NCBI RefSeq assembly: GCF_012027305.1
Contig: NZ_SNUF01000001.1
Coordinates: forward strand, 1,116,001 to 1,180,000
Source: Thermococcus sp. MAR1
Lineage (GTDB): Archaea; Methanobacteriota_B; Thermococci; Thermococcales; Thermococcaceae
Reading direction: 5' to 3'
Length of the DNA: 64,000 nucleotides
The notes beneath the pieces were generated by a model. The model was given only the letters and a program-made list of their open reading frames with translations. It made no database searches and was not told the origin of the DNA. A program made the translations under genes and the position numbers. This document shows positions 1-64,000 of the stretch, in pieces (the first letter of the stretch is position 1; each line of letters begins with the position of its first letter).

Positions 1-2
1 TT

Positions 3-377
3 TACACCGCAATCTGGAATAAGTACGAGAGGGAGCTGAAGAAGGGGTTCCTCTGGAAGAGCAGGGACGGGCTGGGCAGGATAACGAAGTGGTCCAGGGG
101 CGAGAAACTGCTCTCAACGAGGGACACCTTCATGAGCCTTCCCGCTGTCCCAAGGCCCTTCCTCGAAAAGGCCATAGACTACGCGAGCAGGTGGGAGGAG
201 AGGAGCCATGAGAAGAGGCTCGATGCGACGGTCTACGTTATCGAGCACACCGTCAACGTTCCAATATGGACGCTGAAGGAGAACCTCCACGACAACGATG
301 ACCTCAGGGAGCACTTCGGAGTCTTTGGAGTTGAGCTTGAGTACAGTAGGGAAACTGGATTAACAGAAGAACTTTGA
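3..377 (+). CDS. C-terminal part of an unidentified protein (5' end outside window)
   Basis: The reading frame is open from base 3 to the TGA at 375-377, giving 124 visible residues. The internal methionine at 132 is not the start, because the frame continues upstream without a stop. The visible part is charged and soluble, with no membrane segment or motif that I recognise. Product unknown. A promoter-like A/T stretch at about 485-496 separates it from the next gene. Confidence 0.6.
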   Translation, partial: YTAIWNKYERELKKGFLWKSRDGLGRITKWSRGEKLLSTRDTFMSLPAVPRPFLEKAIDYASRWEERSHEKRLDATVYVIEHTVNVPIWTLKENLHDNDDLREHFGVFGVELEYSRETGLTEEL

Positions 378-518
378 CGCGCGTACTTCCGGAAAACCTG
401 CTTCTCCGCCTTCTGCGGGACGACTGCGGGAGCGGGGAGTGTTTGCTATGGTGTCCGGAGTTTGGGCAACTGGTTACTAACGCGAAAAGTTTTTATCTGG
501 AACTCTATAGATGTAACC

Positions 519-1691
519 ATGAGAGCGGCTGTCCCAATCCTGATAATCCTTCTCCTTCTTCCAGCCGTCTCGGCGTGGAACACCACGATAAAAGTTCATG
601 AGAGATCATATTACCTCATAAACGACCTCAACATCAACGTTAGCTCTCCATGCCAGCAGTGGATTTTTCTAACACTCATTGGGCCGGAGGAGAGCAGAAC
701 TGCCTCATTCCTCACAGGTGGGAAAGAGGAAATCTCCCTGGAGAACCTGTCGCCCGAGATACTCGTGCTCGGATGGAAGAACGTCACCGTGATCGTCGAG
801 GCGCGCTGTCCCCTCAACGTCTCAATCCAGCCGATTTACTACCCCGACGTCTGCGGTGAGGAGTACTACCTCCCCAGCTGGAGATACAGGATAGTGAGAA
901 TGCCCCTTAAGTGGGAAGGGATCGCCTACGAAATCCAAAGTCCTCTAGAGATCGAGGCCATCTATTTTGGCTCTAACAGGGTGTACGTCAACGGGACTGA
1001 GGTTACCGAACTCCCTCTGAGGGCGATTATGACAACAGAGAATGGAAGTATGGCAGTTGAACCGCTCCCCCTCTACGGTGGCCTCTGGTGGTACCCTCTG
1101 GCCGGGCTTCTCACGACAAGAAACCTTACAGTAAAGCTCGAGGGAGAGGCGGCAGAATACATCGATGAGGTTTACGCGCTCGCCATCCTCCCCCAGAAGG
1201 ACATTCCGAGTATACCCAGCTACGGAGAGGGCTACCACCCACCGAGTTGCGGGCCAGTGAGCTACCTGAGGATGAACGGAGAGGCACTCTGGGAAGGCGA
1301 GAACTTCACGCTCCTCGAGTACAAGACCGACGAAGGAAAGGAAGGAAAGATCTACGTCAAGGATGGATTCGTTTGCACCAATGTGAACGGCGGAGAGGCC
1401 TGCAGCGGGCCGCTGATACCCGGGCCGTCACATTTTGAAGTTATATTCTCGGGGGGCACGTTGTACGTGACACAGTGGGACAAGAACCTTTTAACCCTCG
1501 AGCTTGGCGCGAAAGGGTTACATCCCAAACTCTTCCTGGGACTCCCAAGCGAAAAACTCTACGGGATGGAAATCTACGCCCGAGAACCCGTCCCATGGAA
1601 AGAAGAGAATAAACCTCCCGGCCTCCTTATAGGGGTTCTCATAATTATCGGCGGGATTGCTGCGATTGTAAAGATGTTAGAGAGGCGCTAA
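519..1691 (+). CDS. Exported, membrane-anchored protein of unknown function
   Basis: 390 residues. I place the start at the ATG at 519 because a TATA-like AAGTTTTTATCT lies about 25-30 bases before it and a signal peptide (MRAAVPILIILLLLPAVSA) follows directly; the longer upstream ATG would add a meaningless head. The body is extracellular in character, with many N-x-T/S sites and several cysteines. The C-terminus carries one hydrophobic segment (about 365-385) followed by ERR, so the protein is probably tethered to the outside of the membrane. Function unknown. Its end overlaps convergent alaX by 4 bases. Confidence 0.75.
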   Translation: MRAAVPILIILLLLPAVSAWNTTIKVHERSYYLINDLNINVSSPCQQWIFLTLIGPEESRTASFLTGGKEEISLENLSPEILVLGWKNVTVIVEARCPLNVSIQPIYYPDVCGEEYYLPSWRYRIVRMPLKWEGIAYEIQSPLEIEAIYFGSNRVYVNGTEVTELPLRAIMTTENGSMAVEPLPLYGGLWWYPLAGLLTTRNLTVKLEGEAAEYIDEVYALAILPQKDIPSIPSYGEGYHPPSCGPVSYLRMNGEALWEGENFTLLEYKTDEGKEGKIYVKDGFVCTNVNGGEACSGPLIPGPSHFEVIFSGGTLYVTQWDKNLLTLELGAKGLHPKLFLGLPSEKLYGMEIYAREPVPWKEENKPPGLLIGVLIIIGGIAAIVKMLERR

Positions 1692-2326
1692 TCCTCAAGC
1701 CAAATCTCCAGCCTCTGCTTTCCCCTTCCGAGGCTGGAGCGCTTGAACTTCTTCAGGTGGCCTATCTCCTTTATGTCCCTCACGTGCGTCCCGCCGCAGG
1801 GAATTATTTCAAAGTCCCTTATCCGGGTGTAGCGCGTTTCGCCTTCCCACCATATCCTCATCTCGCCGCCCTCATCGACGAGCCGGTTGAAGGTCTCGAT
1901 TATCTCGTTTTTCCACTTATTCACGTTCTCCGGATAGAGTATGTCGTATCTGCCCTTCTCGACGCTCATTCCACTGCCGTAGAGCTCCCACTCACCGGGC
2001 AGGACCTCGTTCAGCACGTGCTCAAGCAGGTGCATCGCGCTGTGGATCCTCATGAGCCTGTAGCGGTAGTCCCAGTCGAGCTTGAGCTCGACCTCCTGGC
2101 CAAGATTGAACTTCTCGGGTTCAGCCACCACGTGCCAGACGTTTTCGCCATCTTTGTGAACGTCGAGAACTTCAACGCCGTTTATCGTTCCCCTGTCGTG
2201 GGGCTGGCCGCCGCCGGTCGGGTAGAATATAGTCTGGTCGAGGAGAAGGGCGTTGTCCCTGACCTCCAAAACCTTTGCCTTTGCCTCCTTCAGGTAGGCA
2301 TCTTCGTAGTAGAGCTTGCGAGTCAC
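1688..2326 (-). CDS. alaX: AlaX-type alanyl-tRNA editing protein
   Basis: 212 residues, the usual size of the archaeal AlaX-M form. It is homologous to the editing domain of alanyl-tRNA synthetase and is known to hydrolyse wrongly charged Ser/Gly-tRNA(Ala) in trans. The zinc-binding motifs HSAMH and CGGTH are both present, with the glycine-rich YPTGGGQP segment near the N-terminus. I choose the GTG at 2326 because GAGGTGG lies just upstream and a TATA-like TTTAAATG (about 2357-2364) fits a start here; an in-frame ATG at 2359 would overlap that promoter. Family assignment is secure; tRNA specificity is inference. Confidence 0.92.
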   Translation of the reverse strand: MTRKLYYEDAYLKEAKAKVLEVRDNALLLDQTIFYPTGGGQPHDRGTINGVEVLDVHKDGENVWHVVAEPEKFNLGQEVELKLDWDYRYRLMRIHSAMHLLEHVLNEVLPGEWELYGSGMSVEKGRYDILYPENVNKWKNEIIETFNRLVDEGGEMRIWWEGETRYTRIRDFEIIPCGGTHVRDIKEIGHLKKFKRSSLGRGKQRLEIWLED

Positions 2327-2387
2327 CGTTACCACCTCAGAAGTGTTGGAGATAGGCATTTAAATGAATATCGAAAAAAGGAAAGGC

Positions 2388-3857
2388 TCAGCGCCTCTTC
2401 CAGAAGAACACTGCCAGGCCTACAAGGATGACCGCGGCCGCAACAGCGGCCATACGCTGGGTTTCGGTCGGGCCTCCTTTCGTCCCGCCAGGAATCGTGT
2501 ACCTTATCGTCGCCGTGGTGTAGTTGGAGAGCATCTTGGTGACGTCTTCGGCCGGGGCACCGTAGCGGAGGAAAACGTGGGAGGTTATCTTCAGGCTGTT
2601 TCCTTCCCGCAGCACGGTCATAGTGAACCTGTTGCCGTTGAGGTTCTCGCTTATGTTGTCCGGCACCTCAAGGAACTTCCCTCCATCTGGGAGGTTTATC
2701 GTGAGGTATAGTGTATGATTGACCCCGTACTCAAGCCTGTCCGTGAGCCCGTTTGCCAGCCCGAGCGTTGGATCAAACTGGTAAACGTACGAGCCATTCT
2801 CAAACGTTGTGAAGTTCCTAAGCAGGTATTCGGCGTCTATCACCAAAGGCGCACCTGTCTCGTTGAGCCCGAGTATCTTGACCCTGCCATCGTCAACGAT
2901 GGCACCTCTATAACCGAGCGCTATCGAGTACGTTCTCAGTATATACTCAGTAACGTTCTCAACGCCGTAGGAGATTATCTCGGCCTTCCTGGCCTCGACC
3001 TCGGACTTGGGTTCGATATACTCGTCCCTCATATGAAGCCTGACGCTACCGTTGTTGTATACGTCCAGCGTGACATACTCGTTCATGACACTGCTCTGGT
3101 AGTGTTCCTCACCCTTGTATGGCGCCTTGTAGCGAATGTAATAGTCCTTGTAACTTCCGAAAAGCGCGTTGTATCCATCGGGGGGTAAGAAGGGCTCAAG
3201 ATAGATGTACGACTTCACCACCACGGTGTTCCCCTCAGCCTTTGAAGTTACAAAGAACTTGCTCGCGTTGTATTGCTGGGCGAAGGCCTTCGGGTACTCT
3301 ATGAGCGTTGCGTTCTCGGGGAGCTTTATGATGAAGGTGTTGTTTATGTCAACGGCAAAGGGAAGCCCCGTGTCGGGGACGTTTATCGTCGCGTAGCCCC
3401 TGGTCGGGTCAAGGTGAACCTCCCAGTAGTCACCGTAGGAGTAGTACTTTGAGAAGTTCATGGCTATTGCGTTGAAAACTATGGTTATGTTGTTGCCCTC
3501 CTCGATGCCATAAGATTTTATGCTCTCGTTGGCAAGGCTCATTCCAGACTGGGTGAGGCTCTGAACGTATCTCTGCAGCTGCTCCTCCTCAAACTTCGCT
3601 ATGGCCTCTTCAATAGTCATGTTGCCGTTCTGGGTCTCATTCAGGATCTCTTCTATCTGCTTCTGTATTTCCTCTTTCGGCCCAAGCCAGACGGTCTTCA
3701 TTGTTATGTTTGCGTCCCCATTGGGCAGAATGACTATTGTAAAAACGAAGTCCTGCTTGTACGTCTTCGGTTGAAAATCCTCCGCAAGCCCGAGATTTGG
3801 GCCAATGAGAGGTGTCAGTAGAATCGCGGCGAAAAGCACCGCAAGCAATCTCTTCAT
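2388..3857 (-). CDS. Exported, membrane-anchored protein with repeated extracellular domain
   Basis: 489 residues with a signal peptide (about 1-25), a large N-x-T/S-rich extracellular part and a C-terminal membrane segment (about 467-485) ending KRR. It appears to hold two related beta-rich halves: both contain a YxYGDYW/LEYGVNHT-like stretch, then a LPxxGxxxEVPxN-like stretch. GGAGGT precedes the ATG and a TATA box lies near 3901-3912. The segment around YWEV resembles part of the protein at 56638-57249, suggesting a shared domain. Function unknown; a surface or stalk protein is the simplest guess. Confidence 0.75.
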   Translation of the reverse strand: MKRLLAVLFAAILLTPLIGPNLGLAEDFQPKTYKQDFVFTIVILPNGDANITMKTVWLGPKEEIQKQIEEILNETQNGNMTIEEAIAKFEEEQLQRYVQSLTQSGMSLANESIKSYGIEEGNNITIVFNAIAMNFSKYYSYGDYWEVHLDPTRGYATINVPDTGLPFAVDINNTFIIKLPENATLIEYPKAFAQQYNASKFFVTSKAEGNTVVVKSYIYLEPFLPPDGYNALFGSYKDYYIRYKAPYKGEEHYQSSVMNEYVTLDVYNNGSVRLHMRDEYIEPKSEVEARKAEIISYGVENVTEYILRTYSIALGYRGAIVDDGRVKILGLNETGAPLVIDAEYLLRNFTTFENGSYVYQFDPTLGLANGLTDRLEYGVNHTLYLTINLPDGGKFLEVPDNISENLNGNRFTMTVLREGNSLKITSHVFLRYGAPAEDVTKMLSNYTTATIRYTIPGGTKGGPTETQRMAAVAAAVILVGLAVFFWKRR

Positions 3858-3980
3858 TACACACTACCTCCATTCCATCTGTACTGGTAACTAGCGCCGC
3901 ACCGGAGTATTTAACTTTATCTCAAAAGTAGGGAAAGAAAAAGCTGGCAAAAGGCAAGAAAGAACAGAAAGGATGAAAGA

Positions 3981-5267
3981 TCACTGCTCCCACTTGGAAA
4001 AGTCTATCTCCCCCTCCGTCTTGGCCACTATGGTCGTTCCCGCAAGGTCGCCGGTGACGTTGACCATCGTCCTGCCCATGTCGAGGATGGCATCAATGCC
4101 CAGTATCATAGCATAGGCCAAAGCAACGGGACTTCCAGCGGTCAGGTCGAGACCGACGCTCTGGAGGACCATGGCGAGCATTATCGCTCCGGCTCCCGGA
4201 ACACCGGCGGTTCCAACAGAGGCCAGAACGGCTGTTAGAACGACGATGAGCTGCTGGCTCGGTGTGAGCGGATGCCCGATGGCGTTGGCAACGAAGAGAA
4301 CCGTGACACCCTGGTAAAGTGCGGTTCCATCCATATTTATCGTGGCACCCAGGGGGAGGGTGAAGGAGAATATTCCCCTGTCGATGCCCATTTCCTCCTC
4401 GGCAACGCTCATCGTAACGGGCAGGGTTCCGCTGGAGCTCCTTGTTACGAAGGCGGTAAGCATCGCATCCTTGGCCTTCTTAATGAACTTGATTGGATCG
4501 ATGCCAAAGATTTTGAGCAGGACGAAGTAGACCAAAAGTATCTGTACTGCAAGGCCGAGGTAGACCGCAACCACGACCTTGGCCAGCGGTCCAACGACCT
4601 TAACCCCCTGGGAGGCCATGACGTAGGCTATGAGGGCAAAGACACCTATGGGAGCGTACTGCATAACGCCCGCGACTATTATGTACATTGCCTCGGCAAG
4701 GCCATCAAAGGCCCTGAGGAGCGTTGTTCCCGCGTTCCTGAGCCTCTCGTCATCCTTGTTTATCAGATAAGTCAGCGCTATGCCCAGTATTATTGCAAAG
4801 AATATCACGGGTAGCACTTCACCGTTGGAGAGGGACGCGAATGGGTTCGTGGGTACTATGTTCAGGAGGGTCTTCACAAGGGAAGGCGGCGTCGTCTCTA
4901 TGGCCTTTCCCTCACCGGTTCCAAGGCTTATACCCGTTCCGACCCTGAAGAGGTTGCCCATCAGCAGGCCGAAGAACACGGCAAAGGCCGATGTGAGGAG
5001 GTAGTAGACCACTATCTTCACACCGACCCTTCCTAGCCTTGCTGGACTTATACTGGCGGCACCGACGACGAGCGATGCGAGGATTATTGGCATCACTAAC
5101 ATCTTCAACAGGCGAACAAAGAGGTCACCAAACGGCTTGATGTATGTCTTGACGAAGTCTGCATAGCCAAAGTAGCCCATAATCAAACCAAAAACTGCAC
5201 CGAGGATTAATCCCCACAGTATCTTCCACAGAACCGGATAGTTCAGGTACTTTCTCAGGAGCCCCAT
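3981..5267 (-). CDS. Dicarboxylate/amino acid:cation symporter (GltPh family)
   Basis: 428 residues, close to the crystallised Pyrococcus aspartate transporter GltPh. Hallmarks visible in order: the serine-rich hairpin 1 loop SSSGTLPVT, the NMDGT sodium-binding motif, the hairpin 2 loop [10 protein letters not shown], and TM8 with D-x-x-R-T-x-x-N-x-x-G-D, which binds the substrate carboxyl and amino groups. Known homologues couple sodium entry to aspartate or glutamate uptake. I use the ATG at 5267, 6 bases after GGAGGTG, rather than the GTG at 5276 that lies inside that ribosome site. Monocistronic. Aspartate specificity is inferred from the family. Confidence 0.93.
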
Positions 5268-5367
5268 CCGGAGCACCTCCCTCTGTGTTTGAATGACGGC
5301 GATATTAGGCTACTGGCTGTAACTATATTAATCTTCCGGGCAAATATATGTCAAAACGTCAGAAAAA

Positions 5368-6084
5368 TCAGGGGATTCTTAACGAAACATCCCCGTATAA
5401 AATTCTCCTTAACTGTCCGTCAATGTCGAGTAAAAGCGACCCATCATCTAAAACGTCCACTACACGTCCTATAAGAACATTATCATCCTCAACGACCCTG
5501 ACGATTCTCCCGAGTATGAACGTTCTCTCACGAACCTTGGCCATCATAACATCGGGGCGCCCCTTGAAAATCCGGTACCATGCGTTTAGATGGAACAGTA
5601 GTCTTTCAAGAACCTTCCCCAAGGGCAGGGGAGCTCCAATCAGTTCTATCATAGAAATCGCATCCCTCTGAAGCTCGGGGGGGATGGGATTGTTAACGTT
5701 TAGGCCGATTCCCAGGATGGCATATTCCCCCGCCTTCCCCTCCGTCAGAATGCCGGCTATTTTCTTGCCCGCAACCCAGACGTCGTTCGGCCATTTTATT
5801 CCGGCGGAGATTCCAAAATCCGCGAGGGTGTCTGAAACGGCTAAAGCTCCAACGAAGACGAGCCTCGGATCAACACGGGGAGGCTTGAGAATGACGCTCA
5901 TCCAGATGCCTCCCTCCGGGGAAGCCCATGAGCGCCCTCTTCTGCCCTTTCCTGCAGTCTGCCTTTTCGCGATGACGACCGTGCCCTCTGGAACCTCCAG
6001 GGCTATTCCCTTCGCGTACTCGTTCGTGGAATCCGTCTCATCAAGGTTGACGACCCGGATACCTATCACGGTTTCCCCGTTCAT
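5368..6084 (-). CDS. birA: Biotin-[protein] ligase
   Basis: 238 residues, the size of the single-domain archaeal ligase with no HTH repressor domain. It activates biotin with ATP and attaches it to the lysine of biotin carrier domains. The biotinyl-AMP loop (GKGRRGRSW), the substrate-strand motif STNEYAK and the KWPND motif are all clear, and a small C-terminal beta domain ends in YGDVSL. The start at 6084 is favoured by GGTGGTG upstream and by family length; an ATG-like start at 6126 overlaps the promoter. Its probable substrate, with an EAMKMEN biotin site, is encoded at 7102-8883. Confidence 0.92.
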   Translation of the reverse strand: MNGETVIGIRVVNLDETDSTNEYAKGIALEVPEGTVVIAKRQTAGKGRRGRSWASPEGGIWMSVILKPPRVDPRLVFVGALAVSDTLADFGISAGIKWPNDVWVAGKKIAGILTEGKAGEYAILGIGLNVNNPIPPELQRDAISMIELIGAPLPLGKVLERLLFHLNAWYRIFKGRPDVMMAKVRERTFILGRIVRVVEDDNVLIGRVVDVLDDGSLLLDIDGQLRRILYGDVSLRIP

Positions 6085-6164
6085 CCATTGAGCCACCACC
6101 AAAGATTCGACCTCAGGCTTAAACAACTTTCCATCAAGGAAAACCTTAAATCCTCCAAATCATA

Positions 6165-6182
6165 TATCACTCCCGGTGATTA
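6165..6182 (+). promoter_or_regulatory. Thermococcales glycolytic motif (TGM) in the aldolase promoter
   Basis: The sequence TATCAC-N5-GTGATT matches the known TGM consensus TATCAC-N5-GTGATA at 11 of 12 fixed positions. TGM is the site of the TrmB-family regulator Tgr in Thermococcus. It lies downstream of a TATA-like TTAAAT (about 6145-6150), the position reported for repression of glycolytic genes. It also contains the GGTGAT ribosome site. Confidence 0.7.
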
Positions 6183-6184
6183 GT

Positions 6185-7030
6185 ATGGATGCATATCAGA
6201 ACGTTGGCATTAAGAGGCGTCTCGGAAGGTTTTTCCGAAGGGATGGGAGGGCACTCATCTTCGCCATGGACCACGGCTTCGAGCACGGGCCGACAGACTT
6301 CGAGGAGCACTGGGAGCACGTTAACCCAAGGGTAATCATAAGGAAAGTTATGAGGGCTGGAATTGACGGCGTTATGATGCTCCCCGGTCTCGCGAGAATA
6401 GCCGGGAACGACGTGAAACCCGACAGAGGTTTGATGATAAAGCTCACCAGTAAGACGAACCTCCGCCCGAAGGACGACCAGCTCCTCCAGAGCCAGCTGG
6501 CTTTCGTTGAAGACGCGATAAAGCTCGGTGCAGACGCCATAGCGGCGACCGTTTACTGGGGCTCCCCCCAAGAGGATGTCATGATGCGCCAGTTCGCCGA
6601 GATAGCGAGCTACGCCCACGACCTCGGCTTCCCCGTTGTTCAGTTCGCTTATCCGCGCGGACCGTACATAAACGAGAAGTACGGCAGGAAAGAGGACTAC
6701 CGCGTCGTCATGTACGGCGCCAGGGCTGCAGTCGAGAGCGGCGCTGACATGATAAAGACCTACTGGACAGGCTCGCGGGAGACCTTCGCCAAGGTGGTCG
6801 ATGCCGCCGCCGGCGTTCCGGTTCTCCTGAGCGGCGGGGCGAAGGCCGAAAACCCCCTTGACTTCCTGAAGGTGGTCTACGACGTCGTTGAAGCCGGCGG
6901 AGCGGGGGCCGTCGTTGGGAGGAACATCTTCCAGCGCGAGAACCCAGAACCTTTAATAAAGGCCCTCATTAGGGTCATACACCGTAACGAGGAGCCTGAA
7001 GAAGCAGCAAAGGCAGAGGGGCTCATCTGA
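6185..7030 (+). CDS. fba: Archaeal class I fructose-1,6-bisphosphate aldolase
   Basis: 281 residues, identical in length to the Pyrococcus enzyme of the DhnA/FbaB family. It interconverts fructose 1,6-bisphosphate with dihydroxyacetone phosphate and glyceraldehyde 3-phosphate, in glycolysis and gluconeogenesis. The lysine in [10 protein letters not shown] is the expected Schiff-base residue; [10 protein letters not shown] and the LLSGGAK phosphate-binding strand are conserved. The ATG at 6185 follows GGTGAT; the GTG at 6176 lies within that ribosome site. A TGM element at 6165-6182 points to control by Tgr. It is divergent from birA, with 100 bases between the starts. Confidence 0.93.
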
Positions 7031-7101
7031 TCCTTCTTGCTTCCCTATTTTGTCCAGCAACCTAAATATATCTCCTTCTCCAAATCCCCACGGGTGAGAG
7101 A

Positions 7102-8883
7102 ATGGGGAAGGTCGAAATAATAGATACCACCTTTAGAGACGCTCACCAGTCCCTCATAGCCACCAGGCTTACGACCGAAGACATGCTCGCGGTAGCGGAG
7201 AAGATGGATAGAATAGGCTTCTACTCCATGGAGGTCTGGGGAGGGGCCACCTTTGACGTCTGCATACGCTATCTTCGCGAGGATCCGTGGGAGAGGCTGA
7301 GGCTCCTCAGAGAGCACATCAGAAAAACCAAGCTCCAGATGCTCCTCCGCGGGCAGAACGTCGTCGGCTACAGGCACTACCCCGACGACGTGGTTGAAAA
7401 GTTCGTCGAGCTCGCCCACAGAAACGGGATAGACATCTTCAGAATATTCGATGCCCTAAACGACGTCAGGAACATGGAGGTAGCGATAAGGAAGGCGAAG
7501 GAAGTTGGAGCCGAGGTTCAGGGTGCGATAGCCTACACGACGGGCAAAGTGTTCACGCTCGAGTACTACATGAAAAAGGTCGAAGAACTCCTGGCGCTCG
7601 ATGTCGATGTAATAACCATTAAGGACATGGCGGCCCTCCTAACACCCTGGAAGGCCTATGAGCTGGTGAGTGAGATAAAGGAACGCTACGGCGTTCCCGT
7701 AAACGTTCACACCCACTCCACTACGGGAATGGCGGTCGCAACGTACATCAAGGCCGTTGAAGCTGGAGCCGACTACATAGACACTGCCATAAGCCCGCTC
7801 GCCTTCGGAACCGCCCAGCCGGGCATACAGACCATCTGGCACGCCCTGCCCGAGGCCGTCGGGAGCCACCTCGACAGGGAGCTCATCCACGAGGTCTCAC
7901 GCTACCTTAAGCAACTTCTCGATGAGAAGTACTCGGGAATGCTGCACAAGGAGGCCCTCATGGTGAACCCATACGTTCTGAAGTACCAGGTTCCGGGGGG
8001 AATGTACTCCAACCTCATCTCCCAGCTGAAGGAGATGAAAGCTTTAGATCGACTACAGGAGGTTCTGGAGGAGATTCCTCGCGTCAGGGAAGACCTCGGA
8101 TGGCCGCCGCTGGTGACGCCGACCAGCCAGATAGTCGGAACGCAGGCGGTTCTCAACATCCTCTTTGGGAGGTACGAGAGGATAACGGAAGAGGTCAAGA
8201 ACTACATCAGGGGGCTCTACGGAAGGCCGCCGGGGGAGATAAACCCCGAGTTGCGGGCAAAGGTTCTGGGGGAGGAGGAACCCATAACCGTAAGGCCAGG
8301 AGAGCTGCTCGAACCCGCGCTGGAGAAATGCAGGAAGGAGCTTGAGGAACTCGGCTACCTGGAGAGGGAGGAGGACGTCCTGACCTACTGCCTCTTCCCG
8401 CAGGTGGCGCTTGAGTTCTTCAGGGCGAGGAAGGAAGGCAGGATGAAGCCAGAGGTACCCCCGGCGGTTCAGAGGTTCAAGATTTACGTGGACGGGGTCG
8501 AGTTCGAGGTAGGAGTTGAGGGCGTTGACCTGAGCGCGCTCAGGTACCTGCCCCATGTGGCCGGAGTTTCGACTCCACCCAGCGCTCCAAAAACATCACC
8601 TGTGCCTGCGCCCGTTGCCGCCTCCGCTCCCGCTCCGGTTACTCCAGCAGCAACGCCCGCACCAGCCAGCGAGGGTGCCGTAACGGCCCCAATGCCCGGC
8701 AAGATTTTGAGAATCCTTGTCAAGGAGGAGGATGAAGTCAAAACCGGCCAGGGATTACTCGTCTTGGAAGCAATGAAAATGGAGAACGAGATTCCAGCAC
8801 CAAAAGACGGAGTGGTTAAAAAAATCCTCGTCAAAGAAGGCGACACCGTGGACACCGGACAGGCACTCATAGAGCTCGAATAA
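7102..8883 (+). CDS. oadA: Biotin-carrying carboxyltransferase alpha subunit (oxaloacetate decarboxylase / pyruvate carboxylase B type)
   Basis: 593 residues in three parts: an HMGL-like TIM-barrel carboxyltransferase (about 1-290, starting IIDTTFRDAHQSL, with the metal-binding HTHSTTG), a conserved carboxylase domain (about 300-470), and, after an Ala/Pro-rich linker (about 495-525), a biotinyl domain with the EAMKMEN lysine. This architecture moves CO2 between biotin and pyruvate/oxaloacetate. No membrane decarboxylase beta subunit or biotin carboxylase is nearby, so it could act as part of either an oxaloacetate decarboxylase or a pyruvate carboxylase. The start follows GGGTGAG. Confidence 0.88.
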   Translation: MGKVEIIDTTFRDAHQSLIATRLTTEDMLAVAEKMDRIGFYSMEVWGGATFDVCIRYLREDPWERLRLLREHIRKTKLQMLLRGQNVVGYRHYPDDVVEKFVELAHRNGIDIFRIFDALNDVRNMEVAIRKAKEVGAEVQGAIAYTTGKVFTLEYYMKKVEELLALDVDVITIKDMAALLTPWKAYELVSEIKERYGVPVNVHTHSTTGMAVATYIKAVEAGADYIDTAISPLAFGTAQPGIQTIWHALPEAVGSHLDRELIHEVSRYLKQLLDEKYSGMLHKEALMVNPYVLKYQVPGGMYSNLISQLKEMKALDRLQEVLEEIPRVREDLGWPPLVTPTSQIVGTQAVLNILFGRYERITEEVKNYIRGLYGRPPGEINPELRAKVLGEEEPITVRPGELLEPALEKCRKELEELGYLEREEDVLTYCLFPQVALEFFRARKEGRMKPEVPPAVQRFKIYVDGVEFEVGVEGVDLSALRYLPHVAGVSTPPSAPKTSPVPAPVAASAPAPVTPAATPAPASEGAVTAPMPGKILRILVKEEDEVKTGQGLLVLEAMKMENEIPAPKDGVVKKILVKEGDTVDTGQALIELE

Positions 8884-9057
8884 AGCCCGCTCTCAGCCCC
8901 TTTCCTTTCCATTGCTTTCTTAAAATACTTCCACCTGGAATCCGGGCACGGTTTCCAACGGTAGGTTCAAAAACGAAACATCTTCAGTTTTTTGCCGAAA
9001 AGCATTTATATCCAAAAAGTGTACATCACAGCGCAGAATATACATGGAGGTGCAACC

Positions 9058-10818
9058 ATGAACTCTGCTGTAATAGTTCTTCTGGCCGGTGTTATATACC
9101 TGGCCATGTACTTCAGCTATGGCAAAAGCCTTCAGAGCAAGGTCGTCAAGGCCGACCCCAACCGGCCAACTCCAGCCCACAAACTCTACGACGGGGTTGA
9201 CTACGTTCCGGCCCACCCGCTTGTCCTCTATGGCCACCACTTTGCGTCGATAGCGGGAGCAGGACCTATAGTGGGTCCAGCCCTGGCAATGGCATGGGGA
9301 TGGCTTCCGGGACTCATATGGGTCTGGTTCGGAAACGTCTTCATCGGTGCGGTGCACGACTATCTGGCACTGATGTCATCGGTTCGCTACGATGGCAAGT
9401 CCGTCCAGTGGATCGCAGGGAAGCTCATGAGCAGGAAGACCGGCATATCCTTCGAGGTGTACATATGGTTCGCCCTGCTGCTCGTCGTCGCGGCCTTCGT
9501 TGCCGTCACCGCCAAGCTGCTCACAGTAACGCCCCAGGCAGCAACGGCGACGCTCCTATTCCTGCTCGTCGCGGTGATACTGGGATACCTTATGTACAAG
9601 GTCAAGATGGAGTTCAAGATGGCAACGATAATCGGCATCATCCTGCTCATCATAGCAGTGTGGATCGGCCTCAAGTACCCACTGATCTTCGTGGACGGCC
9701 AGACCGACCCGACCTCGGCCGCCTACACAACCGCATACCACTACTGGAACATAATCCTCATGGTTTACATCATAATTGCGGCCTCGCTTCCGGTGTGGAT
9801 ACTCCTCCAGCCCAGGGACTACCTCAACGCCTACATCCTGTGGTTCGGACTGCTCTTCGGCGGCATAGCCCTAATATTCCTGGCCAAGGACTTCGCTGCC
9901 CCGGCGTACACCATGTGGAGCGCCAACGTCATCAAGGGAATCACCGCCGACGGCTCCGTTCCGGTGGCGTCGCCCTTCTGGCCCACGATACCGCTCGTTA
10001 TAGCATGCGGCTCTTTAAGCGGATTCCACTCGCTCGTGGGTTCAGGAACCACGTCAAAACAGCTCGACAATGAAATCCACGGCCTGATGGTGGGTTACGG
10101 TGGAATGTTCACAGAGGGATTCCTCTCCACCATAGTTATAACCTCCATAGCCGTCTACGGAGTCCAGCTTACCGGCCTCAGCGGCGATCCTACCGAGTGG
10201 GGACTCAACTACATCAACGTCGGTGGTCTCGGCACCTTCCTCGGAGGCTACGCCAAGGCAGTCAGCGAGTTCTACGGCGTCAGCGAGACCTTTGGAAAAA
10301 CCTTCGCGACCCTCTGGGTCTCAGCATTCACCCTCACATCGCTCGATACTGCTACGAGGCTCGGCCGCTTCGCCTGGCAGGAACTCTTTGGAATGATCTC
10401 CGACACCAGCAAGGGCACCATGAAGCTCGTTACCAACAAGTGGGTCGCGTCGATAATCATCGCCGGCCTTGGAACGTACCTCGCCTGGGGAGCCGGCTAC
10501 AAGGTCATCTGGCCGGCGTTCAGTGCGATGAACCAGATGCTCGCCAGTATCGCTATGATGACCGCTGCACTTTGGGTCGCAAAGGTCCAGAGGGCTGGAA
10601 ACTGGAGCTGGGCGGTTCTAATACCTGCCCTCTTCCTCTGGATTACGGTGACGGCGGCGATAATCTGGTACCTCATCTACGTGCCGATGGTCGGCCAGTA
10701 CCTCATAGCCGTCAAGGGTGCGCTCGTGGTCAGCCTGCTCCTCAACCTGCTCCTCGCCTGGGACTTCTGGGTCGCCTGGAAGAGACCGAGCGAGGAGTAC
10801 GCCGCGAGCGCGGCCTGA
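9058..10818 (+). CDS. cstA: CstA family transporter (carbon starvation protein A)
   Basis: 586 residues, almost entirely membrane helices. It shows the CstA signature near the N-terminus (HFASIAGAGPIVGPALA) and the later FHSLVGSGTTSKQL segment. Characterised bacterial relatives take up pyruvate or peptides. The ATG at 9058 is 5 bases after GGAGGTG; an upstream in-frame start would run through the promoter (TATA-like GCATTTATATCC at about 9002-9013). A T-rich stretch directly follows the stop. The substrate in this organism is unknown. Confidence 0.9.
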   Translation: MNSAVIVLLAGVIYLAMYFSYGKSLQSKVVKADPNRPTPAHKLYDGVDYVPAHPLVLYGHHFASIAGAGPIVGPALAMAWGWLPGLIWVWFGNVFIGAVHDYLALMSSVRYDGKSVQWIAGKLMSRKTGISFEVYIWFALLLVVAAFVAVTAKLLTVTPQAATATLLFLLVAVILGYLMYKVKMEFKMATIIGIILLIIAVWIGLKYPLIFVDGQTDPTSAAYTTAYHYWNIILMVYIIIAASLPVWILLQPRDYLNAYILWFGLLFGGIALIFLAKDFAAPAYTMWSANVIKGITADGSVPVASPFWPTIPLVIACGSLSGFHSLVGSGTTSKQLDNEIHGLMVGYGGMFTEGFLSTIVITSIAVYGVQLTGLSGDPTEWGLNYINVGGLGTFLGGYAKAVSEFYGVSETFGKTFATLWVSAFTLTSLDTATRLGRFAWQELFGMISDTSKGTMKLVTNKWVASIIIAGLGTYLAWGAGYKVIWPAFSAMNQMLASIAMMTAALWVAKVQRAGNWSWAVLIPALFLWITVTAAIIWYLIYVPMVGQYLIAVKGALVVSLLLNLLLAWDFWVAWKRPSEEYAASAA

Positions 10819-10819
10819 A

Positions 10820-10835
10820 TTTTTTCTTTATTTTT
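10820..10835 (+). terminator. T-rich terminator after cstA
   Basis: A TTTTTTCTTTATTTTT run starts 2 bases after the cstA stop. Archaeal RNA polymerase terminates at such runs. It lies only 20 bases before the next start, so read-through into the following small gene is also possible. Confidence 0.5.
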
Positions 10836-10854
10836 CGATTCTCAGGTGATGGAA

Positions 10855-11145
10855 ATGAAGGACAGAGAAAAAGACCCTCTGAAGAACGTTAGGGCCTTCT
10901 TAAAGGGCTTTTTCGGAGCATTCAAACAGAACTCAACCGAGTACATTGAATTCGAGCTGAGGGAGCTTGAGAACGTCTTCGCGCTCACACTCATGGGGGC
11001 TTTCGTTGGAATCCCCAGCCCGCCTACGACGCTCGTGATAAGAATACTGCCACACATGACGCGCGAGCTGTACGTGATGCAGCGCAGGGCGGTGGATATG
11101 GACGACGTGCTCGGCGAGCTGGCGGGGATGTTTGAAATCACGTGA
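10855..11145 (+). CDS. Small conserved-looking protein, first gene before the ArsA/Get3-like ATPase
   Basis: 96 residues. The ATG at 10855 follows AGGTGA by 5 bases; ATG 10849 and GTG 10846 are alternatives. The protein is mixed alpha-helical with a mildly hydrophobic middle (ALTLMGAFVGIPSPPTTLVI). The next gene starts 9 bases after its stop and encodes the ATPase, so the two are surely co-transcribed. No family recognised; I infer that it acts with the ATPase, perhaps as an adaptor. Confidence 0.75.
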   Translation: MKDREKDPLKNVRAFLKGFFGAFKQNSTEYIEFELRELENVFALTLMGAFVGIPSPPTTLVIRILPHMTRELYVMQRRAVDMDDVLGELAGMFEIT

Positions 11146-11154
11146 GGTGGTCCC

Positions 11155-12147
11155 ATGAGGGAGTTCTTCCTGCCCAAAAAGGGCTACCGCGTCGTCTTTT
11201 TCATAGGCAAAGGCGGAGTTGGAAAAACGACGGGTTCGGCGGCGGCCGCTGCGGCGCTCGCGGAAAGGGGCTACCGGACGCTGATAGTGTCGCTCGACCC
11301 TGCACACAACCTCGGTGACGTGCTGATGGTGAAGCTGAAAGACAAACCGAAGAAGATAGCCGAGAACCTTTACGCCAGTGAGCTCGACATGGAGAAGCTG
11401 ATAAAGACATACCTCAAGCACCTGGAGGAGAGCATGAAGCACACCTACCGCTATCTCACGGTCATAAACCTGGAGAAGTACTTCGAGGTCCTGAGCTACT
11501 CCCCGGGAATCGAGGAGTACGCCACGCTTGAAGCAATAAGGGAAATACTGGTGAAGGGCAATGAGTGGGACGTAATAATCTTCGATACCCCTCCGACCGG
11601 ATTAACCCTCCGCGTTCTCGCGCTCCCCAGGATCTCCCTAATCTGGACGGATAAACTCATCGAGATAAGGAAGGCCATCCTTGACAGGCGCGCCGCGATA
11701 GCCAACATACACGGGGAGCAGGAGTTCACAGTTGAGGGTGAGAAGATAAAGCTACCCACGAGGGAGCAGGACGACGCCGTGATGAAGGAGCTTAAGTCCT
11801 ACCGCGAGGAGGTGGCCTTCGTTGAGGGAGTTATAACCGACCCCAAGAAAACGAGCGTCGTGGCGGTGATGAACCCGGAGATGCTGCCCCTTTATGAAAC
11901 CGAAAGGGCCAGGGAGAGCCTTAGGAAGTTCCGCGTGCCCTTCAACATGATCGTCATGAACAAGGTTCTGGAGCTGAAGACAGAGGTTCCGGAGCTGAAG
12001 GCCAAGCTGGAGGCCCAGGAGCGGGTTCTCGGAGAGGTGGGAAGGAAGTTCAAGGGAATTGATGTTGTGAGGATACCGGTCTTCGCGGAGGAACCCCGCG
12101 GGCTGGAGCGTCTCAGAACCCTCGGGGGAAAGATAGTTGGAGAGTGA
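11155..12147 (+). CDS. ArsA/Get3-family P-loop ATPase
   Basis: 330 residues, one ATPase domain. The deviant Walker A GKGGVGKTTGS, switch I (SLDPAHNLGD) and switch II (FDTPPTGLTL) are those of Get3/ArsA. Get3 delivers tail-anchored proteins to membranes; ArsA drives arsenite export. There is no cysteine anywhere in the protein, so neither the Get3 CxxC zinc dimer site nor the ArsA arsenite-binding cysteines exist. No arsenite pump gene is adjacent. I therefore prefer a targeting or chaperone-type role, not arsenic resistance. It lies in a four-gene operon (10855-13079). Confidence 0.88.
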   Translation: MREFFLPKKGYRVVFFIGKGGVGKTTGSAAAAAALAERGYRTLIVSLDPAHNLGDVLMVKLKDKPKKIAENLYASELDMEKLIKTYLKHLEESMKHTYRYLTVINLEKYFEVLSYSPGIEEYATLEAIREILVKGNEWDVIIFDTPPTGLTLRVLALPRISLIWTDKLIEIRKAILDRRAAIANIHGEQEFTVEGEKIKLPTREQDDAVMKELKSYREEVAFVEGVITDPKKTSVVAVMNPEMLPLYETERARESLRKFRVPFNMIVMNKVLELKTEVPELKAKLEAQERVLGEVGRKFKGIDVVRIPVFAEEPRGLERLRTLGGKIVGE

Positions 12148-12424
12148 AGAAATCTACGAGAGGCTTAAAAGGGTGAAGGAACCCATAACCGGGGCGGATA
12201 TAGTGAGCCTCGGGCTCGTCGAGGCCGTCACCGTCGATGAAGATGGTGTAAGGGTATACCTCCGGCTCTCCGAAGGTCTTCACCACCCGTTTCAGAACGC
12301 CCTCAGCTGGCCCGTTCGCTGGCGGATCGTAAGGGACATCGTCGCTGCCCTCGATGATGTCGCTGGTCTTGAGATACTCGACGCACGAACCCTCGAAAGA
12401 TACTATCCGCTGGAGGAGGATTGA
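12137..12424 (+). CDS. MIP18/DUF59-like small protein
   Basis: 95 residues starting at TTG 12137, overlapping the ATPase stop by 11 bases; GGGGGAAAG upstream is the ribosome site. The pattern IxxADIVSLGLVEAVTVDxxGVRVYL resembles the DUF59/MIP18 fold of iron-sulfur assembly factors such as SufT and PaaD. It lacks the usual cysteine of that family, so an Fe-S role is uncertain. Translational coupling to the ATPase suggests a joint function. Confidence 0.65.
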   Translation: MESEEIYERLKRVKEPITGADIVSLGLVEAVTVDEDGVRVYLRLSEGLHHPFQNALSWPVRWRIVRDIVAALDDVAGLEILDARTLERYYPLEED

Positions 12425-12425
12425 G

Positions 12426-13079
12426 ATGGACAATCAGGTACTGTTTGCTGCGATATTCCTTATTGCCGGCATTTCCGCCCTTCAGTTCTACAGGGGGCGG
12501 AAGCTGAACCTCATGCTGATGGAGCACTACATACAGGCCGTCAAAGAGGTGATCAAACCCGAGGATGAGCTTTACACCTGGCTCGGCGGCTACATCGGCT
12601 TTCGCGCCGAGTACAAGGTCCACAGGGACAACCTCAGAAAGTTCGAGTACACCCTGACACTCCTTCCGAGGCACAGCCTTCTCTACTTCCCGATAGCGTT
12701 GATAACGAGCCGGCACGACAAGCTGTACCTCGTCATCAAGCCGTTCTCGGATATACGAAGGGAGGCCCACCTGATACAGAAAGGCTACTACCGGATGAGG
12801 CCCGGAATAGATAACGAGGAGCTGCTCAGGAAGGAAGTCATCGAGATAGCCGGGAAGCAGTACGAGGCCCTCTACGAGAAGAGGAGGGACGTGGAGAACC
12901 TGAAGGCCCTAATCGAGAGCCTGTCAAGGCCAGCCAACATCAAGCACGTCTCGCTAACACCGAAGACCAACGTATTCTACGTCCAGATGAAGCCCGAACC
13001 CGAAACGATAGGGGAGGACATCAAGAGAATCGTCCGGTTCGCAAACGAGAGGCTAAAGGAGAGTCCCTTCTCTTCCTAA
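12426..13079 (+). CDS. Membrane-anchored protein of unknown function, last gene of the ATPase operon
   Basis: 217 residues from ATG 12426, with GGAGGA just before it and a single base after the previous stop. One N-terminal membrane segment (about 5-22) precedes a basic cytoplasmic domain of about 190 residues with alternating strands and helices. I do not recognise the family. Its coupling to the Get3/ArsA-like ATPase is what one would expect of a membrane receptor or insertase partner, but that is inference only. Confidence 0.75.
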   Translation: MDNQVLFAAIFLIAGISALQFYRGRKLNLMLMEHYIQAVKEVIKPEDELYTWLGGYIGFRAEYKVHRDNLRKFEYTLTLLPRHSLLYFPIALITSRHDKLYLVIKPFSDIRREAHLIQKGYYRMRPGIDNEELLRKEVIEIAGKQYEALYEKRRDVENLKALIESLSRPANIKHVSLTPKTNVFYVQMKPEPETIGEDIKRIVRFANERLKESPFSS

Positions 13080-13137
13080 ATTTCTGCCCTCGCAACCTTT
13101 TTATCGGTTGAACCCATAGTTATACTTGGTGATACCA

Positions 13138-13413
13138 TTGGTTAGTATCCGTCTGAAGGTCGGCCCAAAAGGACAGATAGTCATTCCAAAGGTCTTCAGA
13201 GAAGCTTACGGGATAAATGAAGGTGGAGAAGTCATAGTCGAGCCTACCGATAAGGGACTGATAATTATGCCCAAGAAAAGCAAAGAAGAACTGATTAAAG
13301 AGCTCCTCGAATGGAAGCACAAGAAAGCCAGGGGAAAGCCCGCCAAACTCGGAGAGCTCAGGGGGACAAGCCTTGAAGACGAGTTCGACGAGGTCTGGGG
13401 GATTGACGAATGA
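13138..13413 (+). CDS. AbrB/SpoVT-type antitoxin (VapB)
   Basis: 91 residues. The swapped-hairpin DNA-binding motif is clear near the N-terminus (VGPKGQIVIPKVFREAYGI), followed by a basic helix and an acidic tail that would wrap the toxin. I choose TTG 13138, 4 bases after GGTGAT; GTG 13129 and TTG 13126 are alternatives. A TATA-like CTTTTTATC lies near 13097-13105. It overlaps the PIN toxin gene by 4 bases, and such pairs usually repress their own promoter. Confidence 0.85.
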   Translation: MVSIRLKVGPKGQIVIPKVFREAYGINEGGEVIVEPTDKGLIIMPKKSKEELIKELLEWKHKKARGKPAKLGELRGTSLEDEFDEVWGIDE

Positions 13414-13814
13414 AGCTCTTTATAGATACAAACCTCTTCGTTTACCTCCTAACCAAGACGCCCGAAGACGAGAGAAAGATAATTGAGTTCTACGCCGAAC
13501 TGATTGAAAATCATGACCTTTACACAAGTCCGCTGGTTCTTGACGAGACCATCCACGTTGCAAAAAAGAAATACGGCGTCCCTTACGAGCTTTCGATTGA
13601 GTTCATAGACGAAAAGGTTCTCCCTTACGTTGAAGTTCTCCCCCTGACCGTCTTTGATTACCTGACAGCCAGGGGGATAATCCTCAAGTACAACCTCCGC
13701 CCCTCCGATGCCCTTCACATTGCGGTTATAGAGAACAATGGCCTTCAGGCGGTAGTGAGTGAAGATGAAGACTTTGACGTTCTCCCACTAAAAAGGCTCT
13801 GGTTGGGTGATTGA
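13410..13814 (+). CDS. PIN-domain ribonuclease toxin (VapC)
   Basis: 134 residues. The acidic PIN residues are visible: D in FIDTNLFVYLL, E in LDETIHVAKK, D in PSDALHIA and D in SEDEDFD. VapC proteins cut structured RNA, often initiator tRNA or rRNA, with Mg2+. It is coupled to the antitoxin by an ATGA overlap. The following hydrolase gene starts 2 bases after this stop, so it may be transcribed with the module. Confidence 0.87.
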   Translation: MKLFIDTNLFVYLLTKTPEDERKIIEFYAELIENHDLYTSPLVLDETIHVAKKKYGVPYELSIEFIDEKVLPYVEVLPLTVFDYLTARGIILKYNLRPSDALHIAVIENNGLQAVVSEDEDFDVLPLKRLWLGD

Positions 13815-13815
13815 G

Positions 13816-14640
13816 ATGGATGTTTACAGGGCCAAATTCGGTGAACCAAAGCTCGGCTGGGTCGTTCTTGTCCACGGCTTAGGGGAACACAGCGGAAGGT
13901 ATGGAAGGCTCATTTCGATGCTCACAGATGCCGGCTTCGCCGTCTATGCCTTCGACTGGCCGGGGCATGGTAAGAGTCCCGGCAAGAGGGGACACACGAG
14001 CATCGAGGAGGCGATGGAGATAATCGACGGAGTTATAGATGAAATCGGGGAGAAGCCCTTCCTCTTCGGCCACAGCCTCGGCGGTTTGACCGTCATCAGA
14101 TACGCCGAGACGCGGCCAGATAAAATACGGGGCGTAGTCGCTTCCTCGCCGGCCCTTGCCAAAAGTCCGGAAACCCCGGGCTTCATGGTGGCATTGGCTA
14201 AGTTCCTTGGAAAAATCGCACCGGGAGTTGTCCTCTCCAACGGACTGAAGCCGGAGCTACTCTCCCGGAATCCAGAGGCCGTGAAGCGCTACGTAGAAGA
14301 CCCGCTCGTTCACGACAGGATTTCGGCCAAGCTGGGGAGGAGCATTTTCGTGAACATGGAGCTTGCCCACAGGGACGCAGGGAAAATAAAGGTTCCCGTG
14401 CTGCTAATCGTCGGCACGAGAGACGTGATAACACCGCCCGAGGGCTCAAGGAAACTCCTAGAGGAGCTTGAAGTTGAGGACAAGACGCTAAAGGAGTTCG
14501 AGGGGGCCTACCACGAGATATTCGAGGACCCGGAATGGGCAGATGAACTCCATCAAGTTATAGTGAGATGGTTTGTAGAACACTCCACCAAAGCGAATGA
14601 AGATGGTGCCAATGAAGATTATGGTGATGGAGGCATATGA
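13816..14640 (+). CDS. Alpha/beta hydrolase, monoacylglycerol lipase/lysophospholipase type
   Basis: 274 residues from ATG 13816 after GGGTGAT. Serine hydrolase fold: oxyanion HGLGEHSGRYG, nucleophile GHSLGG (about residue 90), acid D in VGTRDVITP and histidine in AYHEIFED. The HGxGEHxxRY pattern is typical of the monoglyceride lipase/lysophospholipase subfamily. Natural substrate unknown; in an organism with ether lipids it may act on imported lipids or other esters. The 3' end overlaps the next gene. Confidence 0.88.
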   Translation: MDVYRAKFGEPKLGWVVLVHGLGEHSGRYGRLISMLTDAGFAVYAFDWPGHGKSPGKRGHTSIEEAMEIIDGVIDEIGEKPFLFGHSLGGLTVIRYAETRPDKIRGVVASSPALAKSPETPGFMVALAKFLGKIAPGVVLSNGLKPELLSRNPEAVKRYVEDPLVHDRISAKLGRSIFVNMELAHRDAGKIKVPVLLIVGTRDVITPPEGSRKLLEELEVEDKTLKEFEGAYHEIFEDPEWADELHQVIVRWFVEHSTKANEDGANEDYGDGGI

Positions 14641-15211
14641 GACCAGATTCCTCACTCGGCTAATCACGGCCTTTCTGATTCTCTTTGTTTCAGTCATCAT
14701 CCTCATTCTCCTGGCCCTTGTAGGCGGTGGTGCCTCTCAAGAGGCATTCATGGGAATCTCCCTGTACCTAATCTTTGCCCTAATCGTAATGGGTCTCACG
14801 CTCTTCTGTCTGAAAAAGATGGGGGAGGGGCCTAGGAAGGTCGCCTCATTTGCAAGGAACTGCACTCCAAAAGGAAATCGCTTAACGTTCCCCACAGAGC
14901 TTGAGTTCGAGTACGGGAGGATAACCCTCCTCAGCCATCCAGAAAAAAGGCGCCCAGCGAGGAATTTCCAGGTTCTGAAAAGAGAGAAGTCATCCTCTAT
15001 AGAATTCCTCCCAGAGGAATTCAAGCTCTCGGCCATCGTTGGCAGGGGATTCGCCAGCTTTCCCGCGGTAAGAGTGCTCGGTGAATCTTACGGAGGAACG
15101 GTGATACTCTTCATGACCAGCAGAGGGCGGGTCAGCGGTAAAAAGCTCCTCACGACCGCACTCGCGGACGGTCATATTGATGTGGAGATCGAAGGGGTGG
15201 AAGAAAGCTGA
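14612..15211 (+). CDS. Membrane protein with cytoplasmic domain, unknown function
   Basis: About 199 residues. Two membrane helices near the N-terminus (about 17-40 and 50-70) precede a 125-residue soluble domain rich in beta strands. Start uncertain: ATG 14612 has GGTG 3 bases upstream; ATGs at 14597 and 14627 are possible. It overlaps the hydrolase gene. The next reading frame, 15226 onward, continues the same compositional pattern, so the two may form one functional unit. Confidence 0.65.
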   Translation: MKIMVMEAYETRFLTRLITAFLILFVSVIILILLALVGGGASQEAFMGISLYLIFALIVMGLTLFCLKKMGEGPRKVASFARNCTPKGNRLTFPTELEFEYGRITLLSHPEKRRPARNFQVLKREKSSSIEFLPEEFKLSAIVGRGFASFPAVRVLGESYGGTVILFMTSRGRVSGKKLLTTALADGHIDVEIEGVEES

Positions 15212-15225
15212 TTGGCAGGTTTTAC

Positions 15226-15675
15226 ATGCCACCCTGGAGACGGGGTAGATTTGAAGTGGTTCTGAGTGCCCCCGAAAGCCCCGAAGTCAACATCAGGATA
15301 GCCGATTCTTCGATGCAGGGGTTTGAATACTCCCTGCTTCCAGAGGAGAACACCGTCATATTCTGTCCCTACGGTAACCTCACCATAGACAACTTACTCA
15401 GAACCCTCGGTCGCACAGGTGTCGTCATGGGGCACGGGCAGTTTCTGGTAAGGCTACGGTCCCTGAAACCTCGGGCGAGGGAAATACTTGAGTACCCTAT
15501 CAGAGTCAAGCTGGGGAAGAAGAAAACTGGGAATTCTGAAAACTCTCATATCACATCTCTTCTGTCAATTATGTGCTCCAGCTCCGGCCCCGTCTTGATA
15601 AGACCAACGGGGACGCCGACGCGCTCCTCAATTTCTTCAACGAACTCCCTGGCCTTCTTCGGCAGTTCCTCGTAG
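15226..15675 (+). CDS. Unidentified ORF running into purA; 3' end doubtful
   Basis: The frame is open for 149 codons from ATG 15226. The first 105 residues look like genuine protein (strand-rich, balanced composition). The last 43 are antisense to purA and serine-rich, which is unlike real protein. Around 15515-15530 a one-base shift would give a short end (EEENWEF then stop at about 15539) just before purA. The true gene may therefore end there, with an indel, or may truly overlap purA by 130 bases. Function unknown. Confidence 0.4.
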
Positions 15676-16565
15676 TCGGTAACTCCGAAGGCATCCTTAT
15701 CGTACTTGTCGAGCATCGTAAGAGCTATCATCGTCGCGCCGTTGAGCCTCGCTGAGTAGCGGGCAAACTCAAAGTCGAACCAGCCCACGCGGCGCCTCCT
15801 ACCTGTGACGGTTCCGTACTCAACAAGGCCCAGCTTCTCAGCCTCATCCTGGTCCATCTCAGTCGGGAACGGTCCAGCTCCAACCCTCGTTGGGAAGCTC
15901 TTGAAGACGACTATGACGTCGTCAACCCTCGTCGGACCTATCCCGACGTCGCTCGCTATGGCCGAGGCGGTAGTGTCCTTCGAGGTCACGTAGGGATAGG
16001 TTCCATAGTAGAGGCTCAGCCCAAAGCCCTGCGTCCCCTCGACGAGTACGAGCTTCCCTTCGTCCAGAGCATCGTTAATTTCCTGAGCCACATCCGTTAG
16101 GTATGGCTCAAGCTCTGGGACTTCCTTTGCAAGCCTCGCCCGCCTCATGACCCTGTCAGCATTAGCTGGTCCGCAACCGCTCCCGGTGGTTCCTATCTTG
16201 TCGTGGAGGTGGCTGTTGCTTCTGTCGAGCTTCTTGTGCTCCTCCTCGATTATGGAACAGCGGTAGTCTATGCCGACCCTCCCGGCGACGTTGAAGTCCC
16301 TGAGGTGCTGGAGCTCGTGGGAGAAAACCTCCGGGTCCACCAGAACGCCCGCTCCGACGAGAAGCCTGGCCCTCGTCTGCATGAAACCCGTCGGAAGCTG
16401 TCTAACCGCGTACTTCTTACCATTGATAAAAACGCTGTGGCCAGCGTTCGTCCCAACGCCGCCGCGCGCTATGACCTCAGGCTCGTCTTTCAGGGCAAGG
16501 TACGCTATGATGGAACCCTTGCCCTCGTCCCCCCATTGACCGCCAACAACGATGTAGCTCGGCAT
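15546..16565 (-). CDS. purA: Adenylosuccinate synthetase (short archaeal form)
   Basis: 339 residues, about 90 shorter than bacterial PurA and typical of Thermococcales. It converts IMP, aspartate and GTP to adenylosuccinate in AMP synthesis. The catalytic loop [10 protein letters not shown] (residues 8-17), the NAGHSV histidine and the IMP-binding [10 protein letters not shown] are present. AAGGAG precedes the ATG. The partner lyase purB is in the same window at 41237-42592. A Ser-rich opposite-strand frame overlaps its 3' end. Confidence 0.95.
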
Positions 16566-16697
16566 GGCTCCTTACCCAGGTTTAAGTCAATAGGGGGCTT
16601 ATAACGGTTTCGAATTAGGCATAAACTTGTTAAACAATGCCAGGACGGCCCGGCAAAAGGTTAAAACCCATGGCAAACACTATCCCTGGGGGTAGCG

Positions 16698-17630
16698 ATG
16701 AGAAACAAGCTGATAGTCGTTACGGGTGGGGCTGGCTTCATAGGCTCCCACATCGCATGGGAGCTCAGCAAGGACAACGAAGTCATAGTCATCGACAACC
16801 TCTACACCGGGAAGGAGGAGAACGTCCCCCCTGGGGCGAAGTTAGTTCAGGCTGACATAAGGGACTACGAATCAATAGCCGAGCTGATAAGTCACGCAGA
16901 TTATGTTTTCCACGAGGCGGCCCAGGTGAGCGTCGTTGAGAGCGTCAGAGACCCGATTTTCACCGAGGAAGTCAACGTCATCGGCACGCTCAACATTCTG
17001 AAAGCCCTTCTGGAAGGTCACGGGAAGCTGGTCTTTGCCTCCTCCGCGGCTGTCTACGGGGACAATCCAAACCTGCCCCTGAAGGAATCCGAGAGACCAA
17101 AACCGCTTTCACCGTATGGAGTGACTAAGGCAGCAGCTGAAGAGTACCTGCGGGTCTTCAACGAGCTCTACGGAGTTCCAACCGTTGCACTGCGCTACTT
17201 CAACGTCTTCGGGCCAAGACAGAGCGCCAACCAGTACGCGGGCGTTATAAGCATCTTCATCAACCGCGCCCTGAAGAACGAGCCGCTCGTCATCTTCGGA
17301 GACGGCAAACAGACGAGGGACTTTATCTATGTGAAGGACGTCGTTAGGGCAAACATACTCGCCGCCGAGAGCCGTAGGAGCAACGGAAAGGTTTTCAACG
17401 TCGCAACCGGAAGGCAGACGACAATCCTAGAGCTGGCGATGAAGATAATCGAGATAACCGGCGCTAACAGTTCAGTACTCTTCGACAAGCCCAGACCCGG
17501 AGACATAAGGCACAGCCTCGCGGATATAAGCGAGATCAAGGGGCTCGGCTTTGAACCGAAGTTCTCGCTAGAGGAAGGATTGAAAAAGACGGTGGAGTGG
17601 TACGCTATGGCCCATCGGATGGGAGGGTGA
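16698..17630 (+). CDS. NAD-dependent sugar-nucleotide epimerase (UDP-glucose 4-epimerase type)
   Basis: 310 residues, extended short-chain dehydrogenase fold. The Rossmann motif GGAGFIGSH (about residues 10-18), a serine in FASSAAVYG and the catalytic YGVTK pair (about 143-147) are intact; NVFGPRQ and GDGKQTRDFIYV are typical of GalE-like enzymes. Such enzymes epimerise UDP-glucose or UDP-GlcNAc for glycan synthesis; exact substrate not determined. GGGGGTAG lies upstream of the ATG. Its end overlaps the convergent DUF2341 gene by 26 bases. Confidence 0.88.
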   Translation: MRNKLIVVTGGAGFIGSHIAWELSKDNEVIVIDNLYTGKEENVPPGAKLVQADIRDYESIAELISHADYVFHEAAQVSVVESVRDPIFTEEVNVIGTLNILKALLEGHGKLVFASSAAVYGDNPNLPLKESERPKPLSPYGVTKAAAEEYLRVFNELYGVPTVALRYFNVFGPRQSANQYAGVISIFINRALKNEPLVIFGDGKQTRDFIYVKDVVRANILAAESRRSNGKVFNVATGRQTTILELAMKIIEITGANSSVLFDKPRPGDIRHSLADISEIKGLGFEPKFSLEEGLKKTVEWYAMAHRMGG

Positions 17631-19251
17631 GGTTGGAGGCCAGTTCTTTTATTCTTTCTTCTGTGCTGTTGTTCACCTGAATTGGCAGGGTGTCATTCAA
17701 GGGCGCTCCTGGAGAAATCGGTAGTCTTGATGAAGCGCTTTTATCCACCAGCAGGGCATTGTTTAAGTCAAAGATTGATAAAGATGCTATTGTCCCGGCA
17801 GGTGAAGTGACCACCAAAGAGGAGGCGGTTACAGTGGCAGGAGGCTGCGGGTAAAAGACGAGCTTGTAGTACCAGAGTCCAACCGAAACGGAGGGCTCAG
17901 GGTTTACATGCCTGCGGACAATTATCCAGTCGTAAGTGGATGTTCTGCTTCTAGGTCTACCCAGCCAATTATAATAATACCACTGACCGATACCAATCGG
18001 CTCATCGGGTTCTTTTGGAACGATATAAGTGGAAAGTTGTGTGGAATCCTCGTAAACTAAAACGGAGACGTGGGTGGAATTGTATGGCCGGACGGTTATG
18101 TTTATAAGGTTATCCGAGCCAAGTACAGGAACGTTACTCATCTGATACTTCCTAAGCCATTCCCCAGAGCTAACGTTGAAGACTCCCAATTCTTCCTGCG
18201 GGTACAACAAATAACTGCCGTTGAAAACCTCAGCCCATGCAAGGGACCTGCTGTCCACGTACCACATAAAGAACGGTGAAGGCCTTAATCTCACCGCCTG
18301 AATTAGAATCTGAAATGAATCTCCCGGTACCGTTTTTTTGCTCCATATCCACTCCCCACTGCTTAGACTTACCACGCTGTTTGACACTACTGGGTCGCCG
18401 TGGACATTCCATCTATTCGTATCAAGTGACGAACCATCAAAATCATCAAAAAGCAGGAAAACTTTGCCCGGGTCGTTATAACTGAGGTATGGATTGGGCC
18501 ACACACCATAGTTGAGACACAGGGTACTGGAGGAGCCCGCGGCGAGCTCTGGGAGCTTGACCCACAGGTAGGCTATCCTGTTCGTGGTGTCCAGGCGCTG
18601 GATCCAGAAATACAGGGGATTACCAGCGTCATCGGTGAAGTAAAGGTTGGTTGTGTTGATAATGTTCCAATCAACGCTCCATGCCTCGTTGTTGTTATTG
18701 TCACTGTCGTCCAAGACGACCAGAACGCTGTAGTTGTAGAGGGTTTGCCCGCTGTTTTCCTTAACGGTTATCGGGGTACAAAAGACTGTGGTATTGGCCA
18801 TACCAACTCCCAGTTCCCTGCTCGTGACTAGTATATCGCCCGATGTGAAAGTGGTCTGGTAGTCGGGAGTCATAACGGTAACAATGGCCTTCACAACATC
18901 CACCCTGCTAGCTCCGCTTGGATTGACGAGAGAATACTGCAAAATAGTTCCAGCGGCCAAATCCGACGTGAGGGCAATGGAGTAATTGTAGGCAATGGTG
19001 TTGTTGCTGGCATCCCGCAGAGAGACGTAAATTCGCGTCCCCTCCGGAAGGTCTTCCGAGAAAACGAGCTCACCGGAAGTTAATTCCGTGTTAAACCATA
19101 TGGATCCCTGGAGAACGGGGGAAACAAGCCTCTGAGAACCAGCCCCAATGCCCTGAACATTCACGTTAATACTGGGCACAGCTAACCCAAAGCTCCCCAC
19201 GAGCAGGATTAGAACAAGCACGATTGAAGTGACTCTAACCCGACTTTTCAT
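17605..19251 (-). CDS. Exported DUF2341-domain protein
   Basis: 548 residues. A signal peptide (about 1-25) is followed by a beta-rich region, then a recognisable DUF2341 block (about 165-260: NYSVLVVLDDSD..., NLYFTDDAGNPLYFWI, AYLWVKLPELAAGSSSTLCLNYG) and a lectin/jelly-roll-like domain starting FDDFDGSSLDTNRW. DUF2341 proteins are extracellular and often flank type IV pilus-like or surface genes. Many Asn/Thr sites suggest glycosylation. There is no C-terminal membrane anchor. Role unknown; probably surface adhesion or carbohydrate binding. Confidence 0.8.
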   Translation of the reverse strand: MKSRVRVTSIVLVLILLVGSFGLAVPSINVNVQGIGAGSQRLVSPVLQGSIWFNTELTSGELVFSEDLPEGTRIYVSLRDASNNTIAYNYSIALTSDLAAGTILQYSLVNPSGASRVDVVKAIVTVMTPDYQTTFTSGDILVTSRELGVGMANTTVFCTPITVKENSGQTLYNYSVLVVLDDSDNNNNEAWSVDWNIINTTNLYFTDDAGNPLYFWIQRLDTTNRIAYLWVKLPELAAGSSSTLCLNYGVWPNPYLSYNDPGKVFLLFDDFDGSSLDTNRWNVHGDPVVSNSVVSLSSGEWIWSKKTVPGDSFQILIQAVRLRPSPFFMWYVDSRSLAWAEVFNGSYLLYPQEELGVFNVSSGEWLRKYQMSNVPVLGSDNLINITVRPYNSTHVSVLVYEDSTQLSTYIVPKEPDEPIGIGQWYYYNWLGRPRSRTSTYDWIIVRRHVNPEPSVSVGLWYYKLVFYPQPPATVTASSLVVTSPAGTIASLSIFDLNNALLVDKSASSRLPISPGAPLNDTLPIQVNNSTEERIKELASNLTLPSDGP

Positions 19252-19328
19252 ACCAAATCCTGTTGGAGTAAAAGTTTAAAACGTTATCTCCAAAATTTTG
19301 AGGAATTCCCAATAAAATTTGAGGACTC

Positions 19329-19769
19329 TCATTTCTTCACACTGAAGCCCATCGCCTGCCTCTGCTGAAGCTCCTGGGCCTTTTGGGCGAGCTCTCCTAA
19401 CTGTCCTTCAAGCTTTCTGAGAGCCTCCTGGGTCTTGGCTATTGCTTCATCGTATTCCTTTATGCGAGCGTCTAAGTAAGTTATTGCATCATCGAGGCTC
19501 TTCTCAACGGCGTAGCCGGCGCCAACGCTGACTATCGCGTTTTCCTTGTCTTCTATCCTCGCCTTAAGGAACGAACCCGCGCCAACCGGCACCAGAATCT
19601 CAGGCTTCTCCCCCTCGACTTTCTTGAGTTCCTCCAGCGTCTCCTTGACCGCCTGGAACTCGTTCCTCCCCAGGGTGAGCAGTTCGAGGTTCTGGGCCAG
19701 GAGCTGCGCCTGGGCCTGAAGGAGCTGGTACTCGTAAGCGAGCTTCTCCATCTCGTTCATCTCGGCCAT
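19329..19769 (-). CDS. pfdA: Prefoldin subunit alpha
   Basis: 146 residues. Two long coiled-coil helices (about 1-50 and 95-140) flank a central beta hairpin segment ([16 protein letters not shown]), the prefoldin alpha pattern. The alpha2-beta4 hexamer captures unfolded proteins and passes them to the thermosome. GGTGGTG precedes the ATG by 4 bases. Monocistronic. Confidence 0.93.
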
Positions 19770-19879
19770 TTCACACCACCGGGAAGACTACGCGGGGAGG
19801 CTTTTAAGGTTTGGGTCGGGAATTACTATTAAAACAAAAACTTTATTTACAGCATATAGGATGAAATTACGTGATCATC

Positions 19880-20710
19880 ATGAACTTCGGGAAGCTGCTG
19901 ATTGTTGGAATGATTCTCGTTATTGCAGCCGGGCTCATCGTATCCCTCTCAGACTCCCGAAATCCCAGTGAAAACGTCCAACTACCGAATCATATCTCGT
20001 ACACGATATGCCCCTTCGTGAATCCAGCATACGTTGAAGAGTGGGCCAAGGAAGTGGACGATCCTGAAAACCTCGCGACTGTTCTGATGAAGTCATTCAA
20101 TGCCTCGCTTGACCCCAACTACCCGCTCGCCGTGCTACACAAACTGGCCGAGGATGGAAAGGTAAGAAGGGTCTATCAGAGGTACGCCTACTCCTTTGCC
20201 AACTGCTCTAAGATCGTTAGCAGCTCTTCTGGGTGGCATGTGGAAAAATTCTACCTCTCCGTTCCCCCAATCAGAGAAGTTGCCACAGACTCCAAGGACT
20301 TCGACGTCCTCTACGGCATGATTTACATGGAGATGGACGGAAAAGCGGTCGTGTTCCTGTACTATCTGTCAAACCCCGCAGCGGTGGAGAAGGTTGAGGG
20401 CATCTCACTCTTCTATCCAGAGAACCTTGACATCATCAACACTACCGGAGAGATAGCTTGGAGGTGCTGGCACCGCACAGAAAACGGAGAAGAGATAGGC
20501 TCCTGCGAGGGAGATGGGAAGGGAGAATTTGCCCCCTTAGTAGTGGACACTGCAAACTCCGTGGGAATTGAAACTGACGGCTCTTACGGATATTTCGTGG
20601 TTTTTTTCAACGGTACTGTAAACGAGCAAGAGGGTCTTCCAATCTCCACAAAAATCGCAGTGGTGACAAATGGGAAAGAGGTGGGGCTTCCCCTGGGGAG
20701 AGTCCCCTGA
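19880..20710 (+). CDS. Membrane-anchored extracytoplasmic protein, unknown function
   Basis: 276 residues from ATG 19880 (GTG 19871 also possible; GTGATC acts as ribosome site). One N-terminal membrane helix (about 5-24) anchors an extracellular domain with six cysteines, including a C-W-H-R...SCEG pair that could form a disulfide. No recognised family. It ends directly against the convergent stop of the Fe-S ATPase gene at 20711. Confidence 0.72.
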   Translation: MNFGKLLIVGMILVIAAGLIVSLSDSRNPSENVQLPNHISYTICPFVNPAYVEEWAKEVDDPENLATVLMKSFNASLDPNYPLAVLHKLAEDGKVRRVYQRYAYSFANCSKIVSSSSGWHVEKFYLSVPPIREVATDSKDFDVLYGMIYMEMDGKAVVFLYYLSNPAAVEKVEGISLFYPENLDIINTTGEIAWRCWHRTENGEEIGSCEGDGKGEFAPLVVDTANSVGIETDGSYGYFVVFFNGTVNEQEGLPISTKIAVVTNGKEVGLPLGRVP

Positions 20711-21598
20711 TCACTTAAGTATCTCTTCCCTGACCCTCTCCGCTATCTCCCTCATCGCTTCGGCAGCCTTCGAGTCCGGAAAGGCCTCGACGAAGGGCTT
20801 AAGCATGCTCATGCTCCTCGGAATGGCCCTGTCGTAGGGTATCTCGCCGAGTATCGGGATTCCCTCAGCTTCGGCCCACCCCCTTAGGGCAGTAAAGCCG
20901 GGGTTGAAGTCGGCCTTGTTGATGATGAGGTAAGCCGGTTGCCTGAAGTGCTGGACGACCTTGTAGGCCCTCTGGACATCGCTGAGGGAAGCTGGTGTTG
21001 GCTCAGCCACGAGTATCGTCAAATCCGCCCCGCCTATGCTCGCTATGACCTGGCAACCTATGCCAGCTGCACTGTCCACTATCATGTGCTCAAGACCGAG
21101 CTCGCCCATGAGCTTCTTCGCCCACTCCTTCTCCTCTGTGACGAGTTTTCCGCTGTTAGGCCTTCCAACGTCGAGCTGGGCAGAGATAAGAGGAAAGCCG
21201 TAGCGCGTCATTGTTTTCCTCACCACGCCGGAGCGGACTTCCTCCAGCGTTATCGTCCCCGGAACGGGGCATACCAAGCCGCAGACGTTGCAGCCCTCAC
21301 AGGTCAGCTCGCTGACAACGTAGTCCCCGTCAATAACCTTGATGCAGTCGTAGGGGCAGCGCTCCTGGCAGATACCGCACCTTATGCAGCTCTCCACATT
21401 TATCCTTGCCACCTTTGCACCTATCAGCTCCCTCTCCTCCTCCCAGCGCTCCACGCCGAGGAGCAGGTCGAGGTTCGGCGCGTCTGCATCGGCATCAACG
21501 GCAACGAAACGGTACTCGTCCTTTAGCAGATAGAGAAGCGAAGCGGTGATGGTGCTCTTCCCAACGCCGCCCTTGCCGCTCGCTATCGCTATCTGCAT
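20711..21598 (-). CDS. MinD/Mrp-type P-loop ATPase with inserted 2[4Fe-4S] ferredoxin domain
   Basis: 295 residues. Deviant Walker A GKGGVGKST (9-17), then a ferredoxin insert with CxxCxxCxxxC at 71-81 and again at 100-110, then the rest of the MinD fold. This domain order is known from archaeal proteins encoded beside NifX/NifB-type metallocluster proteins and is thought to serve Fe-S or metal-cluster assembly. Start ATG 21598 overlaps the upstream stop (TGATG) and follows GGAGGTGGTGAG. Forms an operon with its paralogue; a DtxR-like box lies in their promoter. Confidence 0.9.
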   Translation of the reverse strand: MQIAIASGKGGVGKSTITASLLYLLKDEYRFVAVDADADAPNLDLLLGVERWEEERELIGAKVARINVESCIRCGICQERCPYDCIKVIDGDYVVSELTCEGCNVCGLVCPVPGTITLEEVRSGVVRKTMTRYGFPLISAQLDVGRPNSGKLVTEEKEWAKKLMGELGLEHMIVDSAAGIGCQVIASIGGADLTILVAEPTPASLSDVQRAYKVVQHFRQPAYLIINKADFNPGFTALRGWAEAEGIPILGEIPYDRAIPRSMSMLKPFVEAFPDSKAAEAMREIAERVREEILK

Positions 21599-22467
21599 CA
21601 CTCACCACCTCCGAGGAACTCAACGACCCTGGAAGCAATCTCCCTGAAGAGCCCCGCTTCGGGATAATCCGTCAGGACTATTGGCTTCCCCTCAACGTAG
21701 CTCCTTATGATGTTCTCGCTGTACGGAATCTCCGCGATTACCTCTGCATCGTACTTCTCGGCAATCTCGCGCACCTTGCCCACGTCACCGAGGTCCGAGC
21801 GGTTCACAACGACCATCGCGGGAACATTCATCAGCTTCGCGAGTTTCAGAATCAGCTCGCCGTCGTGAATGCCTAGGGGTGTCGGCTCGGTGACGGCTAT
21901 GATGAGCCTCGAATCCTCAAGGGCCTTCGATACCGTGTTGCTCGTCCCCGCGGCGGTATCGACCATCAGAAGTTCCTTACCAAGCCCCTGAGCGCGCTTC
22001 TTGGCCCTCGAAACTATCGGCATCGCTCGTTCCTCACCCTCAAGGAGCCTTCCCGTGACGAGTGGGAAGCCGTAGGGAGTCTCTGTAAGATAAGTGTGCC
22101 CCATCAGCTTCTTGCCCGGCAGAATCGCCCCTGGAACCGGACAGACTATCTCACAGGCGGCGCAGCCGGAGCAGAGGTTCGGCATCAGGAAGGGCGTCCC
22201 GTCGCGCATGGTTATTATCGCGTGCTCCTCGCAGACCTCGGCGCACTTCCTGCACCGGGTGCACTTCCCATAGTCGAAGCGCGGCATGAACAGTTCAACC
22301 GGCTCCTCGCTGGCCAGCTCCACGCCTAGGAGAAGGTGGTCGTTGGGAGCTTCAACATCAAGGTCCGCCAGGACAAGGTCGTAGTGCTCTTTAAGCGCTA
22401 TCGCCAGGTTAATCGCGACCGTTGACTTTCCGGTGCCACCTTTTCCACCACTCACAGCTATCTGCAA
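21598..22467 (-). CDS. MinD/Mrp-type P-loop ATPase with inserted 2[4Fe-4S] ferredoxin domain (first gene)
   Basis: 289 residues, a paralogue of the following gene with the same order: Walker A GKGGTGKST (8-16), ferredoxin insert with cysteines 69/72/75/79 and 99/102/105/109, then the ATPase core. The pair probably works as a heterodimer. Start is TTG 22467, 4 bases after GGAGGTGAGAG. Transcribed away from the NifX-like gene at 22541; the shared 73-base gap holds both promoters, a DtxR-like box (22485-22498) and a TGTGCATA motif. Role in iron-regulated cluster assembly is inference. Confidence 0.9.
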   Translation of the reverse strand: MQIAVSGGKGGTGKSTVAINLAIALKEHYDLVLADLDVEAPNDHLLLGVELASEEPVELFMPRFDYGKCTRCRKCAEVCEEHAIITMRDGTPFLMPNLCSGCAACEIVCPVPGAILPGKKLMGHTYLTETPYGFPLVTGRLLEGEERAMPIVSRAKKRAQGLGKELLMVDTAAGTSNTVSKALEDSRLIIAVTEPTPLGIHDGELILKLAKLMNVPAMVVVNRSDLGDVGKVREIAEKYDAEVIAEIPYSENIIRSYVEGKPIVLTDYPEAGLFREIASRVVEFLGGGE

Positions 22468-22484
22468 GCTCTCACCTCCAGGAA

Positions 22485-22498
22485 TTAGGCTAACCTAA
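22485..22498. promoter_or_regulatory. DtxR-type iron box between the Fe-S ATPase pair and a NifX-like gene
   Basis: TTAGGCTAACCTAA matches 14 contiguous positions of the 19-base bacterial DtxR consensus TTAGGTTAGSCTAACCTAA. It lies between the leftward TATA-like element (about 22501-22510) and the TTG at 22467, so a bound repressor would block the ATPase operon; for the rightward gene it sits just before the TATA box. Confidence 0.65.
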
Positions 22499-22512
22499 AA
22501 GCTTTTAAGCTT

Positions 22513-22526
22513 TGTGCATACGCTCA
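22513..22526 (+). promoter_or_regulatory. TGTGCATAYGC motif at the NifX-like gene promoter (copy 1)
   Basis: TGTGCATACGCTCA lies 10 bases after a TATA-like TTTTAAGC (22503-22510) and 15 bases before ATG 22541. Its reverse complement matches the copy at 34950-34963 at 13 of 14 positions, and it matches the perfect palindrome at 34040-34053 at 11 of 14. Position suggests a repressor site overlapping the transcription start region. Confidence 0.6.
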
Positions 22527-22540
22527 AAACGGTGATGCTC

Positions 22541-22948
22541 ATGAGGTGCCTGAAGGTCGCGTTTGGAATGGAAAACGATGAGACGCTCATAGATGCCCAC
22601 TACGGGGACTCGGAGTTCTTCGCGATATACGAGGTCTGCGAAGATGGTAGCGTTAAGCTGCTCGAAAAGAGGCACAATAAAGCTAAGGACTTCGAGGAGC
22701 ATGATGAAGGCCATGGCGACCCCAGGAAGTTCAAGGCGGTTGTTAGTCAGCTCCTCGACGTTGACGTTTTAGCGGCCTTCAGAATGGGGCCGAACTTTTT
22801 GAGAATACGGGACAAGACCAACAAGGTGGCCTTCTTCACGAGGACGAGGGATTTGAAGGTGGCTCTCCAGCGCGTTTCTGAGAACTTCGACGACCTCTAT
22901 ACCCAAGTTCAGGCCAAAAAGGCCGAAAAGCCGCCGATAGAGGAGTGA
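22541..22948 (+). CDS. NifX/NifB-type (dinitrogenase iron-molybdenum cofactor family) metallocluster-binding protein
   Basis: 135 residues from ATG 22541 after GGTGATG. The pattern LKVAFGMENDETLIDAHYGDSEFFAIYEV is the family's first strand and loop (starts with a variant of IAxxxxG...D.HFG), and DVDVLAAFRMGPN corresponds to the VVxxxxGP segment. These small RNase H-like domains bind or carry Fe/Mo-type clusters or precursors. Thermococcus has no nitrogenase, so the cargo is unknown. It lies divergent to two Fe-S ATPases and is followed 4 bases later by a methyltransferase-like gene. No Gly/Arg tail, unlike the two paralogues at 34-35 kb. Confidence 0.85.
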   Translation: MRCLKVAFGMENDETLIDAHYGDSEFFAIYEVCEDGSVKLLEKRHNKAKDFEEHDEGHGDPRKFKAVVSQLLDVDVLAAFRMGPNFLRIRDKTNKVAFFTRTRDLKVALQRVSENFDDLYTQVQAKKAEKPPIEE

Positions 22949-22951
22949 GCG

Positions 22952-23383
22952 ATGAGGTTCCTTGGGATAGTTCCCAAGGTTTCCCTTTTCGCGGTTCCCT
23001 ACGCGCTCCTCGCATTTTACCTGAACTCGAAGCTCTCCAGACCATTTATCAGGTTTTCCAGTATGGGAATTGCCCTTCTCACAGTTGGCATAGCACTCTG
23101 GCTCCTCTGCTATTTCCAAGTTTCAATGGCCTATCAGAAAGGCGAGCTGCTCACAACGGGGTGCTACTCCAGGATCAGACATCCTATCTATTCAATCTGG
23201 GGCTTTCTTATCCTTCCCGGCTTCTCGCTCGCCATCGGAGGCTTTATGCTGGGCCTACCACTCGTCTACTGGCTCGCGGTGGTGAGGTTTATAGGGGAGG
23301 AGGAAAGAGCCTTAGCGGAGAGGTTCGGCGATGGGTGGAAAAGCTACGCGAGAAAAACGCCCAGGTTCATACCGAGGATTTGA
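22952..23383 (+). CDS. Membrane methyltransferase-like protein (isoprenylcysteine O-methyltransferase family)
   Basis: 143 residues with four hydrophobic segments. The GCYSRIRHPIYS motif and the EExxLxExFGDxWKxYxxxTPRFIP ending are typical of the ICMT/PEMT-like superfamily, which binds S-adenosylmethionine at the membrane face. GAGGAGTGAG lies before ATG 22952, 4 bases after the NifX-like gene, so it is co-transcribed. The methyl acceptor is unknown. Overlaps the next gene by about 50 bases. Confidence 0.8.
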   Translation: MRFLGIVPKVSLFAVPYALLAFYLNSKLSRPFIRFSSMGIALLTVGIALWLLCYFQVSMAYQKGELLTTGCYSRIRHPIYSIWGFLILPGFSLAIGGFMLGLPLVYWLAVVRFIGEEERALAERFGDGWKSYARKTPRFIPRI

Positions 23384-23868
23384 GCTTCTCCCCGTTCACC
23401 TCTACATCCTGATCCATCTAAAGAGGGCGGGCGTTGATTACGCCAAGATGATGGCCAAGATAAGCGGCCTTCCGGTTGAACTCATAACAGATGCAATCGG
23501 CGACCTCCTTGAAATCGGCCTGATAGAACGCGACCCGGGGAGCGCGGTAAAGCGGAGCAAAGCGCGCTTTAAGAAGGCCTTCGAGGTCCACAAGCACCAC
23601 ACCTACTACCATCTCTCGCGAGGGAGAACTCTTCGTCCGCTCGATTGATGAGAAGTGGCTTAGGGCTTACTTCAACGGTCTTTTTCCAGAGGGCTGGAAG
23701 GTCGTTAGAGCACTCGCCCAGAGCAGAGACGTAAAGGAAGCAGGGAAAAAGGTGAGCATTGACGGTGAGGCCCTCGAAGAGCTGAGAATTCTCCGCTTCG
23801 TAACTGAGAAAGGAAGAAAAACGGAGTTCTTTAAGAGGCTGTGGGAATTCCTTGGAATCCGAGAATAA
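23331..23868 (+). pseudogene. DUF2250-type protein, split by a frameshift
   Basis: The first frame (from about 23331; AGAGGT upstream) encodes LPVHLYILIHLKRAGVDYAK and an HTH-like region typical of DUF2250, then stops at 23646-23648. A second frame continues the protein from about 23614 to the TAA at 23866-23868 (FVRSIDEKWLRAYF...KRLWEFLGIRE). The join lies near CTCTCGCGAG at about 23608-23618; restoring two bases (CTCTCTCG) would give one continuous protein of about 178 residues. Either a real disruption, programmed shifting, or a sequence error. Role of DUF2250 unknown; it looks like a winged-helix protein. Confidence 0.65.
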
Positions 23869-23905
23869 CTAAAAACCATCACCCAAAAGTTTTTAAATTT
23901 TAATC

Positions 23906-23919
23906 CGTGCATATGAACG
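23906..23919 (+). promoter_or_regulatory. TGTGCATAYGC-like motif with TATA box, upstream of feo (copy 2)
   Basis: CGTGCATATGAACG matches the palindrome TGTGCATATGCACA at 11 of 14 positions. It lies 8-14 bases after a TATA-like TTTTTAAATTTTAAT (23890-23904), the same layout as at 22513 and 34040. The only frame downstream before feo is a 33-codon one at 23943. Confidence 0.45.
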
Positions 23920-23942
23920 AAAACTGAGAAAGGAACAGATCT

Positions 23943-24044
23943 GTGGCTTTGTTTCCCCTTCGGAACTATTATGGGACCTTATTCGAACCAATTCTCTCTG
24001 TTTTCAGCCATGAAAAAATGAACATTTCAAGGCATTTTAGTTAG
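23943..24044 (+). CDS. Candidate small ORF upstream of feo
   Basis: A GTG-started frame of 33 codons (MALFPLRNYYGTLFEPILSV then 13 more residues). GAAAGGA lies 9 bases upstream, and a TATA box plus TGTGCATA-like motif lie 40-55 bases upstream. Its stop codon falls inside the first feo iron box. No family recognised. It may be a real small protein, a leader or chance; the rest of 23869-24191 holds only regulatory sites. Confidence 0.25.
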   Translation: MALFPLRNYYGTLFEPILSVFSHEKMNISRHFS

Positions 24045-24059
24045 GTTAGCCTAACCCAA
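24041..24059. promoter_or_regulatory. DtxR-type iron box upstream of the feo promoter
   Basis: TTAGGTTAGCCTAACCCAA matches 18 of 19 positions of the bacterial DtxR consensus. It lies about 45 bases before the feo TATA box (about 24105-24112). Confidence 0.72.
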
Positions 24060-24118
24060 TTCTTGGGTTTCAAACTTCCAAGGTTAATTTTACAAATAGA
24101 AAGCTATTTAAGGGATTG

Positions 24119-24156
24119 TTCGGTTAGCCTACTCGGATATTATTAGGAAAACCTAA
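24119..24156. promoter_or_regulatory. Two further iron-box-like sites at the feo transcription start and leader
   Basis: A degenerate box (TTCGGTTAGCCTACTCGGA, 24119-24137, 14 of 19 positions) overlaps the start expected about 25 bases after TATTTAAG (24105-24112). A second palindrome, TTAGG-AAAA-CCTAA, follows at 24143-24156 in the leader. Together with the box at 24041 this gives three stacked sites, consistent with tight iron repression of feo. Confidence 0.55.
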
Positions 24157-24191
24157 GTGGAATACACATGAATGTACATGGAGGTGGGAGT

Positions 24192-24404
24192 ATGAAGCTG
24201 AGCGAAGTTGAGCCTGGGAGAACCGTCAAAGTCAAAGAAATAACCGGCGGACCAAAGGCCCGCTTTATGGCAATGGGGATTAGCAGGGGGACGAAGATCA
24301 AGGTTCTGAAGAGGGCCCCACTCGGGGACCCCATAGCGGTTGAGGTTCGCGGCTACAAGCTGTCGTTGAGGAAAGACGAAGCAAGGTTCATCGAGGTGGA
24401 GTGA
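24192..24404 (+). CDS. feoA: FeoA-type SH3-like protein (first copy)
   Basis: 70 residues from ATG 24192 (GGAGGTGGG upstream); the in-frame ATG at 24168 lies before the ribosome site. The FeoA pattern is clear: L..EPGRTVKVKEITGGPKARFMAMGISRGTKIKVL with AVEVRGYKLSLRKDEAxFI. FeoA binds FeoB and supports Fe(II) uptake. First gene of feoA-feoA-feoB-membrane protein, under three iron-box-like sites. Confidence 0.9.
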   Translation: MKLSEVEPGRTVKVKEITGGPKARFMAMGISRGTKIKVLKRAPLGDPIAVEVRGYKLSLRKDEARFIEVE

Positions 24405-24629
24405 ATGGCACCCCTTAGCTTTCTCAACGAGGGTGCAAAGGCAAGGATCGTCCAGATAGTGGGGGGCAAGGGCGTCTTCGCGAGGCTCACGGCACTCGGC
24501 CTCGTCCCGGGGAGGGAAGTTAGGGTCGTTAGAAACCAGATGGCCGGCCCGCTGATAGTGGCCGTTGACGACACCCAAATCGCCCTCGGTAGGGGGCTCG
24601 CGATGAAAATCCTCGTGGAGGTGGAATGA
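24405..24629 (+). CDS. feoA: FeoA-type SH3-like protein (second copy)
   Basis: 74 residues; its ATG directly abuts the stop of the first copy. Same fold: EGAKARIVQIVGGKGVFARLTALGLVPGREVRVV and a C-terminal ALGRGLAMKILVE strand. It differs clearly in sequence from the first copy, so the two probably have distinct contacts with FeoB. Overlaps the feoB start codons. Confidence 0.9.
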   Translation: MAPLSFLNEGAKARIVQIVGGKGVFARLTALGLVPGREVRVVRNQMAGPLIVAVDDTQIALGRGLAMKILVEVE

Positions 24630-26647
24630 TGGGTGAAACCGTAATAGCTTTAATTGGAAACCCCAACGTCGGTAAAACGACGATTTTCAACGCTCTAACC
24701 GGTTTGAAGCAGCACGTTGGCAACTGGCCAGGCGTCACCGTCGAGAAGAAGGAGGGCGAATTAGAGTACAGGGGCAGGAAATTCCACGTGGTTGACCTGC
24801 CGGGCGTCTACGCGCTGACGGCTTATTCCATAGACGAGAAGATAGCGAGGGACTTCATAGTCCGCGAAAAACCCGACCTCGTTGTGGACATCGTTGACGC
24901 GTCCAACCTTCAGCGCAACCTCTACCTAACCCTGCAACTCCTCGAAATAGGGGCCAATGTAGTAGTGGCCCTGAACAAGGTTGATCTGGCCGAGGAGAAG
25001 GGCATCAAGATAGACCCTAAGAGACTTGAGGAGGCCTTGGGTGTTCCCGTTGTCCCGATGGTCGCCTCCAAGGGGGAGGGGATAGAGGAGATCAAGAAGG
25101 CCATCGCCGAGAACCTCGGAAGGAAGCCAAAAACGCTGAGGTATCCGAACTTCGAGCCTTACATAGAACGCCTCGTAAAGGTAATAGAACTCGACGGGAA
25201 GCTCGCGGGGGACTACAACCCGCGGTGGCTCGCCATAAAGCTCCTCGAAGGGGATGAGGGCATCAGGGGCATCATCGAGGGCAGCGAGAAAAGGGACGAG
25301 GTAATGAAGGAGCTGATAAACGTAAAGAAGGAACTTGAGAGAAAGTACGAGGACCTTGAGCTGGCCTTCGCCGACGGGAGGTATGGGCTAATCGATCAGA
25401 TCACCAAGAGGGCGATAGTGGCGCGCGAGGAGAGGATGACCTTCTCTGAGATGCTCGACGAGGTCTTCACCCACAAGTACCTCGGCATACCCATATTCAT
25501 AGGCATCATGTGGGCAACCTTCAAGTTCACCTTTGACGTATCCGCTCCGTTCAGCGACATCATAGACTGGTTCTTTGGCTGGCTCGGCGATGCCGTTGGC
25601 TCCCACATAGCCAACGATGCCCTGGCTTCCCTCCTGAGGGACGGAATCATAGCGGGCCTCGGAAGCGTCCTTGTGTTCCTGCCGCCGATAGCCTTCCTGT
25701 TCCTGGCCTTCTCGTGGCTTGAGGACAGCGGGTACATGGCGAGGGCGGCCTTCGTTATGGACAGGGTCATGCACCGCTTCGGCCTCCACGGAAAGTCCGT
25801 GATACCGATGATAATGGGCTTTGGATGCAACGTTCCGGCTATAATGGCCACAAGAACGCTCGAAGACGAAAAGGACAGAATTCTAACGATACTCGTGAAC
25901 CCTCTGATGTCCTGCCCGGCGAGGCTCCCCATTTACGCCGTCTTCGCAGGGGCCTTCTTTGCAGGGAAGGAGGGAACGGTGATAACGAGCATGTACCTCC
26001 TCGGGATAGGCCTCGCGCTGGTGATAGCGTGGCTCTTCAGGAAGTTGATCTTCAAGGGCGAGCCGTCCTACTTCATAATGGAGCTTCCCCCGTACAACAG
26101 GCCAAACTGGAGGGGAATCCTTGGCGCTACGTGGGCGAGAACTGAGAAGTTCCTGAAGAAGGCTGGAACTGTGATCTTCGGGGGAGTAGTGGTCGTCTGG
26201 CTGCTCTCGGTTACCGGGCCAAGTGGCTACCTCGGCTCGGAGGCACTTGAAAACGGCGAGCTGTTGGTCAAATCGTGGGTAGCAGTGCTCGGCCATGCCC
26301 TTCAGCCGCTCTTCAGCCCGATGGGCTGGGACTGGAAGGCAGCGGTAGCGCTGTTCTTCGGCTTCATAGCAAAGGAGATAGTCGTTGGAACACTCGGTGT
26401 GCTTTACGGCGTTGGTGGGGAAGAAACAGCAGTATCGCATGCGATAGCGGCGAGTGGAACCTTTACCCCCGTTACAGCCTACGCCTTCATGGCGTTCTCG
26501 CTGATATACGTGCCCTGTGTGGCAACAATCGCCGTCATAAAGGGTGAAGCGGGCTGGAAGTGGGCCCTGTTCGCAGTGGCGTACGAGATAATCTTGGCCT
26601 ATCTCGTGGCCCTCGCGATAGTTGGAATAGGGGGTGTACTGGCATGA
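24629..26647 (+). CDS. feoB: Ferrous iron transport protein B
   Basis: 672 residues. An N-terminal G domain (GNPNVGKTT at about 10-18, DLPGVYAL, NKVDLA) and helical GDI spacer precede about eight membrane helices with the two Gate motifs, the first containing the cysteine in MGFGCNVPAIMATR. FeoB carries Fe(II) inwards. I choose ATG 24629, 5 bases after GGAGGTGG; ATG 24626 is the alternative. Co-transcribed with two feoA copies and a small membrane protein. Confidence 0.95.
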   Translation: MGETVIALIGNPNVGKTTIFNALTGLKQHVGNWPGVTVEKKEGELEYRGRKFHVVDLPGVYALTAYSIDEKIARDFIVREKPDLVVDIVDASNLQRNLYLTLQLLEIGANVVVALNKVDLAEEKGIKIDPKRLEEALGVPVVPMVASKGEGIEEIKKAIAENLGRKPKTLRYPNFEPYIERLVKVIELDGKLAGDYNPRWLAIKLLEGDEGIRGIIEGSEKRDEVMKELINVKKELERKYEDLELAFADGRYGLIDQITKRAIVAREERMTFSEMLDEVFTHKYLGIPIFIGIMWATFKFTFDVSAPFSDIIDWFFGWLGDAVGSHIANDALASLLRDGIIAGLGSVLVFLPPIAFLFLAFSWLEDSGYMARAAFVMDRVMHRFGLHGKSVIPMIMGFGCNVPAIMATRTLEDEKDRILTILVNPLMSCPARLPIYAVFAGAFFAGKEGTVITSMYLLGIGLALVIAWLFRKLIFKGEPSYFIMELPPYNRPNWRGILGATWARTEKFLKKAGTVIFGGVVVVWLLSVTGPSGYLGSEALENGELLVKSWVAVLGHALQPLFSPMGWDWKAAVALFFGFIAKEIVVGTLGVLYGVGGEETAVSHAIAASGTFTPVTAYAFMAFSLIYVPCVATIAVIKGEAGWKWALFAVAYEIILAYLVALAIVGIGGVLA

Positions 26648-27084
26648 AGGGCAAAGTGGATCTCAAAACCATAGAGATCATCGGAGCCATCTTTGGCCTC
26701 CTCTACCTGATCTACGGTGTCATCGAAAGTCTGAGCTGGCTGGGGTGGAAAATAAAGCTTGGAGTATCTCCAACGGGCGACCTCTTCGCGGGCCTTGCAC
26801 TCATTACGATAAGCGCGGTCTATTTAGTGGGCCTCAAGAGGGCCCTCGAAAACGACGGAAGGGCTGTGGCTTACATCTACGTGGGGGCACTGCTTGGGAT
26901 GGCGCTGGGTGGCCTTGCGTTGCTCACCATGGGGGCCGATGCGATCGAGACCTACATCATTCACAGCGAGGACTTCGCGGGCTGGGACCCACTGGATGAC
27001 GTGACTTCATACCTCATCCTTGGGGTGCTTTCGATTTTTTCATACCTCCCGGTTAAAGACGTCCCGAGGGTATCTCGAGAGTGA
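26644..27084 (+). CDS. Four-helix membrane protein, last gene of the feo operon
   Basis: 146 residues from ATG 26644, overlapping the feoB stop by 4 bases (ATGA). Four hydrophobic segments (about 9-27, 43-61, 75-98, 120-140). No family recognised. The tight coupling suggests a role in or beside Fe(II) uptake, perhaps an accessory subunit like bacterial FeoC replacements, but this is inference. Confidence 0.75.
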   Translation: MKGKVDLKTIEIIGAIFGLLYLIYGVIESLSWLGWKIKLGVSPTGDLFAGLALITISAVYLVGLKRALENDGRAVAYIYVGALLGMALGGLALLTMGADAIETYIIHSEDFAGWDPLDDVTSYLILGVLSIFSYLPVKDVPRVSRE

Positions 27085-27142
27085 AACAACTTTCCACGCC
27101 ATGGGACATCACCTCTTTCTTTAAATTTTTGTTAAGGGGTGC

Positions 27143-27805
27143 TTAGATTTCCAGAACACTCCCCGTTCTCACTCCAATGAACTTTTCAGGATATTTCCTC
27201 CGCACGTACGCCTTCGCATCCTCCCCAGAACAGTGGGCAGGAGCTATGAACTCAGTCAACTCCGACAACCTATCGAGAGTCCTGGCCGAGGGGTAATGAA
27301 AACCACCAATTACGAGGTGGGCTTTCCCATAGCCAGAAACCTCAAGGACCGCCTTGGTGAGCCCATCAACGCCCGGATGGGAACAGCCAACGATGACAAC
27401 GAGGCCTGAAGGAGTTTCAACCCCGATAGCTTGCTCAAAACCGTTTAAGGGCCCCGAAGTCCAAACCCCGGCCTCAAGGTCACCGGCCTTTGCCACCTCC
27501 CTAACCCGGAGCCCCCATTGTCTCACCATCGTCCCGTTTCCCGGCGGGGCGTAGAGAGGAATTCCCGGATTCAGCTCCCCTACTATGGGGAAACCGCCGT
27601 AGTGGTCGTAGTGCCAGTGGCTTAGCACAGCGAAATCAAGGTTTTGAAGAGAGAGACCCAGTACCTTGGAATTATGGAGGAGAATCTCCCTTTTAGTGTC
27701 CGCATCAAATATGAAGCGGCTTTTTCCCTCAGCCAGAACGCTCCAGCCCCAGTCGTTGAGGAAGCCCTTTCCTGGGGTATTGTCGTTGAGGACGAGGATC
27801 CGCAT
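27143..27805 (-). CDS. Metallo-beta-lactamase-fold hydrolase (COG1237 type)
   Basis: 220 residues from ATG 27805 after GGTGTGATG; a longer frame to 27862 would overlap the previous gene. The LSHWHYDHYGG metal site, GCSHPGV, GGFH and the terminal PAHCSG histidine are in order. The NDNTPG start and WGWSVL/AE pattern are of the COG1237 subfamily, some members of which act in methanopterin-type pterin synthesis. Last gene of an operon headed by two KaiC-like proteins. Substrate unknown. Confidence 0.82.
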   Translation of the reverse strand: MRILVLNDNTPGKGFLNDWGWSVLAEGKSRFIFDADTKREILLHNSKVLGLSLQNLDFAVLSHWHYDHYGGFPIVGELNPGIPLYAPPGNGTMVRQWGLRVREVAKAGDLEAGVWTSGPLNGFEQAIGVETPSGLVVIVGCSHPGVDGLTKAVLEVSGYGKAHLVIGGFHYPSARTLDRLSELTEFIAPAHCSGEDAKAYVRRKYPEKFIGVRTGSVLEI

Positions 27806-27867
27806 AACATCACACCCAAATATCAGCTCCATTTTGAAGGCTTCCATCCCGGAGCCCCTCAAAGCCC

Positions 27868-28452
27868 CTAATCCGCAATTTCCACGCCCCCAGAGAGCCT
27901 CCTCGGACAGTACTTGACCTCACAGAAGGTACACACCAGCTTCGTCTTGACTTTTTCCGGGGTTTTTATGAGCATCCTCTCGATTCCGCCTATCCCCTCG
28001 ATCTTGGAAATCGCCTCCCCGCTTATCGGCCTCTCCACGACGATGGAGAAGTACGGCGCTTCCCCCGGAAGGTTCCCGAACCTGACCGATATCGGCCTGT
28101 TCCCGTCCCTCAAAAGGACGTCCAGCACGGCGGGCAATGCCCTTCCATCATCATCCGCCAGTTTGAGCTCCAGCACCTCCCAGTTCATGGCGGGGGCGAG
28201 ATCCTCGATTCTCAGCTCCGGGCGGAGCCTCTCAAAGAGAAGCCGGAGGGCGTTAGTGTTCTCTATAGTCTCAACCGTGAGGTACACGACCTTTCTCGTC
28301 ACCCCCGTCGCCCTCGCAACCTCGGTTATGGGGAGCTCGACCCCGTCAAGGAGCATCGAACCGTTGCGGATTTCGATACCGTGCCTGAGCAGGAACTCGG
28401 CGACCTTTTTCCGGGCGGGGTAATGCCTGAAGTATTCGTCTATGAGGATCAT
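27868..28452 (-). CDS. Predicted regulator with HTH and ACT-like domain (COG2150 type)
   Basis: 194 residues. The first half contains an HTH (LPITEVARATGVTRKVVYLTVETI); the second half resembles an ACT ligand-binding fold (APYFSIVVERPISGEAISKIEGIGGIERMLI). The C-terminus carries a three-cysteine cluster CTFCEVKYC that could bind a metal or Fe-S cluster. COG2150 members are annotated as regulators of amino acid metabolism. It overlaps the preceding gene by 4 bases. In this iron-box-controlled operon the cysteines make a metal sensor plausible; inference. Confidence 0.72.
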   Translation of the reverse strand: MILIDEYFRHYPARKKVAEFLLRHGIEIRNGSMLLDGVELPITEVARATGVTRKVVYLTVETIENTNALRLLFERLRPELRIEDLAPAMNWEVLELKLADDDGRALPAVLDVLLRDGNRPISVRFGNLPGEAPYFSIVVERPISGEAISKIEGIGGIERMLIKTPEKVKTKLVCTFCEVKYCPRRLSGGVEIAD

Positions 28453-29144
28453 CTTCCCACCTTCTTTTCACGGATTATCCTCGCCGTTCTTTCGGCGACC
28501 TCCTTCTTGGTCCCCTCGAACATTTCGCGCGGGAACTCGAAGGGAATATCCTCCCGAGGCGCGCTTCCGCGGAACTTCAACGGCCTGATGTAAACTTCAT
28601 CCCTCCTCTTAAGGAACTCAAGGACGTTATCCGCGTTCTCGGCGAGTTTCCTGTTGTGGTCCCCAAACATCGCAGAGTTGACGGCCACGAAGGATACAAC
28701 CCTCTCCCTTCCAAGCCAATCCAGGAGAACATCCACCAGCCGCTCTTTTTCCCCGCTTCCGATCAGGAGGAGAGTAAACGACGGAATAACGACTATGCTT
28801 TTTTGATCAGCCATGTCGAGGGCGCGCTTCAGCTGCTCCGGCTCCGAGAAGTTGCCGATGTAGTAGCCGGCGTCCGCCCTTTCGACTTGGGCGCACGAGG
28901 GCTGGTAGTCGAGAAAGGTTATCCCGCGGATTCCCTCGTCGTCCATGCCAAAAATTCGCAGGTTCCTGAGAACGCCGCAGACCGGTGAACTGGTCGCAAA
29001 GTAGAGGACGTCATACTCCGGGTGCACATTCAGGAACTCGACGATGAATCTCTGGGCGAAGAGGGGCTTCGCCGCGGCCATCGGGCCGGAAAGAAGGGTA
29101 AAGGCGGGAAGCTCGAACTCAAACCCCCAAAAGCCGAACCTCAT
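28449..29144 (-). CDS. KaiC/RecA-like protein with degenerate Walker A
   Basis: 231 residues, RecA-fold layout (strand, P-loop position, ATSSPV strand, a Walker-B-like VVIPSFTLLLIG strand, later VSFVAVNSAM). The P-loop reads SGPMAAAKPLFAQ: the glycines are lost and the residue after lysine is proline, so ATP hydrolysis is doubtful. Two cysteines (SSPVCG, QPSCAQ) are present. GAGGTGGGAG precedes the ATG. It follows its paralogue by 9 bases, and the pair may form a hetero-oligomer with one weak and one dead site. Confidence 0.75.
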   Translation of the reverse strand: MRFGFWGFEFELPAFTLLSGPMAAAKPLFAQRFIVEFLNVHPEYDVLYFATSSPVCGVLRNLRIFGMDDEGIRGITFLDYQPSCAQVERADAGYYIGNFSEPEQLKRALDMADQKSIVVIPSFTLLLIGSGEKERLVDVLLDWLGRERVVSFVAVNSAMFGDHNRKLAENADNVLEFLKRRDEVYIRPLKFRGSAPREDIPFEFPREMFEGTKKEVAERTARIIREKKVGR

Positions 29145-29153
29145 GCTCCCACC

Positions 29154-29912
29154 TCACAGCCTCTTTATCGCGGGAATGAGGTTCTTCTTACCCCTCTCCG
29201 CCTCTTCCCTGATTTCATCAAGGATTTCACGAGAAAGGGGAACTTCGACCTCCTTCCGCTCAAAGGGCGCCCACTTCACCCGCTCGACTCTCAAGAAGAG
29301 CCTCATGGGCTTCTCCATCCTGCTGAACATAAGGTTGTCCGCGGCCCCCTCAAGCTCCTCCACCATATCCCTGAAAACGTCGGTGTTGACCGTGAAGAAG
29401 TACGTTTTTGTTTTGTTCGACGCTAGTGTATCCATTATCTTCCTGTGAATGGCCCTTCCGTAGGTCGGGGAGAAGAACAGCAGGTTGAGGGCGGCGCCGA
29501 CGACCATCGTTCCGAGGGGGGCTATCGTTTTCGGTACGTTGCTGAGGTAAACGCTCGCCAGCGCAAGCGCCTCGTCCCATATCTCAGGCTTTACAAAGTT
29601 CGCCCTGATGTGCTCGTCCGAGACGATCTCAATGCCCTCTATGCCTGGATCGAGCTCCACGAAGAAGACCCTGCTCCCGTAGTCGTCCAGGTCGGCGCCG
29701 AGGAGACCCATAGTGTTTCTCAGGTACTCAAGCGTCGTACTCGTCAGCAGGAAAACCACGTTCCCGCCGTTCTTAAGCCAGCCGGAAGCGAAGATATATC
29801 CGATGAGGGGCTTTCCAGAGCCGCCGGGACCGCTCACAAGCGTCGAAGTGTTGGAAGGAAACCCCCTGGGGATTATCCCTCCGATCCAGGGAATCCCGAG
29901 TTTCACGAGCAC
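29154..29912 (-). CDS. KaiC/RecA-like P-loop protein, first gene of an iron-box operon
   Basis: 252 residues from GTG 29912, 4 bases after GGAGGTGG (GTGs at 29921 and 29906 are alternatives). It begins LGIPWIGGIIPRGFPSNTSTLVSGPGGSGKPL, as in KaiC-type proteins, but the P-loop has proline where Thr/Ser should coordinate Mg. VVFLLTSTTLEYL matches the KaiC second strand. A near-perfect DtxR-type box lies at the promoter. The downstream genes are a paralogue, an HTH/ACT regulator and an MBL-fold enzyme. Function unknown. Confidence 0.78.
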   Translation of the reverse strand: MLVKLGIPWIGGIIPRGFPSNTSTLVSGPGGSGKPLIGYIFASGWLKNGGNVVFLLTSTTLEYLRNTMGLLGADLDDYGSRVFFVELDPGIEGIEIVSDEHIRANFVKPEIWDEALALASVYLSNVPKTIAPLGTMVVGAALNLLFFSPTYGRAIHRKIMDTLASNKTKTYFFTVNTDVFRDMVEELEGAADNLMFSRMEKPMRLFLRVERVKWAPFERKEVEVPLSREILDEIREEAERGKKNLIPAIKRL

Positions 29913-29928
29913 CGAAACCACCTCCGAG

Positions 29929-29947
29929 TTAGATTAGCCTAACCTAA
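29929..29947. promoter_or_regulatory. DtxR-type iron box at the KaiC-like operon promoter
   Basis: TTAGATTAGCCTAACCTAA matches 18 of 19 positions of the bacterial DtxR consensus. It lies on the expected leftward transcription start, about 20 bases after the TATA-like TATAATTC (29963-29970, minus strand), and 17 bases before the GTG at 29912. Confidence 0.72.
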
Positions 29948-30074
29948 TTCCACTTTTGATGTGAATTATACACACTTTAAACATTACGGTTCAAAAATGG
30001 ATAATCAGTTAACGTTCTGACCAGGGTTCGTCCGAACTTTGGAGGAAGGAAAAAAGCACGGGAGGATCACGGAT

Positions 30075-31127
30075 TCACCCAATCACCCTCAGCACACTCG
30101 CCTTGAAGAGGGCGTAGAACTTTTCTCCAGGCCTTATTTTGAGGAGCTCCACGGCGTTCGGCGTCACCACCGCGCGGAGCGAAAGGCCGTCCGAGACCAG
30201 AGAGAGCCAGACGAGCTGACCCCGTCTTTCCATGGACTCAATCATTACGGGAACCACGTTCTGGGCGGAGCACTCGCCGGGCTCCCTCGCGAGTATTATC
30301 TCCTCCGGCCGTAGGGAGAGGATAACCTCCCCCTCCGCTTCGTCCGAGGTGTAGAGGATTACGTCGCCGACTCTAACCGCGGTAAGACCATCGCGTTTCC
30401 TCCCGGCGGTTCCGCGGAGCAGGTTCGTCCCGACGAAATCGGCTATGAACTCATCTCCGGGCCTTGAAAAGACTTCCTCAGGTGTTCCGAACTGGACGAT
30501 TCTGCCGTCCCTCATCACGGCGACGTGCTTTGCCAGGGCGAAGACGTCCTCGAAGTCGTGGGTGACGTGGATCACCGTCGTGCCGTACTCCGCTATGACC
30601 CCCTTCACCAGCGAGCGGAGTCTCTCCCTCGTCTTCGAATCCAGGGCGGAAAAGGGCTCGTCCATGAGGAGAACCTTAGGCCTGACGACGAGGGCCCTCG
30701 CGAGGGCAACGCGTTGCTGCTCTCCGCCGCTCAGCGTTCCGGGCTTCCGGTGGAGAATATGCTCGATGTGGAGCTCGCGAGCGATGTGACTCACTTCCCT
30801 CTCGATTTCCCCCGTGGGGAGCCTCTTTCTAAGGCCGAAGGCGATGTTGTCGAAGACAGTCATGTGGGGGAAGAGCATGTAGTCCTGATAGACTATGCTT
30901 ATTCCTCTCCGCTCCGGCGGTTCTTTCGTCACGTCCCGGCCGTCGAGGAGTACCCTGCCGGAAAGGAGGGGGTAAAAGCCCGCTATAGCCTCAAGGAGGA
31001 CTGACTTTCCCGCTCCCGTTGGCCCGATGACTGTCAGGTAATCCCCCTCCTCAACCGAGAGCGAAACGTCCCTGAGGTGGAAGTCCCCGAGGTCTATGCC
31101 CAGGTTTTCAACCTCTAACAGGGCCAT
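30075..31127 (-). CDS. modC: Molybdate/tungstate ABC transporter ATP-binding protein
   Basis: 350 residues from ATG 31127 (GGAGGGTGAT upstream). ABC ATPase: Walker A GPTGAGKS, signature LSGGEQQR, Walker B VLLMDEP and H-loop HVTHD. The last 110 residues form a TOBE/MOP-like domain as in ModC, which can sense the oxyanion. It overlaps modB by 20 bases. It powers uptake of molybdate or tungstate; Thermococcales chiefly use tungsten. Confidence 0.88.
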   Translation of the reverse strand: MALLEVENLGIDLGDFHLRDVSLSVEEGDYLTVIGPTGAGKSVLLEAIAGFYPLLSGRVLLDGRDVTKEPPERRGISIVYQDYMLFPHMTVFDNIAFGLRKRLPTGEIEREVSHIARELHIEHILHRKPGTLSGGEQQRVALARALVVRPKVLLMDEPFSALDSKTRERLRSLVKGVIAEYGTTVIHVTHDFEDVFALAKHVAVMRDGRIVQFGTPEEVFSRPGDEFIADFVGTNLLRGTAGRKRDGLTAVRVGDVILYTSDEAEGEVILSLRPEEIILAREPGECSAQNVVPVMIESMERRGQLVWLSLVSDGLSLRAVVTPNAVELLKIRPGEKFYALFKASVLRVIG

Positions 31128-31905
31128 GCTCATCACCCTCCAGCCTCTCGAAGATGAGTATCGCGAGGAATGAGACCACGACGAGGACGATTCCGCTTGT
31201 TATTGCCATGCCGATGTTGCCGTAGGAGATATTGAGGTAGAGCGTCACCGGCAGTATCTCGGTGTTCATGTAGCTCCCGCCGGCGAGTATCAGGACGGCA
31301 CCGAAGGCGCCCATTGAACGCGCGAACGAGATTATCGTCGAGGCGAAAAGGCCATCCTTGGCCATAGGCAGGGTCACCTTCCTGAAGGTCTCGAACTCGG
31401 AGTAGCCGAGGCTCCTCGCGACAAGCTCGTAGCGCGGACTTATCCCCTCAAAGGTCGTGTAGATCACCCTGACGGCATAGGGCAGAGCAGTGAAGAACTG
31501 GGCCACAACTATGCCGAGTTTCGTGAAGACCACATTTATCCCAAGGGCGCTCAGGGCATCCCCAAGGGCAGTCCTGCCGAAGAGGAGGAGCAGAGCGAGA
31601 CCGAGGACAAGCTCTGGAAAGGCCATCGGCAGGTCGAGGATTGACTTGACCGCACTCTTCCCGGGGAAGTCGAAGCGAGAGAGGGCGTAGCCTATGGGGA
31701 TCCCGATGAGGATGACGAGAAGGGTTGAGATTGATGCCGTTATGAGCGAGAGTTTGAGGGAGCAAACCATCTCCTCCGATTTCAGTGCCTCAAGGATTTC
31801 CGCCGGCCTGGGCACGAAGAAGAGCGTCGCTATCGCCACGAAGAGGAAAAACGTGAAAAGAAAGGCCACGAAAATCGTCAAAGCTCTGAAGCTCAGCCTT
31901 TCCAT
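31108..31905 (-). CDS. modB: Molybdate/tungstate ABC transporter permease
   Basis: 265 residues, six membrane helices. The EAA-type coupling loop reads ELVARSLGYSEFETFRKVTLPMA. I use ATG 31905, after GGGGGTT; a start at 31920 lies within modA. It overlaps modA by 13 and modC by 20 bases, so all three are translated together. Confidence 0.88.
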   Translation of the reverse strand: MERLSFRALTIFVAFLFTFFLFVAIATLFFVPRPAEILEALKSEEMVCSLKLSLITASISTLLVILIGIPIGYALSRFDFPGKSAVKSILDLPMAFPELVLGLALLLLFGRTALGDALSALGINVVFTKLGIVVAQFFTALPYAVRVIYTTFEGISPRYELVARSLGYSEFETFRKVTLPMAKDGLFASTIISFARSMGAFGAVLILAGGSYMNTEILPVTLYLNISYGNIGMAITSGIVLVVVSFLAILIFERLEGDEHGPVRG

Positions 31906-32705
31906 GGCCTGAACCCCCACTTCTTCCAGATTTCTGCGTGGTTCGCTACGAACTCGTTGAAGGTCTTCGCGACCTCAATGTGGCCGTCCTTCTCCGCACA
32001 GGTCGTTACCGCGGTTGGAATCGTCTTAATCGAGTTCTGCTCCCGTGGTATCTGGACAACCTCAATTTTGCCCCTGGACTGCGCCCACGTAACCATATCC
32101 TCCCAGATTATCGCAGCATCGGCCTGTCCGGTGGATATATAGATGAGAAGCTGATTGACGGTCGGCGTGAAAACCACGACGTTGGGCTTCACTTCATCCC
32201 AGAGACCGTTCTTTTCGAGGATTTTCTTTGAGACCTTGCCGATTGCAGCAGCCTTCGGGTCGCCGAGGACGACTCTAACGTCCGGCTTCGCGAGGTCTTC
32301 GAGAGAATGAATCCCCTTCGGGTTGCCCTGCGGAACCACTATAACCGGGATGTGCTCCGTGATGTCTCTGACGGTACCGTTGAGGATGTAGCCCTTCTTC
32401 ATCGCCCCCTCCGTGTAGTACCAGGCCCCGGGGATGAAAACGTCGCAGCCGCAGGTCGTCTGCAGGACGCCGAAGATTTCACTGCTCCCGCCGTAGTGCA
32501 CCTCAACCTTCGCGCCAGTCTCGTTCTCGAAGAGGCTTATCAGCTCGTTCATCGGCTTCATTAGACCCGCTCCGGAGCAGACGGTGAGGGTTTGACCCTC
32601 AAAGGACTTCCTATCTTCCGAGGCGTTTGTAGAGCCCATACAGCCTGCCGCAAGAACCGCCCCGACGAGTACCAGGATGAGGAACAGCGCCTTGACACCC
32701 CTCAT
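31893..32705 (-). CDS. modA: Molybdate/tungstate-binding lipoprotein
   Basis: 270 residues with a lipobox (AVLAAGC, Cys22). The mature part starts LTVCSGAGLMKPMNEL and shows the ModA-like SSEIFGVLQ and DAAIIWEDMV segments. It lacks the FHAGSL start of the archaeal WtpA group, so I assign it to ModA and not WtpA. Two adjacent cysteines (TTCGCDVF) are unusual. GGTGG precedes the ATG and a TATA-like GTTTAAATTC lies near 32736-32745, followed upstream by a perfect 12-base palindrome. Confidence 0.85.
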   Translation of the reverse strand: MRGVKALFLILVLVGAVLAAGCMGSTNASEDRKSFEGQTLTVCSGAGLMKPMNELISLFENETGAKVEVHYGGSSEIFGVLQTTCGCDVFIPGAWYYTEGAMKKGYILNGTVRDITEHIPVIVVPQGNPKGIHSLEDLAKPDVRVVLGDPKAAAIGKVSKKILEKNGLWDEVKPNVVVFTPTVNQLLIYISTGQADAAIIWEDMVTWAQSRGKIEVVQIPREQNSIKTIPTAVTTCAEKDGHIEVAKTFNEFVANHAEIWKKWGFRPWKG

Positions 32706-32744
32706 TAGACCACCCGAAAAGAAGTTTGAAGTTCGAATTTAAAC

Positions 32745-32756
32745 GTTTACGTAAAC
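32745..32756. promoter_or_regulatory. Perfect palindrome GTTTACGTAAAC upstream of modA
   Basis: A 12-base perfect palindrome directly upstream of the modA TATA element, in the position of the BRE. It could be an operator for a molybdate/tungstate or other regulator; the binding protein is unknown. Confidence 0.4.
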
Positions 32757-32877
32757 AAAAGAGCTTAAAGTAAAACAAGATAGCTTAACCAACGCCGCGT
32801 ACTTCCGGGGAGAGAGTGGCTGATCAATAGTGCAAAAGGATTTAAGGTCGCATTCAAATGGGAACTGGGGGATAGAA

Positions 32878-33364
32878 TTGAGAGATCTCATACAGACCCA
32901 TTGGAGTCATCCACAGCCCGTTCAATGAGCCAAAGGGCGTTCCAATACAGCCCTCGGCGGCGAAAGGGGTCAGAGGAACCGTTGAGGTCTTCCCGGAGTA
33001 CGCATCCGGACTGAAGGACATCGAGGGGTTCTCGCACATCATATTAATCTACCACTTCCACCTTGTGGAGCCAGGAAAGCTCCTCGTTAGGCCCTACATG
33101 GACGACGAGGAACACGGGGTTTTCGCCACCCGTGCCCCCAGCAGACCGAACCCGATAGGCATCTCGATAGTGAGACTCACCGGCGTCGAGGGGAACATGC
33201 TCCAGGTTGAAGATATCGACATAGTTGACGGAACGCCCCTGCTCGACATAAAGCCATACGTTCCGGAGTTCGACATAAGGGACGTTGAGAGAAAGGGCTG
33301 GCTGGAGCGAAACGTTCACAAGCTTCCAGAGGCCAAGGATGACGGCAGGTTCGTGAAGGGGTAG
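32878..33364 (+). CDS. trmO: TrmO/TsaA-type tRNA methyltransferase, start codon region disturbed
   Basis: The coding frame is 32882-33364 (160 codons): YRPIGVIHSP, QPSAAKGVRGTVEVFPEY and the RPNPIG signature identify the family that N6-methylates t6A37 in tRNA using S-adenosylmethionine. No ATG, GTG or TTG exists in this frame before 33065, which is far inside the conserved core. The expected start, TTG 32878, lies 5 bases after GGGGGAT but is out of frame; TTGAGAGA followed by two extra bases (GA) would restore MREISYRPIG. Promoter: GGATTTAAGG, 32838-32847. Confidence 0.75.
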
Positions 33365-33471
33365 TCGATTTTATCCCCTGAGTCACGGATGAGCAAACGG
33401 CATCCATACAAAAACTTTAAGCCAACTTTTTTGTTAAGATGTATGTCTAAACATTTAGGGAGATGCCGAAA

Positions 33472-33909
33472 ATGGTAAAGATTGGAATTATAATTTGCGA
33501 CCGCTACCGCACTTGCGCGGGCGGCAAGTGTTTTAGGGCGCTGAGGGAACGCGAAGGAGCCTTCAGCATATACAAGGACCAGGAGGTCGAGGTTGTCGGA
33601 TACACCACCTGCGGGGGTTGCCCCGGAGGGAACATTGAATACGCCCCAGCGGAAATGAAAAAGAACGGTGCCGAGGTGATCCACCTCGCAACGGGCTTTC
33701 TGGTTGGTTATCCCCCTTGTCCCTGGATAGACTACTTCAAGCGGTTCATCGAGGAGAAATACGGCCTCAAGGTCGTCCTTGGAACCCATCCCATTCCGCA
33801 GAAATACTACATGACCCACAAAGCTTTGGGCACGTGGGACTCGCCAGACTGGGAGGAAAAACTGAAGTACGTTATCTGCGATGAGGCCACCAGAAGGAAA
33901 TACGATTAA
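33472..33909 (+). CDS. CGGC-domain protein
   Basis: 145 residues from ATG 33472 after GGGAGATG. Cysteines occur in ICDRYRTCAGGKC, TTCGGCPGG, YPPCPW and VICDE, the arrangement of the CGGC domain, a small predicted metal- or Fe-S-binding fold. TATA-like ACTTTAAG lies near 33413-33420. The neighbours (ModABC, NifX-like genes) favour a metal role. Monocistronic by spacing. Confidence 0.8.
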   Translation: MVKIGIIICDRYRTCAGGKCFRALREREGAFSIYKDQEVEVVGYTTCGGCPGGNIEYAPAEMKKNGAEVIHLATGFLVGYPPCPWIDYFKRFIEEKYGLKVVLGTHPIPQKYYMTHKALGTWDSPDWEEKLKYVICDEATRRKYD

Positions 33910-34039
33910 AGAGCAGCGTGAGGCAGCCCCCACGCACTGCCCCGGCATCATGACTTTTCTTATGGCCACCACAGCATCATGCTCAATGGGGAAGATCGCT
34001 GGGGCCCGCGGGATTAGGGCAACCGAAAACTTTAAATGC

Positions 34040-34053
34040 TGTGCATATGCACA
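34040..34053. promoter_or_regulatory. Perfect palindrome TGTGCATATGCACA at a NifX-like gene promoter (copy 3)
   Basis: A 14-base perfect palindrome begins 2 bases after the TATA-like ACTTTAAATG (34029-34038) and lies 30 bases before ATG 34084. It is the best copy of a motif found at all three NifX-like genes in this window. A repressor bound here would cover the transcription start region. Confidence 0.65.
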
Positions 34054-34083
34054 AAATAATAGAACGAAAGTGAGGTGGTTGAG

Positions 34084-34680
34084 ATGAGAATCGCGATACC
34101 CACCAATGGAGGGGGACTTGAAGATACCGTCGCCCCTGTTTTTGCCAGGGCACCGGCTTTCCTCATAGCGGATGTTGACGAAAACGGCAACGTCACCAAC
34201 AGCAAGGTCATCCAGAACGGTGCCGCCATGGCAGGAGGTGGAGCCGGGCCAATGGCCGTCCAGACCTTAATCAACGAGGGCGTCGAAGCGGTGATAGCAC
34301 CGCAGGTCGGCCCCAACGCCCTCGGAGCCATACAGGCAGCTGGGATAAGGCTCTACCAGGTCGCCCCGGGGACACCCGTTGAAGAAGCAATAAAAGCAGT
34401 CGTGAGTGGAAGCGTTGGGCAGTTCACAGCTCCAGTAGCACCGGCTCCGGCAACCCCAACGGTACCAGCTCCGGCCTACGGCCCGTATCCTGCCTACCCG
34501 GCCTACCCCGCTTACGGCTACGGCTTTGGCTGGGGCCGCGGTGGCGGCTGGGGAAGAGGCAGAGGCTTTGGAAGGGGATGGGGCAGAGGAGGCAGAGGCT
34601 GGGGAGCGAGGCTCGGCTACTGCCCATGGACCGGCCAGCCCAGCAGGAGAACCCTCCGCTGGCTCTACGGCTGGTGGTGA
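34084..34680 (+). CDS. NifX-type metallocluster-binding protein with Gly/Arg/Trp-rich tail
   Basis: 198 residues from ATG 34084 after GAGGTGG. Residues 1-115 form a clear dinitrogenase iron-molybdenum cofactor domain (MRIAIPTNGG, VAPVFARAPAFLIADVDE, VEAVIAPQVGPNAL). A Pro/Ala linker, a PAYPAYPAYGYG repeat and a WGRGGGWGRGRGFGRG tail follow, ending in a single-cysteine YCPWTGQP segment. The tail resembles those on three other proteins here. Probably binds a metal cluster; the tail may bind RNA, metal or partner proteins. Confidence 0.87.
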   Translation: MRIAIPTNGGGLEDTVAPVFARAPAFLIADVDENGNVTNSKVIQNGAAMAGGGAGPMAVQTLINEGVEAVIAPQVGPNALGAIQAAGIRLYQVAPGTPVEEAIKAVVSGSVGQFTAPVAPAPATPTVPAPAYGPYPAYPAYPAYGYGFGWGRGGGWGRGRGFGRGWGRGGRGWGARLGYCPWTGQPSRRTLRWLYGWW

Positions 34681-34736
34681 GCCCTTTATTTTTACCTTAT
34701 GGACATGAGCTTTGAGAACGTATCGGAGGAAGGAGA

Positions 34737-34952
34737 ATGCCAAGAGGAATGGGAAGAGGATACGGCAGGCCGGGGTACGGATTTTACCCGTTCGGGAGCA
34801 CTTATGGTCTAATCGACCTGCTCTTCCTCATCGGAATCCTGTGCTTCCTGTTCAAGTTGTTCGTCGTGGCGTTTCCATACGCTCTGGGTCTGATAGTACT
34901 CTTAGCCCTCAGGTCATTCCTGAGGCCCAGGCCCTGGGGGAGGCCATTTTGA
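34737..34952 (+). CDS. Small membrane protein with Gly/Arg/Met-rich N-terminus
   Basis: 71 residues; GGAAGGAGA lies just before the ATG. The N-terminus PRGMGRGYGRPGYG matches the tails of the flanking NifX-like proteins. One or two membrane segments (about 25-42 and 43-60) and a basic RPRPWGRPF end follow. No homologue known to me. Its place between two NifX-like genes suggests that it anchors them or their cargo at the membrane. Confidence 0.72.
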   Translation: MPRGMGRGYGRPGYGFYPFGSTYGLIDLLFLIGILCFLFKLFVVAFPYALGLIVLLALRSFLRPRPWGRPF

Positions 34953-34963
34953 GCGTATGCAAA
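34950..34963 (-). promoter_or_regulatory. TGTGCATAYGC motif before the third NifX-like gene (copy 4, inverted)
   Basis: TGAGCGTATGCAAA is, read on the other strand, 13 of 14 identical to the copy at 22513-22526. It lies directly upstream of a TATA-like CTTTTTTAAG (34964-34973), overlapping the 3' end of the small membrane protein gene. Confidence 0.55.
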
Positions 34964-35007
34964 CTTTTTTAAGTTCGGTTTTCCTAATTCTCCAGGAGGT
35001 GATGTGA

Positions 35008-35466
35008 ATGAGGATCATAGTCTCAACCGTAAACGGAGGACTCGATGACAGGGTGAACCCGGCATTCGGGAGGACACCAACCTTCACGATAGTTGACGTC
35101 GAAAACGGAGAAATAACCGGCGCCCAGGTCGTTCAGAACCCGGGCTACAGCCAACCAAGGGGAGCAGGAGTTACCGCGGCGCAGTTCGTCATAGACAATG
35201 GTGCCGATGTGGTTATAGCGGGTCAGTTTGGGCCCAACTCATCGGGAGTACTTCAAGCTGCTGGCATAAGGATGGTCTCGGCCCCGGCCACGATGACCGT
35301 CAGAGAAGCCGTCGAAGCCTTCCTGAGGGGTGAGCTCACCGGGGCCGTTTTTGGTCCTGAAGGTGGAGCCGGCGGAGGAATGGGAAGAGGTATGGGACGA
35401 GGAATGGGCCGTGGCATAGGAAGGGGCAGAGGCATGGGCAGGGGAACAGGAAGAGTGTACCGGTAA
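35008..35466 (+). CDS. NifX-type metallocluster-binding protein with MGRG-repeat tail
   Basis: 152 residues from ATG 35008 with GGAGGTGATG upstream. The first 118 residues are a full dinitrogenase iron-molybdenum cofactor domain (MRIIVSTVNGGLDDRVNPAFGRTPTF in part, VVIAGQFGPNSSGVLQAAGI). The tail is a GMGRGMGRGMGRGIGRG repeat. It has its own TATA box and TGTGCATA-type motif. Likely partner of the protein at 34084; cargo unknown. Confidence 0.87.
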   Translation: MRIIVSTVNGGLDDRVNPAFGRTPTFTIVDVENGEITGAQVVQNPGYSQPRGAGVTAAQFVIDNGADVVIAGQFGPNSSGVLQAAGIRMVSAPATMTVREAVEAFLRGELTGAVFGPEGGAGGGMGRGMGRGMGRGIGRGRGMGRGTGRVYR

Positions 35467-35590
35467 ATCTTTTCTTCATGTTTGCTCCTTGTCTCTTCTC
35501 CTTTCAACGCATGGAAAGCCATTATAGTGCCTTTTCGGGAATGAGTAACTTCTTATACCTAGAACACGAAGATGCTTGAGGTGGCCGGGA

Positions 35591-36172
35591 ATGAAAAAGG
35601 GCCAGCTGTGGGCTGGCATTCTTTCTCCCCCAATAGCCCTTGGCGGGATAGGCGTTGCAATCATGATAAACCGCCCCTGGTGGAGGCTCACGGACAACGC
35701 GATAAGCGACCTGGGAAAGGTCGGCCTCCCGTACAGCTGGGTGATGAACGTTCCGTTATTCATCTCCGCGATCCTTGCCATTTATTACGCGGTAGGCCTG
35801 TTTGATGAAGTTAAAAACACGGTTTTCAGGCTTGGAATTGCCCTCTTCATTATCGGACTGGCCTTCTTGGCCGGGGTGGCGCTCTTCCCGGAGGGGACTG
35901 AGCCTCACTACCACGTCAGCTGGGGTTTCTTTCTGGCCGGAAGCGTCGGGTATCTGATAACAGGAGCCGGCCTATGGCTCGAAGGCATGCGGAAGTTTGG
36001 AGCCTTCACGGTTTTGCTTTTCACCGCCGAGGTTCTCCTCGCGAGATGGGCGTTTAATACCTTCAGCGGCGTTGCTATCGCCGAGTTCATTGGAATTTTC
36101 GCTATGGTAATCTGGCACTACTCCCTGATGGGAACACTCCTAAAAGCAGGGTTTTTAGGGACTAGGGATTAA
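35591..36172 (+). CDS. DUF998-type membrane protein
   Basis: 193 residues from ATG 35591 after GAGGTGG. About six membrane helices. The NAISDLGKVGLPYSWVMN stretch after the first helix and GVALFPEGTEPHYHVSWGFF are typical of DUF998. Function of the family unknown. The SDR gene starts 18 bases downstream, so they are probably co-transcribed. Confidence 0.8.
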   Translation: MKKGQLWAGILSPPIALGGIGVAIMINRPWWRLTDNAISDLGKVGLPYSWVMNVPLFISAILAIYYAVGLFDEVKNTVFRLGIALFIIGLAFLAGVALFPEGTEPHYHVSWGFFLAGSVGYLITGAGLWLEGMRKFGAFTVLLFTAEVLLARWAFNTFSGVAIAEFIGIFAMVIWHYSLMGTLLKAGFLGTRD

Positions 36173-36190
36173 CAAATAGCGGTGATCGGT

Positions 36191-36982
36191 ATGCTCAGGA
36201 TAGACCTTTCCGGTAGGTTAGCCTTTACAACGGCCTCAAGCAAAGGCATCGGCTTCGGCGTCGCGAGGGTTCTGGCAAGAGCTGGAGCGGACGTGATACT
36301 ACTATCGAGAAGCGAGGAAAACCTGAAGAAAGCTATGGAGAAAATTAAAGCCGAGAGCGACGTTGAAGTCCACTACATAGTTGCCGACCTAACCAAGCGG
36401 GAAGACCTTGAGAGAACCGTTAAAGAGATTGTGGACATCGGAGAGCCTGATGTATTCTTCTTCTCAACCGGTGGCCCAAAGCCGGGCTACTTCATGGAGA
36501 TGAATATGGAGGACTGGGAGAAGGCCGTTGAGCTGCTCCTCTATCCAGCGGTTTATCTCACCAGAGCCCTCGTCCCCGCGATGGAGAGAACGGGCTTTGG
36601 AAGAATAATCTACTCGACCAGCGTCGCCATAAGGGAGCCGATACCGAACATAGCTCTCAGCAACGTTGTGAGGATTTCAATGGCCGGCTTAGTGAGAACA
36701 CTCGCGAAGGAGCTCGGGCCGAAGGGCATAACCGTCAACGGCATAATGCCCGGAATAATAAGAACCGACAGGATGATACAGCTTGCAAAGGACAGGGCGG
36801 AGAGAGAAGGAAAGACCGTCGAGGAAGCCCTATCCGACTACGCGAAGCCGATACCCCTCGGCAGGCTCGGCGAGCCGGAAGAGATAGGCTACCTCGTCGC
36901 CTTCCTTGCAAGCGAGCTTGGAAGTTACATAAACGGCGCCATGATTCCGGTCGATGGGGGAAGACTTAACTCAGTCTTCTGA
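36191..36982 (+). CDS. Short-chain dehydrogenase/reductase with altered active site
   Basis: 263 residues from ATG 36191 after GGTGAT. Rossmann motif TASSKGIGFG and the STGG strand mark an SDR; NGIMPGIIRTDR and the YINGAMIPVDGG end are standard. At the catalytic site a serine (STSVAI) is present, but the usual tyrosine and lysine are replaced by Ser and Arg (ALSNVVR). It may use different chemistry or bind without turnover. Substrate unknown. A short T run follows the stop. Confidence 0.82.
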   Translation: MLRIDLSGRLAFTTASSKGIGFGVARVLARAGADVILLSRSEENLKKAMEKIKAESDVEVHYIVADLTKREDLERTVKEIVDIGEPDVFFFSTGGPKPGYFMEMNMEDWEKAVELLLYPAVYLTRALVPAMERTGFGRIIYSTSVAIREPIPNIALSNVVRISMAGLVRTLAKELGPKGITVNGIMPGIIRTDRMIQLAKDRAEREGKTVEEALSDYAKPIPLGRLGEPEEIGYLVAFLASELGSYINGAMIPVDGGRLNSVF

Positions 36983-36992
36983 GGTGGCGTCT

Positions 36993-37000
36993 CTTTTTTA
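36993..37000 (+). terminator. T-run terminator after the SDR gene
   Basis: CTTTTTTA lies 10 bases after the SDR stop codon, a typical archaeal intrinsic terminator. Confidence 0.45.
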
Positions 37001-37360
37001 TACTACCCACCGGTCCGGTTCAAAGTGCAGGTGGCGGAGAACAGTCCAAGAAATACTTTTCCCGTGAAGCTCCACGCACCTTCTACTACCTGGCAAGATT
37101 CCCTGGAAAATTTTTGCCTTCACGGGAATTTTTGTAGCATTCACTGCATACCTGTTGCCCAAATCGGTGCCTCTGGTGGTAATGGCCTGGATACCCTGAG
37201 TGGGATTTGGGATTGTGGTTTTTTGCTCCGCAGTGCTCAGGATAATCAAAAATAAACGTCAGGGGCATAAGCCCTCTTCTCCATAAGTTACTGATGTGTC
37301 CCGGCAGGCGTTTACTTTTTTCTCTTGAAAGTCTCACCCTTTAGGGCGGGAGGAGGTCAG
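37001..37360. mobile_element. Gene-free stretch ending in a possible IS200/IS605 (tnpB) right-end relic
   Basis: No convincing gene lies between the SDR and DUF296 genes. Frames on both strands are short and unlike protein. The stretch repeats CCGTGAAG/CTTCACGGG inverted around 37065-37130. It ends in GTCTCACCCTTTAGGGCGGG (37331-37350), which includes a small CCCT-TT-AGGG hairpin and reads SPFRAG in one frame, as at the 3' ends of Thermococcales tnpB genes known to me. A related end lies at 49960-49990. Relic status is inference. Confidence 0.4.
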
Positions 37361-37776
37361 ACTTCCACGTCCCACAGCGCCAGCCCGTTCTCCTGCGGTT
37401 TTCTCTCAAGGAGTTCTCCAAGGAGCTCCTGTATAAAGACCTCAGCCACAAAGACCTCCCCTTCAACGAGATGGCCTCCGTAGAGCATGCCGTCGGAGTC
37501 TCCTAAAGCAACGTGAATGTGAGCAAAGGGTTCCCCATCTTTGAGGCTTATGTTTCCCGTCAGGGAGACCAGCTCATAGGTACCCGTCAGCTCGATGACC
37601 TTGTATTCCCCGGCTTCCTCATCGAAGTAACCTATTTTCGGGTTTTTCAGACTCCCAATGGCGCTGACGGTTCCAATCAAGACGTTGTTTTTCTTTGCAA
37701 ACTCGTTTATGAACTTCAGGAGCTCCTCCCCCTCCGGAACCCTGAACAGGAAGTTCCTCCCCCTCGAGAACCTCAC
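37357..37776 (-). CDS. PPC/DUF296-domain protein
   Basis: 139 residues from GTG 37776, 5 bases after GAGGTG (another GTG at 37785 lies in the ribosome site). The PPC fold is clear: FLFRVPEGEELLKFINEFA, GTVSAIGSLKNPKIGYF, and HIHVALGDSDGMLYGGHL with metal-like histidines. Archaeal members form trimers; DNA binding is known for plant AT-hook relatives, but this protein has no AT-hook, so its role is open. Confidence 0.87.
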   Translation of the reverse strand: MRFSRGRNFLFRVPEGEELLKFINEFAKKNNVLIGTVSAIGSLKNPKIGYFDEEAGEYKVIELTGTYELVSLTGNISLKDGEPFAHIHVALGDSDGMLYGGHLVEGEVFVAEVFIQELLGELLERKPQENGLALWDVEV

Positions 37777-37832
37777 GGTACTCACCTCAAAGCTAATAAG
37801 CGCACCTCGATTTAACCGTTTGGGTGAAAAGA

Positions 37833-38405
37833 ATGAACATCAAAGGGGCGATAATGAGGGTCTTTCCAGAGATTCCGGAATTCGACGAGGTTGACTTCTC
37901 CCAGTACTCAACACCCTACGCGGCGGTGCTAATGGCCTTCTTCGAGAGCGGGAAAAGCGGCTTAAGGGAATTCGAGGAGTTCGTTGAGAGAAACGGCGGA
38001 ACGAAGGCCGACGTTGGAAGGTTTCTCATCTCAATCTTCCAGTACCTTCTCATCCGGTACCGCCGCTACGGGGATGAAAAGGTCGAAGTGCCGGCGTTTA
38101 AGGTCTTTCTGACCCTCAAAGGCTGGCTCAGCGAAAACGGCTTCGAGAACGATTACAGGCGGCTCCTACATTCATTTGTCGGCTACCTCGTGGATATCGC
38201 GGAGAAAATTGCGGAAAGGTTCGACTGCGAGCTGGGTTTGGCATACATGAAAACCGCCTACCTGCTAACGATCGAAGCAGAGGAAACCTTCGAGGATGAG
38301 TATTTCAGCGAGCTCAAAAAGAAGGCTAGAGAAATGCTTGCAAATGTCTACAAGGCCTGTGGAACCGAGGAGGCACTCCCCGAAAAAAGGGAGAAGGGCT
38401 GTTAA
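37833..38405 (+). CDS. Soluble helical protein of unknown function
   Basis: 190 residues from ATG 37833 after GGGTGAAA (GTG 37824 also possible). Almost wholly alpha-helical, acidic, no motifs recognised. It is divergent from the DUF296 gene and its last 4 bases overlap the convergent ChrB-domain gene. Confidence 0.7.
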   Translation: MNIKGAIMRVFPEIPEFDEVDFSQYSTPYAAVLMAFFESGKSGLREFEEFVERNGGTKADVGRFLISIFQYLLIRYRRYGDEKVEVPAFKVFLTLKGWLSENGFENDYRRLLHSFVGYLVDIAEKIAERFDCELGLAYMKTAYLLTIEAEETFEDEYFSELKKKAREMLANVYKACGTEEALPEKREKGC

Positions 38406-38833
38406 GCCTTTTCTTCCTCAATTTGCTTCTTAAAGTAGGCGTACATGGCGTCGTAGAGGTAAAACTCCTTCTCAAGGGTTTCATAGTCATCCTTGCATAT
38501 CATCCTGTATCCTCTCGCGAGTATATCGAGGGCAACCGCCAGGGGCCAGGGATTCTCAACGTGAGTGTCGGCCTCCCGAACTATCTCGGCAATCTTCAAA
38601 ACGGCGGGGTCTGTTATGTTGTACTTCTCAACGAAGGCATCGAAGGAGCATTTTCCATCGTGATGACCGAGCTCAACCCCCTTAAAATCAAAGGGTATTC
38701 CCTCGGTGATTGTTGCGGGGTCTGTATCGCGGGGCACGAAGATAAACTCCGCCTCGGGGTCAATAAAACGCTTTATAAGCCAGGGACACGCCACGCGGTC
38801 AACGTGGACGTGTTCACGGGTCACCCACTTCAT
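38402..38833 (-). CDS. ChrB C-terminal domain protein
   Basis: 143 residues from ATG 38833 after AGGCGATC; an in-frame extension to 38908 is unlike protein. HVHVDRVACPWLIKRFIDP, FDFKGVELGHHDGKCSFD and DILARGYRM are the pattern of the chromate-resistance-associated ChrB domain, with conserved Cys and His residues. In bacteria it regulates chrA; no ChrA transporter is here, so it is likely a stand-alone metal- or redox-related enzyme. Confidence 0.83.
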   Translation of the reverse strand: MKWVTREHVHVDRVACPWLIKRFIDPEAEFIFVPRDTDPATITEGIPFDFKGVELGHHDGKCSFDAFVEKYNITDPAVLKIAEIVREADTHVENPWPLAVALDILARGYRMICKDDYETLEKEFYLYDAMYAYFKKQIEEEKA

Positions 38834-38911
38834 AAGATCGCCTCGAAGAAGAGTCGACGTCTTTCTATTTACGGGTTGCGAAAATAGAGAAGACAAAGAA
38901 CAGCCCAACAG

Positions 38912-39370
38912 TCACTTCTCAAGGGTTACCTCGGCGTAGCTCCGCGGGTCTTCCCAGATTTTTACACGGATTTTCTCTACGTTATCTCCCGCCTTCTCCG
39001 CTATTCTCTCCGCGAACCACTCCGCTATGAACTCTGCCGTAACGTTGGGCTTATCCAGAATAACTGCCTCATCGGCGGGCAGTTCTATATGTTTCCCATT
39101 CTTTTCTATGACAATAATGTCCTCTTTCCTCTCCACCACCCAGCTCTCGCTCACGATGATCCTGTGGTCGAGGAGCTTGATAAGCCTGCTGAGGTGGTTG
39201 AAGTCAAATATCATGCCGTTCTCATTGAGGTCACCCCATATCTCGACGTCCACGTTGTAAGTGTGCCCGTGTATCCGGAGGCACTTGCTCTCGTAGGGCA
39301 GGGCAAGGAAATGCGAGCTGTCAAAGTCCTTGTGCCATCCTATCTTCCTCTCGGTCACGTGAAACCCCAT
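38912..39370 (-). CDS. queD: 6-carboxy-5,6,7,8-tetrahydropterin synthase (QueD/PTPS family)
   Basis: 152 residues from ATG 39370 after GGTGAG. Zinc histidines occur in DSSHFL and the CLRIHGHTYNV motif, which carries the catalytic cysteine that separates QueD-like enzymes from eukaryotic PTPS. It converts dihydroneopterin triphosphate to the pterin used for archaeosine synthesis in tRNA. Monocistronic and divergent from the DUF134 gene. Confidence 0.9.
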   Translation of the reverse strand: MGFHVTERKIGWHKDFDSSHFLALPYESKCLRIHGHTYNVDVEIWGDLNENGMIFDFNHLSRLIKLLDHRIIVSESWVVERKEDIIVIEKNGKHIELPADEAVILDKPNVTAEFIAEWFAERIAEKAGDNVEKIRVKIWEDPRSYAEVTLEK

Positions 39371-39463
39371 AGCTCTCACCACCGAGGGTTTGATGGAGAG
39401 AGTTATAACCCTTACTGGAGGGGAAAGCCTATAAACCCCAGAGCTCAAAGGTCATTGATAGCC

Positions 39464-39820
39464 ATGCCGATGGGAATGGGACCCGGCTGGGGCCGTGGAA
39501 GGGGAAGGAGAAGGAAGCTGAGGATGATAGGATTCGTCCCGGAGGTTAGACATTTCTATCCCGCGTTGCCCCCGATGGGCCAGCCCAAGCCACCGATTTT
39601 CATGACTTACGAGGAATTCGAAGCCCTTAGGCTGGTGGATCACGAAGGGCTGACACAGGAAGAAGCTGGAAAGAGAATGGGAGTTTCCCGCGGCACCGTG
39701 TGGAGGGCGCTGAGCTCCGCAAGGAAAAAAGTGGCCCAGATGCTGGTTGAGGGAAGGGAACTTATAATTTTACCCCAGGGAAACGAGGTCCCAAAAACTC
39801 TTGGCGAGGAAGAGTTATAG
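39464..39820 (+). CDS. DUF134-family predicted DNA-binding protein with Gly/Arg/Met-rich N-terminus
   Basis: 118 residues. After MPMGMGPGWGRGRGRRRK comes the DUF134 core: a PxVxxFxPxG-like segment with FMTYEEFEALRLVDHEGLTQEEAGKRMGVSRGTVWRAL, a sigma-like HTH. Genes for this family are often near NifX-type genes, as here. The N-terminal run matches the tails of the two NifX-like proteins and the small membrane protein. TATA-like CCTATAAAC lies near 39428-39436. A candidate regulator for the TGTGCATA motif; inference. Confidence 0.87.
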   Translation: MPMGMGPGWGRGRGRRRKLRMIGFVPEVRHFYPALPPMGQPKPPIFMTYEEFEALRLVDHEGLTQEEAGKRMGVSRGTVWRALSSARKKVAQMLVEGRELIILPQGNEVPKTLGEEEL

Positions 39821-39895
39821 TTGGTTATTCCCTTAAAAGCAGTTCTTATTGCCGAATATTTGCCAATTCGCCTGTTCTTCTGCCGATTTATAGAT

Positions 39896-39909
39896 TTAGG
39901 TTAACCTAA
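39896..39909. promoter_or_regulatory. Perfect iron-box-like palindrome at the island edge
   Basis: TTAGGTTAACCTAA is a perfect 14-base palindrome related to the DtxR-type boxes elsewhere in the window. A rightward TATA-like TTTATAG (39887-39893) lies directly before it, as if controlling a transcript that runs into the gene-poor island. No ORF follows. Confidence 0.55.
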
Positions 39910-40576
39910 TTCACAACTTCCTTTATCTATCAAAGTTTCTAGTGAATTTTTATTATAATAAAAAGTTAATACAAAAATATTAAATATCCTATTAAAATCA
40001 CTAAGATAAAAAATTATAAAAATCCAATAGTAGATATAAATATAATGAATGTTAAATAAAAGTTTTAAAAACAAATTTATCATGGTAAAAAATCCCAAAA
40101 ATTTACGATAGTTATTCGGAAAGAGTAGCAAAGTGAACAGCTCTGATGTGACAAGTGCAGTGAACCAGTAAAAAAGAAAAAGAAGGGGGAGTCTATAATA
40201 ACCATAATGATGAGAAAGTTCCGCTGTAGCTAGTACGAACACCTGCGGGAGTGTTGTTTCTCGCCAGCTTCGAGCGTTATTGCTGTTATTGGACAAGCTT
40301 GGAGAGACGTCCGAGAGAGGCCAGCGTTCTCCACTAGACTCCCCCCAGACGTCCCTTGCTGCTACGTCATTACAACTGGATTTTCTATCGGCTGTCCATT
40401 CGTTTAAGGCAATTGCTCACTTCATCAGGGGATACACCGGTTTAAGACCTTCAACACCTGCAACGAATTACATAACGGATCTTTTGTTTGAGCGGGCACA
40501 GAAATGAGAGATTGGAGCAAACGCGGCGCTATATCTAAGCTCATACTCGCTTGATAATGTATCTTAATGTACGTCG

Positions 40577-40608
40577 GTTTTGGATATAATGTGCCTTATA
40601 TCCAAAAC
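40577..40608. repeat. Perfect 13-base inverted repeat with 6-base loop
   Basis: GTTTTGGATATAA - TGTGCC - TTATATCCAAAAC. Either a hairpin in RNA or a protein-binding site. No T run follows, so it is not an obvious terminator. Confidence 0.7.
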
Positions 40609-41236
40609 TAAGGTACAACAATGTTCATAGAAAGGGCAAAGGATGCGCACGTTTCGCCAGCTCCCAGCGCTTGAATTCTATCCCTCCCACATTCCTAAAT
40701 CTGCACTGACCAGCGGGTAAGGGTCTCCATCGTGGTAGGGATAACTAAAGACTTAAAACCATAAGGTTCCGCCGTTATTGGGCCCCTACTGTTTTATGAG
40801 GGGTCTCGACGAAACCGGGAGTCATGATGCCGGGACTTCGGCGCCACATGTATACCACCTTTAATTGTAATCCCGTTTTGTCCAATAAAAGCCCGATCTT
40901 AGAATAAACTTTTGGCACTCTGAGAAGCTCAGTTGATAATGCTCCCCTAGCGCCATCCCACCAGCATGAACACTCCTGCACATCCGTTCCCATTTATATT
41001 ATGACAAGTGGTCAAAAATCATTAAAATTTAATTTTTTAAATTGTAATTTTTAACTAATATTTAACAATAATAAAAAACAAACATTTAAAATATTAAAAA
41101 TAAACCTATAAAAACAAGAAATAATTATAATTAAGCTAATAAGTAAAAATTTAGTAAAAAATCTGAGAGTCATTTGATATCACCAGGCCCAGAATCCGAA
41201 AAAGAGCATTGTGGCGTTAAATCAAATAAAAAGGGA

Positions 41237-42592
41237 TTAAAGCCCTTCTTTTCGTTCTTTCTCCTCTATATGGGCAATTACGTCATCGACTATCCGCGGT
41301 GCCATGCCTATGTAGTTCTCCGGCTTCAGGCTCTCAAAGTCGTCCTCACTGAGGAACTTTCTGACCTCTTTATTCTCCTTCGCGATCTCCATGAGGTCCC
41401 TCTTCTCGTAGAACGCCTTCATCGCCAGTTGCCTGACGAGCTCGTGCGCCTCCTGTCTTCCCATCCCCTTCTCCGTCAGCTTCAGCATCAGCGGTTCTGC
41501 CATGATGAGGTTGTGAGTCATGTAGAGGTTCCTCTTAATGTTTTCCGGGAAGAACTCCAGGCCTGAGAGGACCTTCTTCATGCTCTTGAGCATCTCGTCA
41601 AGCAGGACAAAGCTCTCAGGGAGGATGACCCTTTCAACGGAGGAATTTGTGAGATCCCTCTCGTGCCATAGGGGGTTGTTGAGCAGTGCAGGAATGACGT
41701 TGGAGTAGAGAACCCTGGCGAGGCCGCTTACCTTCTCGCTCCGTATGGGGTTCCTCTTGTGGGGCATTGTTGAAGAGCCCACCTGCCTCTTCCCAAAGGG
41801 CTCGCTGATTTCAAGTATCTCTGTCCTCTGAAGGTTCCTTATCTCCAGGGCAATTTTGTCAAGAGTCGAGGCGATGAGCGCCAAAACCATCATGAGCTCC
41901 GCATAGACGTCGCGCTGGATTATCTGGTTGCTTACCCTGGCAGGTTTTAAGCCGAGGTCTTCCATGACGAGGCGCTGTATCTCAAGCCCCTTACTCCCAA
42001 AGCTCGCCATAGTGCCGACGGCGCCGCTCATCTGGCCAACTAAGACTCTTTCCTTCAGCTCCTCTATTCTGTCCAAGTGCCTCTGTATCTCATCCAGCCA
42101 TATCGCGAACTTCATGCCGTACGTAGTAGGAACAGCATGTTGCCCATGGGTTCTTCCTATGCAGACGGTGTACTTGTGCTCCCCGGCGAGGTTCTTGAGG
42201 ATTGAGCGGAGCTCTTTAAGATCCTTCTCGATTATCGCAATAGATTCCTTGATGAGAAGAGCGTTGGCGGTGTCTATTATGTCATTGGAGGTGGCGCCGA
42301 GGTGGACGTATTTGCCGTGCTCGCCGCAGACCTCGCTAAGGGCCTTGACGACGGCCATTATGTCGTGGTGTATCTCGGCCTCAATCTCCTTGACGCGCTC
42401 AAGCTTGACCCAATTTGTGTTCGCCCTCTCGCTTATGACCCGGGCACTTTCTTCGGGGATGTTGCCCACCTTCGCATGGGCCCTCGCCAAAGCGGCCTCA
42501 ACGTCGAGAAGTTTTTGGAGTTTATTCTCCTCATCCCAGATGCGTCTCATTTCCTCGCTCCCGTAGCGGTAGTCAATCGGATGAACGGCCAT
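41237..42592 (-). CDS. purB: Adenylosuccinate lyase
   Basis: 451 residues from ATG 42592, 3 bases after GGTGAT; a 52-codon upstream extension crosses the promoter region. The fumarase/aspartase superfamily signature GSSTMPHKRNP is intact, as are TSNDIIDTA and GRTHGQHAVPTT. It splits SAICAR and adenylosuccinate, releasing fumarate, in purine synthesis. purA is encoded 25 kb away. Confidence 0.95.
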   Translation of the reverse strand: MAVHPIDYRYGSEEMRRIWDEENKLQKLLDVEAALARAHAKVGNIPEESARVISERANTNWVKLERVKEIEAEIHHDIMAVVKALSEVCGEHGKYVHLGATSNDIIDTANALLIKESIAIIEKDLKELRSILKNLAGEHKYTVCIGRTHGQHAVPTTYGMKFAIWLDEIQRHLDRIEELKERVLVGQMSGAVGTMASFGSKGLEIQRLVMEDLGLKPARVSNQIIQRDVYAELMMVLALIASTLDKIALEIRNLQRTEILEISEPFGKRQVGSSTMPHKRNPIRSEKVSGLARVLYSNVIPALLNNPLWHERDLTNSSVERVILPESFVLLDEMLKSMKKVLSGLEFFPENIKRNLYMTHNLIMAEPLMLKLTEKGMGRQEAHELVRQLAMKAFYEKRDLMEIAKENKEVRKFLSEDDFESLKPENYIGMAPRIVDDVIAHIEEKERKEGL

Positions 42593-42784
42593 ATTATCAC
42601 CAGATCTATGGCAATTTTTAGGCCTTAAAACCTTTCGCTTAACATGAATTTGCAGGAGTGTGGATGAACATTCGATTAATCCATTAAAGCCACAGGATTG
42701 TCCAATAAAGCTGGGAAAATACCGAAAAGTATTTAACCGAAACACCACGATAGGCTAACGACAAAATTTCCGGAGGTGCCAGAA

Positions 42785-43060
42785 ATGGCTGAGGAGCACG
42801 TCGTCTACATCGGAAAGAAGCCGGTTATGAACTACGTCCTCGCCGTGATAACCCAGTTCAACGAGGGCGCTAAGGAGGTCAGCGTCAAGGCTCGCGGTAG
42901 GGCCATCAGCAGGGCCGTTGACGTCGCTGAGATCGTCAGGAACAGGTTCCTCCCAGAAGTCAGGGTCAAGGAGATCAAGATCGGCACCGAGGAGCTCCCG
43001 ACTGCCGATGGCAGGACCGCAAACACCTCGACCATCGAGATCATCCTTGAGAAGCCGTGA
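42785..43060 (+). CDS. albA: Alba DNA/RNA-binding chromatin protein
   Basis: 91 residues from ATG 42785, with GGAGGTG upstream. [19 protein letters not shown] holds the Alba lysine pair that contacts nucleic acid; [21 protein letters not shown] and the beta hairpin are conserved. It forms dimers that coat DNA and RNA. Strong promoter with TATA-like GTATTTAACC near 42728-42737. Confidence 0.95.
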
Positions 43061-43171
43061 ATTTAAGCTTCCTTTCCTTTTACTCTCACGTCTTTCTGTT
43101 GACTTCAAGCGAGCTTGAAGCTGTGAAAAGCTTTAATACGTCCGTGCCCTATTCTCCCCAGGTGGCGCCGC

Positions 43172-43828
43172 TTGGACTATGAGACAATAGACATCCACGA
43201 TGAGAAGGCAAAGGAGCTTGCTCAGATTCTGATGAACGAAAAAGCGATAGCCATCCTTCATCTCGTGGAAGATCGGGCGCTCTCGATAAGTGAGATATCG
43301 CGCGAACTTGACCTTCCAATTTCCACCGTCTCGTATCACATAGACAAGATGCTTAAGGTTGGACTCATCGAGGTGGCCGGGAAAAAGTACGGGAAGAGAC
43401 TCCAAGAGGTTAAGCTCTACCGAGCCTCCAATAGACCCATTCTCCTCGTCCCAAGGAAGAGCGTAGCCAAGGTTAAGAAGAAGGCCGTTCTTGGCTTTGA
43501 GAGGCTTCATGTCATCAGCCTCGGCATAGCCGGGTTGATATCCGCGGGTGTGTACGCAGTATCGCGCAACCTACTGACTCCGATGAACGGTTCAGGATCG
43601 AAGATTGCCTACGAAGCCAATAACCTCACCATTATGTCAACGCCAGAAAAGGCTCTGGTACCCATGGCAACTAACACCAGTACCGGGGCGGTGCTTCAGA
43701 CAACAACATCCATAACCCCAGTTTCTCCTCATGCCCCTGGAAGTTCGAGCCTTCCAGTAATTCTTGCCGTTGCGGCGTTCATCTTAACGTTTCTCCTTGC
43801 CTCACACTTCCTGAGGCGCCGTCTTTGA
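43172..43828 (+). CDS. Membrane-anchored ArsR-type winged-helix protein
   Basis: 218 residues from TTG 43172 (AGGTGGCGC upstream; TATA-like GCTTTAATAC near 43128). The first 80 residues are a winged helix (LSISEISRELDLPISTVSYHIDKMLKVGLIEV). A basic linker precedes membrane helix 1 (about 113-131), a Thr/Ser/Pro-rich external loop of about 60 residues, and helix 2 at the C-terminus (about 192-213). DNA would thus be bound at the membrane, with an outside loop as possible sensor. Target unknown. Confidence 0.82.
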   Translation: MDYETIDIHDEKAKELAQILMNEKAIAILHLVEDRALSISEISRELDLPISTVSYHIDKMLKVGLIEVAGKKYGKRLQEVKLYRASNRPILLVPRKSVAKVKKKAVLGFERLHVISLGIAGLISAGVYAVSRNLLTPMNGSGSKIAYEANNLTIMSTPEKALVPMATNTSTGAVLQTTTSITPVSPHAPGSSSLPVILAVAAFILTFLLASHFLRRRL

Positions 43829-43877
43829 AGAAAGCTTTTTAAGTTTCTCTCCTAACCCCCGTTGGCGAGGTGATAAA

Positions 43878-44411
43878 ATGGCACCTAGGATAGCCGTGGG
43901 ACAAGTGGTTAAGAGGAAGGCAGTCATCGTCAAGCCGGACGACACCGTCCACAGAGTCGCCAGAATCCTCTCAAAGAACAAGGTAGGGAGTGCCGTTGTG
44001 GTTAAGGGCGACGAGATCGTTGGAATAATAACCGACCGCGACATACTCGACAAGGTCGTCGCAAAGGGACGCGATCCGAAGACCGTCAAGGTCGAGGAGG
44101 TCATGACCAAGAAGCCAATAACAATCGAGGACGACTACGAGGTTCAGGACGCGATTGACAAGATGATGGACAAGGGCATCAGGAGGCTTCTCGTTACTAG
44201 ACTGGGAAGGCCGATAGGCTTCGTCACCGCGGCAGACCTTCTAGCTGCGCTCAACACTTACTCCAGCGGAGCCGAGGAGGAGACCAGCGAGGAGACCGAG
44301 GTCTACGGCATCTGCGAGCTCTGCGGCCAATATGGCCCGCTCTACAAGGTCTACATCGAGGGCGGCGAGAAGTGGATATGCGAGAGCTGCAAGGACAGCC
44401 TCAATCTCTGA
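43878..44411 (+). CDS. CBS-pair protein with C-terminal zinc ribbon
   Basis: 177 residues; GAGGTGATAAA precedes the ATG. Two CBS motifs (about 8-65 and 75-130; VGIITDRDIL and IGFVTAADLL) bind adenosyl ligands. An acidic linker leads to a CxxC...CxxC zinc ribbon (CELCGQYG... CESCKD). It probably senses AMP/ATP or S-adenosylmethionine and passes the signal through the ribbon. The partner is unknown. Overlaps the convergent NTPase by 11 bases. Confidence 0.87.
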   Translation: MAPRIAVGQVVKRKAVIVKPDDTVHRVARILSKNKVGSAVVVKGDEIVGIITDRDILDKVVAKGRDPKTVKVEEVMTKKPITIEDDYEVQDAIDKMMDKGIRRLLVTRLGRPIGFVTAADLLAALNTYSSGAEEETSEETEVYGICELCGQYGPLYKVYIEGGEKWICESCKDSLNL

Positions 44412-44943
44412 CTCCCTTCAGTTCTTTCATAACTTCGTCCATTACCTCAGCGAAGACTCTGTTTCTGTTCTCGACGCTCAGCGTGTAGAGCTTTCCAAGG
44501 GGGCGGAACTTGTCGGCCATCTTCCTGTGGACAACTGCCAGAAGGGGCTTTTCTGACTTCAGAACTTCCCCCACAACGCGGATGAACTCGTCGCTCTTGT
44601 ACTCCATCGGGCCGATTTCGTCTATGACAATCAGGTCAGCCTCAACAAGGGCGCGTTTTATCGCCGAAACACCGACGCGGTTTATCTCATCGACGTGAAC
44701 GACGTACTTCCCGAATGGGACTCCTGGGAGGTGCGAGGTTCCCCTAACGCTGGCCAGGGTTCCCTCCTCTCCGGTGTCGAGGGCAGTGATCTTAAATCCC
44801 ACGCGCCTTCCTCCCCTCCGCACTTCTCTCGTGATCATCCCGCCGACGAGATAGCCCCAGCGATCGACTTCTTTAGCAACCCGCTCCACGAGCGTTGTCT
44901 TCCCGACTCCCGCCGGACCGGTCACGAATATCCTCAGCGTCAT
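44401..44943 (-). CDS. Nucleoside-triphosphatase, THEP1 family
   Basis: 180 residues from ATG 44943 after GGTGGTTGAA; a long upstream extension is antisense to mtnA and rejected. Walker A FVTGPAGVGKTTL, GGMITREVRRGGRRVGF and Walker B LIVIDEIGPME identify the family. Its Aquifex founder hydrolyses all NTPs slowly; the cellular role is unclear, with RNA or house-cleaning roles proposed. Confidence 0.9.
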   Translation of the reverse strand: MTLRIFVTGPAGVGKTTLVERVAKEVDRWGYLVGGMITREVRRGGRRVGFKITALDTGEEGTLASVRGTSHLPGVPFGKYVVHVDEINRVGVSAIKRALVEADLIVIDEIGPMEYKSDEFIRVVGEVLKSEKPLLAVVHRKMADKFRPLGKLYTLSVENRNRVFAEVMDEVMKELKGVRD

Positions 44944-44998
44944 TTCAACCACCGAAGGAGATTTAAGTTCCTCCCTTAAACCCTTTGGGGTGATGACT

Positions 44999-46072
44999 GT
45001 GGAGATAAGGTATAGACCTGAGGGACTCACGAGGCTTCCGAGGAGCGTGAGGTATGAGAAGGGAAAGGTTATCATGATCGACCAGACCCTTTTGCCGGGA
45101 GAGTTCAAGACGATAGAGCTGGCGACCGTTGACCAAGTCGCGGAAGCGATAGTCACGATGAAGGTCCGCGGTGCCCCGGCGATAGGGGCTTCCGCCGCCT
45201 TTGGTTTAGCTCTCTACGCGGACACGACGAAGGCCAAAACCAAGGACGAGTTCATGGACGGATTTTACTCGGCCTACGACAGGCTCAAGAACACGAGGCC
45301 GACGGCTGTAAACCTCTTCTGGGCCCTCAACAGGATAAAGAAGCTCGTGGAGGAAAACCTTGAGAGCCCGCTCGACGAGATTAAGAGGCTCATCGTCACG
45401 GAGGCGCAGAAGATAGCGGACGAAGACGTTGAGGCCAACCTCAGAATGGGGCACTACGGAGCCGAAGCCCTGCCTGAGGGGAACGTTCTCACCCACTGCA
45501 ACGCGGGAAGCTTGGCAACCGTCCAGCTCGGAACCGTTGGAGCTGTCCTCAGGGTCATGCACAGGGACGGAAACCTGAAGCTCCTCTGGGTGGACGAGAC
45601 GAGGCCCGTCCTCCAGGGCGCGAGGCTTTCCGCGTGGGAGTACCACTACGACGGCATTCCGCTAAAGCTGATAACCGACAACATGGCCGGCTTTGTGATG
45701 CAGCAGGGGAAGGTTGACGCGATAATAGTTGGCGCTGACAGGATAGTGGCCAACGGGGACTTCGCCAACAAGATTGGCACCTACACTTTGGCAGTTTTGG
45801 CGAAGGAGCACGGGATACCGTTCTTCACGGTCGCGCCGCTGTCAACGATTGACATGAGCCTCAAGAGCGGAAAGGAGATACCCATAGAGGAGAGAAAGCC
45901 CGAGGAAGTCCTCACCTGCGGTGGCTGTAAGATTGCCCCCGATGTGGACGTCTACAACCCGGCCTTCGACGTCACGCCCCACAAGTATCTCACCGGAATA
46001 ATCACGGATCAGGGCGTCGTTTATCCACCATTCGAGAGGAATTTGAAGAGGCTGTTCAAGGAAGAACCGTGA
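44999..46072 (+). CDS. mtnA: Methylthioribose-1-phosphate isomerase (eIF2B-like fold)
   Basis: 357 residues from GTG 44999, 5 bases after GGGGTGAT (ATG 44993 possible). RGAPAIGASAAFGLAL, the catalytic cysteine in THCNAGSLAT (about 166) and aspartate in GADRIVANGD (about 247) are intact. It isomerises 5-methylthioribose 1-phosphate to the ribulose form. The related Thermococcal ribose-1,5-bisphosphate isomerase lacks this close match to MtnA. Overlaps a convergent PIN gene by 17 bases. Confidence 0.9.
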   Translation: MEIRYRPEGLTRLPRSVRYEKGKVIMIDQTLLPGEFKTIELATVDQVAEAIVTMKVRGAPAIGASAAFGLALYADTTKAKTKDEFMDGFYSAYDRLKNTRPTAVNLFWALNRIKKLVEENLESPLDEIKRLIVTEAQKIADEDVEANLRMGHYGAEALPEGNVLTHCNAGSLATVQLGTVGAVLRVMHRDGNLKLLWVDETRPVLQGARLSAWEYHYDGIPLKLITDNMAGFVMQQGKVDAIIVGADRIVANGDFANKIGTYTLAVLAKEHGIPFFTVAPLSTIDMSLKSGKEIPIEERKPEEVLTCGGCKIAPDVDVYNPAFDVTPHKYLTGIITDQGVVYPPFERNLKRLFKEEP

Positions 46073-46472
46073 AACCTTCCTTTTCCGCGGCGGTTTTCAA
46101 TTTTTCATCGAATGTAACGAAAACCGAGGCCTCATCTTTAATCCTTAGAGCAGATGCAAGTTGCAGGGAATCCAGGGTTTTAAGTCCATGTTTAAGAACA
46201 AGGGAGGTCGCAAGGCTTATGGTCTCGCTTGAGATTGTAACGACCACATAGTTTTCAAGATCAGAATAAAACCTTTCAAGAACCCAATCAAGCTTGCGTT
46301 TTGTGAGTTCCCCACTAAGAAATCGCCTGTTTAGTGCCGACGTCATCTCAAGTATGGCCAGCTCAGAAATAGCCACGACATAAGTTTCCATGAGCTCGTT
46401 AACGATAGAACTTCCGCGTTCGATATGGTAACGTTTCACAAGCGCGCTGGTATCAAAAAACGCTACCTCCAC
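46056..46472 (-). CDS. PIN-domain ribonuclease toxin (VapC type)
   Basis: 138 residues from GTG 46472. PIN acids: D in FFDTSALVKRY, E in ELAILEMTSAL, D in LKTLDSLQLA and D in VTFDEKL. It overlaps the preceding small antitoxin-like gene by 10 bases, the usual toxin-antitoxin layout. Target RNA unknown. Confidence 0.85.
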   Translation of the reverse strand: MEVAFFDTSALVKRYHIERGSSIVNELMETYVVAISELAILEMTSALNRRFLSGELTKRKLDWVLERFYSDLENYVVVTISSETISLATSLVLKHGLKTLDSLQLASALRIKDEASVFVTFDEKLKTAAEKEGFTVLP

Positions 46473-46627
46473 TCCTCATCCCTCTCTCTGAGAATCTCAC
46501 CGCTAAGTTCGCCCTTGACGGATTTCAAAATCTCCCTAACTTCATCGATTGAAGGAGCTTTTTTCAAGAACCTTTTCAGGTGGGGGTAGGTTATCATGAG
46601 CTGAACGCGCCTCGCTGAGAGGGGCAT
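46463..46627 (-). CDS. Small antitoxin partner of the PIN toxin
   Basis: 54 residues from ATG 46627 with GGTGATGCC upstream. Sequence runs MPLSARRVQLMITYPHLK... with an amphipathic middle helix (SIDEVREILKSVKGEL) and a charged end (RERDEEWR). No DNA-binding motif is recognised, but size, order and overlap with the PIN gene mark it as the antitoxin. It is short enough to be missed by common length cut-offs. Confidence 0.7.
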   Translation of the reverse strand: MPLSARRVQLMITYPHLKRFLKKAPSIDEVREILKSVKGELSGEILRERDEEWR

Positions 46628-46652
46628 GGCATCACCGATTAAAGTTTAGCCA

Positions 46653-46940
46653 TCAACCAATAAAATGTTTTCCCCAGAGCATCCCTCTAAGCTGTTCCAA
46701 GGGAGACCTCTTTTCCTCAACGACCTCCTCAACAAAAACGCCCTTTATCTCCCCGATTTCTTCCTCTATGGCCGGCAGGAGGAGGCCGAGAAGCTCAAGG
46801 GGTTCCAGACAGGAGCAGCCCGTAGAGTATTCAAAGGGCTTGCCTAAGAGTTCGACCCTAAGGGAGATGCCATCTCCGGTCTTTAGAATCTCAAAGGGCG
46901 CGGTAACCTTCTCGCCGATAATCTTGCCCCTCACAAGCAT
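46653..46940 (-). CDS. Small protein of unknown function
   Basis: 95 residues, mixed alpha/beta with a CSC pair (STGCSCLEP) and a hydrophobic helix (LELLGLLLPAIEEEI). TATA-like TTTAATTTTT near 46965-46973 (minus) fits a nearly leaderless start at 46940. No family recognised. Confidence 0.6.
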   Translation of the reverse strand: MLVRGKIIGEKVTAPFEILKTGDGISLRVELLGKPFEYSTGCSCLEPLELLGLLLPAIEEEIGEIKGVFVEEVVEEKRSPLEQLRGMLWGKHFIG

Positions 46941-47056
46941 CGAATATAAGCTAAAACGGCAAAAATTAAAGAATTTCCTTACCGAAAGGTTTCAAACCTC
47001 AGGTTTTCTCCGAGAACGTTAAAAGCCTCCGCGCACAATCTTCACCGGTGATGCCA

Positions 47057-48193
47057 ATGTTCTGGCTGAAAACGAGACTCATCGAGGGTGAGGGCTCCCT
47101 TGAAACGCTGAAGATGGAAGCAAGGGGGCACGAGCGCGTTCTTATCCTAGCTTCCCGTTCGATGAAGAGGCACGGCTTCCTGAGCGAGGCCGAGGACTAC
47201 GTGAAAGAGTCCGGAGCGGAGGTCTTCTCGATAGCCGGCCTTCCGGCGGAGCCAAGCGTCGAGGTCATAGAGGAGTTTCTGCCGAAGGTGAGGGAGTTCG
47301 GACCAGACCTTCTGGTTGCCCTCGGTGGAGGAAGCGTCATCGACACGACGAAAGCCCTTAAGGTCTTCTACGATGCCCCCGAGCTGAACTTCGAGGAGAT
47401 AGCCTTCATAGACAGGTTTTCGAAGCCGAAGCCGGTCCCCAGGCTGAGGACTAGGCTGATAGCGATACCCTCAACGAGCGGAGCCGGAAGCGAGGTTTCC
47501 GGGGCGAGTGTGCTGAAAAAAGGCGGCGTCAAATACAACATAGTCACCCCCGAGATAGCACCCGACGTTGCCATACTCGATCCCCGCCTGCCAAGAACGA
47601 TGCCCCCTGAAATCGCGAGGAATTCCGGCCTTGACGTCCTCGTCCACGGGATAGAGGCCTACACGACGAAAGTTGCCAACCCCTTCAGCGACGCCATGGC
47701 GATCAAGGCGATAAAGACCGTCTATCGGTGGCTTCCTCTCTCGGTCAAAGGCGACGAGGAGGCAAGGGCAAGAGTTCACTACGCGGCAACTATGGCAGGC
47801 ATTGCTTTCCTCAACGCGCGCCTTGGCCTATGCCACGCGATGAGCCACAAGGCAGCGTGGATTGGCCCTCATGGACTCCTCAACGCGATATTCCTTCCCT
47901 ACGTGATGGAGTTCAACGCAGAGATAAGCGACTACGCGAGGAAACGCTACGCGGAGATAGCGAGGGAGCTTGGCTTCCAGAATGCCAAAGACCTCATTGA
48001 AGTGGTTAAAGAACTCAACGAGATGCTCGGCGTTCCAAAGCTGGGCGAGCTGGTTGATGAGGAGACCTTCGCCGAGAGGGTCGAGGAGATGGCAGAAAAA
48101 GCCTACCGCGACGGGCTTATAGCTTTCAACCCTGTTGAGCCGAAGCCGGAAGAGATAAGGGAGCTGTACCTTAGGGCATACCGGGGAGAATAA
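47057..48193 (+). CDS. Iron-containing alcohol dehydrogenase
   Basis: 378 residues from ATG 47057 after GGTGATG (ATG 47051 possible). Dinucleotide-binding LLVALGGGSVIDTTKA; iron ligands D and H in GLDVLVHGIEAY, H in GLCHAMSHK and H in GPHGLLNAIFL. The family reduces aldehydes or oxidises alcohols with NAD(P); in Thermococcus it can dispose of excess reductant. Substrate not determined. Confidence 0.9.
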   Translation: MFWLKTRLIEGEGSLETLKMEARGHERVLILASRSMKRHGFLSEAEDYVKESGAEVFSIAGLPAEPSVEVIEEFLPKVREFGPDLLVALGGGSVIDTTKALKVFYDAPELNFEEIAFIDRFSKPKPVPRLRTRLIAIPSTSGAGSEVSGASVLKKGGVKYNIVTPEIAPDVAILDPRLPRTMPPEIARNSGLDVLVHGIEAYTTKVANPFSDAMAIKAIKTVYRWLPLSVKGDEEARARVHYAATMAGIAFLNARLGLCHAMSHKAAWIGPHGLLNAIFLPYVMEFNAEISDYARKRYAEIARELGFQNAKDLIEVVKELNEMLGVPKLGELVDEETFAERVEEMAEKAYRDGLIAFNPVEPKPEEIRELYLRAYRGE

Positions 48194-48211
48194 AAGGGAC
48201 AAAAAAAGAAA

Positions 48212-49702
48212 TCAGCTAACCTTTATTTCCCTCTCCCCTTCATTTTCGACCTCATGTATCTTTCCGCCCTTCATAACCTCCACGATGGCAAGGCTCAGCA
48301 GAGCGAGGAAGAGGTAGACGAGGGCTGAAGTCCCGAAGAGCACCTCGTAGGCCTTGGTCGTTGGCACCTTTATCTGCACCCAGCTCGGAGCACCCGGCGG
48401 GTGGAAGAGGATGTAGTAGGTGCTCATTATCGTGCCCGCTATTGCAGGGCCCCAGGTGGAGCCGAAGTTCCTGAAGAGGCTGTTCGCTCCCGTCGCTATT
48501 CCCATGACCCTCGGCGGGACACTGAAGACGAGCACGTTTATGAGCGAGATGTTCATCAGCGTTATTCCCGCGCCAACGTAGGTTATCAGACCAACGAAGG
48601 CCCAGAGGTGGTTCGGCGGAAGGTTCGGGGCGTACTTCGCGAGTATCCCAAGTCCGGAACTTGCTATCAATGCGCCGGTTATGGCGAGGGGTTTTGCCCC
48701 AACTCTCGGCATTATCCTGCCGGCGAGGGGAGCTATGATGAGCATGACGCCGGCCATAGGGGTCATGAGCATGCCGCTTTCGAGTATGGTCTTGCCGAAG
48801 CCGTACGGCGGCTTCATCTGGAAGATGTAGGTGTTGGCCTGGCTCATCATGGAAATGCCGAAGGCCGCGAACATTATGCCGAGGTTCACTATGGCCGGGT
48901 TTCTGGAGGATATTATGTCGAGCGGTATCAGCGGGTTGTCTGCTCTCCTCTCCCAGAGGAGGAGCAGAAAGGCACCGACTAGCGAGACCGCAAAAAGGAG
49001 GAGCGTTTCCTCCGCCTTCCAGCCGACGGTAGGTGCCCTCGTCACGGCAACCAGAGCCGGCACGACGGCCCAAATCAGGAAGAGAACGCCGGGCCAGTCG
49101 ATCTTCCCTGGATTCACGTAACGGCTCTCACGGAGGATTTTCCAGGCGAGGATGAACATCAAAACCGCAAAAGGCGCCGCCGAGTGGTACGTCCAGCGCC
49201 ATCCCCAGTTCTGGGTAACGTAGGCACCCAAAGGAAGCGCAATAACCATACCCACTGCAAACATGGCGCTTATCATTCCCTGAACCTGGGGCACCATCTC
49301 CGGGGGGAACTCCTCACGGACGAGGGAAAAGGCGAGGGGAAATATTGCCATGCCGAAGCCCTGTATCGCCCTCGTGAAGAGGAGCCACTGGAAGCTCGGT
49401 GCAAAGCCGTTGAGGATAACGCCGAGCGTGTAAAATCCCAAAGCAACCAAGAACATCTTCTTTTTGCCGTACATATCGCCGAGCTTTCCAAATAAAGCCA
49501 CGCTCACCGTTCCGACGAGGAGGTAGATTGTGAGAATCCAGCTGACGTCGTTGGGGTTTATGGCAAACTCCCTCTGGATGGTGGGCAGCGCTGGGGTGAG
49601 CATCGCCTCGGTGTACATGACGAGGAGCGGGAGGATAACAACGACGAGCATCGCCTTTTTTGCATAGCTCAGGTCGTAGGTTTCGCCCTTTCTCTCAACC
49701 AT
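48212..49702 (-). CDS. MFS multidrug exporter (14-helix DHA2 type)
   Basis: 496 residues, about 14 membrane helices. Motif A (GKLGDMYGKKK) and the motif C-like GFGMAIFPLAFSLVREEFP segment mark the EmrB/QacA drug:proton antiporter group. Start ATG 49702, in GTGATG, after GGTGATGG. The promoter has TATA-like CTTTATAAG (49738-49746, minus) followed by two 10-base palindromes, so expression is probably repressor-controlled and drug-inducible. Confidence 0.88.
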   Translation of the reverse strand: MVERKGETYDLSYAKKAMLVVVILPLLVMYTEAMLTPALPTIQREFAINPNDVSWILTIYLLVGTVSVALFGKLGDMYGKKKMFLVALGFYTLGVILNGFAPSFQWLLFTRAIQGFGMAIFPLAFSLVREEFPPEMVPQVQGMISAMFAVGMVIALPLGAYVTQNWGWRWTYHSAAPFAVLMFILAWKILRESRYVNPGKIDWPGVLFLIWAVVPALVAVTRAPTVGWKAEETLLLFAVSLVGAFLLLLWERRADNPLIPLDIISSRNPAIVNLGIMFAAFGISMMSQANTYIFQMKPPYGFGKTILESGMLMTPMAGVMLIIAPLAGRIMPRVGAKPLAITGALIASSGLGILAKYAPNLPPNHLWAFVGLITYVGAGITLMNISLINVLVFSVPPRVMGIATGANSLFRNFGSTWGPAIAGTIMSTYYILFHPPGAPSWVQIKVPTTKAYEVLFGTSALVYLFLALLSLAIVEVMKGGKIHEVENEGEREIKVS

Positions 49703-49715
49703 CACTTTCCATCAC

Positions 49716-49737
49716 CGATGTATCGGACGATATATCG
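49716..49737. promoter_or_regulatory. Tandem palindromic operator before the MFS exporter
   Basis: CGATATATCG (perfect palindrome, 49728-49737) and CGATGTATCG (one mismatch, 49716-49725) lie 2 bases apart, just downstream of the TATA box of the exporter gene. The 12-base period would put two repressor dimers close to one turn apart. The repressor gene is not obvious nearby. Confidence 0.6.
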
Positions 49738-49790
49738 CTTATAAAGTTAGCGGTAGGGAGTATAAACTCTTGGGACAAACCAGAAGATGG

Positions 49791-49895
49791 GTGGATGCAT
49801 GTCTGAGTAATATCAGGAGGTTGGCCGGAATCCTCGGCAGGGAGAGAGCGAGAGAGGTGGGAGAGTACTTGAAGAAACTCAACGAGAGGTTTTAG
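49791..49895 (+). CDS. Candidate small ORF, possibly an antitoxin fragment
   Basis: GTG-started frame of 34 codons ending GRERAREVGEYLKKLNERF, a plausible basic amphipathic helix. TATA-like TATAAACT (49761-49768) lies 23-30 bases upstream; TTG 49770 would add 7 residues. No match recognised. The rest of 49703-50042 holds the exporter operator and a tnpB-like relic end. Confidence 0.3.
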   Translation: MDACLSNIRRLAGILGRERAREVGEYLKKLNERF

Positions 49896-49954
49896 GCCAT
49901 TAATGAACGCTTTGGAGATGCTCTTGTGCTCGTGCTCACCTCAATCGGGACATT

Positions 49955-49995
49955 CTCCCGAAGGCCTCGTCCTTTAGGGCAGGGGTGGGTGGATA
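49955..49995. mobile_element. Possible IS200/IS605 (tnpB) right-end relic
   Basis: GCCTCGTCCTTTAGGGCAGG (49965-49984) matches the end at 37331-37350 closely (shared CTC-x-x-CCTTTAGGGC-x-GG) and reads ASSFRAG in one frame, like the C-terminus of Thermococcales TnpB. No transposase remains upstream. Confidence 0.35.
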
Positions 49996-50042
49996 TTGGA
50001 TAATATTGGAACGAAGAGTTAGGGATTTTGGCGCTTTAGGTT

Positions 50043-50540
50043 TTATTCTTTATTGTGCATCATTAGGAACTCTTTGGGAGTGAGGATGTAGAATTCGTGG
50101 CCGTCCAACTTGAATTTTTTGTTCTTGTTCCTAATTTTCAGCAGGTGTTTTCGATCATATGTTATCAGGAACTCAGCCTTTGAGTTGTAGACCACGTCGA
50201 GGAATGGAACGTCCCTCGGATCATAAACCGTCTCAAGGAGGGCCTTTGAGTTTTTAAAAGATCTTTTTATGGCTACTCTTGTGGACATTGCCAGAACGGC
50301 GTCGATTCTTATCCGTGAGATTGCAGGCGGAATTCGCTTGGCAACTTTTGGATACGCTGTTACCCTGTAGTACTCGCTTTTAGTTGAACCTGAATAGTAG
50401 TGCCGGACTTTTCCCTCTGCAAGAAGTCTTACCACGTCGAAAGCATGGCCTTTCGGAGAAAGGAGTGCAGCTATTAGAACTGAAGTGTCAATGACTATTC
50501 GAGGCCGAGTTCCTTCAGCTTTTTCTCTATTCTCTGCCAT
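50043..50540 (-). CDS. PIN-domain toxin (COG1569 type)
   Basis: 165 residues. PIN acids in IVIDTSVLIAALL and DPRDVPFLDVVYNSKAEFLITYDRKHL, the pattern of the COG1569 toxin group. It overlaps the antitoxin gene by 46 bases; the first 12 residues are weak, so the true start may lie slightly downstream. Confidence 0.82.
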   Translation of the reverse strand: MAENREKAEGTRPRIVIDTSVLIAALLSPKGHAFDVVRLLAEGKVRHYYSGSTKSEYYRVTAYPKVAKRIPPAISRIRIDAVLAMSTRVAIKRSFKNSKALLETVYDPRDVPFLDVVYNSKAEFLITYDRKHLLKIRNKNKKFKLDGHEFYILTPKEFLMMHNKE

Positions 50541-50797
50541 TTCCTTATCTCCTCCCTGGCCTCGTAGTAAAGCCTGACTGCGTCCTCTTCATTCATTGCA
50601 GGTTCCTCATTACTCCACTCCTCAATGATTTTTTTGGCCTTTTCCTTCGTCACTTTTGTTCGGGTCTTTTTGAGCTTCTCAAGGTTGGCCTTCCACTCGT
50701 AATACTCAAGGAGCTCCTTTGGGGAGACCCCAACGGCCTTGGCAACTTCCTCTATAAGGAGCCTTACACCCTCTGAATTCCTCACGCTGACGGCCAT
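50495..50797 (-). CDS. Antitoxin partner of the COG1569 PIN toxin
   Basis: 100 residues, helical and highly charged. The N-terminus (EGVRLLIEEVAKAVGVSPKELLEYYEWKANLE in part) resembles small archaeal antitoxins paired with this PIN group. Translational overlap with the toxin supports the pairing. The region 50798-51013 upstream shows no gene. Confidence 0.7.
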   Translation of the reverse strand: MAVSVRNSEGVRLLIEEVAKAVGVSPKELLEYYEWKANLEKLKKTRTKVTKEKAKKIIEEWSNEEPAMNEEDAVRLYYEAREEIRKWQRIEKKLKELGLE

Positions 50798-51013
50798 TCA
50801 TCACACCTTGAAGAAGTTGAAGAAAAGGAATGTTATTAACTTTTCTTCAGCGGTACATTATCATCGGCTCAATGTGGTACACACTACCCACCAATGCTTT
50901 GCTCACATTTTGAGTTTTTCGGTTCCCGGAAAACACAATCAACGAAATGAAAACTCGACTTAACATTTTGGGGACACAGTAAAGTTCAAGAGGTGAAGAT
51001 TCTTCCTTAAACC

Positions 51014-53782
51014 ATGCACCCCCTCCTCAGGAAGGCCATCAGGGAACGCTTCGGGAAGCTCAACCGTCTCCAGCAGGATGCATTCAGGGAGATTAGCTCC
51101 GGGAAGAGCGTTCTGATCATAGCCCCAACCGGTTCGGGAAAGACAGAAGCGGCTGTTCTGCCCGTCTTCAATGAAATCCTTGAAGAGGGGCTTAAACCAA
51201 TCTCGGCACTCTACATAGCACCGCTCAAGGCCCTTAACAGGGATTTGCTTGAGAGACTTCAATGGTGGGGGAAGAGGCTCGGGATAAGCGTCGAGGTGAG
51301 GCACGGCGACACCTCGGCCTACAGGAAGGCGAAGCAGGTGAAGAACCCTCCTCAAATGCTTATAATTACCCCTGAAACGCTGGGCGTGATTCTGACGGTT
51401 AAGTCGCTCAGGAAACATCTTGAGAACGTCAAGTTCGTGATTGTTGACGAGATAGCCGAACTCGTGGACAACAAACGCGGTGCCCAGCTCCTCCTCGGCC
51501 TTGAGCGGTTGGCCGAGATAGCGGACTTCAGGAGGATAGGCATGACGGCAACGGTAGGCAACGAGGAGGAGGTGAGGGAGTGGCTGAAAGCTGATACTAT
51601 AGTGAAGCCGAGCTGGAGGAAGAACTACCGCTTCCGCGTGCTCTATCCATCTCCTACTAAAGATGACATGAAACTCGCCCGGGAGCTGAGCCTCTCTCCG
51701 GAGATAGCGGCGCGTTTGAGGCTCCTCTGGGAGATAGTTGAGGAGCACGGAAGGGCGCTCATATTCACCAACACGCGCCAGTTCGCGGAGATTCTGGCGC
51801 ACCGCCTCAAGGCCTGGGGAAAACCGGTTGAAGTCCACCACGGCTCGCTTTCGAGGGAAGCCAGAATTAAGGCGGAGAAAGCTTTGAAAGAGGGCAGAAT
51901 CAAAGCCTTAATCTGCACGTCCTCGATGGAGCTTGGCATAGACATAGGTGACGTGGACGTCGTGATCCAGTACATGAGCCCCCGCCAGGTGAACAGGCTC
52001 GTCCAGCGCGTCGGTCGGGCCAAGCACCGCATAGGTGAGGTCAGCGAGGGCTACATCATAACCTCCAACGTCGAGGACTACATCCAGAGCCTCGTCATAG
52101 CGAAGCACGCCCTCGAAGGCCGCTTTGAGGCGGTCGAGCCGATGGGCGGCCTTGATGTTCTGGCCCACTTCATCGTCGGCCTGCTCATTGAGTACAAGAA
52201 ACTCCCGCGCGAGAGGCCCTACGAGATAGCGAGGCGGGCCTACGTTTACAGGGATTTGAGCTGGAGCGATTACCTCGACGTTCTCCGCGTTTTGGAGGAT
52301 GCCCGGCTGATAGGCTACGACGAGGAGAAAAACCTTCTCTACCTGAGGAGGGGGGCCTTCCAGTACTACTACGAGAACCTCTCGACGATACCGGACGAGG
52401 TCTCGTGGAGGGTCTTCGATGCTGGAAGCGGGCACGTCATAGGTCGCTTAGACGAGAGCTTTATCATGGATCTGGAGGAGGGCATGGACTTCGTGATGTC
52501 CGGCAAAAGCTGGATAGTGCTCAAAATAGACGACGAGGCAAGGCTTTTGAAGGTTCGCGAGAGCAAGAGCCTGGAGAGCGCGATACCGAGCTGGGAGGGC
52601 GAGATGATCCCCGTTCCCTTCAGCGTTGCCCTCGATGTCGGCCGGCTGAAGAGGAAGCTGGCTTTCGACTTCGAGAAGGGGCTCAAGCTTCTGGAGGGGG
52701 TCGAGTTCAGCGAGGTGGAGCTGAGGAGGGCCTTTGGGGAAATCAGGGACGAGCCATTCTCAACCGACCGCGACATCGTCGTCGAGAGCACGCCGAAAGC
52801 CTTAATCATCCACGCCGATTTCGGGAACAGGGCCAACGAGGCTCTGGGGAGATTAGTTCACTCGCTCCTGATTCTGCGCTACGGCAGGGTCTTTTCGGTC
52901 CGCTCGCAGGGCCACGCGATAGTCTTCAAGACCCCGTTCCAGCTGAACCCCGAGGAGGTGAAGGGCTACCTCTACCGGGAGCCCGAAACTCTGGAGTTCA
53001 TAGTTTCCCGCGCGCTGAGGGACTCGCACGCATATCGCTGGAGAATGCTGAACGTGGCGAAGCGCTTTGGCGCCCTTAGAAGGGACGCGAAGATAAGGAG
53101 AATCGAGAGGCTCTTCGAGGGGACGGTTATTGAGCGAGAAACCCTCAACGAGCTTTACCACGACAAGGTGGACGTGAGGAAGGGGAAGCTGGTCCTTGAG
53201 ATGCTCAAGAGAGGTTCGCTCAGGGTGAAGACCGAGCTTAGGAGGGAGCCTTCGACTCTGGCTAAGCTCAACATGACCGTCGGCGGCGAGTTCCTGCTCT
53301 CCGGCGTCCTGGAGAGGGACGAGATACTTGAACTGTTCAGGGAGAGATTGCTCGACCACGAGGTCATTTTAGTTTGCACCAACTGCGGCTGGCACGCGAA
53401 GACGAGGGCGATTAGACTGCAGAACGTGGACCTGAGGCAGTGCCCTCGCTGCGGCTCAAAGATGCTCGCCGTTGCCCACCCTATCGACGCGGAAGAGTTT
53501 CTTCCCGTTCTGGAGAAAGTTCGCCACGGGAGGCCGCTGGAGCGGAAAGAGGAGAGAACCTACAGGAAGCTGTTGAAAGCCGCTGATCTGGTGGATTCCT
53601 ATGGCTTTGAGGCTGTTTTAGCGTTAGCCAGCTACGGGACGGGGCCAGACACCGCCGCCAGAATTCTTGCACAGTACAAGGGAGATGCCTTAATCGTAGC
53701 CCTCATGGAGCGGGAGAGGCAGTTCATAAGGACGAGGCGCTTCTGGGTGGACAAGAAGGAGGAAAAGGAGAGCGAGGAATAA
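51014..53782 (+). CDS. Lhr-type superfamily 2 DEAD/DEAH-box helicase
   Basis: 922 residues. Two RecA domains: Q-like LNRLQQDAF, Walker A APTGSGKTEA (about 36-45), DEIA box (motif II), TATVG (motif III) and QRVGRAKHR (motif VI). A winged helix and the large Lhr-core domain follow, and a CxxC...CxxC zinc ribbon sits near 787-808 (CTNCGWHAK, CPRCGSK). Lhr-core enzymes unwind forked DNA and RNA:DNA hybrids 3' to 5' in repair. The A in DEIA, where Lhr usually has H, is a variation. Confidence 0.88.
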   Translation: MHPLLRKAIRERFGKLNRLQQDAFREISSGKSVLIIAPTGSGKTEAAVLPVFNEILEEGLKPISALYIAPLKALNRDLLERLQWWGKRLGISVEVRHGDTSAYRKAKQVKNPPQMLIITPETLGVILTVKSLRKHLENVKFVIVDEIAELVDNKRGAQLLLGLERLAEIADFRRIGMTATVGNEEEVREWLKADTIVKPSWRKNYRFRVLYPSPTKDDMKLARELSLSPEIAARLRLLWEIVEEHGRALIFTNTRQFAEILAHRLKAWGKPVEVHHGSLSREARIKAEKALKEGRIKALICTSSMELGIDIGDVDVVIQYMSPRQVNRLVQRVGRAKHRIGEVSEGYIITSNVEDYIQSLVIAKHALEGRFEAVEPMGGLDVLAHFIVGLLIEYKKLPRERPYEIARRAYVYRDLSWSDYLDVLRVLEDARLIGYDEEKNLLYLRRGAFQYYYENLSTIPDEVSWRVFDAGSGHVIGRLDESFIMDLEEGMDFVMSGKSWIVLKIDDEARLLKVRESKSLESAIPSWEGEMIPVPFSVALDVGRLKRKLAFDFEKGLKLLEGVEFSEVELRRAFGEIRDEPFSTDRDIVVESTPKALIIHADFGNRANEALGRLVHSLLILRYGRVFSVRSQGHAIVFKTPFQLNPEEVKGYLYREPETLEFIVSRALRDSHAYRWRMLNVAKRFGALRRDAKIRRIERLFEGTVIERETLNELYHDKVDVRKGKLVLEMLKRGSLRVKTELRREPSTLAKLNMTVGGEFLLSGVLERDEILELFRERLLDHEVILVCTNCGWHAKTRAIRLQNVDLRQCPRCGSKMLAVAHPIDAEEFLPVLEKVRHGRPLERKEERTYRKLLKAADLVDSYGFEAVLALASYGTGPDTAARILAQYKGDALIVALMERERQFIRTRRFWVDKKEEKESEE

Positions 53783-53848
53783 CCCCCACCAGTAACTGGC
53801 GGAGGGTCTTGCTTAAAAAACCTTGGCTCAAAAAGGGAAAAGTAAAGC

Positions 53849-54904
53849 TCACTCGCCCTTCCCGTAAATCTCGTTCAGCGCCTTCAGAAACTCGCTGGCA
53901 GTAACGACGTCCCTCACGTCGATGTGCTCGTTCTTCGTGTGCGATATGTCGAGGTTGCCCGGCCCGAAGACTATGGTTCTGGTTCCGTTGTACATGAAGT
54001 TTATGGCATCGGTCCAGCTCCTCATTCCGCCGAACTCGTCTATGTCGGTAACTTCCATCGCCTTTTTGGCGAGCTGAACTATCTCTTCGTCCGGCTCAAG
54101 CTCGTAGCCGTCCCATATTTCGGTGTACTCGTATTTGAGAGTATACTCGTCGAATATCGGGTCGAGCAGGTCGAGTATGTCCTCGACTTCCTGGTCGGGC
54201 AAAAGCCTCGCCTCAAGCCGGCCCTTGCAGAGAGCGGGGATTAGATAAACCGGGTTCTCGCAGATTAGTTCCTGTATGCCTATGTGGGGGTCGAAGTATT
54301 TCCCCTTGGCCTTAAACGGCTCAAGTTTTTTCATCTCCTCCAGCATCTTGTAGGTCTCCTCTATAGCATTAAGGCCGCTCTCCGGACAGGCGCCATGAGC
54401 TTCTTTGCCGTCCACCTCAAAGTAGGCCTCGATGTTGCCGGCGTGGGCGATGTGCACCTCCAAATCCGTGGGCTCAAGGACAACGGCCATCTTCGGCTTG
54501 TACCGCTCCATGAAGAGCGCAGAACCCCTGCCGCCGTGCTCCTCGTCGCTGACGAAGACTATGCCGACGTTGAGCTCCTTCCCTTCTCTGCGGAGGTTCT
54601 CAAGCATGAGGAGTATAGCAGCGGCGCCGCCTTTGATGTCGCTCGCACCGGTTCCGTAGACTATGTTGCCCCTCACGAAGGGCTGGGCTCTAATCGGTAT
54701 GGTATCAACGTGAACCTCGTAGAAGAGCTCGGCATCTGGATTAACCACTAGGTCTATTATCTGCCCGTCGCTCTCGATGTGAACGTCGTAGTCGAGTTTA
54801 TGCAAAAACTCCATGATGTGGAGCATGATTCTGTCTTCCTGGCCAGACGGAGACGGTATCTTCAAAAGTTGAAGGAGTATCTCCTTGGCTCTCTCGGTCT
54901 TCAT
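53849..54904 (-). CDS. M20-family metallopeptidase (acetylornithine deacetylase / LysW-type hydrolase)
   Basis: 351 residues from ATG 54904 after GGTGAC. Zinc site residues: HVDTIP, GASDIKGG (bridging Asp), SDEEHGG (catalytic Glu and ligand), LEPT and the final SHTKNEHI histidine. Length and the GAxDxKGG/DEExGG pattern fit the ArgE/DapE/LysK branch; the substrate could be LysW-bound lysine/ornithine, an acyl amino acid or a peptide. No lysine-biosynthesis genes adjoin it. Confidence 0.87.
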   Translation of the reverse strand: MKTERAKEILLQLLKIPSPSGQEDRIMLHIMEFLHKLDYDVHIESDGQIIDLVVNPDAELFYEVHVDTIPIRAQPFVRGNIVYGTGASDIKGGAAAILLMLENLRREGKELNVGIVFVSDEEHGGRGSALFMERYKPKMAVVLEPTDLEVHIAHAGNIEAYFEVDGKEAHGACPESGLNAIEETYKMLEEMKKLEPFKAKGKYFDPHIGIQELICENPVYLIPALCKGRLEARLLPDQEVEDILDLLDPIFDEYTLKYEYTEIWDGYELEPDEEIVQLAKKAMEVTDIDEFGGMRSWTDAINFMYNGTRTIVFGPGNLDISHTKNEHIDVRDVVTASEFLKALNEIYGKGE

Positions 54905-55021
54905 TTGGGTCACCTAACAATTGGTTTTCCCGATTCCTTATAAACCCGCCCCCGGGTTTGAAGGCTTTTCTCAAACCCAGGGGCTAAGTATTTCGAGGCC
55001 TATTCTTAAACGGGTGGTTCC

Positions 55022-56632
55022 ATGAATCCGCGAGTTGCAGGTTCGGTTATACTCGCCCTCCTGCTCGTGGTTTCCATGGTCGGCTATACCGGAGCCTTCG
55101 GGAAGGGGGGAGAGGGAAAGCTGGAGTACAAGGTCTACTCGAAGGAGCAGGTAATGTCTGCAGTCTACAAGGCATACGGTAACCCGGAGCTCGGCTTCTG
55201 GGTGGCAAAGGTGGTAATAAGGAACACGGGCGACGGAGCGCTGAAAAACATAAAGATCAGGTACTCCATAGACAACTACGCCCCCGAAACTGCGAGAAGC
55301 TATCCCGTTCTCGTTCCCGGCGGGACGATAGTTGACCTCTACTACCCCATTCTATCAAGCGAGGTGACCAAGCTCACGATGCCAACGCCTTCAAACCTCA
55401 GGATAACCGTAGAGTACGAGGCGAACGGCGAAAGAAAAACCGAGGAGATAACCAGGCCGATTCAGATACTCGGAATCCACGACTTCGTGTTCTCTTCTCT
55501 TCCTCCAGAGGAGAGCACGGGCAGTTTCTACGACACCTTCAGCAACGCCCCGCTCATAGCGGCGTGGGTAACTACCACAGACCCCGTTGTGAGGGAATTT
55601 GCCGATATGGGAAACAGGCTGGCCGGGGGTGCGGGGGCAAGCTTGAGCGACGATGAGGCGATAAAAAGCCTCAGCGGAATATGGGCTTTGGCCCTTATGA
55701 ACGGCTTTTCCTACAAAACGGAGCCGAACTCCTACTGGACTGCCAAAGCGGCCCAGCACGTTATGTATCCGAGGGACGTCATAAGGGACAAGAGCGGAAC
55801 CTGTCTCGACCTGGCGATATGGTTCGCAACGCTTGCGACAACCCAGGGGCTGAAGAGCTACGTCGTCTTCATACCAGGGCATGCGTTTCCCCTCATCGAA
55901 CTGCCGAGCGGAGCTTTGATTCCTGTTGAGGCCACGGTAATAAACGAGGGAGTTTCCTTCCAGGAGGCAATTCAAGCTGGAATCCAAACCTGGCAGGAAG
56001 CTATGCAGGGGCCGTACATCATAGTGGACGTGGCTGAGATGCAATCCAATGGAATAGTCCCGCCCGAGCTCCCGGAGCTTCCAGCGGACGTTCTTACCAG
56101 GTGGGGAATAAGCCTACAGACCGGCGGTACCGGTGGTGGAGTCGGAGGAACTAGCGGTGGAAATGAAGGCAACGGTGGAGGGGCTGGAGAAACGGGCGGA
56201 GGAACAGGGAACACGGGAGAGTGGAACACTTACCATGGGAACTACTTCTCCTTTGATTACCCGGCCAGCTGGGACGCTCCTGAAGACTATGGGGGCTACG
56301 TCTATCTGCTCAGCCCCGACACAGAATTCGAGTTCATCGTTCTATATTCGCAGGGGGCAAGCGTTGAGGACATGGTCAGGGCATTCGAGGACAGCGTGGC
56401 AGATGCCGAGATGACCATCAAGGAGAGACAGGAAACGCAGGCAAGCATAGCCGGGATAACAGCGTATACCGTCCTCTACACGATTGACACTGGCTACGGA
56501 GATTACTCGGCGGTTGCGAGGTACTTTACAGCGGGTGGAGTCGGCTTCGCCGTCGTTTACGACTTCCCAGCCGGCAAAAACGAGTACAACCAGCTGGGAG
56601 AATACATGGTAAGCACCTTTAAGCTGGGGTGA
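55022..56632 (+). CDS. Exported transglutaminase-like protein with C-terminal PsbP-like domain
   Basis: 536 residues; GGGTGG precedes the ATG. Signal peptide (1-25), a beta-sandwich (about 35-150), then a transglutaminase-like domain with catalytic Cys (SGTCLDLAIW, about 261), His (FIPGHAFPLI, about 288) and Glu/Asp (IPVEAT). A Gly/Thr-rich linker (about 363-402) leads to a domain beginning GNYFSFDYPASWD, like PsbP/MOG1-type folds. Archaeal transglutaminase-like domains often act as proteases or peptide ligases. Start of a cluster of exported proteins. Confidence 0.82.
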   Translation: MNPRVAGSVILALLLVVSMVGYTGAFGKGGEGKLEYKVYSKEQVMSAVYKAYGNPELGFWVAKVVIRNTGDGALKNIKIRYSIDNYAPETARSYPVLVPGGTIVDLYYPILSSEVTKLTMPTPSNLRITVEYEANGERKTEEITRPIQILGIHDFVFSSLPPEESTGSFYDTFSNAPLIAAWVTTTDPVVREFADMGNRLAGGAGASLSDDEAIKSLSGIWALALMNGFSYKTEPNSYWTAKAAQHVMYPRDVIRDKSGTCLDLAIWFATLATTQGLKSYVVFIPGHAFPLIELPSGALIPVEATVINEGVSFQEAIQAGIQTWQEAMQGPYIIVDVAEMQSNGIVPPELPELPADVLTRWGISLQTGGTGGGVGGTSGGNEGNGGGAGETGGGTGNTGEWNTYHGNYFSFDYPASWDAPEDYGGYVYLLSPDTEFEFIVLYSQGASVEDMVRAFEDSVADAEMTIKERQETQASIAGITAYTVLYTIDTGYGDYSAVARYFTAGGVGFAVVYDFPAGKNEYNQLGEYMVSTFKLG

Positions 56633-56637
56633 TGGGG

Positions 56638-57249
56638 ATGAGGAAGTTGATAGTCTTTTTCCTCCTGATACTGTTGCCGTTAACGGTCGCCCAGGAGATA
56701 AAGATAGTGGAGTACAAGATAGACGGTACTATGAGGGTTAGCGTTGACGAAAGCGGGAACGCCAAGGTCGAGGAAACCTGGAAGTTCACCCCAAACCTCT
56801 ACCTTCAGATGAAGCAGGCCTACCCGACAACGTACATGCTCAAGAGGGAGTTCGAGAACAAGAGGAGCGACGTGGAGTATGAGGACATGAAGATTGAGTG
56901 GGACGACACGAACAACCAGATAAGGGCAACGTACACGCTCCTCGGCTTTGCAGTCAACAAAGGTTCTTACTGGGAGGTAAAAATGGGGAACGACCTCACC
57001 CTTTCAACGCAGACTGGAAATACCCTTGTTCTAACAGCCGTTCAGCCACTCTTCAACGGCCAGGGGAGGCTGATAGAGACGATAACGGTAACTTTACCCA
57101 GAGATGCAAAGAACGTCCGCTTCGAAAACGGCGCCATAAAGTACGAGCTTCCCTACAAAGAAAGCGGCAAAAATCCAATCTTCCTCGGGCTTGCGGGGAT
57201 AGCTTTGGTGGGACTCGTGCTCCTCAACGTCCCCCTGAAGAGGGGTTGA
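56638..57249 (+). CDS. Exported membrane-anchored protein related to the 2388-3857 protein
   Basis: 203 residues from ATG 56638 after GGTGATGG (GTG 56629 and ATG 56632 possible), overlapping or abutting the transglutaminase stop. Signal peptide (1-18), external beta domain, C-terminal membrane helix (about 181-198) and KRG end. SYWEVKMGND... and LIETITVTLPRDAKNVRFENG resemble YWEVHLDPTRG... and NTFIIKLPENATLIEYPK of the protein at 2388-3857. Role unknown; co-transcribed with the transglutaminase-like gene. Confidence 0.78.
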   Translation: MRKLIVFFLLILLPLTVAQEIKIVEYKIDGTMRVSVDESGNAKVEETWKFTPNLYLQMKQAYPTTYMLKREFENKRSDVEYEDMKIEWDDTNNQIRATYTLLGFAVNKGSYWEVKMGNDLTLSTQTGNTLVLTAVQPLFNGQGRLIETITVTLPRDAKNVRFENGAIKYELPYKESGKNPIFLGLAGIALVGLVLLNVPLKRG

Positions 57250-57251
57250 AA

Positions 57252-57404
57252 ATGCTCAGGGAGATCAAGAAGGAGCTCGTGGAGTACATAAGCAGAAACA
57301 CGGGTATCGATAAGGAAACGGTAGTTAGAGTCCTCCGCGCGGAGGAGGCTTTCTTTGTTCTCCAGCTTGAGAAGGCCCTTGGAGAGAACGGGAGGAATGA
57401 GTAA
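57252..57404 (+). CDS. Small helical protein in the exported-protein operon
   Basis: 50 residues from ATG 57252, 2 bases after the previous stop. Two amphipathic helices (LREIKKELVEYISRNTG and VVRVLRAEEAFFVLQLEKAL), no signal peptide, so cytoplasmic; it looks like a small regulator or adaptor. No family recognised. Confidence 0.6.
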   Translation: MLREIKKELVEYISRNTGIDKETVVRVLRAEEAFFVLQLEKALGENGRNE

Positions 57405-57455
57405 TGTTCCCTTTCGTTATTTCAATCCATTCCCGCTCCTAAAGGGGGGAGGGGT

Positions 57456-60400
57456 ATGAGAAGGTTGGAGGCTTTTGTCATTGGAATGCTCCTTGTATTT
57501 AGCATTATGGGAACGTTTTACCCTGTGAAGGGAGAGCAACAGTGCACGCCCGATAACCCGTGCTACATAACCCAGTGCACCATGATAACCCAGAGTGGCT
57601 ACTACAAACTCGCAAACGACATAGTCGTGAACGATGTCAGCCAGCTTATACCAGTCAACTTTGACAACGAGGGAAACAACGCGGGTTTATCCTGCATAGC
57701 CATCTACTCAGAAGGCGTAATAATAGACGGGAACGGGAGGGCGGTAACTCTAAAAATCCCCATGGAAGAAAGACCTCCCCTGGCCCTCTCGGCGGTCTAT
57801 GTTGAAGGCTTCGAGACCTTCGCAATGGAAGAGGAGATAAGAAACCTCGTGATAGACGGCTGGGACGTAGGGGTGGACACGGGGGTAAGTGGACTCCGCT
57901 ATACCGTTGAGGACATAATGAACCCAAGCCTGGAGGTGGTCTACTCCAACCACTACGTTACGTTCGGTATACTCCCCGGGAAGAAGACGAACTTCCTCCT
58001 GTACAACAACACCATAAGAAACACGATAGTTGGCATCGCAATAGCCGGGCCGGTTGTATCGGACCCAGGGATAGTGGAAGGGGACTTCTTCGGGTATTTA
58101 AGGGATGCCCTGCCAACCTTCTCAGGTCTCGTGGAGAACACCTTCGAGGACAACGTTATAAGTGTACATATCTATGGTGTAACAGCGGGAGGCAATGTTA
58201 CGGTCCCGTTTCTCATAGCCAATAACACTGTGAGAAGGTCATACCTGGGCATCTATATATTAACTTCCGTTCCGGCAGTTAGGGAAGTGGGTTATTTCGA
58301 TAAGCTCCCAATGGCAGTAGGACCAACGCTCGTAAACAACGAAATAGTGAACAACACGCAGGGAGTGACTATAGTAGCATCAAAGAGGGTCGGGTTCATA
58401 AACAACTCGGTGAGGAACAACAGGTTTGGAGTAGTTGTCCTCGGAGAGATGAACATATCTAGGATTATCCTCGAAGCCAGGGAACATGAGGGGATACTCG
58501 GGTGTGATATGGACTGTCTCTCTGACTACTGGATCGGCATTACCTCAAACGTAACAATTTCAGGAAACGAGATAACCAACAACACGTGGGGAATAGCAAT
58601 ATCAACGGCGGAGAACCTGACCATCTCGGGCAACTTAATAGCTGACAACAGGGATACCTATGAGGAAGTGCCCTACACCCTGCCAAACGGAAAGGAAGTA
58701 GAAGCCTATGCAATTCCCAGCTTCCCCCTCCACGGCATAGGGCTTTACCTCCACAACGTCTCCAACTCATTGATAGAGAACAACGAGCTCTTCGGGAACG
58801 GTATCGGACCACTCACTCTGGAGTATTTCCCCTTCTGCGAGTCCTGCGAGTATATAGCTGACATGGCCAGAAACCACGCCCCCCTCGGCTATATCGGGGC
58901 TTTAATAGACATCGAAGGTGAGAACAACACGATCAGGGAAAACTACATCCACGATAACGCTGGAATTGGTATCTACCTCCGCTCCAGGGATGAGCTAGAG
59001 AAAAACGTTCTCGTTAACGATTACATCTCCACGATTGGCACTGACGGCTACTTTACGGATTTTGAGGTAAAGGAAACGACCGTGAACGGAAGGCCTGTGC
59101 TGATGGTGAAGAATGCGAAAGACGTCCTCATAAACAATGCAGGCCAGGTGTTTGTGGTTAACTCAAGCAACGTTAGGATTGAGGGGCTGGAGTTTCAGAA
59201 TTCCAGGGCAACGCCTGTTATTGTGTCAGGTTCCTCGGACGTTGAGATAATGGGAATAAATGCTAAAGAGCTTGAGAGCATCGCCGGAATCTACGTCCAG
59301 GATTCAAGTGGAGTCAGAATAACGGAGAGCAGCTTTAACGGGAACTATTACGCCTCTATTGGGGTTAAGGGTTCGAAGGATGTCCTAATTGAGGGCAACA
59401 GGTTCTCGGAGAACTTTGGGATTCCGGTGCTTGCCAGTGGGGTTGAGGGACTTGATATTAGTAACAACGAAATGTCCTCTTCAGGTGGAGGAATTGTTGC
59501 TCTCAACATCGAAAACGGCAGAATAACTAAGAACGAGATAAGCGATGCGGTAATGAGAAAAAGGCTCCTCGGATGGAGCGGCGAATACTATTACGACCCG
59601 GTCTTCGGTTACTACTTCTATGCAGTGCCAGTCTTTGAGCGTCCTTACCCCTGGCTCCCCGGGATAAACGTAGGATACTCGCCGATTGCTACGATAGCGG
59701 TCAACGGTACCGGGATGGAGATAACGAGCAACGAGATTCTCGAAAACGAGCTTGCAGGAATACACGTCTGGAACGGTAAAAATGTAAAAATTACCAGCAA
59801 CAGGGTTGAAAACAACTCCCGTGGGGGAGTTATCCTTGGACTCCCCGTCAGGACGGGAAAGAACATCAGGGTTGAGAAGGTTATAGTCAGGGGGAACACC
59901 TTCGTCAACAACGGTCTCTCCATCACTGGGGATTACGGCTCAACCTTCATCGACAGACTTCTCATACCAGAGGTGCCGCTGGTGAGGAACATAAGGGTCG
60001 AGGACAACACCGTTAACGGCAGGCCTTTGGTTTACCTCGAAAACGAAGAGGGAGTGGAGATAAGCAACGCGGGTCAGGTAATAGCCGTTAACAGCACGTT
60101 CACCGTTAAAGGCCTTGACGTTGCCTTCACAGACCTGCCACTTTTGGCCATAGATTCAAGGGTCACCATCGAGGACTCAAGCTTTCAAGGACGCTGGGGA
60201 GTGGCAATCCTGAGGTCGAACGCATCAATCAAAAACACCCGCGTGGAGCACGGCGCGGAGTGGGTGTATTATTCCTACCAGGATCCCGTCTCAGAAAAAA
60301 TCGTCAACGAGAGCACACCGCTATTGTCGTTTGGCTTCCATCTGGTGTACTCGAACGCGACTTTACTCGACGTCGATGTTGTCTCAAAGGTGGAGAGCAA

Positions 60401-62630
60401 CTCCTCCATGACGGGTATAGACGTCTACGCAGAACCCACAAGGCTCTATTCGCCCGTCTCGGTGAAGATTTCGGGGGCAAAGGTGGAGAACGAGCTCACG
60501 GGAATTGACGTAACTGCTCAGGACGTTGAAGTTCTTTACTCAGAGGTCAAAAACTCTAACACCGCCATAAACGTCAAAGCCTACGGTAAAGCCACAATAA
60601 AGGGCAACTGGATAAGCAATGCCACCTGGGGACTGTGCATCTCGCCGAGCAAACACGAGAAGGTCATCATAGCGGAGAACATTATCCACAACGTTGAAGA
60701 GGCAGGGATAAACATTGGGGGCAAAGATGACCTCAGCAGCTTCAATGTAACGGGCAACGAGGTTAGAAATTCGAAGTACGGCCTCTTAGTGACGGTTCCC
60801 TACCAGGGCATGGGGGACGGGGTTATCTCGAACAACCTCTTTGCGGAGAACTACTACGGGCTGACTCTGGGAGCAAGGAGCATAGAGAATGTCGAACTTC
60901 ACACCAACTGGCTGGTTAACAACACATACGGCCTGACGATAAACGCTGAGAAATCTGAAGAAGTGACGGTTTATAACAACTACTTTGACAACTACCGGGA
61001 CGTTTACATGTCCCACACTCTGGGTGGCGTTTCCTTCAATACAACGGTAAGGCCGGGAAGAAACATCGTCGGGGGACCTTTAATAGGGGGCAACTACTGG
61101 GAGAGATACCACGGAACCGATGAGAACTTCGACGGAATAGGGGACGAGCCGTACCAAATAGCCTATGGCACCTACGACTATCTGCCCCTGATAAAGTTCA
61201 AACCAGAGCCTATAGGTGGAGAGTTCCCGATAATCATTAACGAGCCCGGCTATTACAGGCTTGAAACCGACGGGGAGAACCTCTCGATGGAATACGCGGT
61301 ACTCATAAACGCGAGCAACGTCCTCCTCGATGGAGGAAACCACACGCTGAGCGGGAAAGAATTGGCGCTCTACGGGGTGAAGGTGGAGAGCGTAGAAAAC
61401 GTCACGGTGGTGAACCTCAACCTGAAGGGCTGGCTTTTGGCGGGAATTTACGCGGAAAACACAGCCAAGATCAGGATTTCCGGAAACACCGTAACCGGGA
61501 ACACCGCTGAGGGGGTAGACGTCAGAAACTCACGGGGAGCTGAAGTTTCATACAACACCATTAAAGACCTCACCGGGGACGGCGTTTACCTGAAGGACAC
61601 CGTAAACTCCTCAATTTCGCACAACACCCTGGAGAACGCCAAGGGCTCAGGGGTGGAGCTCGACACTGGCTCGGCTGGAAACCTCGTGTGGGGGAACTCG
61701 ATAAGTTCCAGCGGTGTTGGTATCTACCTGAGACCTGGAAGCAGAAGCAATGTAATCTTTTCAAACTTGGTTATCAACAACAGCCTTGGAGTCTACGTTA
61801 GCAACTCCAAGTTCAACTTGATCTACAACAACTACTTCGACAACGCAAGGAACGTTAAGGTTCTTGGCAACGTTACCAACCACTGGAACGTCACGAAAAG
61901 GGAAGGCAAGAACATCCTCGGTGGCAATTTACTCGGCGGAAACTACTGGAGCGAGCTTAAGGACTGCGAGGACAAGAACTTAGACGGCTTCTGCGACGTT
62001 CCCTACGTCATAGATGACAACAACGTTGACTATCTGCCCCTAACGGTGTCGTCTGATACGAAGCCGCCGGAAGTTGAGATAATCTCTCCGGAGAACACGA
62101 CCTACTACCAGAACGTCACAGAAATCAAAGTTAGGGCAAGTGACGATCACGTGGTTGAAAAGGTCATGGCATTGGTTGACGGCTCAACGTGGATCACCCT
62201 AGAATTCGATGGCGAGTACTACACGGCAAAAATAACCCTGGGAGAGGGACATCACGCCATAGAAGTTTATGCGTATGATGCCGCTGGAAACGTCAACTCA
62301 ACTGGGGTTGAGTTCACCGTGGTGGTCAAAACCGCCAGCAGTTGGCAGGGAACGGCTCAGGTGTCGTTCGTAGCTCTGACCTACATATACTACCAGTGGT
62401 ACCACAGGACGCTTGAGGAATTCAACGTCCTGTACAACAGCTCTGCCCAGAACCTCGACAACGAGACCCTCGCAAGGATAAAAGACCTCCTTGTCCTCGC
62501 GAAGAAAGAGTACCTCTGGGTTGAAGAGCACTGTCCAAATCTAACTGCAGCGGACGTTAGGGCCTTCATACACATGCGAAAGGCGTATATATACATCAAA
62601 AAAGCCCTTGAGCTCCTTGGGGCTCCATAA
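57456..62630 (+). CDS. Giant exported right-handed beta-helix protein
   Basis: 1724 residues; GGGGGGAGGGG precedes the ATG. Signal peptide (1-26). Most of the protein is NosD/pectate-lyase-like beta-helix: repeated units such as ITNNTWGIAISTAENLTISG and ISGNTVTGNTAEGV, with a D-NxDGxGDxPY calcium-type motif twice (about 1220 and 1515). Residues about 1535-1625 form an Ig-like domain (PPEVEIISPENTTYYQNVTEIKV) and the last 95 a helical bundle. There is no terminal membrane helix, so it is secreted or held by partners. Possible glycan-binding or surface-layer role. Confidence 0.83.
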   Translation: MRRLEAFVIGMLLVFSIMGTFYPVKGEQQCTPDNPCYITQCTMITQSGYYKLANDIVVNDVSQLIPVNFDNEGNNAGLSCIAIYSEGVIIDGNGRAVTLKIPMEERPPLALSAVYVEGFETFAMEEEIRNLVIDGWDVGVDTGVSGLRYTVEDIMNPSLEVVYSNHYVTFGILPGKKTNFLLYNNTIRNTIVGIAIAGPVVSDPGIVEGDFFGYLRDALPTFSGLVENTFEDNVISVHIYGVTAGGNVTVPFLIANNTVRRSYLGIYILTSVPAVREVGYFDKLPMAVGPTLVNNEIVNNTQGVTIVASKRVGFINNSVRNNRFGVVVLGEMNISRIILEAREHEGILGCDMDCLSDYWIGITSNVTISGNEITNNTWGIAISTAENLTISGNLIADNRDTYEEVPYTLPNGKEVEAYAIPSFPLHGIGLYLHNVSNSLIENNELFGNGIGPLTLEYFPFCESCEYIADMARNHAPLGYIGALIDIEGENNTIRENYIHDNAGIGIYLRSRDELEKNVLVNDYISTIGTDGYFTDFEVKETTVNGRPVLMVKNAKDVLINNAGQVFVVNSSNVRIEGLEFQNSRATPVIVSGSSDVEIMGINAKELESIAGIYVQDSSGVRITESSFNGNYYASIGVKGSKDVLIEGNRFSENFGIPVLASGVEGLDISNNEMSSSGGGIVALNIENGRITKNEISDAVMRKRLLGWSGEYYYDPVFGYYFYAVPVFERPYPWLPGINVGYSPIATIAVNGTGMEITSNEILENELAGIHVWNGKNVKITSNRVENNSRGGVILGLPVRTGKNIRVEKVIVRGNTFVNNGLSITGDYGSTFIDRLLIPEVPLVRNIRVEDNTVNGRPLVYLENEEGVEISNAGQVIAVNSTFTVKGLDVAFTDLPLLAIDSRVTIEDSSFQGRWGVAILRSNASIKNTRVEHGAEWVYYSYQDPVSEKIVNESTPLLSFGFHLVYSNATLLDVDVVSKVESNSSMTGIDVYAEPTRLYSPVSVKISGAKVENELTGIDVTAQDVEVLYSEVKNSNTAINVKAYGKATIKGNWISNATWGLCISPSKHEKVIIAENIIHNVEEAGINIGGKDDLSSFNVTGNEVRNSKYGLLVTVPYQGMGDGVISNNLFAENYYGLTLGARSIENVELHTNWLVNNTYGLTINAEKSEEVTVYNNYFDNYRDVYMSHTLGGVSFNTTVRPGRNIVGGPLIGGNYWERYHGTDENFDGIGDEPYQIAYGTYDYLPLIKFKPEPIGGEFPIIINEPGYYRLETDGENLSMEYAVLINASNVLLDGGNHTLSGKELALYGVKVESVENVTVVNLNLKGWLLAGIYAENTAKIRISGNTVTGNTAEGVDVRNSRGAEVSYNTIKDLTGDGVYLKDTVNSSISHNTLENAKGSGVELDTGSAGNLVWGNSISSSGVGIYLRPGSRSNVIFSNLVINNSLGVYVSNSKFNLIYNNYFDNARNVKVLGNVTNHWNVTKREGKNILGGNLLGGNYWSELKDCEDKNLDGFCDVPYVIDDNNVDYLPLTVSSDTKPPEVEIISPENTTYYQNVTEIKVRASDDHVVEKVMALVDGSTWITLEFDGEYYTAKITLGEGHHAIEVYAYDAAGNVNSTGVEFTVVVKTASSWQGTAQVSFVALTYIYYQWYHRTLEEFNVLYNSSAQNLDNETLARIKDLLVLAKKEYLWVEEHCPNLTAADVRAFIHMRKAYIYIKKALELLGAP

Positions 62631-62636
62631 AACCCT

Positions 62637-62650
62637 GTTTTTTTATTTTG
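62637..62650 (+). terminator. T-rich terminator after the beta-helix gene
   Basis: GTTTTTTTATTTTG lies 6 bases after the stop codon; long T runs terminate archaeal transcription. Confidence 0.6.
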
Positions 62651-62752
62651 TCTCATTGGCACAGTTTGTCTGGCACTGCTTGGTTATTTGCCAAGGTAGA
62701 ATACGATGAATATAAAAATGTGCTGTGCTTAACTTGGAGTCAGGTGTTGCTC

Positions 62753-64000
62753 GTGAACGCCTCCAGTCTAATTAAGTTACTGTCCAACGAGACCAACCTT
62801 GAGATACTCTCCGTCCTCAGATCCGGCTCATTTAATCCGCGAGAGCTTGCCCGAATACTGGGAAGGGATGAAACAGACGTCTCAAGGCGTTTAAGGGCGA
62901 TGGAGAGAGCTGGTCTCGTCGAGGGCAGGTGGGTCCGGATTAGGGGGAAAAACGTCAAGGTATATTCCCTCAAGGTTGATGGAATTGAGATAAGGTTTGA
63001 GCCGGGGGAGGTACTCATCAGCACTTCAAAGGGAGACCGATACGAGGTTCCCCTATTGGAGAGCAGGCATCCCCTTGTTGATATATTCGTTGGGCGGGAA
63101 AAAGAAATTGACCTAATCACCTCCTCCGAGAAGAGCGTTATAGTAATCTACGGAATAGCTGGGATTGGAAAAACAGCCCTGGCGGCGAAGCTTTTTAGTG
63201 ATGCATTCTGGTACCAGATGAGTGAAGGAGATAGTCTTGACTACTTTGCCTGGCAGGTTGGGCTGTTCCTTAACTCTCTCGGCTATGATGCCCTTCTCGA
63301 GTATTTAAGAGCCGGAGGGAGGGAAGAGAGGGACATCTTTGAGCTGCTCCTTGATGGGGTTGAGAAAAGCTCGGCAAAGATCGTTATTGATGACCTCCAC
63401 AAATGCAGGGATGAGAGGATACTCCACCTGCTTGCATTCCTCTCCGAGAAGCTCGATAAGGGGAAGCTGGTGGTGACCTCAAGGGAGAAACCAAACCTTG
63501 GTTTGAATGCCCTCTACATACGTCTATCCGGCCTAAGCCTGAAGGAGGCGTATTCACTGATAAAAGCCAAAGGCATCAACGTAAGCTCTGAGGAGTTTGC
63601 TGAGATATACCAGGTAACGTTTGGTCACCCCCTCGCCCTGACTCTTTTTTCTGAAGCCTACGATGTGGGAAAGGAGTTCAAACGAGAGAGCTTCTTTGAT
63701 TTTATCCTGAGCGAGGTTTATGAAAAGCTAAGGGAAAACGAGAGACTCTTGCTTCAGATCATGTCTCTTTTTGATGAACCCCTTGAATACGACGAAATAA
63801 GGGCACTCTACGATAAAAGAAACGTTTTTTCTGTCCTGCATTCCCTCCTGAACAAGGGGCTCATCGAGAGAAGGGGGAACCTTTATTTCGTCCACGACCT
63901 CATCAGGGGCTTTTTGAGTGAAGTTAGGGAGGTTGATGAGGCTAAACTTTACTCAAAGTACATAGGGTTTCTCCTGGAGAAGAACAACGCCAGGGACTTT
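62753..64000 (+). CDS. HTH-STAND (NB-ARC-like) ATPase, 3' end outside window
   Basis: 416 codons visible, open to the window edge. Start GTG 62753, 6 bases after AGGTG; TATA-like AATATAAAAATG at about 62709-62720. Residues 1-65 form an ArsR-type winged helix (LARILGRDETDVSRRLRAME). A P-loop ATPase follows: Walker A YGIAGIGKTAL (about 132-142), Walker B IVIDDLH (about 206), sensor TSRE and the STAND hallmark GHPLAL (about 291). A winged helix and probably repeats lie further on. Such proteins are ligand- or invader-triggered switches or MalT-like activators. Target unknown. Confidence 0.82.
   Translation, partial: MNASSLIKLLSNETNLEILSVLRSGSFNPRELARILGRDETDVSRRLRAMERAGLVEGRWVRIRGKNVKVYSLKVDGIEIRFEPGEVLISTSKGDRYEVPLLESRHPLVDIFVGREKEIDLITSSEKSVIVIYGIAGIGKTALAAKLFSDAFWYQMSEGDSLDYFAWQVGLFLNSLGYDALLEYLRAGGREERDIFELLLDGVEKSSAKIVIDDLHKCRDERILHLLAFLSEKLDKGKLVVTSREKPNLGLNALYIRLSGLSLKEAYSLIKAKGINVSSEEFAEIYQVTFGHPLALTLFSEAYDVGKEFKRESFFDFILSEVYEKLRENERLLLQIMSLFDEPLEYDEIRALYDKRNVFSVLHSLLNKGLIERRGNLYFVHDLIRGFLSEVREVDEAKLYSKYIGFLLEKNNARDF

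Follow-up and report, generated by a model that had tools for sequence, protein, structure and literature searches.

Gene organisation of the locus

The window analysed here is a stretch of 64,000 nucleotides (G000:C1:1116001-1180000) from the 2.0 Mb genome of Thermococcus sp. MAR1, designated G000. Four genes lie on its minus strand as originally predicted, with the reading frames and both unusual P-loops described. These are kaiC-a, kaiC-b and a TrpY-type HTH/ACT gene (trpY), together spanning 29912-27868, with a metallo-beta-lactamase-fold (MBL) gene next to them. In this genome the operon adjoins feoAAB. The features are as follows.

29976-29981, minus strand: TATA element TTTAAA, its centre 31 bp upstream of the iron box
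29929-29947, minus strand: iron box TTAGGTTAGGCTAATCTAA, 18 of 19 positions identical to the IdeR/DtxR consensus
29154-29912, minus strand: kaiC-a, predicted pseudo-ATPase of the KaiC fold; first possible GTG at 29921 (open reading frame 29154-29921)
28449-29144, minus strand: kaiC-b, a diverged paralogue of kaiC-a
27868-28452, minus strand: trpY, TrpY-related HTH/ACT protein with a C-terminal CTFCEVKYC cluster
27143-27805, minus strand: metallo-beta-lactamase-fold hydrolase (MBL)
24192-26647, plus strand: feoA-feoA-feoB (feoAAB), ferrous iron uptake operon with a box of the same class as that of kaiC-a
24143-24156, plus strand: iron half-site TTAGGAAAACCTAA before feoA
24041-24059, plus strand: second iron box TTAGGTTAGCCTAACCCAA before feoAAB

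The gap of 9 nt between kaiC-a and kaiC-b, and the 4-nt overlap of the kaiC-b stop with the trpY start, form the pattern expected for a single transcript of the three genes. The true start of kaiC-a is probably the GTG at 29912 (codon 4), since the start codon of the relatives aligns there and a GGAGGTG ribosome site overlaps the first GTG. The MBL gene probably starts at the ATG at 27805, as judged from its alignment with relatives of 217-218 amino acids; it is probably cotranscribed with the operon here, and lies outside the conserved unit.

Loss of catalytic residues in the KaiC-like pair

KaiC-a matches the Pfam family KaiC (PF06745) above the cut-off (E 1.2e-9), and KaiC-b stays below threshold by sequence (E 0.009). 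The AlphaFold model of KaiC-b (pLDDT 89) is matched by Foldseek to ArlH/FlaH, PH0284 and KaiC (E about 1e-7, TM about 0.6). The model of KaiC-a has a pLDDT of only 37, so its fold assignment relies on sequence, with matches to KaiC and PH0284 besides the Pfam family. By fold, both proteins are members of the KaiC-like superfamily, as indicated by PF06745 for KaiC-a and by the predicted structure for KaiC-b.

Catalytic positions were read by aligning both proteins with canonical KaiC-like proteins and with ArlH sequences from the same order. The Walker A pattern GxxxxGK[T/S] is absent from both proteins, which have GPGGSGKP and GPMAAAKP with proline in place of Thr/Ser. The lysine-proline P-loops of the original prediction proved invariant, GPGGSGKPL in 11 of 11 KaiC-a sequences and GPMAAAKPL in all eight of KaiC-b. 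The catalytic Glu pair (EE) is replaced by Thr-Ser in both families, and the Walker B Asp by Gly142 in KaiC-a and Pro121 in KaiC-b; these replacements, which the earlier description had missed, are also invariant within each family. Its wording, 'catalytically weak', is therefore too mild, three groups of motifs being lost. With the P-loop Thr/Ser, the Glu pair and the Walker B Asp all lost, neither KaiC-a nor KaiC-b is expected to hydrolyse ATP, and both are predicted to be pseudo-ATPases. The P-loop lysine and the fold are kept, so binding of a nucleotide or phosphate may be possible. Neither protein showed an assignable metal-binding motif.

The best Foldseek match of KaiC-b is ArlH (4yds), likewise a single KaiC domain, and in Thermococcales ArlH, too, lacks the KaiC Glu pair where the alignment would place it (SSQYTT). 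ATP is bound but not hydrolysed by ArlH, which stimulates ArlI (PMC8978795). However, ArlH is an archaellum protein that retains both GKS and the Walker B Asp, whereas the present pair has GKP, no Walker B Asp and a Feo context; against the NCBIfam ArlH equivalog, KaiC-a scored 21 bits (cut-off 215) and KaiC-b gave no match. The archaeal single-domain KaiC-like ATPases (PF06745; PH0284-type, thermo_KaiC_1) resemble the pair in fold and N-terminal sequence, with 36% identity across residues 6-97 to a KaiC-like protein also encoded in G000, but differ in that here the catalytic motifs are replaced and the genes stand under an iron box.

Profiles of the two families align over 197 columns (98%; hhalign, E 2e-13). 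As both share the Lys-Pro P-loop and Thr-Ser at the Glu pair, the sequences suggest that the duplication came after the catalytic losses. The dN/dS values (NG86; dS high and partly saturated) of 0.05-0.10 for kaiC-a, 0.15-0.23 for kaiC-b and 0.12-0.24 for trpY are low, which indicates that all three genes are under purifying selection.

Iron box and the shared operator of Feo genes

The published IdeR/DtxR consensus of 19 bp is TTAGGTTAGSCTAACCTAA, with the half-site defined as TTAGGNNNNCCTAA (PMC8464063). The near-perfect iron box claimed at the start of transcription is borne out by its 18/19 match and by its constant distance from the TATA element, the TATA centre lying 30-32 bp from the box in nine of the ten kaiC-a promoters and 26 bp in that of G065. 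Lack of conservation had been named as grounds for abandoning the prediction; the nine other promoters read all retain the box, that of G065 as the half-site only. The kaiC-a promoter thus bears the conserved 19-bp box or TTAGGNNNNCCTAA half-site by which a DtxR/IdeR regulon is recognised in sequence.

Three sites with up to two mismatches occur in the 2.0 Mb of G000, before kaiC-a, before feoAAB and at C1:23234, and none in the reversed control; this control, together with the constant TATA spacing, rules out a chance box. The third site precedes a gene for a small HExxH-containing protein, with a recombinase-like gene in the region (L047:4852-5253, corresponding to G000:C1:22851-23252). Boxes with at most one mismatch were found in 11 of 94 Thermococcales genomes, nine of which carry kaiC-a or its remnant, and all stand before kaiC-a or feoAAB, except for the C1:23234 site and one in G009. 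The latter genome is without kaiC-a; its near-perfect box is located where an HTH-CBS gene ends (L074:1501-1519), just upstream of a gene resembling an FAD-dependent dehydrogenase.

FeoB1 of the window scores 735 bits and FeoB2, a second FeoB of the relatives, 409 bits against TIGR00437 (cut-off 316), which places both among FeoB proteins. The promoters of feoAAB and of the universal feoAB carry 19-mers and/or half-sites, and in genomes without kaiC-a the Feo promoters also bear the 19-mer or close variants, plus half-sites. The motif is therefore not private to the kaiC operon but serves these archaea as their iron-uptake operator. Its role as an autoregulatory TrpY operator is disfavoured, as the same motif precedes feo operons in genomes without kaiC (G024, G038, G046; universal feoAB). 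The arrangement resembles that of bacterial IdeR/DtxR regulons, in which the canonical 19-mer or 14-mer half-site precedes Feo genes, but the promoter here is archaeal and a KaiC-like pair is a member of the regulon.

G000 encodes a DtxR-type protein (G000:C1:204333), and DtxR-domain matches are present in 94 of 94 genomes. MntR models give the G000 protein its best score, and manganese rather than iron could therefore be the metal sensed. Metal-dependent repression of the kaiC operon by DtxR is a prediction, with this protein as the putative repressor.

The TrpY-type regulator

The HTH/ACT protein aligns over nearly its full length with the NCBIfam family TrpY_fam (NF053754; 82.6 bits against a cut-off of 180, E 3e-23). 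The alignment covers the HTH and ACT regions, and the protein is a relative rather than a member of the TrpY family, from which it differs by its sub-cut-off score and the additional C-terminal cysteine cluster. The cluster is present as originally noted, but is not specific to the operon: a TrpY-type paralogue elsewhere in G000 (L050:1471-2064) has the same C-terminal CxxCxxxxC, which rules out the cluster as an operon-specific sensor. Regulators of this type with the cluster possibly form a metal-binding subfamily.

Distribution and neighbourhood in relatives

An intact kaiC-a, or one cut only by a contig end, is present in 10 of the 94 genomes (G000, G003, G022, G041, G049, G050, G059, G064, G065, G067) and kaiC-b in seven, while kaiC-a is absent from about 80. 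Broken remnants of kaiC-a were detected in G016 and G005 (L045:5800-6435 and L044:5748-6114), with the iron box intact in G016; the two losses are apparently independent. Such repeated loss, along with the widespread absence, shows that kaiC-a is dispensable. A phylum search of 115 genomes gave no kaiC-a relatives outside Thermococcaceae. Mobile or viral origin was rejected, as plasmids held no kaiC-a relatives and viral contigs neither kaiC-a nor kaiC-b, and a defence system was likewise set aside, PADLOC giving no match.

The four-gene order of the original prediction is not conserved. The kaiC-b gene is missing in G022, G064, G065 and G003, with trpY missing there in G022 and G003, and the MBL gene stays near the operon in relatives but is mostly separated from it by a hisC paralogue and mrp on the opposite strand; on this synteny MBL was rejected as a core member. 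The conserved core is thus the iron box with kaiC-a, usually accompanied by kaiC-b and trpY.

The neighbouring Feo systems had also been overlooked. Five relatives (G041, G050, G059, G065, G067) carry FeoB2 and an HTH-FeoA fusion divergent from kaiC-a-(kaiC-b)-trpY-hisC paralogue. In most of them wtpABC lies beyond FeoB2, along with a modD-like gene; in G041, FeoB2 is separated from the modD-like gene by an insertion of two methyltransferase-like genes (L040:2155-3557). The end of an HTH-FeoA fusion adjoins kaiC-a at a contig edge in G049. In G003, which represents another genus, kaiC-a and feoA-feoA diverge, and boxes stand on either side. The locus of the window genome lacks FeoB2, hisC and mrp.

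FeoB2 is about 30% identical to FeoB1 (loci with the fusion: L041:3528-5976, L038:8569-10452, L039:3705-6120, L040:3563-5996). The fusion, of 187-189 amino acids, precedes FeoB2 and is a poor match to DtxR models. Every genome with a close homologue of it also has kaiC-a or kaiC-b. MntR of P. gingivalis, which contains FeoA domains and regulates the FeoB-type manganese transporter FB2, is comparable to this HTH-FeoA fusion beside a second FeoB; however, the fusion is archaeal, shorter, has one FeoA domain and is not in the window genome.

Proposed role of the pair and alternative explanations

Control by the iron box and loss of the ATPase residues are well supported at the level of sequence. 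On this basis the pair is tentatively interpreted, at somewhat under even likelihood, as a KaiC/ArlH-like adaptor for the uptake of ferrous iron that is repressed by DtxR and does not hydrolyse ATP. The Fe(II)-loaded repressor of DtxR type would sit on the box at the start of transcription and keep the operon off, and under iron shortage the operon would be transcribed together with feoAAB. KaiC-a and KaiC-b, presumably derived from one KaiC/ArlH-like ancestor in which catalysis had already been lost, would most likely form a (hetero-)oligomeric adaptor, comparable to the non-hydrolysing ArlH that regulates ArlI. The likeliest client would be the Feo machinery, at the level of the FeoB G-domain or FeoA. 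The identity of the repressor, oligomerisation, nucleotide binding and the target are inferred, the adaptor role being suggested by gene neighbourhood and analogy. No partner is indispensable by itself, since in G022 kaiC-a is retained at a locus that lacks kaiC-b, FeoB2 and trpY alike. A more specific form of the adaptor, in which a hetero-ring of the two pseudo-KaiC proteins is made only in iron starvation and gates or couples Feo transport without ATP hydrolysis, is speculative and rather unlikely.

The main rival, doubtful but deserving serious weight, makes the pair a signalling cassette for the cotranscribed TrpY-type regulator, the oligomer sensing nucleotide or amino-acid state and holding or releasing this regulator of amino-acid genes in iron starvation. 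It agrees with the overlap of trpY with kaiC-b, with the position of trpY directly after kaiC-a where kaiC-b is lost (G064, G065) and with the hisC paralogue next in most relatives. Archaeal KaiC-like proteins were, in addition, reportedly proposed by Makarova in 2017 as signalling hubs. However, kaiC-a is not followed by trpY in G022 and G003, the hisC of G000 lies elsewhere, and trpY is less conserved than kaiC-a.

An iron-responsive function apart from uptake, in iron sparing or Fe-S metabolism, with Feo nearby only through shared regulation, is improbable. The gene of an mrp/ApbC-type Fe-S carrier and the conserved MBL near the operon in relatives would fit it, as would the cysteine cluster, but mrp lies on the opposite strand and is missing from the locus in the window genome, the cluster is shared with the paralogue outside the operon, and KaiC-a and KaiC-b offer no assignable metal site. 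That the pair are degenerate relics heading for loss, as the patchy distribution and the true pseudogene remnants (G005, G016) might imply, is very improbable: the unusual P-loops are invariant, purifying selection is strong, the frames are intact and the operator is conserved at a fixed spacing.

Significance

KaiC-like proteins are abundant in archaea, and to our knowledge very few of them have a known role beyond ArlH. The pair was originally said to have no described function, and none was found in the libraries and literature searched; a mention in the KaiC survey of Makarova (2017) is possible. The pair is a variant within a known fold family; its regulatory setting is new, its fold is not. 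The specific and conserved address (iron starvation and the Feo neighbourhood), together with the prediction of no ATP hydrolysis, makes the role of the pair testable in Thermococcus strains carrying the operon. The pair would illustrate how selection keeps a dead RecA-fold ATPase, and it aids in defining the operator through which archaea respond to iron. The hetero-ring reading, if true, would add to ferrous-iron transport an accessory system that has not been described before.
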